From positions 1 to 32,063 of the IMG/VR virus record IMGVR_UViG_3300030047_000084: a stretch of 32,063 nucleotides of DNA. One strand, written 5' to 3'. Position numbers and translations under genes: made by a program. The first letter of the stretch is position 1; each line of letters begins with the position of its first letter. Of the stretch, positions 1-32,063 are shown piece after piece. Under the pieces are notes generated by a model that was given only the letters and a program-made list of their open reading frames with translations, did not search any database and had not been told where the DNA came from. This DNA comes from a virus.

Positions 1-24
1 GGTCGCCAAGAGTTCCAGTGATTG
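1..24. repeat. Terminal direct repeat (circle joint), left copy
   Basis: The 24 bases beginning GGTCGCCAAGAG and ending GTGATTG are repeated exactly at 32012-32035. The collar fibre gene reads in frame through this overlap, so the repeat marks a circularly closed or circularly permuted genome and not a biological repeat inside it. Confidence 0.9.
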
Positions 25-127
25 CCCCCCAAATACTACCCCCGCCACCAATCGAGCCATCACTAATTTTTTTTAAAATCAGTGCGACTTTTTCCTCGAG
101 TTGTTTAAATCTTTGTACAAAATCCAT
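1..127 (-). CDS. Tail collar fibre protein, N-terminal part (continues at 32011)
   Basis: Reading the minus strand from the ATG at 127-125 gives an open frame of 42 codons that leaves the window at position 1. It resumes in the same frame at 32011, because bases 1-24 repeat at 32012-32035. The joined protein is 226 residues (681 nt with stop). This part encodes a helical start (MDFVQRFKQLEEKV), a Gly-rich hinge and the beginning of the fibre motif ITGTLGDQTDLSTAL, which is common at joints in phage tail fibres. The start lies two bases after the stop of the tail hub gene, as expected within a tail operon. The collar domain itself is in the 31458-32011 part. The continuous frame across the joint is seen directly; the fibre role is inferred from the collar domain. 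Confidence 0.85.
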   Translation of the reverse strand, partial: MDFVQRFKQLEEKVALILKKISDGSIGGGGSIWGAITGTLGD

Positions 128-129
128 TG

Positions 130-1143
130 TTATTTATAAAATTCTAACTCAACATTTTGGTCAGAGCCAAAGTTTATTTTCTTTTGTTTAATTCTTTTGG
201 CTAAGATTACGTCAAAATTATCTAGTTTAACGGTAACAGTATCGCCCGTCCCGTAGGTCTTGCTCGATGGTGAGGGTAGTGAATTTTGAACCGTACAGGA
301 AAAAATATCGACAGGTAATTTATTAGTCTCGATTTCTTTTTGTATTCTATCGTCGACGGTATCCTGTTCAGTCAAACTTATGTCCTCAATAATTTCGGTT
401 TGAGTAAACCAATCGTTTTGATAAATTACCCCAGCGTCATAATTCCCCAAAACCTGAACACCGTCAACATTTCCGCCGTAAAGTTTCCCCTTATTTATCA
501 CTGACCCAAAGAGAGGAATATCGAGTTTGTAGGTATTAGTATTCGATAGTCTGAAAATTGCGTTTGGTAAAACTGAGCCGATTGATGGGGCAACGGTTAA
601 AACTTTCTGAGGTGAAATTTTAAAATCAAATCCATCAATTAAATTGTCTCCCGATAGTGCTGGCAAAATTTTAGCCACTGACTCGTCAGTATAAGGTCGA
701 GTCCTGATTTTTGATGGTGTGATAGTCCCCTGAGTGATTGCGATTTCGTTTAGGTCATTGATGACGTCCCAAGCGATGAGACCGCCGTCAATATCGGTGA
801 AAGTCCCAGTATAAAAAACATTTTCAAAATAAGCCAGCCACGATTTAAAATCAATCGTCAGAGTGTCCGAATTACCCTGATTTTGAATTGACGCCTGAGT
901 AATAAACCCGCCAAAAATTAAAACATCGTCCTCGTAAAAATAAGCCAGTTTAACACCACCTTTGAAAAATGTAAGTATATCTATCCCCTGAGCTGTCAAT
1001 GATTTCTCTAAATAGGCATAGCTAATATTTACCTGAGCCGTACAAATTGCGTTATGGACGAGAGTAACACTACCGCTCTCGTAAGGTAAAACCCATTTTA
1101 AAGAGCCGTCTCGATTTGTAATTTCGATTTTATATTGAAACAT
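130..1143 (-). CDS. Tail hub / tail-associated (Tal-like) protein
   Basis: This 337-residue protein lies directly after the distal tail gene in the order of siphovirus tail operons. The sequence opens MFQYKIEITNRDGSLKWVLP and is beta-rich, with many Gly, Asn and Thr turns, like the gp27-type hub folds of Siphoviridae (ReqiPepy6 Gp37-like proteins). The hub closes the tail tube and carries the fibres. It overlaps the 3' end of the distal tail gene by 14 bases (1130-1143), which suggests translational coupling. No peptidoglycan-hydrolase domain is visible, so it is shorter than many Tal proteins of Gram-positive phages. Function rests mainly on position and general composition; no catalytic motif was found. 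Confidence 0.7.
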   Translation of the reverse strand: MFQYKIEITNRDGSLKWVLPYESGSVTLVHNAICTAQVNISYAYLEKSLTAQGIDILTFFKGGVKLAYFYEDDVLIFGGFITQASIQNQGNSDTLTIDFKSWLAYFENVFYTGTFTDIDGGLIAWDVINDLNEIAITQGTITPSKIRTRPYTDESVAKILPALSGDNLIDGFDFKISPQKVLTVAPSIGSVLPNAIFRLSNTNTYKLDIPLFGSVINKGKLYGGNVDGVQVLGNYDAGVIYQNDWFTQTEIIEDISLTEQDTVDDRIQKEIETNKLPVDIFSCTVQNSLPSPSSKTYGTGDTVTVKLDNFDVILAKRIKQKKINFGSDQNVELEFYK

Positions 1144-1966
1144 AATGGTATTGGTACTCTGCTGTTACGATACCAGTGTCGGCAACGTCGCCAGTAGAAA
1201 GAATAAAGCTATTTTGTCCGCAAGGTAAGATTAAAAAATCTCCCCCAAGTTCTGACATTTTATTATTGCCAGCATTGTCTAAAACAGACTCGTTGTAAAT
1301 ATCAATAATACGGCTTGCCCCTGAGTTGATGGTAGCGTTTACTGTCATAGATTTTTGATTGATGACATCGACCAAAGTCGGAGTTGTCAATTTTCCTGAG
1401 AAAGTAAATTTAGGGAAAGCCCAAACATTACCACCGACAAAAAAGTCGGTTGTAACTGCTGAACCTGACGACATATTGAGAGGGAGAGCAAAAGGAATGG
1501 CGAAAGTGCCACCTTTTCCAATCGTGATGATTTGTTGATATTTTTGTTGACTGACAAAAAAAGGATATTCGGCTTGACAATTATATTGAATGGCACTCGA
1601 CATAATATCGTTTGAACTCAAATCGTTGCTGTTGCCCGTTATCATAGCGTCGAGAGTTAGTATCGAGCCATTGTCGAGAGTTACAACGATAGCGATTTTA
1701 TCAGAGTCGGCGTAGTAGCTTGGAGTCAAATATTTTTCCAATAAAAGACGTTTGTCGGCGTGGTCGGCTGGGTCTCTGCCGTTAATAAAAACAGTAAAAC
1801 TAAAAGTTTTCCCACCAAATCGAGATTTACCCAAGACGACACCGTGCCTCTGTAAAATATCAGAGACAGAGTATTTCTTAGTGAAAGGATTTGAGAGACC
1901 TTGGACGATGTAACCAAAACCGTCGGCGTCTTGGACTAGGTCGAGACCATTGATATTGAATTTCAT
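1130..1966 (-). CDS. Distal tail (Dit-like) protein
   Basis: This 278-residue protein follows the tape measure gene, where siphoviruses encode Dit. The N-terminal half has the usual pattern of a tail-tip ring protein: a short opening (MKFNINGLDLVQDADGFGY), then a KRLLLEKYLTP segment and a beta-rich galectin-like C-terminal half. Dit forms the ring between tail tube and baseplate. Its ATG shares one base with the tape measure stop (TAATG at 1968-1964), a stop-start coupling. Its 3' end overlaps the hub gene. The assignment combines synteny with size; the sequence match to the family was judged by eye only. Confidence 0.7.
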   Translation of the reverse strand: MKFNINGLDLVQDADGFGYIVQGLSNPFTKKYSVSDILQRHGVVLGKSRFGGKTFSFTVFINGRDPADHADKRLLLEKYLTPSYYADSDKIAIVVTLDNGSILTLDAMITGNSNDLSSNDIMSSAIQYNCQAEYPFFVSQQKYQQIITIGKGGTFAIPFALPLNMSSGSAVTTDFFVGGNVWAFPKFTFSGKLTTPTLVDVINQKSMTVNATINSGASRIIDIYNESVLDNAGNNKMSELGGDFLILPCGQNSFILSTGDVADTGIVTAEYQYHYVSI

Positions 1967-4188
1967 TAGTAAGAGTAATTTAATTTATAATTTAATTTTG
2001 ACATCATAGTATCCCAATCCATAGGGTTATTTATGATTGCCTCAATTTTAATTTCGTTTGATTTACTGCTTTGTTGATTGACAATATTACTAGGTACTGG
2101 GGTTCTACCTCTCAACATATCTTTTGATAAAACGAACTCGTCTTGATGGACAACAGCGAGACCAGTCTTTTTGACCCAGCCCCCTTTTTCGTACCAGTCG
2201 ACATTCATTGTAGGATAATTGATTTCGTGTCCCGCTACTGTTGTCGAACCTGAGCCGAGAGAAAGGTGAGGAAATTTAATCTCTTTGAGAGCGTTGACAA
2301 TTCCTGACGCCATATCTTTGAATTTTTGTAGAATTTTTCCAGCGACGTCGGTTATCTTTGACCAAATAGCGTCCATCTGATTACCGAGCCAATCGAAAGC
2401 CTCTTTAATTGGAGTCATTACGGCAGTCTTGACCCCGTTAAATGCCTCTGTAAATTTAGCCCAAATCTTCGTTAAAACATCAACTATGAAAGTCCAAGCG
2501 GTAGTCAAAGCCCCTGAAATTGCCTCATAAATTACTTGGAAAATACTAACTAAGAAAGTCCAAATTGTCGTAAAAGTAGTAACAAAAAAGTTGTAGACGT
2601 TGGTAAATATCATCACTATAAAATTCCAAACCTCAGTAAATACAGTAACTATCCCGTTCCAAACGGTAACAAAAAATAATGATATTGCGTTCCAAATCAA
2701 AGTTAATTTTTCATTGATTACTTGTAAAACTGCCATCAATTTGACTCCGACAGTGTCCCAAAGTTTTTGTAAAATGCCAGCGATAAATTCGTAGATAGTC
2801 CAAAAGACAATCTGTATCCCAGCCCAAATCATTTCACCGATGAATTTTATTACTGTCCAAATCCCATTAAAAACATAAGAGACGACTGTATAAATAGCGT
2901 TAAAAATTGTATAGTAAAAATTAAAATAAAAGGTAAGATAGGCAACAATTATATTTTTAATTACATCAAATACAGTCTTGACGACATTGGCAATACCATT
3001 AAAAACAGTCCTGACCGCAGTCAAGGCGTTGTTAAATCCTGTTTTAATTCCATTGACGATTTGATTTACTTTCGAGGTTACTGAGTTCCATAAATTAGTG
3101 AAAAATCCCCCGACTGTTGAGAGTGCCGTAGTTACGAAAGTTTTTATTGCGTTCCCGATATTGACGAAAAATGCTTTGACTGAGTCCCAGTGTTTGACGA
3201 GTTCGTAAATTCCGAAAGCTAAGAGGGCGACACCAGCGACGACTAATAAAATTGTCCCGATTATAGGTAACATTGTCCCCGTCAGCATAGCAAACCCAGC
3301 CCCGAGAGCTGGTAACATAGCGATTAAAATTAAAAGTGGACCGACTATCAAACTGAAAGCGGTAACAATTAAAGTCCCGATTGCTACAAATTTAACGATG
3401 TTCGGATTTAGATTGTTGATTACTTCGAGCAATTTAATTAAACCGCCTTGGAATTTTTCCCAAAGAGGCAATAATTGACCGCCGAGTTTTTCTTTTTGGT
3501 CTTCGAGTGCGACTGAGAGATGAGCTTTCATACCGTCAGCGGTATTTAGAGCCACCTCGTTGGTGAATTTTAAATTTTGAGCGAAACCCTGATTGATTGC
3601 GTCGACCTTTTGCTGTTCAGTTCCGAATTGAATGAGCTTTTGTTGAGCGTCAGTGAAACGGATACCTGATTTTTCCAAAACTCCGAATTGACCGTTTAAA
3701 GCCTTGGCTATCATATTGGCAGATTGAGAGAGTTGGTCGCCACTGGCAGAGACACCAAATTGATTGACTGCCAAATCAGCAAGCGAACCGCCCAAATTTT
3801 GAACGGCTTTATTTGATAGACCGAAAGTTGATAATTGAGCGAGTCCGATTTTGATGTTGTCGCCGTCTAGGACACCTTTTTTTTGTAGAGCGTCAGCTAA
3901 CGCCTCGGTTTGTGAGAGTTGGTCTTTGGTGGCGTGAGAGACACTAATAACAGCGTGTTCGAGCTGAGCCTGAGCGGTTTCTACCTCACTGGCTTTGTCA
4001 ATCCAATCTTTCATCATCGCAACCCCAGCAACGCCGACACCCGTCAAAATACCGCCAGCAATTTTTAAATTTTGCGACCATTGACCAGCCTTTTTTTGAT
4101 TATCGTCGAGAGTATCCGAGAAATTTTTTAAAACAGACGACGCCTCATCTTGGGCTTGAATTAAAATATTAAGTGGGACGTTTTCCAT
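1966..4188 (-). CDS. Tail tape measure protein
   Basis: This 740-residue protein is the longest in the window. It has an alanine- and glutamine-rich helical N-terminal part (about residues 1-240, including the segment ETAQAQLEHAVISV). A hydrophobic stretch follows (about 265-330) that could span membranes during DNA ejection. The central part (about 340-620) carries repeated tryptophan and phenylalanine heptad-like units such as VWNGIVTVFTEVWNFIV. The end has the segment GGWVKKTGLAVVHQDEFVLS, which resembles C-termini of many tape measures. It sets tail length and is ejected with the DNA. The frameshifted chaperone pair lies just upstream, the expected neighbour. Its ATG follows the motif TATAATTAAATT. 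Confidence 0.93.
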   Translation of the reverse strand: MENVPLNILIQAQDEASSVLKNFSDTLDDNQKKAGQWSQNLKIAGGILTGVGVAGVAMMKDWIDKASEVETAQAQLEHAVISVSHATKDQLSQTEALADALQKKGVLDGDNIKIGLAQLSTFGLSNKAVQNLGGSLADLAVNQFGVSASGDQLSQSANMIAKALNGQFGVLEKSGIRFTDAQQKLIQFGTEQQKVDAINQGFAQNLKFTNEVALNTADGMKAHLSVALEDQKEKLGGQLLPLWEKFQGGLIKLLEVINNLNPNIVKFVAIGTLIVTAFSLIVGPLLILIAMLPALGAGFAMLTGTMLPIIGTILLVVAGVALLAFGIYELVKHWDSVKAFFVNIGNAIKTFVTTALSTVGGFFTNLWNSVTSKVNQIVNGIKTGFNNALTAVRTVFNGIANVVKTVFDVIKNIIVAYLTFYFNFYYTIFNAIYTVVSYVFNGIWTVIKFIGEMIWAGIQIVFWTIYEFIAGILQKLWDTVGVKLMAVLQVINEKLTLIWNAISLFFVTVWNGIVTVFTEVWNFIVMIFTNVYNFFVTTFTTIWTFLVSIFQVIYEAISGALTTAWTFIVDVLTKIWAKFTEAFNGVKTAVMTPIKEAFDWLGNQMDAIWSKITDVAGKILQKFKDMASGIVNALKEIKFPHLSLGSGSTTVAGHEINYPTMNVDWYEKGGWVKKTGLAVVHQDEFVLSKDMLRGRTPVPSNIVNQQSSKSNEIKIEAIINNPMDWDTMMSKLNYKLNYSY

Positions 4189-4200
4189 AATTTAATTATA
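4189..4200 (-). promoter_or_regulatory. TATAAT-N6-ATG start motif (representative of about nine sites)
   Basis: On the minus strand the tape measure start reads TATAATTAAATTATG, a perfect -10-type hexamer six bases before the ATG. The same arrangement precedes the starts at 5746, 5956, 10199, 12248 and 30931, with TATTAT variants at 27505 and 28770 and TAAAAT at 6399. Either each is a -10 element giving a leaderless transcript, or it is an AT-rich translation start signal in genes without a Shine-Dalgarno. Confidence 0.5.
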
Positions 4201-4218
4201 CATTTATAAACCCGACAG

Positions 4219-4778
4219 TTAAGGCTTTTGTTTTGCCTTAAATTCCTCAACATTGTTTTTTTGCTCGAGATATTCCGCCATTTCTTGAACCCAATCGGCG
4301 GGCTGTTTTTCAAGTTCGGTGTAAGTTACGCCGAGAGCATAGCAAATACTGGCAATCACATAGGTATCAGGGAGAGCGGTTTTAGAGAGTAACGATTTGA
4401 AAAGATTTACTTTGTCTCTATCGTTTTGTTTTCCTCGTTTTTTTTTGGGTCAACGATTTTATCAATTATGTCGGTAACAACCTGAGCGTCAGCAACGCCC
4501 CAGTCTAAAATAGTGTCAGCGAAATTTTCAGTAATTAAAGTATCACCGATTTTGATTGAGATAACTAGGAAATCAATAGATTTGTCTTGACGACTACCCA
4601 ATAATTCAGATGGTTTGACTTTACCCATTATTTCTTTTTTGGATTTTTCTACATCGTCTCGGTCAATATCCTCGGCTTTTACTGAGTCGTACATTACACT
4701 ATCAATCGACCTTTTATCTCTAAAAGTGAGAACGTCTTTAATTTCTACCTCGTATCCGCTTGGAGTTGTTATTTTCAT
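4219..4778 (-). CDS. Tail assembly chaperone frameshift fusion (gpGT-like)
   Basis: The zero-frame gene ends at 4407. An overlapping -1 frame is open from the A-run at 4446-4438 down to a TAA at 4221-4219. After a -1 slip on A AAA AAC (4443-4437) the extension begins RGKQNDRDKV and ends EEFKAKQKP, about 71 residues. Lambda gpG/gpGT and most siphoviruses make two chaperones this way, just before the tape measure gene, to coat it during tail assembly. The gap between 4407 and the tape measure start would otherwise be empty. The open frame and slippery run are seen; that slippage occurs is inferred from the family. Confidence 0.85.
4407..4778 (-). CDS. Tail assembly chaperone, short form (gpG-like)
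   Basis: This 123-residue protein lies between the tail tube and tape measure genes. It is acidic and helical, opening with MKITTPSGYEVEIKDVLTFR and ending DKIVDPKKNEENKTIETK. Such short chaperones bind the tape measure protein and are not part of the virion. Its last codons contain a nine-A run preceded by CCC, where a fraction of ribosomes should shift to make the longer form ending at 4219. The start lies eight bases beyond the tail tube stop. Position, size and frameshift signal agree; the sequence alone is weakly conserved. Confidence 0.85.
   Translation of the reverse strand: MKITTPSGYEVEIKDVLTFRDKRSIDSVMYDSVKAEDIDRDDVEKSKKEIMGKVKPSELLGSRQDKSIDFLVISIKIGDTLITENFADTILDWGVADAQVVTDIIDKIVDPKKNEENKTIETK
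4437..4449 (-). promoter_or_regulatory. Programmed -1 ribosomal frameshift slippery site
   Basis: The minus strand reads CCCAAAAAAAAAC here, containing the classic heptamer A AAA AAC in the correct phase. A -1 shift opens the downstream frame to 4219. Confidence 0.85.
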
Positions 4779-4786
4779 AATTAAGA

Positions 4787-5746
4787 TTACAACGATGTAT
4801 TAGTATTTGTCAACTCCACTTTTACCAAGCCATTTACGGCGTCAGGTTTAGAGTCGAAATCAATACTAACAGCATTTTCGTTTGAAGTGAGAGGCAAATC
4901 AGTTTTATTGAAAACAATGAGAGGGGCTAAGACATCGAGTTTGTAATTGCTGGCAACTCCGACAGTATCGCCGATGACTGTTAATTGAAGAGGTACGCCG
5001 TCGATAAGTTTAGCCTGAGCTAAATATCCATTGGTTACGCTATCTAAAACAGCGTTTATTTTACCTTTGAAAGATGAGCCACCATTGACAGAATATCCAA
5101 CAGAGTCAACGCCACCCATTCCGTATTGATAAACAACACCGTTGTCGTAGGAAAGCTCGAAGTCAGTAACTTTTTCTTTAATATCAACAGAATTGATTTT
5201 TAAAATTGAGATGTCTTCGTAAGAGAAAACTCGACCAGTATTGTAGACGGCAGTAATTGGAGTTACTTGGTCGGCTGAGGTTTTACCCAATAAATCAAAA
5301 GTGATTTCGAGAGCAGAGCCAACTTTAGCTTTAATTTTGAAACCAGTAGCGATGACGCCCGATATTCTTTTACAACTAGGTTGAATGTCTTGCTCGGCAG
5401 TGTAGGAAATTTTAGCTCCCTGTTCAGTGATGACGTGAGTTTTGACAATAGTTTCACCACTAACGAGAGTAGATACAACTTTGCCCAAAGCAGAGGCGAT
5501 AAAATAACCGATGTCGTTAGGGATAGCGTTCAAATCATAAGAGCCTTTGATGGTATTCTTACCTTTTGAAAATGCTTTGTTTTTGGCTAAGCTACCAGTT
5601 AAACCCTCAATTCCATTTTTAGCGAGTTCTTCGGAAAGACCGCCAGATGGTTTTAGGTTTAGAGTAATTGTAGGGGTAACAGCAGAGCCAAAAGTTGACT
5701 CTTTCCCTATGCTAACTTTGTTTAATAGTCCGTTTGAGTATTCCAT
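4787..5746 (-). CDS. Major tail (tube) protein
   Basis: This 319-residue protein precedes the chaperone pair, the usual place for the tail tube gene. It opens MEYSNGLLNKVSIGKESTFG, resembling tube proteins that begin with a conserved G-x-ESTFG-type segment, and is beta-strand rich with many Gly, Ser and Thr residues. The hexameric tube it forms conducts DNA. The C-terminal third (from about residue 235) could be an added Ig-like surface domain, since the length exceeds that of minimal tube proteins; this is a guess. The start is preceded by TATAATTAAAAT. Assignment by position and character. Confidence 0.8.
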   Translation of the reverse strand: MEYSNGLLNKVSIGKESTFGSAVTPTITLNLKPSGGLSEELAKNGIEGLTGSLAKNKAFSKGKNTIKGSYDLNAIPNDIGYFIASALGKVVSTLVSGETIVKTHVITEQGAKISYTAEQDIQPSCKRISGVIATGFKIKAKVGSALEITFDLLGKTSADQVTPITAVYNTGRVFSYEDISILKINSVDIKEKVTDFELSYDNGVVYQYGMGGVDSVGYSVNGGSSFKGKINAVLDSVTNGYLAQAKLIDGVPLQLTVIGDTVGVASNYKLDVLAPLIVFNKTDLPLTSNENAVSIDFDSKPDAVNGLVKVELTNTNTSL

Positions 5747-5779
5747 ATTTTAATTATATATTTTTAAAAATATATTTGT

Positions 5780-5956
5780 TTATTTAGAATTGATAACTTT
5801 AATTTTTTCCTTTTTACTGAATTTTGGCAAATCTTTATATTCAGAAATAAGAGGGTGATTGATTTCGATTTCAGTCTCGAAAGGTGTCCCAGCGACAATT
5901 TCGCCGACTCCCTGTAACACGATTGAACCTGAACCGTTGTAAATATATTTATTCAT
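5780..5956 (-). CDS. Small structural-region protein, unknown (58 aa)
   Basis: This short gene has an ATG at 5956-5954 preceded by TATAATTAAATT and a TAA at 5782-5780. The product opens MNKYIYNGSGSIVLQGVGEI and ends EKIKVINSK. A short beta-strand start with the pattern GSGSI-LQGVG also occurs in small proteins of unknown role encoded near phage head-tail genes. It sits between the tail terminator candidate and the tail tube gene. It may be a small virion decoration or connector part; no function can be assigned. The matching start motif and the tight fit between neighbours make it a real gene. Confidence 0.75.
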   Translation of the reverse strand: MNKYIYNGSGSIVLQGVGEIVAGTPFETEIEINHPLISEYKDLPKFSKKEKIKVINSK

Positions 5957-5976
5957 AATTTAATTATAGACTATTT

Positions 5977-6399
5977 TTAAATGCGTCGCTCAGTAATTGA
6001 GCCAGTGTATTTGATTTCATACATAAAGAGAGCCTCACCAAATCTCTCAGGATAAGCGACTAATCCCGAAAGTGGCTCAGTAGAGACGAGAGTATTTTCA
6101 AGAGTAACCTTGTCAATTAAGAGGGTTTGTATTGCCTCGCCAATATCCTCAATCGTCCTCTCGACATCATCTTTGTTTTGCTCTATCTTTCCCCATATTC
6201 TAATAGCCACCGAAGTATTTACTTTGGTATCTGTCATCGTAATTCTTTCACTGTTAAAACTCAGAGGGGAAATTGTACAAACTGGGTAAGCATTAAAAAC
6301 GATTTCGTCAGTTCCAAAAACTTTCGTCCCAAGACCAGTGATATTTTTTGTTTTGATGACATCAACTAATTTGTCAATCAAGCTGGTGTAATTATTCAT
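5977..6399 (-). CDS. Probable tail terminator / tail completion protein
   Basis: This 140-residue protein lies between an HK97-gp10-like gene and the tail tube gene, where siphoviruses encode the protein that caps the tail tube at the neck. It opens with a helical segment (MNNYTSLIDKLVDVIKTK) followed by alternating beta-strands with the segments NAYPVCTISP and VNTSVAIRIWG, the general plan of gpU-like terminators. Its start is preceded by TAAAATTAAACT. The assignment rests on order and predicted fold, not on a specific motif. Confidence 0.6.
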   Translation of the reverse strand: MNNYTSLIDKLVDVIKTKNITGLGTKVFGTDEIVFNAYPVCTISPLSFNSERITMTDTKVNTSVAIRIWGKIEQNKDDVERTIEDIGEAIQTLLIDKVTLENTLVSTEPLSGLVAYPERFGEALFMYEIKYTGSITERRI

Positions 6400-6414
6400 A
6401 GTTTAATTTTACTA

Positions 6415-6909
6415 TTATTTTCCAGTTAAAAAATAACTTACTAATTTTGTTTTAGCTTTCGCCATTTCCTCGGGTGTTTTTTGACCAGCTAATTCTCGAC
6501 CCTTTTTCATAAAGCCTTTGGCTGGGACACCTTTGACAGATTTTGTCCGTATCCAAGTGCCGTCTTTTAATCGAAAATTCAAATATTCCCCTTTCGTTGG
6601 AGTGATTGGTTTGGCTTTGTAGCCATAAATTCCAGTACCATATTCCTGATAGGCAAAGTATGGTTTCATTTCGCCCATAAAAACCTCGCCGACTATTTGC
6701 TGACTCTGTAATCCTATTCGAGTGGTGATTGATTGTAGCAAAGTTCCCGTATCTGTTGGGGCATTTTTAACAGCCTCTTCCTGAGCGACTTTCGTTAGAT
6801 TGTCAATCATCGTCCTGTAAATTCCCCGAGTAATAGTTGGAAAACCTTTCATAGTACCCGCTAACTGCTCGAGTCCCTCAATTTTTACATTGAGACCGTA
6901 GCCAGCCAT
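6415..6909 (-). CDS. HK97 gp10-like head-tail joining protein
   Basis: The preferred start is the ATG at 6909-6907, which overlaps the stop of the preceding gene in a TAATG arrangement, giving 164 residues (MAGYGLNVKIEGLEQLAGTM). A longer open frame to 6963 exists but would overlap that gene. The segment NAPTDTGTLLQSI is typical of the HK97 gp10 family, in which the NAPvdTGrLr motif is conserved. YFAYQEYGTG and a Lys-rich end (KGFMKKG) also match. The family acts at the neck or in tail completion. Confidence 0.85.
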   Translation of the reverse strand: MAGYGLNVKIEGLEQLAGTMKGFPTITRGIYRTMIDNLTKVAQEEAVKNAPTDTGTLLQSITTRIGLQSQQIVGEVFMGEMKPYFAYQEYGTGIYGYKAKPITPTKGEYLNFRLKDGTWIRTKSVKGVPAKGFMKKGRELAGQKTPEEMAKAKTKLVSYFLTGK

Positions 6910-7247
6910 TACGAGACTAAATTGATAACACACGCCCCAGCAATCGTCATTTTGTGAAAGCAAAGAGTTTTTTTAGGATTTCCTTTGATGATGTATTCCT
7001 GACCAGCGGTAACAGTCGAGTCGCCTGAGACAACAGTAAAAATATCACCAGCTTTTAGGCTGATATTCTGATTAAAGAAATAGAAATTAAATAGATTACC
7101 GACTGGGACGTTCTGATAAATCATACTATCCTCGGTAGTTGCGGGGGTAATTAAAACTTTAGCCGTTGCTGAAATTGTTGATTTTGCCCCTGAACTTGGG
7201 ACGTGTTCGACTTTAACGATAGCGTTGAAATTGTGTAATAATGCCAT
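6909..7247 (-). CDS. Probable head closure / head-tail adaptor protein
   Basis: This 112-residue protein lies between the connector and the gp10-like gene, the place of head-closure (stopper) proteins. It is beta-rich, with the segment LKAGDIFTVVSGDSTVTAG near residue 65 and IIKGNPKKTLCFHKM later; a barrel with a ligand-loop pattern like SPP1 gp16-type stoppers is plausible. The start is preceded by TATACTTAACT, close to the late start motif. It is coupled to the next gene by TAATG. No diagnostic motif was found. Confidence 0.55.
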   Translation of the reverse strand: MALLHNFNAIVKVEHVPSSGAKSTISATAKVLITPATTEDSMIYQNVPVGNLFNFYFFNQNISLKAGDIFTVVSGDSTVTAGQEYIIKGNPKKTLCFHKMTIAGACVINLVS

Positions 7248-7263
7248 AGTTAAGTATAGCAGT

Positions 7264-7890
7264 TTAGACGCAAGGCAGAGTATACTTTTCGACGATTTTT
7301 TCCAAAATTCCTCGACTTTCTTGATTAAAACCGACGGTTATTGTACCAGTGTCCATCTGAGAAACATCTTTATTGCCGTATTCTTTCTGTAAATATGTTT
7401 TAGCGACAGCCTCGATAATTGCTCCGACAACGTCCTCACCCCAAAACTTTTTTAGAGTGTACTGAATTTTTACAGCTTGCTCGTCAAAACCGTTGGGCGA
7501 ATAAATGCCATTTCTGAAAAAGACATATTTTGGATAGACTAAAAACTCGACTCCGAGATTTAGGGTATTGTTTGACCCGTCTTTAATAAAGACATCATTA
7601 CCGTTGACAGTAATTTTTTGGACTTCGTTGATTGGAGAGTTTGAGGTATAGAGTTTGTCAGTACCAGCGTCAAGAGTTTCCTCGTAAATAGTATTAGCAA
7701 TTTTGAAATTACGACCAGCACCGCTCGAGATGTCGTCCTCAGCTTTTAAAATCATCTTTGCGATGAGGGTTTCTTTTCCAGTGATTACTTCGTCAAGAAA
7801 ATCGCCAATATTAGCGGGGGTAACACCTGACCAATTTGATTGTTTTAATTCAGCGTCAACTATTTCAACGACTGGGGTTTCGTCAGGCAT
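7264..7890 (-). CDS. Head-tail connector (gp6-like adaptor)
   Basis: This 208-residue protein follows the capsid region. An N-terminal helical part (about residues 20-60, with ETLIAKMILKAEDDISSGAG) is followed by a beta-rich middle with the pattern YTSNSPINEVQKITVNG. A helical end contains EAVAKTYLQKEYGNKDVSQ, and the gp6/gp15-like connectors have the same helix-sheet-helix layout. They bind the portal ring and extend the DNA channel. The P-I-x-x-V-x-x-I-x-V-N-G pattern is frequent in this family. Confidence 0.75.
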   Translation of the reverse strand: MPDETPVVEIVDAELKQSNWSGVTPANIGDFLDEVITGKETLIAKMILKAEDDISSGAGRNFKIANTIYEETLDAGTDKLYTSNSPINEVQKITVNGNDVFIKDGSNNTLNLGVEFLVYPKYVFFRNGIYSPNGFDEQAVKIQYTLKKFWGEDVVGAIIEAVAKTYLQKEYGNKDVSQMDTGTITVGFNQESRGILEKIVEKYTLPCV

Positions 7891-7893
7891 TTT

Positions 7894-8157
7894 TTACTTT
7901 GTCTCTGAACTGGTAACCATTTTATTATTTTGTGTTACCTCTTTTTTTTCTTCGGCTGGTTTTGTATCGGGAGTTTTAGTTTCGTTTGTTTTAGGGGCTT
8001 TGGCGACGTCCTTAGCTTTGGAATTGTCTTTTTTTTCTTCAATAAGCTCAATTCTTTCGTCGTTTTGTTTAACTCCGAGAACTTTGGTATCGACAGTTTC
8101 GCCGACATCATATCTCTGATTACCATTAAAGATGACTTGTTTTACTATTGCTTTCAT
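7894..8157 (-). CDS. Small Lys/Glu-rich protein, head region
   Basis: This 87-residue protein opens with a short beta-hairpin (MKAIVKQVIFNGNQRYDVGE) and then becomes a highly charged, low-complexity tail rich in Lys, Glu, Thr and Pro, probably disordered. It lies between the capsid gene and the connector, four bases from the latter. Small proteins of this shape occur after capsid genes in other HK97-like phages, sometimes as head fibre or decoration proteins. The role here is unknown. Confidence 0.65.
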   Translation of the reverse strand: MKAIVKQVIFNGNQRYDVGETVDTKVLGVKQNDERIELIEEKKDNSKAKDVAKAPKTNETKTPDTKPAEEKKEVTQNNKMVTSSETK

Positions 8158-8198
8158 TTTTTTGTTTTGTAAATAAATATTTAATTTAGGAATTACCT

Positions 8199-8226
8199 AA
8201 GAGAGCGAAGTTTCCCTCGCTCTCTT
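8199..8226 (-). terminator. Strong hairpin after the major capsid gene
   Basis: A perfect 10-bp stem (AAGAGAGCGA / TCGCTCTCTT) with an 8-base loop starts 15 bases past the capsid stop. A second, weaker hairpin (TTAGG / CCTAA, 8187-8201) adjoins it. No U-run follows on the minus strand, so it may lower read-through or protect the capsid mRNA 3' end and is not a classic terminator. Confidence 0.6.
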
Positions 8227-8240
8227 TCAAATTCTTAAAC

Positions 8241-9398
8241 TTATGCTCCGACGTGAGCGTGGGTTTTGAGGATACAGAAAGCCTTAGTAGCCTCAGCGAC
8301 TTTGATGTCGACTCTTTCGATGATACGGATTGCGGACATATCTTGACCGAAGAGAGATTTAACAGTTGAGCCGTCGGTGTAAGTTCCCTCAGTTGATAAA
8401 TCAATTCGGTATTCACCTCTGTCTCCAATTATTAAGTAATCAAAGTTTCCACAGATAACGAATGGGGTAGCGACTTGGGTTTCGTCAGTTGTCTTTGGTA
8501 AGACTGGGGAGAATATTACTGGCAAATTCCAGATTGTTGCTGGCATACCGCCCGCTGGATTTTGGAGAGCGTATTGAGTGGTCAATTTTTGTTTTCTGAA
8601 AACATTGAACACCGAGAAACTCATAGCGTATTTAGCGTTATTGACTGCGTTTTCGTCTAATTTTCCAGTCATATCCATTAAATCGTCAAGGGTAGCACCT
8701 GCGAAAGTTTCAGCACTGGCTAAGGTTACAACTTGGACAGAGGCATTTTTCATAATACCCTCGCCTGAGTTTTCACCAAGTAGACCCCAAGTGTCTTCTT
8801 TCTTAGCGATAGCCTCAGCAGATAATTGAGTGATTAAGTCAACTATTCCGATTGTAGCGTCAGCGAGTAATTCATTGTCGAATGGGATTAAGCAAGCGAT
8901 TTTTTCAACTTGGAGAGTCAAAATACCTGTTGCTGGGATTGATGGGATTAAACTAGCACCAGCTCCGATACGGTAAGCGATTACAGCACCAGCGGTAGGG
9001 ATTTTTTGAACGTCAGAAACGACAGGGACAACTCGTCCATATTTTCTGATTACGCCGTAGGTAGGAATTAAGCGGATTATTTCACTAGAAAGGTAGTCAG
9101 GGGTATAGTCGCCACCTGTACCAGCGGTCAAATTTAATTCACCGACATCTTTAGCTCTTTGTAAGAGTGCGGTTTTCATACCGTTGTCGTTTTGATATTT
9201 TGGAGAGATTGATTTGATGTAATCAACAGCGAGCTGTTTCTTTTCAGCGGTCATTTCTTTTTCAGTGCTACCACCAAAGAGTTTGCGATTAGCGTCAGTT
9301 TTTAAAACTTCAACTACACCTTTAACAGCTAAATCGACTAAACCTTTTTGGTTTTCATCTAACATTTTTTTGATTTTCTCAGAGGTCTTGATTTTCAT
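8241..9398 (-). CDS. Major capsid protein, HK97 fold
   Basis: This 385-residue protein follows the prohead protease, the standard HK97-phage order. The N-terminal part (about residues 1-85) is helical and charged (MKIKTSEKIKKMLDENQKG), like a delta domain that is removed during maturation. The body contains TPDYLSSEIIRLIPTYGVIR and RKYGRVVPV, typical of the E-loop and spine-helix start in the phage capsid family. Next comes a helix rich in Ala and Glu and the late segment ISVFNVFRKQK-like/FVICGNFDYLIIGDRGEYRI, common in P-domains. The capsid shell is built from this protein. A strong promoter candidate lies directly upstream and a hairpin lies downstream. Confidence 0.92.
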   Translation of the reverse strand: MKIKTSEKIKKMLDENQKGLVDLAVKGVVEVLKTDANRKLFGGSTEKEMTAEKKQLAVDYIKSISPKYQNDNGMKTALLQRAKDVGELNLTAGTGGDYTPDYLSSEIIRLIPTYGVIRKYGRVVPVVSDVQKIPTAGAVIAYRIGAGASLIPSIPATGILTLQVEKIACLIPFDNELLADATIGIVDLITQLSAEAIAKKEDTWGLLGENSGEGIMKNASVQVVTLASAETFAGATLDDLMDMTGKLDENAVNNAKYAMSFSVFNVFRKQKLTTQYALQNPAGGMPATIWNLPVIFSPVLPKTTDETQVATPFVICGNFDYLIIGDRGEYRIDLSTEGTYTDGSTVKSLFGQDMSAIRIIERVDIKVAEATKAFCILKTHAHVGA

Positions 9399-9430
9399 TT
9401 TTTTAAGATTTAATTTTTAATAATAAATAA

Positions 9431-9461
9431 ATTATAAACTATTTTTTTATTGTTGTGTCAA
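9431..9461 (-). promoter_or_regulatory. Promoter candidate for the major capsid gene
   Basis: The minus strand has a perfect TTGACA (9461-9456) and a perfect TATAAT (9436-9431) 19 bases apart, or TTTATA at 17 bases. The -35 lies inside the last codons of the protease gene, so capsid mRNA could be made separately from the head operon. The ATG is 33 bases downstream. Confidence 0.6.
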
Positions 9462-10199
9462 CGAGGTAAATTTTTTGAGAGTTTTCTCAAAAGTATTGAC
9501 AAACTTTTTAACTTTCTTACTTTTAATTATAGCCTTTTTTTTGTCGTCAAGGGCTTTCTTTTCATCGAGGGCTTTTTTGTCAGCTAGAGCCTTAGCCTTT
9601 TTCAACTCAGCTCTCTTTTCAATAGTAACCTCGACAGTCTTAGAAATAATCATCTCTAATTCTTTCTGAGAAAGTTTGTAGAATTTTTTTGAAAAGACTT
9701 TATATTTGACATTGAGAGATTTGACTCGGCTCAAAGTATCAGTATCAGCACCTTTCAAAGCTCTTGGATTGGCTGGGACTGGGACAACAGACAACTCATA
9801 AAGTTCGCAAGATTTAAAAGTAAATTCGCCAGTTTCGTCCCATTCTAGGATTTGGAAACCAACAGAAAAGGCAGAGAGAAAACCCTTAGCCATTAAATCA
9901 AATACCTCTTTCCCGTCTTCACTATTAGCAAATTCTAAATCGAATAAAAGTTTACCGTCCTCTACCCACACTCGAGTAGCTTTAGCGATTGGCTTAGAGT
10001 GGTAATCGTGTCCGTACAAAACAACAGGGTTATTTTTGAAATTGTCTAGTTTCCAACCCATAGGATTGATTGACTCGCCCTGTCTATCGACTGAGCCGTC
10101 AGAACCGATGACGCCTTTAATTGTCATTGATTTTTCGTCAATAACAGATTTCGATACACTGGTAAAAATGTATTTGAGTTCTTTCTTTTTAGTTTTCAT
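9447..10199 (-). CDS. Prohead protease (peptidase S78, HK97 gp4 family)
   Basis: This 250-residue protein carries the family's signature block: LYGHDYHSKPIAKATRVWV (catalytic His in the GHD segment) and then FLSAFSVGFQI (catalytic Ser). These are followed by ELYELSVVPVPANP, which is nearly diagnostic. The protease digests the scaffold or delta domains inside the procapsid. The last 75 residues are Lys/Ala-rich and helical, with repeats such as KALADKKALDEKK, so the C-terminus may serve as scaffold or self-cleavable tail. The gene lies between portal and capsid, and its start has TATAATTAAATT in front. Confidence 0.95.
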   Translation of the reverse strand: MKTKKKELKYIFTSVSKSVIDEKSMTIKGVIGSDGSVDRQGESINPMGWKLDNFKNNPVVLYGHDYHSKPIAKATRVWVEDGKLLFDLEFANSEDGKEVFDLMAKGFLSAFSVGFQILEWDETGEFTFKSCELYELSVVPVPANPRALKGADTDTLSRVKSLNVKYKVFSKKFYKLSQKELEMIISKTVEVTIEKRAELKKAKALADKKALDEKKALDDKKKAIIKSKKVKKFVNTFEKTLKKFTSLTQQ

Positions 10200-10232
10200 A
10201 ATTTAATTATATATTTTTTTTAAACAAATATT

Positions 10233-12248
10233 TTAATCAGGTAAATACGGGACTGTTGAACATCGGCAATTTGGGTGAACTGGTGAGTCTTGGTCGCCAC
10301 TCTTGAAACTTCCCCCTAAATCAACGATTTCCTCGTCATTCATTCGACACTCTTCGCAAGCGTCGGACTCAGTGAGCCATTGGATTTGTTTAACGATACC
10401 ACTGGCGTACATTTCTTGTCGAGAGCCATTGGCGTAGGCATAGGCTAACTCAGTTTTGGCTATTCTTTCAACTTGGTAATCCTCTTTGTCGGTTAAATAA
10501 GTTTTCAGCATTTCTCGAATTGATTTAATACTCGAGCTATCTTTGGCGAGTTCGTCTTTGATGATATTCAAAACGTCGGCATTGATTGTCTTACTTACCC
10601 CGTCCGCCGTGTTTCTAGCTCGGGTATCGAGCAAAGCAATCGCTGAAATATGAGAGAGAGTAGCGTCGCTCTTGAAATTATAGGTATCTTTCATATTTTC
10701 TCGACCATCGACATAGGCGTCTTGGCTATTTTTAGAGATGACAGTGTAAAGAGATTTAACAAAGTCGTCGCCCTTTGGCATTAAGAAATTGAAAATCTGA
10801 GAGGCACTGAGACCGTCGGTTAAAATAGATTTATTTTGGTAGGTTAGGCTTTTCTTTTTGAAAGATTTAATATAGTCCTCGAAAATAGGCTTTAAACCTT
10901 TAGACATTGTCTTTATATTTTGGACGATATATTTTTCTTTTTTGTTTTGATATGCCTTTTGTAATCGACGATTTTTATAGTAGGCTTTAGTCTTTGGGAC
11001 GTAATCTTTTTTTACTACTTCCTCAGTTCCTTTTTTTTTAACATCACCAGCACCGAGGGCAAGTAGTGGGTCAACGCCACTATTACTATTACCACCCTGA
11101 GGCAAGTCGTATTTATCGTCCTGTATTGGCTCTCTACCCTCTTCGACTCTGATTTCATTGTAAGATAGCCATTTAGCACCCTGATAGTATTTGAGTTTAA
11201 ATTCTCTATCCTCAGGGATTGGAGACTCAAATTCAAATTCCATTCCCTCAGTTCCTTTGAACATTGGCAAATAAAATCTGTTTAATTTCTCGAAGAGTAA
11301 TTTTAATCGTGGGGCTGTTACCTGTTCAGCATAAATTTGACGAGCAGTGATTGAGGTTGCGTAGTTTATCCCGTCAGTTCCGCCAAGTAATATCTTTGGA
11401 GTTTTAAATATTTTCAAAATCTTTTCCTCACTCATTTCTCTTTGAGCGACGAAACTCATATCTCTTTGTTTTAATCCGATGTCTTGCCACTTAGCACCAC
11501 CACCGAGGACGATAGGTTTATGAGCGTTTTTGAGACCAGCGTTCGACTCTTGATATTTGTCTCTCAATTCTTTTCGGTCTTTGTCAGTCATCGCTCCGTC
11601 AATAGAAATCAAACCCGATGGGACACCGCCATTCTCGAAAAATTTAGCGTTCCATTTACTAGCGTTCATATCCCCCTCTGACTCTTGACGAGCTTTTTCG
11701 AGGGTTGAGAGTCCTTCCCATTGATTGAAAGGATTTGGTCGATGTATCATCAACATTTCGTCAGTAGTATATTTTTCAGAGCGATTGGAGAGAGAGCGAA
11801 AACCAGCGGGGAGTTTGTTTACAAACATCAACTCGATTGAGGTAGGGTCGCAAACCCAAATCTCACGAGGGTCGCCACCCTCTACTCTATTTAGATACAT
11901 AAAGTTTTTGCCCTGAATATCCATCATCGAAGAGAGTAGATATAAAACATCGGTAGAGGTTTGAAATTGGTTAGGTCTTTGTAAGAGAGTAAATGCTGGG
12001 TGATTACTGTCGACGATTGTTTTTTCCTTTCCGTTCTTTCTATAAAGATGAAATTCAGCACTCGATACAGAGGTGGCTAAAACGTCAATACAACTATAAA
12101 CTAGACCGACATATAAATCTTTTTTGGAATACTGCCCCGAGACTCCGAACATTTTTAACAGGTTCAGAAATCCCGACACTCCGCTAGTGCTGGCTTGCTC
12201 GCCTGATTTGACAGCGACGTTTTGGATTATTTTATCAATTATATTCAT
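10233..12248 (-). CDS. Portal protein fused to a MuF-type minor head domain
   Basis: The 671-residue product combines two proteins usually encoded separately. Residues about 1-390 match HK97-type portals, with SSAEFHLYRKNGKEKTIVD and NPFNQWEGLSTLEKARQE. Also visible are the ILGGTDGINYATS-like motif and the clip/crown region EFKLKYYQGAKWLSYNEIR. A Lys/Gln-rich helical linker follows (about 415-470). Residues about 540-671 carry a MuF/SPP1 gp7-like domain with IAKTELAYAYANGSRQEMY, then ESDACEECR and SPVHPNCRCS, the Cys/His pattern of this family. The portal forms the packaging channel; MuF proteins are internal head proteins. The start is preceded by TATAATTAGAAT. Confidence 0.93.
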   Translation of the reverse strand: MNIIDKIIQNVAVKSGEQASTSGVSGFLNLLKMFGVSGQYSKKDLYVGLVYSCIDVLATSVSSAEFHLYRKNGKEKTIVDSNHPAFTLLQRPNQFQTSTDVLYLLSSMMDIQGKNFMYLNRVEGGDPREIWVCDPTSIELMFVNKLPAGFRSLSNRSEKYTTDEMLMIHRPNPFNQWEGLSTLEKARQESEGDMNASKWNAKFFENGGVPSGLISIDGAMTDKDRKELRDKYQESNAGLKNAHKPIVLGGGAKWQDIGLKQRDMSFVAQREMSEEKILKIFKTPKILLGGTDGINYATSITARQIYAEQVTAPRLKLLFEKLNRFYLPMFKGTEGMEFEFESPIPEDREFKLKYYQGAKWLSYNEIRVEEGREPIQDDKYDLPQGGNSNSGVDPLLALGAGDVKKKGTEEVVKKDYVPKTKAYYKNRRLQKAYQNKKEKYIVQNIKTMSKGLKPIFEDYIKSFKKKSLTYQNKSILTDGLSASQIFNFLMPKGDDFVKSLYTVISKNSQDAYVDGRENMKDTYNFKSDATLSHISAIALLDTRARNTADGVSKTINADVLNIIKDELAKDSSSIKSIREMLKTYLTDKEDYQVERIAKTELAYAYANGSRQEMYASGIVKQIQWLTESDACEECRMNDEEIVDLGGSFKSGDQDSPVHPNCRCSTVPYLPD

Positions 12249-12266
12249 ATTCTAATTATAGACAAA

Positions 12267-13706
12267 TTAAACAGAAAAAATATAAGGTCTGTCCGTTGGA
12301 GTTCCAAAAGATAGGGCGATGGCGTCGGCGTGGTCTGGCGATTTTCCCTTGGTTCTTTTTTTCATATCCTCTTTTGGTTCTAATTTAATAATCTTATCAC
12401 TCGACGTCTTGTATTTTATTTCGCTGAGTTCTGCCAGCCAATATTTTTGACCAGCTACTAACTTCCCACCGTCTCGGACAAATACAAAAAATTTCCAGTA
12501 CATTTCCGCCTTTGAATTGTAGAAACGACTTGGGTCGGTGGCTTTCGCTCCGAATATAGATTTATTGTAGCCCTTTTCTAATTCAACCGCTCTGTCGCAA
12601 ACCCCGTGTCCTATTCCAGTGTCATCAATAAAGATGTTTTCGTCCTCGAGTTTTAGTGGCTCATCTTTTGGAGTGTTCAATTTACAGCCGTCGTATTTCT
12701 CTTGGACTCTGTCAATTTCAGAGATATTGGTCATAGTGTCCTCTGTCTGATTTTCAAACTCTACCCACGCCTGACGGGTATCGTGTAAGCCCCCGACGTT
12801 ACTGTCGCCACCACCGCCGACATCGACTCCCATAGCAAGACCGCCTTTGAGTGGTAGTATTTGGTCAATCATCGCACCTGTAATCAATTTCTCAGAGAAT
12901 AGGAAACGATAACCCTTTTTATCAATCTCAGCTTTCTCAGGAAACTTACAGAGCCAAAATTCCTCAAAGAAAGGTAGCCCTCTATTTTCCTCAACGTCTC
13001 GAGGGTCAATACGTCCCTCAGCGATAGCTTGCTCGAGAGAGATGTCGATTACTAAATAATCGTCGTTATGTTTTACGTTCTTATAAAAATGGTTTCGATT
13101 GATAGCGTTTCCCAATTCAAAGAAAAAAGTATTGTCTCGGTTTCCAGTACCCGAAAGAATTTTTTTGACCTGTAAATATTTAGAGTCAGACAACAACGGC
13201 GACTCATCGAGGATAATATTTGGGACGTGTTCACCGATACCAACTGAGGCGTCGTCGTCCTTTCCAAATAGTGAGATGATATGAATTTTGCCACCACCAG
13301 CGAAAGAGAGATTTTGTTTTGTCCTGTCTTTTCTGAGTCGGTCAAATTGCTCGTTACTATCCAGCTCTAACTCTTGGGAAAAAATACGGTTGTCAAAAAT
13401 ATGGTCGATGACCTTTTTCATCACCACCCCTGACGTTCCAAATTTTACAGAGGCGAGGATAAATTCTTTCTTTCTAATACAGCTCGCATAAACCACCCCC
13501 ATAGCGACAGCCTCAGACTTTCCGTAACCAGTAGGGGCAAGGGTAGCAACTCTCGGCGAGAGAGTAAGAGCGACAACACAAAAAATTAAAATCTGTCCAT
13601 CGGACATCTGGTCGCCCGCTGGCTTGCCATTGATTTTGAAAAGATTATTGAGTTTCTGTTTCCCCCACACTAGCAGTAGGTTGACATAAGTTTCTGATAA
13701 TTTCAT
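12267..13706 (-). CDS. terL: Terminase large subunit
   Basis: The 479-residue protein pumps DNA into the prohead. It has a Walker A-like LAPTGYGKSEAVAMG near residue 55-70 and a Walker B-like NIILDESPL near 160-170. The nuclease half carries an RNase H-like set: MGVDVGGGGDSN, FIDDTGIGHGVCDRAVE, and a final DHADAIALSFG. All three acidic positions appear intact. The start overlaps the small-subunit gene by 62 bases, an unusually long overlap; a later start is possible because TerL N-termini vary, but the ATP-binding domain seems to need the upstream residues. Confidence 0.95.
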   Translation of the reverse strand: MKLSETYVNLLLVWGKQKLNNLFKINGKPAGDQMSDGQILIFCVVALTLSPRVATLAPTGYGKSEAVAMGVVYASCIRKKEFILASVKFGTSGVVMKKVIDHIFDNRIFSQELELDSNEQFDRLRKDRTKQNLSFAGGGKIHIISLFGKDDDASVGIGEHVPNIILDESPLLSDSKYLQVKKILSGTGNRDNTFFFELGNAINRNHFYKNVKHNDDYLVIDISLEQAIAEGRIDPRDVEENRGLPFFEEFWLCKFPEKAEIDKKGYRFLFSEKLITGAMIDQILPLKGGLAMGVDVGGGGDSNVGGLHDTRQAWVEFENQTEDTMTNISEIDRVQEKYDGCKLNTPKDEPLKLEDENIFIDDTGIGHGVCDRAVELEKGYNKSIFGAKATDPSRFYNSKAEMYWKFFVFVRDGGKLVAGQKYWLAELSEIKYKTSSDKIIKLEPKEDMKKRTKGKSPDHADAIALSFGTPTDRPYIFSV

Positions 13707-14061
13707 CGCTTTCTTGTAATTTTTTAATTGTGTCCTTTATTTCTTTTGTTGACTCATTTTCCATTTTAATATTCTGTTTTGGCATACCGTCCATATAAGA
13801 CCAAATCATTTTTTGAGCGGTAGTGTCGCCACTGAGAGCCGACGCCCAAATAGCATTTATTAGTTTTTTTCTTTTCTCAGCGTCAGACTTAAACATTTTT
13901 TTAAATGCCTCAGTAATAGAGTAGCCCTTTTTTGGTCTACCCTTTTTATTGATACTGTCAGGGTTATCTTTAAAGCCACCAGACCCCTCTTTATTTCGTC
14001 CCCCGTCATACTTGTTATTTACTTGTTTTTCGGGTTCGGTAACAAGTTTGTTTTTTGCCAT
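13645..14061 (-). CDS. terS: Probable terminase small subunit
   Basis: The preferred start is the ATG at 14061-14059 (MAKNKLVTEPEKQVNNKYDG), 138 residues; the frame extends five codons further but with no better start signal. The product is Lys-rich, with a disordered N-terminal part containing GSGGFKDNPDSINKKGRPKKG. That is a pattern seen in DUF5681-like small terminases, with a GRP(K)KG hook. A helical core (ITEAFKKMFKSDAEKRKKL) and SGDTTAQKMIWSYMDGMPKQ follow. It should recognise the packaging start on phage DNA. It heads the late operon. Confidence 0.8.
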   Translation of the reverse strand: MAKNKLVTEPEKQVNNKYDGGRNKEGSGGFKDNPDSINKKGRPKKGYSITEAFKKMFKSDAEKRKKLINAIWASALSGDTTAQKMIWSYMDGMPKQNIKMENESTKEIKDTIKKLQESDEIIRNLCQPTASVGETETQ

Positions 14062-14102
14062 AATTAAGTCTAGCACTTTCTTACTTTTGATATAGTTGGA
14101 TT

Positions 14103-14130
14103 ATTATAGATGATACAGTGTGATACAGTT
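14103..14130 (-). promoter_or_regulatory. Late operon promoter region with a tandem 10-bp direct repeat
   Basis: On the minus strand a perfect TATAAT sits at 14108-14103, about 42 bases before the small-terminase start. No good -35 is present. In its place lies a tandem repeat read on the plus strand as TGATACAGTG TGATACAGTT (14111-14130), spaced exactly one DNA turn. It may be the site of an activator or repressor controlling late transcription. The rest of 14131-14327 contains no feature I can support. Confidence 0.45.
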
Positions 14131-14327
14131 GTTATTTATCCACATTCTCCGCATTTTGGCGGTGGAAAAGTGGAAAACTAGTGATAGTAAAAGTCTCAAA
14201 AACCCTATCAGACTAATCCCCTCTTCATCAAACTACCCCTCTCTTAGGTTCAGAATACAAAAAACAGAGAGACATATCAGTAGGGTAGGGGACTTTACTA
14301 ATTTCCGCAATATGATAGAGTAGGGTT

Positions 14328-14726
14328 ATGAATGGACACACTTTTAGAATGTTTTACGAAGACTACGCTCGATGTAAATTAGCTGAGCATTTAGGGGTTG
14401 ATGTAGATAAAATAATTCACTTAAATAAAATCAATGCCGTTAGTCCTTACGATTTACAACATAAAGAAACTAAATTTGATGTTAAATTTTCTTCGCCTTG
14501 TGTTGTTGTAAAAAATCGTAGTGCTATTTGGGATTTCTCTTTGAGAAAACGACACAGTGGTAAAAGGTGCGGACAAAAACAAGAGTGCGATTTTTTTCTA
14601 TTAGTCGGTATGAAAAACGCAATCCCTCAGTCAATTTATTTAATTTCGTCTGATTGTTGCCCGACAAATCATATCCGAATACCTCTGACAAAAAATAGTA
14701 AATATGAAAAATATTTAATTTTCTGA
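14328..14726 (+). CDS. Putative PD-(D/E)XK-type nuclease, plus strand
   Basis: This 132-residue protein is one of only two plus-strand genes. It contains ETKFDVKFSS (a D-x-K active-site candidate near residue 50), WDFSLRKRHSGK, and CDFFLLVGMKN followed by SIYLISSDCC. The order strand-DxK, W-x-F-x-L, C-D-x-F-x-L-x-V-G, hydrophobic strand matches small restriction-endonuclease-fold proteins. Such enzymes include homing nucleases and restriction enzymes. It runs toward the VRR-NUC gene and overlaps its 3' end by 12 bases. It might be a selfish or defence-related nuclease or a packaging-associated cutter. It ends in TGA. Confidence 0.55.
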   Translation: MNGHTFRMFYEDYARCKLAEHLGVDVDKIIHLNKINAVSPYDLQHKETKFDVKFSSPCVVVKNRSAIWDFSLRKRHSGKRCGQKQECDFFLLVGMKNAIPQSIYLISSDCCPTNHIRIPLTKNSKYEKYLIF

Positions 14727-15083
14727 CGGATAGTGTTCGTCAAAATATTTCTCGACTGCTTCGAAGTCCCAAACACAAAGAGCAATCGCCCCTCGAGAGT
14801 CAACGCTTTCCAAAAAATCTTTTTGAAATTGAGTCGGTTTATTACTGCCAATTTTACACTCGATAAAAATTCCCTTGCCGTCGGGGGCGACTCCGACAAT
14901 ATCGCTGATACCTTTAAAACCGTAGTGAATAAATCGGCTCTGAGTCTTTCCTTTTCGCCAGCCAGTTTTATATTTGTATTCTGATTTATTTCCCCCAGTG
15001 TTCTGACGCCAAACATAACAACCCCGATAATTTAGGTATTGAATAATTTGTTTGACGAGAGTCGTTTCGGATTTACTTATCAT
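14715..15083 (-). CDS. VRR-NUC domain nuclease
   Basis: The 122-residue product matches stand-alone phage VRR-NUC proteins, which belong to the PD-(D/E)XK superfamily and act on branched or structured DNA. Visible elements are an N-terminal helix with E7 (MISKSETTLVKQIIQYL), a YVWRQNTGG strand, GFKGISDIVGVAPDGKGIFIE with the catalytic D and the E-x-K of IECKIGSNKPTQFQKDF. The Q-x-x-F helix also follows. It probably processes recombination or replication intermediates. Its ATG overlaps the upstream phosphoesterase gene by 11 bases, showing an operon. Confidence 0.9.
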   Translation of the reverse strand: MISKSETTLVKQIIQYLNYRGCYVWRQNTGGNKSEYKYKTGWRKGKTQSRFIHYGFKGISDIVGVAPDGKGIFIECKIGSNKPTQFQKDFLESVDSRGAIALCVWDFEAVEKYFDEHYPSEN

Positions 15084-15630
15084 TGAGAGATTTTAATTTG
15101 TCGTTGAATAATTTTACTGCTCTCTCGAGTTTTAGGGGCTGGTAGTTTAGCTCTTCAACCGAGATTAAATACTGCCGATAATTTTTGACGGCGATTAAAT
15201 CTTTCTCGCTCGAGCGGTGGTTTGTATTATGAAAATGTCCGTGGAAATTTACCTCGTAATTGTCGATAGTCCCAAAATCGCCCTGTTGATAATAACGAGG
15301 CTGGTGAGAAAACAAAATTATTTTTCCGAATTTTTCAATCGAGAGGGTTTCACAAACCAAGTCCCAGCCGTGGTCTAAATACCACTGGTAGGATTTCCTG
15401 TCGTGGTTTCCTTTGATGAGCCATTTTTTACAGGGCAACGCTCCGAGTATAGAGTTCCAATATTCGTCCTTACCGATACAAATATCGCCGAGGTGAATTA
15501 AGACGTCAGTTTTTTTGAGAGCCAATAAGCCTTTTAAAATTTGAGTTTCGTAATCAGCGGGGCGATGGCAAAACATAGCCATTCTATAAAGATGATTAAA
15601 GTGAGTGTCGGTCGTCAGATAATAGGACAT
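15073..15630 (-). CDS. Calcineurin-like metallophosphoesterase
   Basis: This 185-residue protein has the metal-binding set of the family in order: TDTHFNH at residues 7-13 (D-x-H), HLGDIC near 46-51 (GD), IKGNHDR near 73-79 (GNHD), LFSHQPRYY near 108-116 (H), and FHGHFHN near 130-136 (GHxH). All expected ligands are intact, so it should be an active two-metal phosphoesterase. Phages use such enzymes as nucleases, RNA or nucleotide phosphatases, or end-processing enzymes. The substrate cannot be read from sequence. Its position next to VRR-NUC suggests nucleic acid processing. Confidence 0.93.
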   Translation of the reverse strand: MSYYLTTDTHFNHLYRMAMFCHRPADYETQILKGLLALKKTDVLIHLGDICIGKDEYWNSILGALPCKKWLIKGNHDRKSYQWYLDHGWDLVCETLSIEKFGKIILFSHQPRYYQQGDFGTIDNYEVNFHGHFHNTNHRSSEKDLIAVKNYRQYLISVEELNYQPLKLERAVKLFNDKLKSLNDK

Positions 15631-15634
15631 TGAT

Positions 15635-15844
15635 TTAGAATTTAAACCGACAATTCATACAGGTCAGTTGCTCGGGTTTTTTGGCTAGAATAAATTTGAG
15701 CGGGATTGAGGCGATGATTAAAATTATCCCGAAACCGAATAACCAGCTCGAGAGAATACCGAGACAGAGTACCCACTTCCAAGCGTCTCGAGATGAGCTG
15801 ACATTATAACTCTGACAATTAGGACATTGATGTTTATTTTTCAT
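15635..15844 (-). CDS. Zinc-ribbon membrane protein, unknown
   Basis: The 69-residue product begins with a CPNC zinc knuckle (residues 7-11), passes one or two membrane segments (about 23-52, WVLCLGILSSWLFGFGIILI) and ends with a second knuckle CMNC near residue 62. The two knuckles flank the membrane hairpin, so they could come together to bind one zinc. It overlaps the preceding gene by 11 bases. The function is unknown; small phage membrane proteins in early regions often interfere with host processes, which is only a guess here. Confidence 0.75.
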   Translation of the reverse strand: MKNKHQCPNCQSYNVSSSRDAWKWVLCLGILSSWLFGFGIILIIASIPLKFILAKKPEQLTCMNCRFKF

Positions 15845-16019
15845 TTGTATTGTTTTTAATAATTAACCAAAAAGTTCGCTCGATGTCAACGATATGCCCT
15901 GTTTTTTTACAGTGGTATCTCGCCCGAGAGGTGGCTAAATCTACGCTCTCGTCTTTCCAATTACAAACTCGACAATGAGCGATTTCGCCGAGCTGTCCCT
16001 GTCTGACTACTTTGGTCAT
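15834..16019 (-). CDS. Small zinc-binding protein, unknown
   Basis: The 61-residue product carries a single zinc-finger-like group: HCRVCNW at about residues 15-21 and YHCKKTGH at about 35-42, a CxxC...CxxxxH spacing. Its ATG shares bases with the stop of the upstream gene (ATGA at 16019-16016). It may bind DNA, RNA or a protein. No family recognised. Confidence 0.7.
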   Translation of the reverse strand: MTKVVRQGQLGEIAHCRVCNWKDESVDLATSRARYHCKKTGHIVDIERTFWLIIKNNTNEK

Positions 16020-16399
16020 TTAAAAAATATTTCTAACCAATAAGAAAGACACAAAACAACTACAATAATGGCAAAAATTACGAATAGGAAAAAGAATACC
16101 CCCGTAACGTCTCGACGGTCTCTCTTTGGATTGTCGATATTGATACCCCAGCGTTTGAGAGTCTTTTTGTGAAAACACCCTATTTCTTTCGGTTGGTGTT
16201 TATAAAACATCGAGGTTAAAAATTCGATTTCTCGAGGACAGACTTTTTGTAGCTCGAGCTTTTCCTTTCCGCACTCGTCGCAAAATCTATCTTTGAAAAC
16301 TTTAAAAACTAATTCAGAGCCACAAGTAGAGCAAAATTCGTGTGTAAAAACTTTGTCTTTTCTCTGTTCGTCCAATTTTAAACATTCATTTTTTATCAT
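16016..16399 (-). CDS. Zinc-ribbon protein with C-terminal membrane anchor
   Basis: Translation probably begins at the ATG at 16399-16397, which overlaps the upstream stop as ATGA, giving 127 residues (MIKNECLKLDEQ); the open frame continues farther but lies inside the neighbouring gene. A four-Cys ribbon is visible: FCSTCGSEL and FCDECGKEK. The segment LKRWGINIDNPKRDRR follows, and the last 30 residues form a single membrane span (VFFFLFVIFAIIVVVLCLSY). The topology would put the ribbon in the cytoplasm if the N-terminus is inside. Role unknown. Confidence 0.7.
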   Translation of the reverse strand: MIKNECLKLDEQRKDKVFTHEFCSTCGSELVFKVFKDRFCDECGKEKLELQKVCPREIEFLTSMFYKHQPKEIGCFHKKTLKRWGINIDNPKRDRRDVTGVFFFLFVIFAIIVVVLCLSYWLEIFFK

Positions 16400-16584
16400 T
16401 TTTTTAACATTTCCTTTGCCTCGAATAATTGCTCGAGACAATCTAAACAAATATCGACATTTCTTTTCTCGTTGTGAAAGAGGGGTTTATTGTTTTCATT
16501 ACAGAAATCACAAATCCCCGTTTGACTAACTCTGATTTTTGGCTCTCTGACTTTTTCGTAGCCGACGATATTTAGTTTTTTCAT
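16396..16584 (-). CDS. Small zinc-finger protein, unknown
   Basis: The preferred start is the ATG at 16584-16582, coupled to the upstream stop as ATGA, giving 62 residues (MKKLNIVGYEKVREPKIRVS). A CDFCNENNKPLFHNE segment and an ICLDCLEQLF segment give a CxxC...CxxC finger, like the C-terminal treble-clef seen in several small phage proteins. A longer frame to 16599 exists. Role unknown. Confidence 0.7.
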   Translation of the reverse strand: MKKLNIVGYEKVREPKIRVSQTGICDFCNENNKPLFHNEKRNVDICLDCLEQLFEAKEMLKK

Positions 16585-16760
16585 AATCCAAAAACCCACT
16601 TAACCAATAACAAAATGAACAAAACAGGGATTGCGATAGGTAGCAAAATGACAAAAAGAGTGATTATTGTTGTAAAGATAAAAGATAGAGTCAGGCTTAT
16701 TATTGCGATAATAATTCCGACTATCCCTTTAATTGGTTTGTTGTTGATTTTAATTTTCAT
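16581..16760 (-). CDS. Two-span small membrane protein (59 aa), unknown
   Basis: This gene is short. The ATG at 16760-16758 is preceded by TAGGAG, one of the few clear Shine-Dalgarno sites in this genome, and the TGA at 16583-16581 overlaps the next start. The product starts MKIKINNKPIKGIVG and has two hydrophobic stretches (about residues 13-31 and 33-54). It overlaps both neighbours by four bases. Possibly a small membrane disruptor; no family recognised. Confidence 0.7.
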   Translation of the reverse strand: MKIKINNKPIKGIVGIIIAIISLTLSFIFTTIITLFVILLPIAIPVLFILLLVKWVFGL

Positions 16761-16933
16761 TTTGTTTTTCTCCTATTGGCGTTTTTACGTTTATTAGCCT
16801 CTCGGCGTTTACTAATTTGTTTTTTGACTTGGGTCTCTTTATTCCTGAGAGAGTTGAGTTTCCCTTTCCAGTTGAAAGTTGGTATTTTGATGATTGGTGA
16901 GACTGCCTCGTCGATGATTATGTTGTCGTTCAT
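16757..16933 (-). CDS. Small basic protein (58 aa), unknown
   Basis: The ATG at 16933-16931 overlaps the stop of the upstream gene as ATGA and is preceded by CAGGAAG. The product starts MNDNIIIDEAVSPIIK and ends in a strongly basic tail (KRREANKRKNANRRKTK), suggesting nucleic acid or membrane-surface binding. It carries the ribosome-binding site of the following gene within its last codons. No family recognised. Confidence 0.7.
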   Translation of the reverse strand: MNDNIIIDEAVSPIIKIPTFNWKGKLNSLRNKETQVKKQISKRREANKRKNANRRKTK

Positions 16934-17157
16934 TGTTGTTTTTCTTCCTGAGGGTGGGCTTTAATGAATAAATCTATTTGATAAGCCTCGTATAAAATAC
17001 CGCCTATCGTTACGAATAATAACAACATACCCCAAAGTAGAGAATTTCTCAAAAGGCAAATTGTAAAATAAACAAAAAGACAATTTATAAAGACAATAAA
17101 TAAAGAGAGCCAGTAAATAATCAGCTTGACGATGGGGTTTATTTTTGTTTTTTCCAT
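16930..17157 (-). CDS. Small two-span membrane protein (75 aa)
   Basis: The product opens MEKTKINPIVKLIIYWLSLF and has two hydrophobic spans (about 10-35 and 38-60) followed by a polar end. It begins three bases after the stop of the upstream gene, with CTAAATTAAACT in front of the ATG. It heads the coupled chain of tiny genes running down to 15.6 kb. A holin-like or inner-membrane interference role is possible but unproven. Confidence 0.65.
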   Translation of the reverse strand: MEKTKINPIVKLIIYWLSLFIVFINCLFVYFTICLLRNSLLWGMLLLFVTIGGILYEAYQIDLFIKAHPQEEKQQ

Positions 17158-17160
17158 AGT

Positions 17161-17907
17161 TTAATTTAGCAAGATTGCGAGAAATAAAATGTAAGCGATA
17201 AATAATTCGATAAAAATAATCTTTCTTAGGTTTGATTTCTTTGGTTTTTCCTCGACTGGTTTGACCATAGGTTGAGTTATCTCTTCAAAAATCATTCTGA
17301 AATCCTTTTTGTTTTCGTAATCGTGAATAACAATGTTTTTGAAAAACTCAGTGTCATTGTGATTGGCTTTGAATAATTCGCCAATATCTCTCAAAACCAT
17401 AACCTCGACCCATTTCTCATTTTTAGGTTTAGTAAAAGACTCGACTGAAAATACAGCCTTTTTCTCTAATTCCTTTCTGAGTTCGGTGTTCTTTCCCATT
17501 TGTCGAGGGCGATTGACGATTGTCTCAGCCTGTTTTTTAGTTTCCTCTTTTAAATTGACAGCGACGTGAGTGATTTGTTTCTTTTTTCGATTTAACGGTG
17601 ATGTTGTCGTGGCATTTTCAACCGCTTTCTGATTTTTTTCGACTGCCTTTTTAAATTCTTTTTCGGCTTTAGTTTGTTTTATCACGTCGATTTTTTCCAT
17701 AAATTTCATTGACCTTGTTATAAATCCAAGTTCTCTACGTTTAAAATCCTTTAACCATTTATCTACCTCACCAGCTTTTTGAAAATTTACAGTGATAATT
17801 TTTTTATCTTTTGAAAATTTCTCAATTTTTCCTCTTTTACTCCACCAGTCGCCTATTCTAGTTTTAACAACGACGTCCGCACCTTTTTTAATTTCTCTGA
17901 GTCTCAT
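17161..17907 (-). CDS. Lys-rich protein with C-terminal membrane anchor, unknown
   Basis: The preferred start is the ATG at 17907-17905 (MRLREIKKGADVVVKTRIGD), four bases after the upstream stop, giving 248 residues. A longer open frame would overlap the upstream gene by 100 bases. The N-terminal 60 residues look like a KOW/SH3-type beta-barrel (VVKTRIGDWWSKRGKIEKF). The middle is charged and helical. A separate folded part (WVEVMVLRDIGELFKANHND) precedes a single C-terminal membrane segment (IIFIELFIAYILFLAILL). Function unknown; possibly a membrane-tethered nucleic-acid-binding factor. Confidence 0.7.
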   Translation of the reverse strand: MRLREIKKGADVVVKTRIGDWWSKRGKIEKFSKDKKIITVNFQKAGEVDKWLKDFKRRELGFITRSMKFMEKIDVIKQTKAEKEFKKAVEKNQKAVENATTTSPLNRKKKQITHVAVNLKEETKKQAETIVNRPRQMGKNTELRKELEKKAVFSVESFTKPKNEKWVEVMVLRDIGELFKANHNDTEFFKNIVIHDYENKKDFRMIFEEITQPMVKPVEEKPKKSNLRKIIFIELFIAYILFLAILLN

Positions 17908-17911
17908 AATT

Positions 17912-18319
17912 TTATTTTGATTTTTTAACAAATAAATTTTTAGCTGGTTTTTTATTGATGTCTTTAAATAAATTGTCGGCAATCGTTGGAAAAACAACCG
18001 ATTTTTTATCACCGAGACTCTTCAATAATTTAGCTTTATTACTATTCGAGAGGTAGCCACCAGTCGAGACAACTAGGACGAGACCGTAGGCGACAACGTC
18101 AACGAGAAAAATAAACAAACCGATTAAACCTTTCCAAAAACCACCGTAAAGTAGAGCAAATTTATACTCAAATAATCCCATAAAAACAGCGGTGAAAACT
18201 CCGAGAAAAATCAAGTCGATTTTAGCCTTTTTCTCGAGCTGTTTAATTAAATAATTATTGGCGGTTTCTACCGCTTTTATCATATCCTCTCGGGATATTT
18301 TTTGTTTTTTGTCTGTCAT
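17912..18319 (-). CDS. Membrane protein, unknown
   Basis: This 135-residue protein has a charged N-terminal helix (MTDKKQKISREDMIKAVETA), two membrane spans (about 36-58 and 63-87) and a polar C-terminal half. The start follows AATACAAAACA, the leader type of the early genes. It is the first gene after the non-coding RNA region, in the direction of transcription. No family recognised. Confidence 0.7.
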   Translation of the reverse strand: MTDKKQKISREDMIKAVETANNYLIKQLEKKAKIDLIFLGVFTAVFMGLFEYKFALLYGGFWKGLIGLFIFLVDVVAYGLVLVVSTGGYLSNSNKAKLLKSLGDKKSVVFPTIADNLFKDINKKPAKNLFVKKSK

Positions 18320-18361
18320 TGTTTTGTATTCTAAATAATAATAATTAAAAACTTAACTCAA

Positions 18362-18470
18362 AATAGTAGGTATAGGTCGACCTTGGAAAACCAAGTTTAT
18401 AAACCCAGTTATCTCGAGTTCTGTTTTACCCTCTGCCTATACGCATACGAGGTGGCTCTTCTCTACTATT
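18362..18470 (-). ncRNA. Putative structured RNA element of about 109 nt
   Basis: An 8-bp outer helix (AATAGTAG 18362-18369 with CTACTATT 18463-18470) stacks directly on a 7-bp perfect helix (GTATAGG 18370-18376 with CCTATAC 18436-18442). A CTTGG-AAAA-CCAAG hairpin (18382-18395) lies inside. No reading frame covers it. It lies between the tRNA and the membrane protein gene and could be the leader of that operon or a separate RNA. Strand is inferred from the neighbours. No known family recognised. Confidence 0.5.
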
Positions 18471-18540
18471 CGAAGTTAAATTTTTAATTCAAAGAGCAAA
18501 GTCGAAACCCATTTTTTGAGGATTTCAACCTCGCTCCGTG

Positions 18541-18611
18541 TTGCGGGTCTTGGAGTTGAACACAAGTCTGGTAGGGTATGAGTCTACCGTGCTACCGTAC
18601 ACTAACCCGCA
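18541..18611 (-). tRNA. tRNA-Met or tRNA-Ile2 (anticodon CAT)
   Basis: A 71-base cloverleaf reads on the minus strand. It has a perfect 7-bp acceptor (TGCGGGT / ACCCGCA) and TA at 8-9. The D arm is GTGT/GCAC with loop ACGGTA, keeping A14, G18G19 and A21. The anticodon loop is CTCATAC with U33 and A37, and the T loop is TTCAACT with C56, A58 and the G53-C61 pair. Weak points are an A-C at the base of the anticodon stem and two mismatches in the T stem. CCA is not encoded in full. It could be elongator or initiator Met, or lysidine-type Ile. Confidence 0.75.
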
Positions 18612-18616
18612 CGTTT

Positions 18617-18858
18617 TTTGATGACTACTTACAGAGGACAAGAGGCGGTTTGACGCCACAATTTAATTCCTAATTGTCGAAAGCCTCAGAGCTTGAAAAC
18701 TAGGGGTTTTTACATAACGACTAGAGTACGTCAGTCGTCAGAGATAAAATTCAATTTATCGGGTTATTGTGATGTCTCAGTGATTGTCTGAGTTGCTAAC
18801 CAAGACGGTCAGCCCAATATTTCGCTACTGCGATTATCCCCAATAAGTAATCATCAAA
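18617..18858 (-). ncRNA. Putative structured RNA of about 240 nt next to the tRNA
   Basis: A 15-position helix closes the element: TTTGATGATTACTTA at the 5' end with TAAGTAGTCATCAAA at the 3' end of the minus strand, with one U-G wobble. Inside are hairpins CTCAG/CTGAG (18776-18792), GATAAA/TTTATC (18743-18760), ACGACT/AGTCGT (18717-18738), CCTAGTT/AATTAGG (18669-18704) with inner AAGC/GCTT, and GGCG/CGCC (18644-18657). Two positions pair only as G-U on the minus strand and mismatch on the plus strand, indicating the strand. No reading frame explains it. A relation to large phage RNAs that accompany tRNAs (GOLLD, ROOL) is possible but untested. Confidence 0.65.
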
Positions 18859-18899
18859 TTTTTAATGTTCTTGTTGTTTTTGCGACAACTAAACTAATA

Positions 18900-19112
18900 C
18901 TACGGCTTGGCTTTTTCATTGTCAACTAGCAAATTATGCTCGTCGATTTTGTCGTAAATATCAATTAAAGTTTTAGCCGATGAAAGGAAACCTGAGATTT
19001 TAGCGATGTTCATTTTCGTTTTAATATCAAGCTCGTTTAATTTTGCTGTCCTGAGATACTCTGAAAATTCAAATACTCGCTCGAGCCAGCGTTTTTCGAC
19101 AGGTATAGCCAT
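18900..19112 (-). CDS. Small helical protein, unknown (70 aa)
   Basis: The product opens MAIPVEKRWLERVFEFSEYL and is predicted to be almost entirely helical, with a segment KLNELDIKTKMNIAKISGFL. Its ATG directly follows the stop of the upstream gene, so it is in the same operon. It is the last gene before the RNA region. No family or motif recognised. Confidence 0.6.
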   Translation of the reverse strand: MAIPVEKRWLERVFEFSEYLRTAKLNELDIKTKMNIAKISGFLSSAKTLIDIYDKIDEHNLLVDNEKAKP

Positions 19113-19343
19113 TTATTTTTTCCTTTGAAAATTAGCAATAAACATCTTGGCTTTTTTAGTCAGGGTATATTTAACCCCTATTTTCTCGAGATAACCAAGA
19201 CCAAAGAGCATTTTTTTGAGGTCGGTAACAGAGCCGTTGCTACTGTATCCGAGCCTTTCCATAATGACCGAGTTTGTTGGTAATACTTCGACGGACTCGA
19301 ACGCTTTTAATTTTTTGATTAGATTTTCTTTATTTGTTTTCAT
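19113..19343 (-). CDS. Small winged-helix-like protein (76 aa)
   Basis: The product has a helix-turn-helix pattern: PTNSVIMERLGYSSNGSVTD resembles the LexA-type DNA-binding domain (positioning helix, turn, recognition helix). It is followed by LKKMLFGLGYLEKIGVKYTL, a wing-like hairpin, and a basic tail. It could be a small regulator of early genes. It overlaps the upstream 36-residue gene by 14 bases and abuts the next gene without a gap. Confidence 0.6.
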   Translation of the reverse strand: MKTNKENLIKKLKAFESVEVLPTNSVIMERLGYSSNGSVTDLKKMLFGLGYLEKIGVKYTLTKKAKMFIANFQRKK

Positions 19344-19440
19344 TTTTTGGATATGTCAGGTAGTGGCTGTTTTCAGCCAACTGCTGAGAGATAGATTTAA
19401 CTTTTAATTTTGCCGATGTTTTTTTGGCTTTCTTTTTCAT
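19330..19440 (-). CDS. Tiny basic protein (36 aa), unknown
   Basis: The ATG at 19440-19438 lies four bases after the upstream stop, and the frame ends with a TAA at 19332-19330. The product starts MKKKAKKTSAKLKVKSISQQ. A longer frame to 19566 would lie within the neighbouring gene, so the short form is preferred. The very basic start suggests binding to nucleic acid. A chance frame cannot be excluded, but the gap between two clear genes would be empty without it. Confidence 0.5.
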   Translation of the reverse strand: MKKKAKKTSAKLKVKSISQQLAENSHYLTYPKNENK

Positions 19441-19444
19441 AACT

Positions 19445-19897
19445 TTAAACGAGTAGAGTTTCCTGTTTAGGTTGAAATAATGAATAATCAAACTGAGACT
19501 CAAACCACGCCTCAGACCTGTTGTTATAAATTTGTCGGATATTGACCGTCTCAGGAAAATGGTCAACGACTTTATTTCTGAAAGTTTGGACTTTCTTTGG
19601 TATTGAAATTCTACCGCATAAAAACTCAGCCCCTCGATTAGTGATTAGCCATTCTTTATTTACCCATTCCCCGCCAATTCGACGTTTAGCGATTAAGGCG
19701 TGAAATCTTAGTTTGTCAAAATTTCCGTATTCTGAGTGGCTCAAATTAAGCTCATTCATTTTGAAACAATTTTTATTATTGTCTTTGACAAATTCGTAGC
19801 ATTTAGCCAGTGTCCCGACTAAACCGTTTGAGAGAGAGTGCCAGTATTTTTTTAGACTTGCCCCACAACAGGGACAATATTTTTCAGCGTCGGTCAT
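19445..19897 (-). CDS. Zinc-ribbon / winged-helix-like protein, unknown
   Basis: The 150-residue product has an N-terminal knuckle (KYCPCCGASLKKYW) and further Cys residues at about 33 and 44. A segment resembles a winged helix: FDKLRFHALIAKRRIGGEWV followed by NKEWLITNRGAEFLCG. Proteins of this layout occur in many phage early regions and may bind DNA. Its ATG overlaps the stop of the upstream gene as ATGA (19897-19894). Function unknown. Confidence 0.65.
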   Translation of the reverse strand: MTDAEKYCPCCGASLKKYWHSLSNGLVGTLAKCYEFVKDNNKNCFKMNELNLSHSEYGNFDKLRFHALIAKRRIGGEWVNKEWLITNRGAEFLCGRISIPKKVQTFRNKVVDHFPETVNIRQIYNNRSEAWFESQFDYSLFQPKQETLLV

Positions 19898-20568
19898 TTT
19901 AAAAATCTTTTTAAATAAACAAATAAATTTTCAGAAAGTACAGCCTCAATTAAACAATGCTGTTTATTTGAGATAGTAGTATCGAACCCCTCTGAGTTAT
20001 GTCCGTTCTCGTCGCTAATTCCTGTATTTATATCCCAATATGGGGTTTCGTTGTAAAATGCCTCAACAAATTTTTTGGAAAGTAAAAAACCTCTCGCTCT
20101 ATTCTCATCAAAATCAACGTCTCCGTCTGAGTGAACACAACACTCGCCATAAAAAGCCGTCAAAGAGTCGCCACCAAAATATTTTTTGAAATCTTTTGAA
20201 TTGTCCATCGCCTTTGCGATTGCGAGTTTAGTTATTTCCTCTTTGAAAATGTCGCTCTGTTGGACGCTGTTGATGTAATCTTTTGAAAATTGAACATCAA
20301 TCTCGAGTATTCCTTTCTTTTTATTCATTTTCAAAACCTTTCCGATTGGTGGCATTGACCAATTATGGTCAAAACAAATAATCGGATTATTGAGATAATT
20401 TTTTTCGTCGATGTCAAATTCAATCTGTATTTCAGACTTCATTTTTTCGTCGATAAAATTTTGACCAGTTAAAAGAGAAATTTCAAGTAATTCGACTTTG
20501 GTAATTCGGCTATATTTAGTTTCTAAAACTCTACCGCCAACGTCAAAAATATTATTGTTTTTATTCAT
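19894..20568 (-). CDS. Unknown protein with a prohead-protease-like segment
   Basis: This 224-residue protein includes CFDHNWSMPPIGKVLKM near residue 65, followed by GILEIDVQFS. This recalls the block GHDYHSKPIAKATRV...LLFDLEFA of the prohead protease at 9447-10199, with the His conserved. No clear matching Ser segment is seen. The C-terminal half has an acidic HSDGDVDFDENRARGFLLS segment. It might be an S78-like protease relative, or the similarity may be chance. It is the first gene behind the promoter at 20601-20629, and its leader contains ACAATACAAAA. Confidence 0.55.
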   Translation of the reverse strand: MNKNNNIFDVGGRVLETKYSRITKVELLEISLLTGQNFIDEKMKSEIQIEFDIDEKNYLNNPIICFDHNWSMPPIGKVLKMNKKKGILEIDVQFSKDYINSVQQSDIFKEEITKLAIAKAMDNSKDFKKYFGGDSLTAFYGECCVHSDGDVDFDENRARGFLLSKKFVEAFYNETPYWDINTGISDENGHNSEGFDTTISNKQHCLIEAVLSENLFVYLKRFLK

Positions 20569-20600
20569 TTTTGTATTGTATGTAATGTATAACTAGATTT

Positions 20601-20629
20601 ATATTACCGCCCTATTCGGGCGGTGTCAA
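20601..20629 (-). promoter_or_regulatory. Early promoter with an operator-like inverted repeat
   Basis: TTGACA (20629-20624) and TAATAT (20606-20601) are separated by exactly 17 bases. The spacer is an inverted repeat with ACCGCCC / GGGCGGT arms around five bases. The layout matches the promoter at 25281-25309. A repressor bound here would block RNA polymerase. It drives the gene at 19894-20568. Confidence 0.7.
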
Positions 20630-20639
20630 TAGAGCAAGT

Positions 20640-21014
20640 TTAAGCAATTCCGATATCTTTTTTGTCGAGTATTCCCTCAATTCTTATCGGGGCAACTTTC
20701 CAGTATTGGATTTCCAAAACTCTCATCTGTTTAAATTTTGGCTCTCCCTCTTTGGCGTCGGGCAACGGTTCGTCTCTGAGTATCGAGTGAGCCTCGAAAT
20801 CTTTGAGAGAGGCTTTAAATTCATAAATTCCATCACTGACAACAAAGCTCTCAGCTCCCGTCAATTTAATTCTTTCGTATTCAGTAACCTCTACCCCAAA
20901 ATGGGAATATTCTTTTTTAGCAAGTTCCGCCTTAGCCTGAGCCTCAGCGACACGTCGCAAAATCTCAGCCTCTTTATTTTTGTTGATTTTTCTATTTTTG
21001 TTTTTAGTGGTCAT
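20640..21014 (-). CDS. Early protein, unknown (124 aa)
   Basis: The product has a charged helical start with repeated Lys/Glu/Ala (KEAEILRRVAEAQAKAELAK) and a beta-rich second half (YERIKLTGAESFVVSDGIYE, then IQYWKVAPIRIEGIL). It lies between the XRE-like regulator and the promoter at 20601. No family recognised. It has no visible membrane or metal-binding elements. Confidence 0.65.
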   Translation of the reverse strand: MTTKNKNRKINKNKEAEILRRVAEAQAKAELAKKEYSHFGVEVTEYERIKLTGAESFVVSDGIYEFKASLKDFEAHSILRDEPLPDAKEGEPKFKQMRVLEIQYWKVAPIRIEGILDKKDIGIA

Positions 21015-21016
21015 AA

Positions 21017-21343
21017 TTAGTTTTGATTAAAAAATATTTCTGCCTCTTCAATAAAAACATCTTTATATTTTTTGCTCTTTTTTAGATAGTCGTATTGCTC
21101 GGGAGTTAAATAATAAGCCTTAGGCTTTCCTTTTTCTCTCCAAGAAATATACTCAGCAATTCGATTGGCTGTTATCTCTTTCAACCTTTTACCGTTCAAA
21201 GCTGAGGTTACTCTAACCCGAGATACACCGATAGCGTAGGCGATTTCCCACTGTTTAATTTTTAAAAACTCGACAGCCTGTTTATAAATTGGCTCGAGAG
21301 TGAGATATTTCAATTTAATTTTTTCGTGTTTTGGTCTTGACAT
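21017..21343 (-). CDS. XRE-type helix-turn-helix protein, candidate repressor
   Basis: The 108-residue product contains a helix-turn-helix, KQWEIAYAIGVSRVRVTSAL, followed by NGKRLKEITANRIAEYISWR, typical of lambda-repressor-like domains. The C-terminal third is helical and charged, with no protease domain. It is the best candidate in this genome to bind the shared inverted repeats in the early promoters at 20601 and 25281; that link is inference. Confidence 0.75.
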   Translation of the reverse strand: MSRPKHEKIKLKYLTLEPIYKQAVEFLKIKQWEIAYAIGVSRVRVTSALNGKRLKEITANRIAEYISWREKGKPKAYYLTPEQYDYLKKSKKYKDVFIEEAEIFFNQN

Positions 21344-21345
21344 AA

Positions 21346-21756
21346 TTATTCTGTAAACAATTTTAATTGTCTAGCTGAAAATAAACATTTAATTCTAAAA
21401 CGAACCTTTTCACCGTTAGTCTTTGGGATAGCAAACTCGCCTTTTTGAGCGACGTAATCCGAGAGTTGTTGACTGATAGCGTCCTCGACGACTTTCAGCT
21501 CTAAACTGGCGTCTTTGACTTTGTCAACGGTGGCTTTGTAGGTTGGATTTTCTTTTTCAAGATTGATTTTAAAAATATCTTTTTTGAGACGAGCGTCTTT
21601 GTAGTCGATATTTATTTTTTTATAACCGTCCTGACTGATTAAAATATCCTCTCTCAGTTCTTTGGCTTTTTTGAGATTGTATTTTTTTTGTAATAACTGG
21701 GTCGATAGTCTTTCAACCGACTCTTTGATTGTCTCTATTGTTTGATTTTCAGGCAT
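21346..21756 (-). CDS. Coiled-coil early protein, unknown (136 aa)
   Basis: The product is helical over about residues 1-105, with repeated charged heptads (ESVERLSTQLLQKKYNLKKA), and ends with a basic beta segment (NGEKVRFRIKCLFSARQLK). It lies four bases after the YqaJ exonuclease gene. Small coiled-coil proteins beside RecT/YqaJ genes occur in other phages and may be recombination accessory factors; no evidence beyond position. Confidence 0.65.
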   Translation of the reverse strand: MPENQTIETIKESVERLSTQLLQKKYNLKKAKELREDILISQDGYKKINIDYKDARLKKDIFKINLEKENPTYKATVDKVKDASLELKVVEDAISQQLSDYVAQKGEFAIPKTNGEKVRFRIKCLFSARQLKLFTE

Positions 21757-21760
21757 ATTT

Positions 21761-22366
21761 TTAGATTGATAAACATTTAATTTGAGCTAACATTGACTCA
21801 ATCTGAGCGATACCGTCATTGACCCCAGCCTCTATTTTGGCGATGGCGTCCTCGTCTCGGGTTACTCTCTTGATAATTAGCTTTTTAGGAAAACGAGGAT
21901 TATGGACGAGGTAATCACACCACTGTCGCCCAGTAACCCAAAGTTGATATTGAGTTTGCCAATAATGACCTGAGTCAATTTTGTCGTCCAACATTTCCAA
22001 TACGAAAAGATAGCCAATTTTATTTTTAATTTCAACGAGTCCGTCCTCTCCGACCATACCGTCAGGCGACGCACCTGACCATTTATCCCTCTCACAAAAA
22101 CCAACACAATCGACAATATTCCCAGTTTCCAATTCGTAGGCAATACGGGCGTCGTCCTCGAGAGTGTGTCCGTTTTCCATAAATTGATTTGTGTAACCGT
22201 TTTCCTCTGCCTCACCTGTTAAGATTTCAGCGACTTTCTTGGCGACGAGGGTTTCCAGTCCCTTTCCTCGAGTAGCGATTGCCTGAGCGTCGCTGGCTGT
22301 CAATTTTCCACATCTAATTTGAAACCACTCGGGAGAGTTCTGATTGATTTCGTTATGGACTATCAT
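21761..22366 (-). CDS. YqaJ-type (lambda exonuclease-like) viral recombinase nuclease
   Basis: The 201-residue product has the family signature: an opening of QNSPEWFQIRCGKLTASDA, then MENGHTLEDDARIAYE, SGASPDGMVGEDGLVEIKNK and HYWQTQYQLWVTG. The catalytic D (SPDG) and E-x-K (VEIKNK) are intact; the usual Cys after K is Asn here. It resects DNA ends 5' to 3' and hands the strand to RecT. Its ATG overlaps the RecT stop as ATGA (22366-22363). Confidence 0.95.
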   Translation of the reverse strand: MIVHNEINQNSPEWFQIRCGKLTASDAQAIATRGKGLETLVAKKVAEILTGEAEENGYTNQFMENGHTLEDDARIAYELETGNIVDCVGFCERDKWSGASPDGMVGEDGLVEIKNKIGYLFVLEMLDDKIDSGHYWQTQYQLWVTGRQWCDYLVHNPRFPKKLIIKRVTRDEDAIAKIEAGVNDGIAQIESMLAQIKCLSI

Positions 22367-23181
22367 TGTTTTGTCTCCTCGACAGGTGTCTCTTTGGTTT
22401 CGTTTTTAAATTGCTCTCTTTTGAGTTTGTATTCGGCGGTTACTAATTCTCTAAAATCCTCACCTTTCTCAGCAATAACGACTCTACAAATTTCGTTTAA
22501 TTCTTTCATATCTTTGGCACTTTGGATTTTATCGACACTAGCCCCGTCGAGAGCTAAAACTTCGCCCTCAGTAATTACCTCAGCACCCTCGGTCTTTTCA
22601 GTGGCAGTCAGTGGTTTTGGTGGCATTTCTGAGGCGTCATAAACACCATCAAAAAGGTCAGGGAAAGCCCCAGTATAAGCCTGAGAGAGAGCGACTTTTT
22701 GTATCATTGTGTCGGGTTTATCTCTCCATTGTTTATTATCTTGTTTGTATTCAGAAAAAGGACAGGTTACTTTAAAAGGTTCGTTTCTGTCGGTTCGTTT
22801 GACCTCAGCCATAGCTCCCCAAAGAGTGCCATTTTCCCAAGCCTCACATCGAACACCGTCTTTGGTATAGATTGCCTCTTTTTTAACGTATTCGACTTTA
22901 TGAGTGGCGGTGGCTATTCTAGCCTTTCCATCTTTTCCAGCAATAAAAACGAGTTGTCTTTGGTTTTTGCTGTTGGTCGTTGAGTATGAGGTAACTTCGC
23001 CGTTTAAAACATTGAGACCTAAATTTTGAGCTTTGTATAAAATCAAAACTATCTCATTGTCGGTCAGGGTTGGAAATACTGTATTTTTGAGAAATTTATA
23101 TGTCTCAACGCTCAGGGTTTTTTTAATTTTGTTTAACTCACCGATATTTTCAGCGAGTGTGATTTGATTGCTTTTTGTCAT
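22363..23181 (-). CDS. recT: RecT single-strand annealing protein
   Basis: The 272-residue product matches the RecT family: LTDNEIVLILYKAQNLGLNV, EVTSYSTTNSKNQRQLVFIA, KDGKARIATATHKVEYVKKE, KRTDRNEPFKVTCPFSEYKQ and DTMIQKVALSQAYTGAFPDL. It anneals single-stranded DNA in phage recombination and end-joining. The C-terminal 60 residues are acidic and probably flexible. The leader contains ACATACAATACAAAACA. It forms a coupled pair with YqaJ. Confidence 0.95.
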   Translation of the reverse strand: MTKSNQITLAENIGELNKIKKTLSVETYKFLKNTVFPTLTDNEIVLILYKAQNLGLNVLNGEVTSYSTTNSKNQRQLVFIAGKDGKARIATATHKVEYVKKEAIYTKDGVRCEAWENGTLWGAMAEVKRTDRNEPFKVTCPFSEYKQDNKQWRDKPDTMIQKVALSQAYTGAFPDLFDGVYDASEMPPKPLTATEKTEGAEVITEGEVLALDGASVDKIQSAKDMKELNEICRVVIAEKGEDFRELVTAEYKLKREQFKNETKETPVEETKQ

Positions 23182-23239
23182 TGTTTTGTATTGTATGTAA
23201 TTAGTAATTAGTTATTTATACGACCTCTAAAAGTAAAAG

Positions 23240-23461
23240 TCAAATAGATAAATTGCGAAATAGACTCTTTGATAATTTATAAAAACGATTTCTAAAAGAG
23301 TTAATAGTTTCGACTAAATATAGTCCTAAAATTTTAAATTCGACAATGTACTCATCACCCGTCTTTAATTCCTGATAAATAAAACCAACGTCGGGCTTGT
23401 CGTTTTCAGAAATTGGGTTTATTGCCGAGTATCCCATTGATTTTCGAGTAGTGAGTTTCAT
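23240..23461 (-). CDS. Small early protein, unknown (73 aa)
   Basis: The product opens MKLTTRKSMGYSAINPISEN and contains a beta segment DEYIVEFKILGLYLVETINS, ending in a basic helix. Its ATG overlaps the stop of the upstream gene (ATGA at 23461-23458). No family recognised. Confidence 0.6.
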   Translation of the reverse strand: MKLTTRKSMGYSAINPISENDKPDVGFIYQELKTGDEYIVEFKILGLYLVETINSFRNRFYKLSKSLFRNLSI

Positions 23462-23760
23462 AAATTTTGGATAAGCTCTAAACCTTTCTCACATTCCTCT
23501 TTCCAATAATTAAACCAATCTATCCGCCTCGATGTTCTACGGATAAAATGCTCTTTGGCTTTTTCTTTGGTGTCATAGGCAAAAGTATTATAAGCGTCTT
23601 TACTAACTCTTTTTGTATCGTGTATCGAAATTCCGATGACTGTATGATTTATAAAATAACAATTCTCGGTTTCTCTGACGACTGGGTACTCTTTCAAAAC
23701 AATGCTAGTCTCTTCGTCGACACTTCGATAACTGATTTCGTATCTATAAAGTTTTTTCAT
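23458..23760 (-). CDS. Small early protein, unknown (100 aa)
   Basis: The product has a beta-rich N-terminal half (MKKLYRYEISYRSVDEETSI, then PVVRETENCYFINHTVIG) and a helical, basic C-terminal half with KEHFIRRTSRRIDWFNYWKE. It resembles no family I can name. It lies between a 53-residue gene and the 73-residue gene to which it is coupled. Confidence 0.65.
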   Translation of the reverse strand: MKKLYRYEISYRSVDEETSIVLKEYPVVRETENCYFINHTVIGISIHDTKRVSKDAYNTFAYDTKEKAKEHFIRRTSRRIDWFNYWKEECEKGLELIQNL

Positions 23761-23764
23761 AATT

Positions 23765-23926
23765 TTATTTGTTTTTAATAAATGGTTTTTGAGTCCTGTA
23801 ATTAAAACGGTCTCGCCTATCCTCAGGTATTTTTATTCCAATAATCGCCACCTCGAGGGGTTTTCCGTTCATAAAGATTTTGTCTTTAATCTTGTAAAAA
23901 CAGGCTGATTTAATTTGAGTTTCCAT
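23765..23926 (-). CDS. Tiny early protein, unknown (53 aa)
   Basis: This gene is short. The ATG at 23926-23924 lies three bases after the stop of the coiled-coil gene, and the TAA is at 23767-23765, four bases before the next start. The product opens METQIKSACFYKIKDKIFMN, contains PLEVAIIGIKIPEDRRDRF, and looks like a small beta domain with a basic tail. The tight fit between neighbours supports it as real. Confidence 0.65.
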   Translation of the reverse strand: METQIKSACFYKIKDKIFMNGKPLEVAIIGIKIPEDRRDRFNYRTQKPFIKNK

Positions 23927-23928
23927 AA

Positions 23929-24705
23929 TTAGCGAATGTCAGTAGCCTCGTAAACTTTAACCCCAGCAATAACTCTGACGCCTGATTTTATTGCCTCGTT
24001 GATTTTCTTACTATCGCTCGAGCAGAATTGACGAGGGATTTGGTTTTCGTCAATAATTTCGTACGTCCAGCGTTTAGTAACACCTTTGATTTTTTCAGTC
24101 TTGGCTTTTTCCTCGGCGTCCTTTTTATTCTTTTCTGTTAATTCAGCGAGTGCTTTTTCGTCGGCAATTCGTTTTTTCTCAGCGTCTAAATCTCTCTGTT
24201 TTTGAGCGAGGTCTAATTTTTCCTGTTCTAGTTTTGCTCTCTCGTCTGACATTTTCTTTTTATCAGCGTCGAGTTTTCTCTGTTCAGCGAGTCTCTTTTC
24301 TAATTCGATTTTTGCGAGTCTGTCCTGTTCGGCTTTGATTTTGGCTAATCTTTCAGCCTCAATTTTTGCCAATCTTGCCTCTTCGTCCTTACGCTTTTTT
24401 TCTTGGATTTCGTTAAAAGTCAAAATTTTCTCTTTGACAATAATTTTAATATCAGCGAAAGGTTTAGAAACTATCCTGAAAGAGTTATTTATCTCGGCAA
24501 TTTTATTGTTAATTGGTCTCACGATTGCCGTTCTAGTCTCTTCAATTTGTTTTTCCGAGTCCTGACATTGTTTTAAAATTAAGCTCGCCTCTTGGGACTG
24601 TTCGATAGTCTCAACTTTTAAATCTTTGGCTTTCTTTTCTAATTCACCAGCCAAAATGATGAATGGTTTTACAGTCCTGTCGACTGTTGCGATTTCGTTT
24701 GTCAT
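23929..24705 (-). CDS. Long coiled-coil protein upstream of recT, unknown
   Basis: The 258-residue product has a folded N-terminal part (about 1-100, with a VRPINNKIAEINNSFRI segment), then a continuous charged helix (about 105-205) made of Lys/Glu/Ala/Leu repeats such as ERLAKIKAEQDRLAKIELEK. A C-terminal domain follows (KRWTYEIIDENQIPRQFCSS). Proteins with this layout are common just before recT or erf genes and are thought to support recombination or replication. The leader contains CAATACAAAACAAA. Confidence 0.75.
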   Translation of the reverse strand: MTNEIATVDRTVKPFIILAGELEKKAKDLKVETIEQSQEASLILKQCQDSEKQIEETRTAIVRPINNKIAEINNSFRIVSKPFADIKIIVKEKILTFNEIQEKKRKDEEARLAKIEAERLAKIKAEQDRLAKIELEKRLAEQRKLDADKKKMSDERAKLEQEKLDLAQKQRDLDAEKKRIADEKALAELTEKNKKDAEEKAKTEKIKGVTKRWTYEIIDENQIPRQFCSSDSKKINEAIKSGVRVIAGVKVYEATDIR

Positions 24706-24735
24706 TTTGTTTTGTATTGTTTTTTAATAAATAAT

Positions 24736-24954
24736 TTATAACTCTCCGTAAATTGCTTTTTGTACCCCGTCAATTAAAATAATTTTTCCTTTCTCCCGCA
24801 TTATGTCGTGGTCTTTGGGGTTTTTAATTGCGTCCTTTAATAATTCACTCCAACAGCTCGAGCAAACAACGGGGTAGCCGTGTTCCTCTTCAAAACACGT
24901 CCCACAATCCGAGCATTGGAAACCGTTAATCATATCGTCTGCTATTTCTCCCAT
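24736..24954 (-). CDS. Small zinc-finger protein, unknown (72 aa)
   Basis: The preferred start is the ATG at 24954-24952, four bases after the upstream stop; the open frame extends farther but only inside the upstream gene. FQCSDCGTCFEEEHGYPVVC and CSSCWSELL give a CxxC...CxxC ribbon. The C-terminal half (REKGKIILIDGVQKAIYGEL) looks like a beta-hairpin. Role unknown. Confidence 0.65.
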   Translation of the reverse strand: MGEIADDMINGFQCSDCGTCFEEEHGYPVVCSSCWSELLKDAIKNPKDHDIMREKGKIILIDGVQKAIYGEL

Positions 24955-24958
24955 AATT

Positions 24959-25243
24959 TTATTCTCCGCAGTGTTTACACGAATAAATAACCTCGCTTTG
25001 GTGTTCGCCGATGTCGTTAAATTCAGAGGTGAGTATTTCAAAACAACCTCGACAACGAATACCATCAATAAAAGTTTCTTTTAAAATCTCAAAATTCTCG
25101 TGGATAAAATCTAATTTTTTGACTGGCATTGATAAAATTTCCTCAGCGTTGTTGATAATTAAATCGCCGTCTTTTTGGTTATACCAGTAATTTTCAAAGT
25201 CATTTTTTGAGATGTCTTTGAGTGTTAGTTGTGTGTCTGTCAT
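24959..25243 (-). CDS. Small early protein with C-terminal zinc ribbon (94 aa)
   Basis: The preferred start is the ATG at 25243-25241 (MTDTQLTLKDISKNDFENYW), preceded by CAACACAAAACAAAA and about 30 bases after the transcription start predicted from the promoter at 25281-25309. A longer frame would run through that promoter. The C-terminal part has IRCRGCFEIL and YSCKHCGE, a four-Cys ribbon. It is the first gene of the RecT-YqaJ transcription unit. Role unknown. Confidence 0.7.
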   Translation of the reverse strand: MTDTQLTLKDISKNDFENYWYNQKDGDLIINNAEEILSMPVKKLDFIHENFEILKETFIDGIRCRGCFEILTSEFNDIGEHQSEVIYSCKHCGE

Positions 25244-25280
25244 TTTTGTTTTGTGTTGTTTAATTTGTAATATTAAGAAT

Positions 25281-25309
25281 ATAATACCGCCCGTTTCTAA
25301 CGGTGTCAA
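25281..25309 (-). promoter_or_regulatory. Early promoter with an operator-like inverted repeat
   Basis: TTGACA (25309-25304) and TATTAT (25286-25281) are exactly 17 bases apart. The spacer holds the inverted repeat CCGTT-AGA-AACGG and ends GGGCGG, sharing the frame TTGACACCG...GGGCGGTA-TAT with the promoter at 20601-20629. The TGA stop of the replication gene is part of the -35 hexamer. It serves the gene at 25243 and the recombination unit. Confidence 0.75.
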
Positions 25310-26064
25310 GAGGCAGTTTTGATGGGAAATTTATTTTTGATTTCAGCTATTTTCTCGGAGTTTTTCTTTCTCTGCTCTTCGGTAATTGTAATCATCTCGG
25401 GGGTGTAAGTTTTAACCATCTGAATTTTTCTGACTTGCCCTCTATCAATCGCCGACCTGACAAAATTCATCAACGTCAATTTATAATCGGCATATTGAGT
25501 CCCAGTGCTACCGCAATACAAAATCATTCTCTCTCGAGTGTTTAAAACATCTTTTAGAGAGACCTGATATTTTTCAGCGATTTCTTTACACATCAAATCA
25601 GTTACCTCGTCAGTTTTGTATAAATGTTTTTTCTTTCGAGTTTCGATAGATATATTATTATTTTCTTTAATTCTTTTATTCTTATATTCTTTAGTTGTGG
25701 TTATTTGTTGGTTATCCGTTGGTTGCTCGTTGGTTAAGTTGTTGGTTATTTGTTGATAATCATTATATTTATTGACGGTAATTAAGGTATATTTTGTAGT
25801 AGTTTTGATGGTTATTTCATTGGTTGATTTTAGCTTAGTTAGTGCTGTTCGGGTCTGTTGTCGAGATAATCCCGTCTGTTCGCCCAAATCTTCAACACCG
25901 ACGATGACCTGACCACGTTTTACAACTACCCCTTTCCAGTCTTTATCCTCATAGTTTACGGATAAAAGTAAATGTAAAAATAATCTTGAAACATTGATGT
26001 CAGAGTACCAACCCCATTCTTTGAATTTTCTAAATAATTTTACCCAGCTATTATTTTCACTCAT
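25306..26064 (-). CDS. Replication initiator / replisome organiser
   Basis: The 252-residue product opens MSENNSWVKLFRKFKEWGWY, the usual start of phage replisome-organiser proteins with a winged-helix N-terminal domain (about 1-105, including LGEQTGLSRQQTRTALTKLK as the recognition helix). A Thr/Asn/Gln-rich linker (about 106-145), encoded by repeats, leads to a C-terminal helical domain with TDLMCKEIAEKYQVSLKDVL. It should bind iterons inside its own gene and load host replication proteins. The ATG is preceded by GGGGGTCGAGGT, a clear Shine-Dalgarno, and by an attenuator-like leader. Confidence 0.85.
   Translation of the reverse strand: MSENNSWVKLFRKFKEWGWYSDINVSRLFLHLLLSVNYEDKDWKGVVVKRGQVIVGVEDLGEQTGLSRQQTRTALTKLKSTNEITIKTTTKYTLITVNKYNDYQQITNNLTNEQPTDNQQITTTKEYKNKRIKENNNISIETRKKKHLYKTDEVTDLMCKEIAEKYQVSLKDVLNTRERMILYCGSTGTQYADYKLTLMNFVRSAIDRGQVRKIQMVKTYTPEMITITEEQRKKNSEKIAEIKNKFPIKTAS
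25698..25755. repeat. Iteron-like repeats inside the replication gene, candidate origin
   Basis: TGGTTATTTGTTG occurs at 25698-25710 and 25743-25755, with further GTTGGTTA/GTTGGTTG units between them. In many phages with this type of initiator, the origin is a repeat cluster in the linker-coding part of the gene. The repeats also encode a low-complexity Asn/Thr/Gln linker, so protein-level repetition could explain them. Confidence 0.5.
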
Positions 26065-26085
26065 ACCTCGACCCCCTCAGTGCCT

Positions 26086-26196
26086 AAAAAACAAAAATCC
26101 CCCCCTGTTGTTGATTTGGAATGCGACGACCAAACAGCCGACAGAGAGGGGTTGCTATTTTTTAGGGAATTGTTTTGTAATTGTGTAAGTCGCATT
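26086..26196 (-). promoter_or_regulatory. Attenuator-like leader of the replication gene
   Basis: On the minus strand the order is element 1 (AATGCGAC, 26196-26189), element 2 (CCCCTCT, 26151-26145), element 1' (GTCGCATT, 26127-26120) and element 2' (GGGGGGG, 26105-26099). ATTTTTGTTTTTT follows (26098-26086). 2:2' is reinforced inside by TTTGG/CCAAA (26134-26130 with 26119-26115), whose loop holds 1'. Pairing 1:1' and 2:2' is mutually exclusive or forms a pseudoknot. This is the layout of a terminator/antiterminator switch placed before the start at 26064. Confidence 0.6.
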
Positions 26197-26202
26197 TACA
26201 AC

Positions 26203-26231
26203 ACTTTAGGTTATAACAAAACCCGTGTCAA
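26203..26231 (-). promoter_or_regulatory. Promoter candidate for the replication gene
   Basis: TTGACA (26231-26226) is followed after 17 bases by TAAAGT (26208-26203), a weak -10. The predicted transcript would begin at about 26196, just at element 1 of the leader. It lies ten bases after the upstream gene's stop. Confidence 0.5.
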
Positions 26232-26240
26232 TATATCAAA

Positions 26241-26444
26241 TTAAAAGATGTTTCCAGTTGGGACTTCCTCAGGTATAACCCAGTTTTGGTCAATGATTTT
26301 GCCGTCTTTGTCTATAATTATTACTTTATGACCCTTACAAGTTGGACAAATTAAAGCTCCGTGTTTGACCGTTCCAAACCCGTTACAAATCGAGCATTTC
26401 ATATTTGAGAAATTTTTGTTTACGTCGAAATTTTCTAGTCCCAT
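26241..26444 (-). CDS. Small DnaJ-like zinc-finger protein (67 aa)
   Basis: The product has the pattern MKCSICNGFGTVKHGALICP followed by TCKGHKVI, a CxxCxGxG...CxxCxG set resembling one DnaJ-type zinc unit. The N-terminal 14 residues are acidic and the C-terminus is a beta segment with IIDKDGKIIDQNWVIP. The leader is CACACAACACAAAAA. Role unknown; such single-unit proteins are common in phages. Confidence 0.7.
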   Translation of the reverse strand: MGLENFDVNKNFSNMKCSICNGFGTVKHGALICPTCKGHKVIIIDKDGKIIDQNWVIPEEVPTGNIF

Positions 26445-26543
26445 TTTTTGTGTTGTGTGAATTGTTTATATTTAAGATTATCATTTTTTATTTACCTTTG
26501 TAGAGCCTAAAAATAAGACCTCACCAAAGCCCCTCAAAAGCAA

Positions 26544-26981
26544 CTATTTCCAAGACCTGACCGTTATGTCTCCCTCGTCGTCAAAATCGTAGCGTTGGTG
26601 TTTTTGATGTTTATTCTTGGGTCTAAATCTATCAATCGCTTTCTCAAATTTACTTCGAGATTTAATCATCACTGGGTCGGCGTCTTTTATTGGTCTCCCA
26701 TCAAATAAAATTCCCTTATCGAGAGCCTGTCTGTCAAAAATTTCGTGGCAGTCTTTCTCTTTCTCTCCGCAAAGATAATGTCCGTTTTCTACTTTGTCGC
26801 TACCGCCGTAAAACTGAGGCAAGTCGTGATGACATTGACCTCTCATCGTTGGCAGTCCGCAATATTCACAATGAAAGTCGGCGTTTTGAGCTATTTTGTG
26901 TTTCGTTTCTGTCGAGAAAGTTGTAACAGAGGGCATTATTGGCAGTAATAACGCCGTTGTTATCAACCTCTCGAGCCTCAT
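26544..26981 (-). CDS. HNH endonuclease-like protein
   Basis: The 145-residue product contains FHCEYCGLPTMRGQCHHDLP followed by GGSDKVENGHYLCG and KDCHEIFD, matching the HNH fold: a CxxC knuckle, the catalytic HH, the central N (VENGHYLC) and a terminal H. Its ATG overlaps the upstream stop as ATGA (26981-26978), favouring this start over the internal Met at about residue 16. Stand-alone HNH genes in phages may be homing nucleases or act with terminase. It is far from the terminase genes here. Confidence 0.85.
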   Translation of the reverse strand: MRLERLITTALLLPIMPSVTTFSTETKHKIAQNADFHCEYCGLPTMRGQCHHDLPQFYGGSDKVENGHYLCGEKEKDCHEIFDRQALDKGILFDGRPIKDADPVMIKSRSKFEKAIDRFRPKNKHQKHQRYDFDDEGDITVRSWK

Positions 26982-27199
26982 TTTTTCGCCTTTATGAACT
27001 CAAACTCATATCCGTCGAGACGGTTTTGTTTTACGCCATTGATAAATTTAATATCGTTGCGAATACAATCGGGATTTATACAAAAATGAAACTCACCTCT
27101 AAACTCTCTCAGACTACTCTCTTGAAAAATTTGTTTATGGAATTTCGACAACTCTTTCCTACAATACGGACAAACGGGGAATTTGTCTACTTTTGCCAT
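26978..27199 (-). CDS. Small zinc-finger protein, unknown (73 aa)
   Basis: The product has FPVCPYCRKELSKFH near the start and FHFCINPDCIRNDIKF in the middle, a CxxC...CxxxxC four-Cys arrangement. It ends with a basic tail whose codons overlap the HNH start. Its own ATG follows the holin-like gene by six bases. It may be a partner of the HNH enzyme; no direct evidence. Confidence 0.7.
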   Translation of the reverse strand: MAKVDKFPVCPYCRKELSKFHKQIFQESSLREFRGEFHFCINPDCIRNDIKFINGVKQNRLDGYEFEFIKAKK

Positions 27200-27205
27200 A
27201 ATTTT

Positions 27206-27505
27206 TTAGAAAGGCAATAATCCCTTAGCTTTTTGGCTTACTTCGAGGTCGAAAGCACTGGTTAAATCTTTACTGTTTAAATAAACGAGTTTGTCTAGGT
27301 ATCGACCAACTAAGGTCAAAAGAAAAGTAACGAGATTTTGGAGTGGAATAATGAAACTAAATAACCAAATTTTTATATTCAATAATTCAGGCAAGACGTT
27401 GATTTGAGCGAGAACCTGAGTAACTATCCAAGACAAAATAAATAAAATTATCCATCGAGCGATTTCTTTTACAGCCTCTAATTTATTTTTAGATATAGTA
27501 ATCAT
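27206..27505 (-). CDS. Holin-like two-span membrane protein
   Basis: The 99-residue product has an amphipathic start (MITISKNKLEAVKEIARWII), a first membrane span (about 16-35), a second one (about 46-66, IWLFSFIIPLQNLVTFLLTL) and a charged C-terminus. It is encoded two genes after the endolysin, so a holin role is likely. The start is preceded by TATTATTAAATT, the late-type motif, consistent with late expression. Confidence 0.65.
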   Translation of the reverse strand: MITISKNKLEAVKEIARWIILFILSWIVTQVLAQINVLPELLNIKIWLFSFIIPLQNLVTFLLTLVGRYLDKLVYLNSKDLTSAFDLEVSQKAKGLLPF

Positions 27506-27539
27506 AATTTAATAATAAACAATTTTTAATTTTTTACAA

Positions 27540-27797
27540 TTATCGAGCGAGTGCTGTCTTGACAATGGTCGCAATAGTCCCAGCGACACCGCCAGCAATT
27601 CCCCCAATCCCTAAAACTAAACCAATAAATTTATTTTGATTGTCCCACATTGTATTTGTTCGAGAGACTAATAATTTAAAGTCGTCATCATTGACAACGG
27701 CACAGTTGATTTTTTTTTCCATTGTTGACAAAGACTCGAAAATAGCGGTCTGTCTCTCGTCAATTCTGATGAGTAAATCGTGGTCAGTAGTTTCCAT
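27540..27797 (-). CDS. XhlA/holin-like membrane protein
   Basis: The 85-residue product has a helical N-terminal region (METTDHDLLIRIDERQTAIF) and a single C-terminal membrane segment (FIGLVLGIGGIAGGVAGTIA) with a Gly-rich face, the plan of XhlA-type proteins and of many small phage lysis factors. It lies between the endolysin and the two-span protein, so the three genes form a lysis cassette. Confidence 0.65.
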   Translation of the reverse strand: METTDHDLLIRIDERQTAIFESLSTMEKKINCAVVNDDDFKLLVSRTNTMWDNQNKFIGLVLGIGGIAGGVAGTIATIVKTALAR

Positions 27798-27804
27798 AAT
27801 TCTA

Positions 27805-28770
27805 TTATTTTTTAAATAAACTTTTTATAAAATCAAAGAAAGTGCTAAAAGACACCTCTATTTTTTCCGAAGTATCGACAGTAGTAGAAACTGGGTCGGG
27901 AGTAGCAGTCGGTTGTTGGAGTGCTAACCTTTCGACGAGTGTTTTATTTGCCTTTGTCAAAATTGAGTTTTGAGAGGTGAGATTTTTATTACTTTCTACA
28001 ATGGTATCGTAATCAGAATATTTTAGTAACAAATTATTTAGGCGAGCGATTTCAATAACATCAAGACCTTGCTGTTTTGACATTTCAACATTTACAGTAG
28101 TAGCGATGACATATTTTTTATCGAGTTCGTCGTAAAGAGTTTGGAGAGATTTAAGGACACCTTTTTTAAAGTTTTCCATTCCCTCTCGAATATCGCCCTC
28201 GCTAAAATTGTTTTCTTTGTATAAATATTTGTAGACATTTTCAGAGATGTTATAAGTCTCGACAGTTTCGGCGGTTGGTTTAGTAAAGTGGTAACAATCT
28301 ACTTTTTGGATTTTAACAGCGTCAGCCATTGAGCCGTAGCAAGATGAGAGTTTCTTTTCGACACCGTCCCAAGGGTCGTGAATATACAAATCGTTTCCGA
28401 CGTGTTTAGTAACTCGTAAATAATGGGTTTGTATTCCAGCGACATTCAAATTACTGTCGACCATAATTATAGGAAAATAACCAGCGTCGAGTTCAGCGAT
28501 AATTTTGTCAATCGGGGCAGATGTTGATTGACAAACTATACCCCAAGAATAGGACACTCTTGAAAATAAATTTTGTAGTGTTTTCCAACCGTTCCATAAA
28601 TCACCGACAAATAATTGAGAGTAGTTGGCTAACTGGTCGGGGGTGAGAGAATATCCAGCTTCGTTTAAAATGGCAGTGATACAAGTGAGTAGACAGCCAT
28701 AATTTCCGAGAGTGCTGTTAGTCCCGTTAATTGTTTTTGTTTTCCATTGAGGGTCATTTTGAGATAGCAT
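27805..28770 (-). CDS. C39-type peptidase endolysin
   Basis: The 321-residue product opens MLSQNDPQWKTKTINGTNST and has a papain-like (peptidase C39_2) layout: catalytic Cys in LGNYGCLLTC (about residue 26), His in QTHYLRVTKH (about 116) and Asp in DLYIHDPWDG (about 132). The region after about 175 is helical with a coiled coil, and the end (STFFDFIKSLFKK) is amphipathic, possibly a membrane-binding tail. It probably cuts peptide bonds in the host cell wall. It sits with two holin-like genes. C39-type lysins are less common than amidases in phages. Confidence 0.8.
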   Translation of the reverse strand: MLSQNDPQWKTKTINGTNSTLGNYGCLLTCITAILNEAGYSLTPDQLANYSQLFVGDLWNGWKTLQNLFSRVSYSWGIVCQSTSAPIDKIIAELDAGYFPIIMVDSNLNVAGIQTHYLRVTKHVGNDLYIHDPWDGVEKKLSSCYGSMADAVKIQKVDCYHFTKPTAETVETYNISENVYKYLYKENNFSEGDIREGMENFKKGVLKSLQTLYDELDKKYVIATTVNVEMSKQQGLDVIEIARLNNLLLKYSDYDTIVESNKNLTSQNSILTKANKTLVERLALQQPTATPDPVSTTVDTSEKIEVSFSTFFDFIKSLFKK

Positions 28771-28793
28771 AGTTTAATAATATGCTAAAAATT

Positions 28794-29945
28794 TCAGAGT
28801 ATCAATATACCGCCACCCTCTCCGTCAGTTTTGATGGTCGTCCAAGGGCTATATGAGACCCCAGTTTGATTTTGTACAAACGCTCGATAGTGATATAAAG
28901 TGAAAGGTTTTAGCCCTGAAATTTCCATTGTAAAAGATGAGTCTGTAAAAACACCACTCTCAGAGACTCCCCAAGTTGGCGTTTCAGTTAATCCATATTG
29001 AAAACCTCGAGAGGTATAATTTTCAGCACTCGACACGTTGGCTATTGGGGTAAATTTTCGAGATGATTTTTTTACTATTCCGTTATTTGTAGCACCAGCC
29101 AAAGTCTTGAAAGAAATAGTCTCACCGTAAACAGTACCCGCCTCGTTAATAGCGAAAGGTTTAAATGTATGAGTAGACCCGTCATTAAATCCAGTAATAT
29201 CGGCATAATAAGCACCTGTCCCAGTACCAACGTGAACAGTAACCGAGCCATCAATTATAAATCCTCTATCTGAAATAGTACCCCCGCCGTCATACCCGAC
29301 ATTTCCTGAAAGTCTAGCTCCATTATTGATAATATTTGAGACGCCACTATTGGAGACAGTAGCGGGCAAAAAATATGTTATCTCTAAATAAGGTCGGTAA
29401 GTAGCGTCATTATTTTCAGCAAAATAAAATTGTCCAGTTCCATCGTTCCAAGGGGCATAATTATTGTAATCGTTCCAGTGTCTCAAACCAAAGATTGAGT
29501 TTCCGCCCTTTACGATACTAGACGGGTCGATTGTTGGAGACCACCAAATATTTACATTATCATTTTCGACATCTTGCTGATTACATTCACCGAGTGAATT
29601 TCCAAAATAGGCTTTATTATAATAAGCTGTATTATTTCCAGTGGCAGAGACAGGACATAAATAAACAATGCTATTAGTACAATCCCCGTCGTGAACTTTT
29701 TTGATGTAGGCGTTAAATTTAACCAAGGTAATTACGGCGTTTGCTGGGATTGCTGAGGTATCAAAAACAATGGTTCGTCTATAAATATCGTAAGAGCCAC
29801 CCCTGTAAACCTGAGCCCCGAAATTAGTAGTTTGACCGCACCCACCCGTAGCATAGGTACTATTTACTTTACTAGCGAAGTCTCCGCCCTGTTCGTGATT
29901 ACAAGAAAAAGAATATCCGATTGATGGATAAAAATTTGTTTTCAT
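28794..29945 (-). CDS. Tail fibre / surface protein with fibronectin-III-like repeats
   Basis: The 383-residue product has an N-terminal domain (about 1-190) with FRIYRRTIVFDTSAI-like content, in detail YRRTIVFDTSAIPANAVITL. This resembles the DNRLRE/carbohydrate-binding fold of surface proteins. Two Ig-like or fibronectin-III-like repeats follow (about 195-280 and 285-370; GTVYGETISFKT marks the end of the first). It should be at the tail tip and bind host surface structures. It lies between the lysis genes and another fibre gene. Confidence 0.65.
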   Translation of the reverse strand: MKTNFYPSIGYSFSCNHEQGGDFASKVNSTYATGGCGQTTNFGAQVYRGGSYDIYRRTIVFDTSAIPANAVITLVKFNAYIKKVHDGDCTNSIVYLCPVSATGNNTAYYNKAYFGNSLGECNQQDVENDNVNIWWSPTIDPSSIVKGGNSIFGLRHWNDYNNYAPWNDGTGQFYFAENNDATYRPYLEITYFLPATVSNSGVSNIINNGARLSGNVGYDGGGTISDRGFIIDGSVTVHVGTGTGAYYADITGFNDGSTHTFKPFAINEAGTVYGETISFKTLAGATNNGIVKKSSRKFTPIANVSSAENYTSRGFQYGLTETPTWGVSESGVFTDSSFTMEISGLKPFTLYHYRAFVQNQTGVSYSPWTTIKTDGEGGGILIL

Positions 29946-29947
29946 TT

Positions 29948-30931
29948 TTAAGCAAGTTGACCAGCGACAGAACCGCCGTCGAAATAATAAACGCTACCTA
30001 CCTTTTTGTAACAGAATAGGAAAATAGCGTCAGTTTGTCCGACAACATCTGAAAAATCAGGAATAGCACCGCCAGCCCACAAGATAGGTAATGAGCCGAA
30101 AGTTGGGGTATAACCACCAGTACCAGCCTGAACAAATCTGAGATAAACACCTTTACCAACTGCTACGTTTGAGAGAGTAATAGCTTTGTTAGTGGTCAAA
30201 GTAACTGTATGACATTTAATTCCAAAGTCGAGAGCTGAGGTTGCCCCGCCATCGTCGACAGGTTCGTCGATTGATTGAATTTCAATAGGGTTGGTATCAC
30301 TGACGCCTTTAATAAAGAGACGAGATTTAGAGCCATTATTTTTTAAAACGACGTTTGCTTTGGCAGTGTCAGGGGTGTCGATTAAAGTTTGCTCGGATAA
30401 GTTAAGACCACCAAGAAAAGAGAAAAGACAACTAGGTCGGACGTCGGTAATCATTGAGGCACCGATTTGAGAGTATCCAGTAGGTAAGGCAAGATTTGAC
30501 AATCTAACGAAAGGTTTATTTGCCCCGATTGCGTTAGATATTTGAGTATCGGTTGGTATGACTGGGCTAGCGTCGGGAGTTCCATCGACACTCGTAAAAA
30601 TTAAAATATTACTACCGTCAGAGTTTACAGTTGCCCCGATGTTTAAATAAGCGATGATTGTTGATATTCTGTTTGTCCCTGAATTATTAGCCGAGACAGT
30701 AACCTCGAAATCAGTAGTCGAATAGCCGTGTAGAGTTTTGCCACTAAATTTAAAAACACCATCACCAACAGGGACGACAACTTTATTACTCAGAGGATTA
30801 GCGACGCCGACTTTCCAGTGGGACGCTAAATCAAAGACACCCGATTTCTGAGTGATTGCGTGTAATAAACGTAAAAATTGATTTTCAGTGAGAGCGGACG
30901 CTCCCGATATTCCTGTTACTAGATTTGCCAT
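29948..30931 (-). CDS. Baseplate / fibre protein, unknown family
   Basis: The 327-residue product opens MANLVTGISGASALTENQFL and is rich in Gly, Ala, Ser, Thr and Asn, with a beta-structured middle containing NKVVVPVGDGVFKFSG. A C-terminal part with KAITLSNVAVGKGVYLRFVQ resembles late domains of phage fibre proteins. It starts with TATAATTAAATTATG and lies at the outer edge of the invertible-looking collar region. A fibre or baseplate role is inferred from composition and position. Confidence 0.65.
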   Translation of the reverse strand: MANLVTGISGASALTENQFLRLLHAITQKSGVFDLASHWKVGVANPLSNKVVVPVGDGVFKFSGKTLHGYSTTDFEVTVSANNSGTNRISTIIAYLNIGATVNSDGSNILIFTSVDGTPDASPVIPTDTQISNAIGANKPFVRLSNLALPTGYSQIGASMITDVRPSCLFSFLGGLNLSEQTLIDTPDTAKANVVLKNNGSKSRLFIKGVSDTNPIEIQSIDEPVDDGGATSALDFGIKCHTVTLTTNKAITLSNVAVGKGVYLRFVQAGTGGYTPTFGSLPILWAGGAIPDFSDVVGQTDAIFLFCYKKVGSVYYFDGGSVAGQLA

Positions 30932-30976
30932 AATTTAATTATACATTTTAAAACTTTATTTTGTTTTAGAAAGGTA

Positions 30977-31468
30977 GTGTCTTACAATAGCTTTTTTGCG
31001 ACCTTAACAGGTATTATTTTTCCTTTTGCTGGGTCTACCGCACCAACAGGGTTTTTGCTTTGTAATGGGTCAGCAGTTTCTCGCACAACATACGCCAGTT
31101 TATTCGCAATAATTGGAACAAATTACGGGGCTGGAAATGGTACGACTACATTTAATTTACCTGATTTTTTAGGTAAAATCCCCGTTGGAAAGTCGACTGA
31201 CACTGAATTTAACGCACTCGGAAAGACAGGCGGAGAGAAAAGTCATAAACTTACTACAACGGAAATGCCAGTCCACGCCCATAGTTTTAACAGTGGGGCT
31301 GATACCTATGGTTTTGCTAGAATGTCGGCACAAGCAAACCAATATTTGGCTGGGAGTGGCTCAACGAGAATTAAAGAGGATTACACTACTATTGCCAACG
31401 CTGGGGGCGACGGTAACCACAATAATATTCAACCTTACAACACCGTAAATTATATAATTAAGTTTTAA
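30977..31468 (+). CDS. Alternative tail-collar cassette, probably silent, plus strand
   Basis: This 163-residue frame (first usable start GTG at 30977) is homologous to the opposite-strand collar gene. It has YNSFFATLTGIIFPFAG, APTGFLLCNGSAVSRTTY, GTTTFNLPDFLGKIPVGKS and the end NNIQPYNTVNYIIKF, typical of phage tail-collar (microcystin-dependent-protein-like) domains. No ATG, Shine-Dalgarno or promoter is visible. The frame is open from 30923, and the N-terminal hinge region of the other copy is missing. It converges on and overlaps the other gene's 3' end by 11 bases. Best explained as a stored cassette that inversion would join to the expressed N-terminus. Confidence 0.75.
   Translation: MSYNSFFATLTGIIFPFAGSTAPTGFLLCNGSAVSRTTYASLFAIIGTNYGAGNGTTTFNLPDFLGKIPVGKSTDTEFNALGKTGGEKSHKLTTTEMPVHAHSFNSGADTYGFARMSAQANQYLAGSGSTRIKEDYTTIANAGGDGNHNNIQPYNTVNYIIKF
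30992..31006 (+). repeat. Inverted repeat arm, outer pair (with 31941-31955)
   Basis: TTTTTTGCGACCTTA is present here and as its exact reverse complement at 31941-31955. Both copies encode the FFATL segment of the two collar frames. The pair flanks 31007-31940. Confidence 0.8.
31037..31056 (+). repeat. Inverted repeat arm, inner pair (with 31891-31910)
   Basis: The 20-base sequence ACCGCACCAACAGGGTTTTT occurs here and as its exact reverse complement at 31891-31910, in surroundings where the two genes have diverged. It encodes the APTGFLL segment in each. Its perfect conservation marks it as a candidate crossover site. Confidence 0.85.
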
Positions 31469-32011
31469 TGATATAATTTATCGTAATATACGGCTGAATA
31501 TTGTTGTGTGCTAGACCACTACCAGTATTTTCCATAACACCACCATTACCTCTCATTGGTGGGTTTGGTCTATCAGTAGCACCAGCCTGAGTGATTGAGC
31601 CAAGCCAAGACGTATCATCTGGCAACCAACCAGAGTCTACATTGTGTGAATAAGCTCTCATTCTATGGCTATGAGCTGGTATTTGGGTAACGTCGAGCGT
31701 GTTAGTTTTTGCCCCGCCAACTTGTCCAAGAGTCGCAAACTCAGTATCGCTAGATTTACCAACGATTACTCTACCTCGAGCGTCGGGAATATTGAAAGTC
31801 GTTGTCCCGTTTCCTACTCCGTAAGTAGTGCCTATCTTAGCAAATAAAGCCGAGTAGGTTGTCCTTGATATGGCTGAGCCATCACACAATAAAAACCCTG
31901 TTGGTGCGGTTGCCCCAGCATAGGGGAAAATCGCCCCGACTAAGGTCGCAAAAAATTCATTGTACGTCGTTAAATTTACTTTGTTACCCAAAGCGGTTGA
32001 TAAATCAGTCT
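31458..32011 (-). CDS. Tail collar fibre protein, main part (starts at 127 across the joint)
   Basis: This holds residues 43-226 of the collar fibre whose N-terminal 42 codons lie at 127-1. After the hinge DQTDLSTALGNKVNLTTYN come FFATLVGAIFPYAG, PTGFLLCDGSAISRTTY, TFNIPDARGRVIVGKSSD and the end NNIQPYITINYIIKT, the tail-collar domain pattern. The Met inside GNK (31991) is only a GTG-like internal position, not the true start. The domain sits at the tail tip in many phages and contacts the host. Two inverted repeats are shared with the opposite-strand cassette. Confidence 0.88.
31891..31910 (-). repeat. Inverted repeat arm, inner pair (with 31037-31056)
   Basis: This is the reverse complement copy of the 20-base repeat in the expressed collar gene. 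Confidence 0.85.
31941..31955 (-). repeat. Inverted repeat arm, outer pair (with 30992-31006)
   Basis: This is the reverse complement copy of the 15-base repeat, near the boundary between the constant N-terminal part and the variable collar domain. Confidence 0.8.
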
Positions 32012-32035
32012 GGTCGCCAAGAGTTCCAGTGATTG
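32012..32035. repeat. Terminal direct repeat (circle joint), right copy
   Basis: This is an exact copy of bases 1-24. The true continuation after it is base 25 onward (CCCCCCAAAT), not the G-run that follows in the window. Confidence 0.9.
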
Positions 32036-32063
32036 GGGGGGGGGGGGGGCCGGGGGCGGCGGG
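32036..32063. other. Poly-G-like sequencing or assembly artefact
   Basis: The last 28 bases are almost only G, with a few C. They disagree with the real continuation at base 25 and contain GGCC and CCGG, which I did not find elsewhere in the window. Dark-cycle G runs at read ends from two-colour sequencers give such tails. Confidence 0.85.

Follow-up and report, generated by a model that had tools for sequence, protein, structure and literature searches.

A candidate structured RNA module flanking a tRNA gene on the minus strand of a small metagenomic phage

Genomic setting of the non-coding stretch

The window, meaning the whole stretch of DNA analysed here, comprises 32,063 bases of the virus record IMGVR_UViG_3300030047_000084, and its genes lie on the minus strand almost throughout. 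Tape measure, major capsid, head protease and portal proteins mark it as a tailed phage; RecT, a YqaJ exonuclease, HNH proteins and a DnaD-like helicase loader are also encoded. A record of the same species, IMGVR_UViG_3300028862_000107 (L016), spans from window position 32035 to position 1 and bridges the two ends, so that the genome is circular or circularly permuted, close to complete and ~32 kb in length. Metagenomes are the only source from which this small bacterial virus is known. Two side observations concern variation within the species. Region 19885-20580 is hypervariable: in an otherwise >99.9% identical record (L002, L117) ~120 bases are replaced or missing, with 94.7% identity beyond, a difference that suggests recombination of an early gene. 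The blastn comparison of the window with a same-species locus also returned additional matches of 228 nt, 70% identical, at window positions 30983-31210 and 31737-31964 (plus-strand coordinates), located at the tail-collar protein region and the genome junction, which are possibly a duplicated tail-fibre segment.

Between the early block at 19-31 kb, which holds the recombination and replication genes (RecT, YqaJ, DnaD-like), and the lysis and structural block at 0-18 kb, with its membrane-protein and structural genes, lies a non-coding structured stretch of 516 nt (18343-18858); both neighbouring groups of genes are on the minus strand. The minus-strand fold of 18330-18885 consists of four units arranged end to end without overlap, each closed by a helix of its own: a multibranch RNA (RNA1, 18617-18858), a tRNA-Met gene (18540-18611), a hairpin of 18 bp (18493-18537) and RNA2, a further closed domain (18343-18489). 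An earlier note on this DNA had reported no reading frame in the region of RNA1, and this agrees with the ORFs touching 18340-18890, the longest of which is 44 aa.

A sigma-70-type promoter, TTGACA-17 nt-TAGTAT, is predicted at 18897-18925 on the minus strand by a strict pattern match, with transcription expected to start near 18890, ~30 nt upstream of RNA1. On the minus strand there are four matches to TTGACA-17-TANNNT (at 26231, 25309, 20629 and 18925) versus 0.24 expected, and on the plus strand of the window there are none; the 20629 match immediately precedes the start of a gene. In a scan of the region with a general promoter consensus, scores did not rise above those of shuffled sequence, and the signal is confined to the strict pattern. 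The spacer of the 20629 promoter is a palindrome, CCGCCCGAATAGGGCGG, and that of the 25309 promoter contains CCGTTAGAAACGG; both look like repressor sites within promoters.

Many of the minus-strand genes lack a Shine-Dalgarno sequence (e.g., 1966-4188, 9447-10199, 29948-30931, 22363-23181 and 23929-24705). Motifs resembling TATAATTAAATT-ATG open the late genes, and motifs resembling ACAATACAAAACA-ATG open several of the early ones; an unusual host might use these as start-site or promoter elements. The idea that AT-rich motifs before the starts denote leaderless genes was dropped, as the TTGACA promoter of one early gene sits further upstream. The next gene after the structured stretch, with its start at 18319, carries a start motif of its own, like other early genes.

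Structure and strand of the four units

RNA1 is a closed multibranch structure of 242 nt. Its closing helix P1 pairs 18843-18858 (5' arm) with 18617-18632 (3' arm) over 16 bp, including two G-U pairs, with a mean pair probability of 0.97, and both arms are paired in this way in the joint fold. A single U-U mismatch separates P1 from helix P1b, in which 18834-18841 (5' arm) pairs with 18634-18641 over 8 bp, again with two G-U pairs (mean pair probability 0.96). The earlier note had described a 15-position closing helix (18617-18631/18844-18858) and at least six internal hairpins; the helix is real and extends to 16 bp plus the 8 bp past the mismatch, and seven hairpins are enclosed. These are H1 (18822-18833, UCGC-AGUA-GCGA), H2 (18795-18813, 7 bp, mean pair probability 0.99), H3 (18776-18792, 5 bp with a 7-nt loop, 0.98), H4 (18743-18760, 6 bp, 0.73), H5 (18715-18740, 9 bp, 0.95), H6 (18669-18704, 7+2+5 bp, 0.90-0.97) and H7 (18644-18657, GGCG-UCAAAC-CGCC, 0.93). 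H4 is the least certain of these; a rival helix, UAUUGG/CCGAUA, can be read from the sequence at this site, and folding with DNA parameters gives another alternative, UAUUG with CAAUA. Candidate loop-loop contacts within RNA1 (UUGA of H4 with UCAA of H7, or self-complementary ACGU or GUAC in the H5 loop) were rejected as chance-expected given seven loops.

The fold energy of RNA1 is beyond chance, with z-scores of -7.4 to -8.1 on the minus strand. For 18610-18865 the minus strand folds at -84 kcal/mol (z -7.42; 0 of 200 shuffles as good), versus -70.5 kcal/mol (z -4.24) for the plus strand, and for the exact interval 18617-18858 the corresponding z-scores are -8.07 and -4.27. RNA1 was missed by a genome tiling in 240-nt windows, no single one of which contained all of it.

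The tRNA-Met gene (CAT anticodon) begins 5 nt past RNA1 on the minus strand and scores 37.7 bits, where the gathering score is 29. It has no encoded CCA, and its Rfam alignment shows a T stem with a bulged U as well as an A-C beside the anticodon loop, features by which the tRNA may be atypical or defective. Other phage tRNAs have been shown to serve translation or to evade tRNA-cutting defences (PMC10264068, PMC11555353), and the tRNA-Met here may do either. Beyond it lies the 18-bp hairpin, a possible RNase III site, which has 18 consecutive pairs in the joint fold, five of them G-U, and a 9-nt loop; z for 18490-18541 is -5.4 on the minus strand versus -1.8 on the plus strand. RNA2, of 147 nt on the minus strand, is closed by a helix of 17 bp plus 9 bp and holds two inner hairpins, with a helix GUAUAGG/CCUAUAC stacking directly onto the closing helix. 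A possible H-type pseudoknot, ACCUC/GAGGGU, was read by eye. Taken alone RNA2 is the weaker case, with a z-score of -4.3.

Considered as a whole, the 556-nt stretch 18330-18885 has a z-score of -10.09 (about -10) on the minus strand versus -2.9 on the other. Its energy relative to shuffled sequence, -54.8 kcal/mol, is the extreme among 105 minus-strand tiles of 556 nt covering the whole genome (mean -4.7, sd 9.1), and the best tile not overlapping it is 24.6 kcal/mol below its shuffles; one of the 105 tiles was positioned on the stretch, which makes the comparison slightly favourable to it, and the margin is wide. The earlier note had confined the structured RNA to 18617-18858. Structure is present there, and those boundaries are too narrow, as the structure continues through the tRNA to 18343.

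The strand is also indicated by the wobble pairs. The predicted helices of RNA1 contain nine G-U pairs on the minus strand. When helices were defined by strand-symmetric rules, which allow G-U and A-C positions equally inside helices, 18330-18885 read on the minus strand exhibited 10 G-U and 0 A-C positions, whereas other regions average 3.8 G-U and 3.7 A-C per 556 nt, with a largest difference of 7. The minus-strand RNA is read as the selected strand because wobbles tolerated only there are the trace expected of such selection. The earlier note had pointed to G-U pairs on the minus strand that are mismatches on the plus strand, and in this it was right and understated. Its broader claim of a structured minus-strand non-coding RNA adjoining the tRNA is well supported by the folding energy, the strand bias and the upstream promoter.

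Relatives and known RNA families

The sole homologue of the stretch is a near-identical record with one substitution. This falls at 18832 (C to U on the minus strand) within H1 and changes a C-G pair to U-G, so that the pair is kept in the minus-strand RNA and would break in a plus-strand RNA; as a single event it lends weak support to the minus strand. Comparison of 18320-18900 with phage and plasmid records by blastn gave chance pieces only. Scans of viral contigs with TerL, the 283-aa protein, a portal segment, RecT and a portal profile brought up nothing beyond same-species records and portals of 22-30% identity, and three RNA patterns searched across viral contigs matched the known record and otherwise by chance. 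Three loci with nhmmer E-values of 0.026 to 1.6 (L144, L149 and L154) were set aside as chance matches, as they share an unrelated common context and have neither the closing helix nor a tRNA. A covariance model built from the single RNA1 sequence (R1) recovered only the known record, both among 45 records and among 200 genomes of one phylum; this phylum was guessed, and the latter search carries little weight. A scan of genome contigs with the portal segment gave one 28% match and no clue to the host. In sum, no diverged homologue came from blastn, from peptide or RNA patterns, from nhmmer applied to the fetched loci or from the R1 model, and the case for the structure rests on one sequence plus one substitution.

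The earlier note had raised a possible kinship to GOLLD or ROOL and called for a search with Rfam covariance models. At gathering thresholds Rfam 15 identified only the tRNA in the window, with nothing else credible at E<=5. The GOLLD (RF02032) and ROOL (RF03087) models searched directly at E<=10 found no match in the genome, the ROOL search being one in which no positive control matched. Kinship with either family is not supported. There was likewise no match to a group I or II intron, tmRNA, RNase P RNA or 5S rRNA with the Rfam or ARAGORN models, and ARAGORN ruled out the stretch as a tmRNA. That no known RNA family fits suggests a new viral structural RNA.

Proposed function and comparison with known systems

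The stretch is best regarded as a genuine structured RNA module, specific to one strand, that resembles none of the known families searched. The computed features, namely structure beyond chance, strand, a promoter-class match, the absence of ORFs and the absence of a known family, stand as observations; from them we infer that the module is transcribed and processed, and that its products are stable and have a function. We favour, with fair confidence, the reading that 18343-18858 is a promoter-driven phage non-coding RNA operon, processed into two stable structured RNAs and a tRNA that would act in trans. RNA polymerase would start near 18890 at the stretch's own promoter and produce a single precursor in the order RNA1, tRNA-Met, 18-bp hairpin, RNA2. 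Since the tRNA starts 5 nt after RNA1, its maturation by RNase P, cutting at the tRNA 5' end, would itself release the 3' end of RNA1, a step that would be weakened if the tRNA, with its T-stem bulge, is defective. The long closing stems and the 18-bp hairpin are probable targets for RNase III or a comparable nuclease, by analogy with pre-rRNA stalks. The RNase P release together with the RNase III-like stems argues for a precursor of two stable, compact RNAs plus the tRNA. RNA1 would most likely act in trans as a scaffold or a binder of proteins of the host RNA machinery, as has been proposed for GOLLD and ROOL; its architecture, and the occurrence of GOLLD and ROOL too as phage RNAs near tRNAs, are what point to a function in trans. 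A more specific version, offered tentatively, is that RNA1 and RNA2 are two undescribed classes of structured RNA, made on one transcript around a tRNA and freed by processing stems, forming an RNA-only operon in a 32-kb genome that would serve as a scaffold or host-factor trap.

Other explanations were weighed against this operon. The stretch might instead be a cis-acting leader, antiterminator or stability element between the early and the lysis and structural blocks, through which polymerase reads with the tRNA as a passenger. Its location, between recombination and replication genes and membrane-protein and structural genes that are all on the minus strand, would suit such an element, as would the finding of no strong intrinsic terminator on the minus strand between the stretch and the next gene. 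We regard it as unlikely, since a complete central tRNA gene with separately closed domains on either side suggests excised products, and the gene at 18319 has a start motif of its own. That the inverted repeats work as dsDNA or cruciforms, in an origin, recombination or packaging site, is highly improbable: 27-nt inverted repeats at 85% are present and the DNA fold also beats shuffles (z -4.75), yet such a function would be strand-symmetric, whereas 10 of 10 wobble positions favour the minus-strand RNA, the folding energy is strongly one-sided and the predicted promoter points into the stretch.

A divergent GOLLD, ROOL or other known large phage RNA missed by Rfam, with the tRNA in a linker between 5' and 3' domains, would account for the phage location, the tRNA-Met neighbour and the multibranch domains, and some GOLLD linkers do hold tRNAs, and env-38, a GOLLD RNA, has a Met-tRNA upstream of it (PMC12286853). 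This too is improbable, with neither model matching even at E<=10 and with a total of 516 nt against >800 nt for many GOLLD RNAs, and 242 nt for RNA1 against ~570-660 nt for ROOL. The atypical tRNA with its bulged T stem and the anticodon-arm-like shape of H3 (5 bp and a 7-nt loop) recall a former tRNA array or intron, now functionless and structured by descent. We think decay of this kind very doubtful, as long unbroken helices with wobbles favouring only the minus strand would not outlast it, and neither a second tRNA nor an intron was recognised in the genome by ARAGORN or Rfam.

Few bacterial RNAs are as poorly understood as the large structured ones that lie beside phage tRNAs, and GOLLD and ROOL, for which cage building was shown only recently, are still without an assigned function. 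If the operon reading is true, a compact 516-nt module of two RNAs and a tRNA under one promoter in a 32-kb genome would offer an example that is smaller and easier to study, and such RNAs would not be limited to the long families already in Rfam. Single-genome signals such as energy, wobble polarity and a promoter can flag RNAs that lack the relatives needed for comparative methods.

GOLLD and ROOL are phage RNAs that occur near tRNAs and form cages (PMC12286853), the GOLLD cage being a homo-oligomer. Like GOLLD, the present module is phage-encoded, non-coding and multidomain, and lies next to or around a tRNA gene; many GOLLD members, however, exceed 800 nt and have a conserved 3' domain of known sequence, whereas this stretch has 516 nt and no RF02032 match. 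ROOL is similarly a phage or prophage RNA near tRNAs, highly structured and with no known protein partner (PMC12286853). The ROOL model has 574 positions, and its members measure ~570-660 nt and share a conserved kissing-loop core; RNA1 at 242 nt is less than half that length and the whole stretch, at 516 nt, is also shorter. The tRNA gene cluster of T4 encodes stable non-tRNA RNAs of ~100-140 nt (species 1 and 2, RNA C and D) that are cut from a tRNA precursor; RNA1, likened to these by description, is larger and multibranched. In bacterial pre-rRNA operons, long imperfect stems close the RNAs, a tRNA lies in between, and there are RNase III and RNase P sites. Although the stretch is not ribosomal RNA and has no Rfam rRNA match, the long stems closing RNA1 and RNA2, together with the 18-bp hairpin, resemble the RNase III stalks of these operons.
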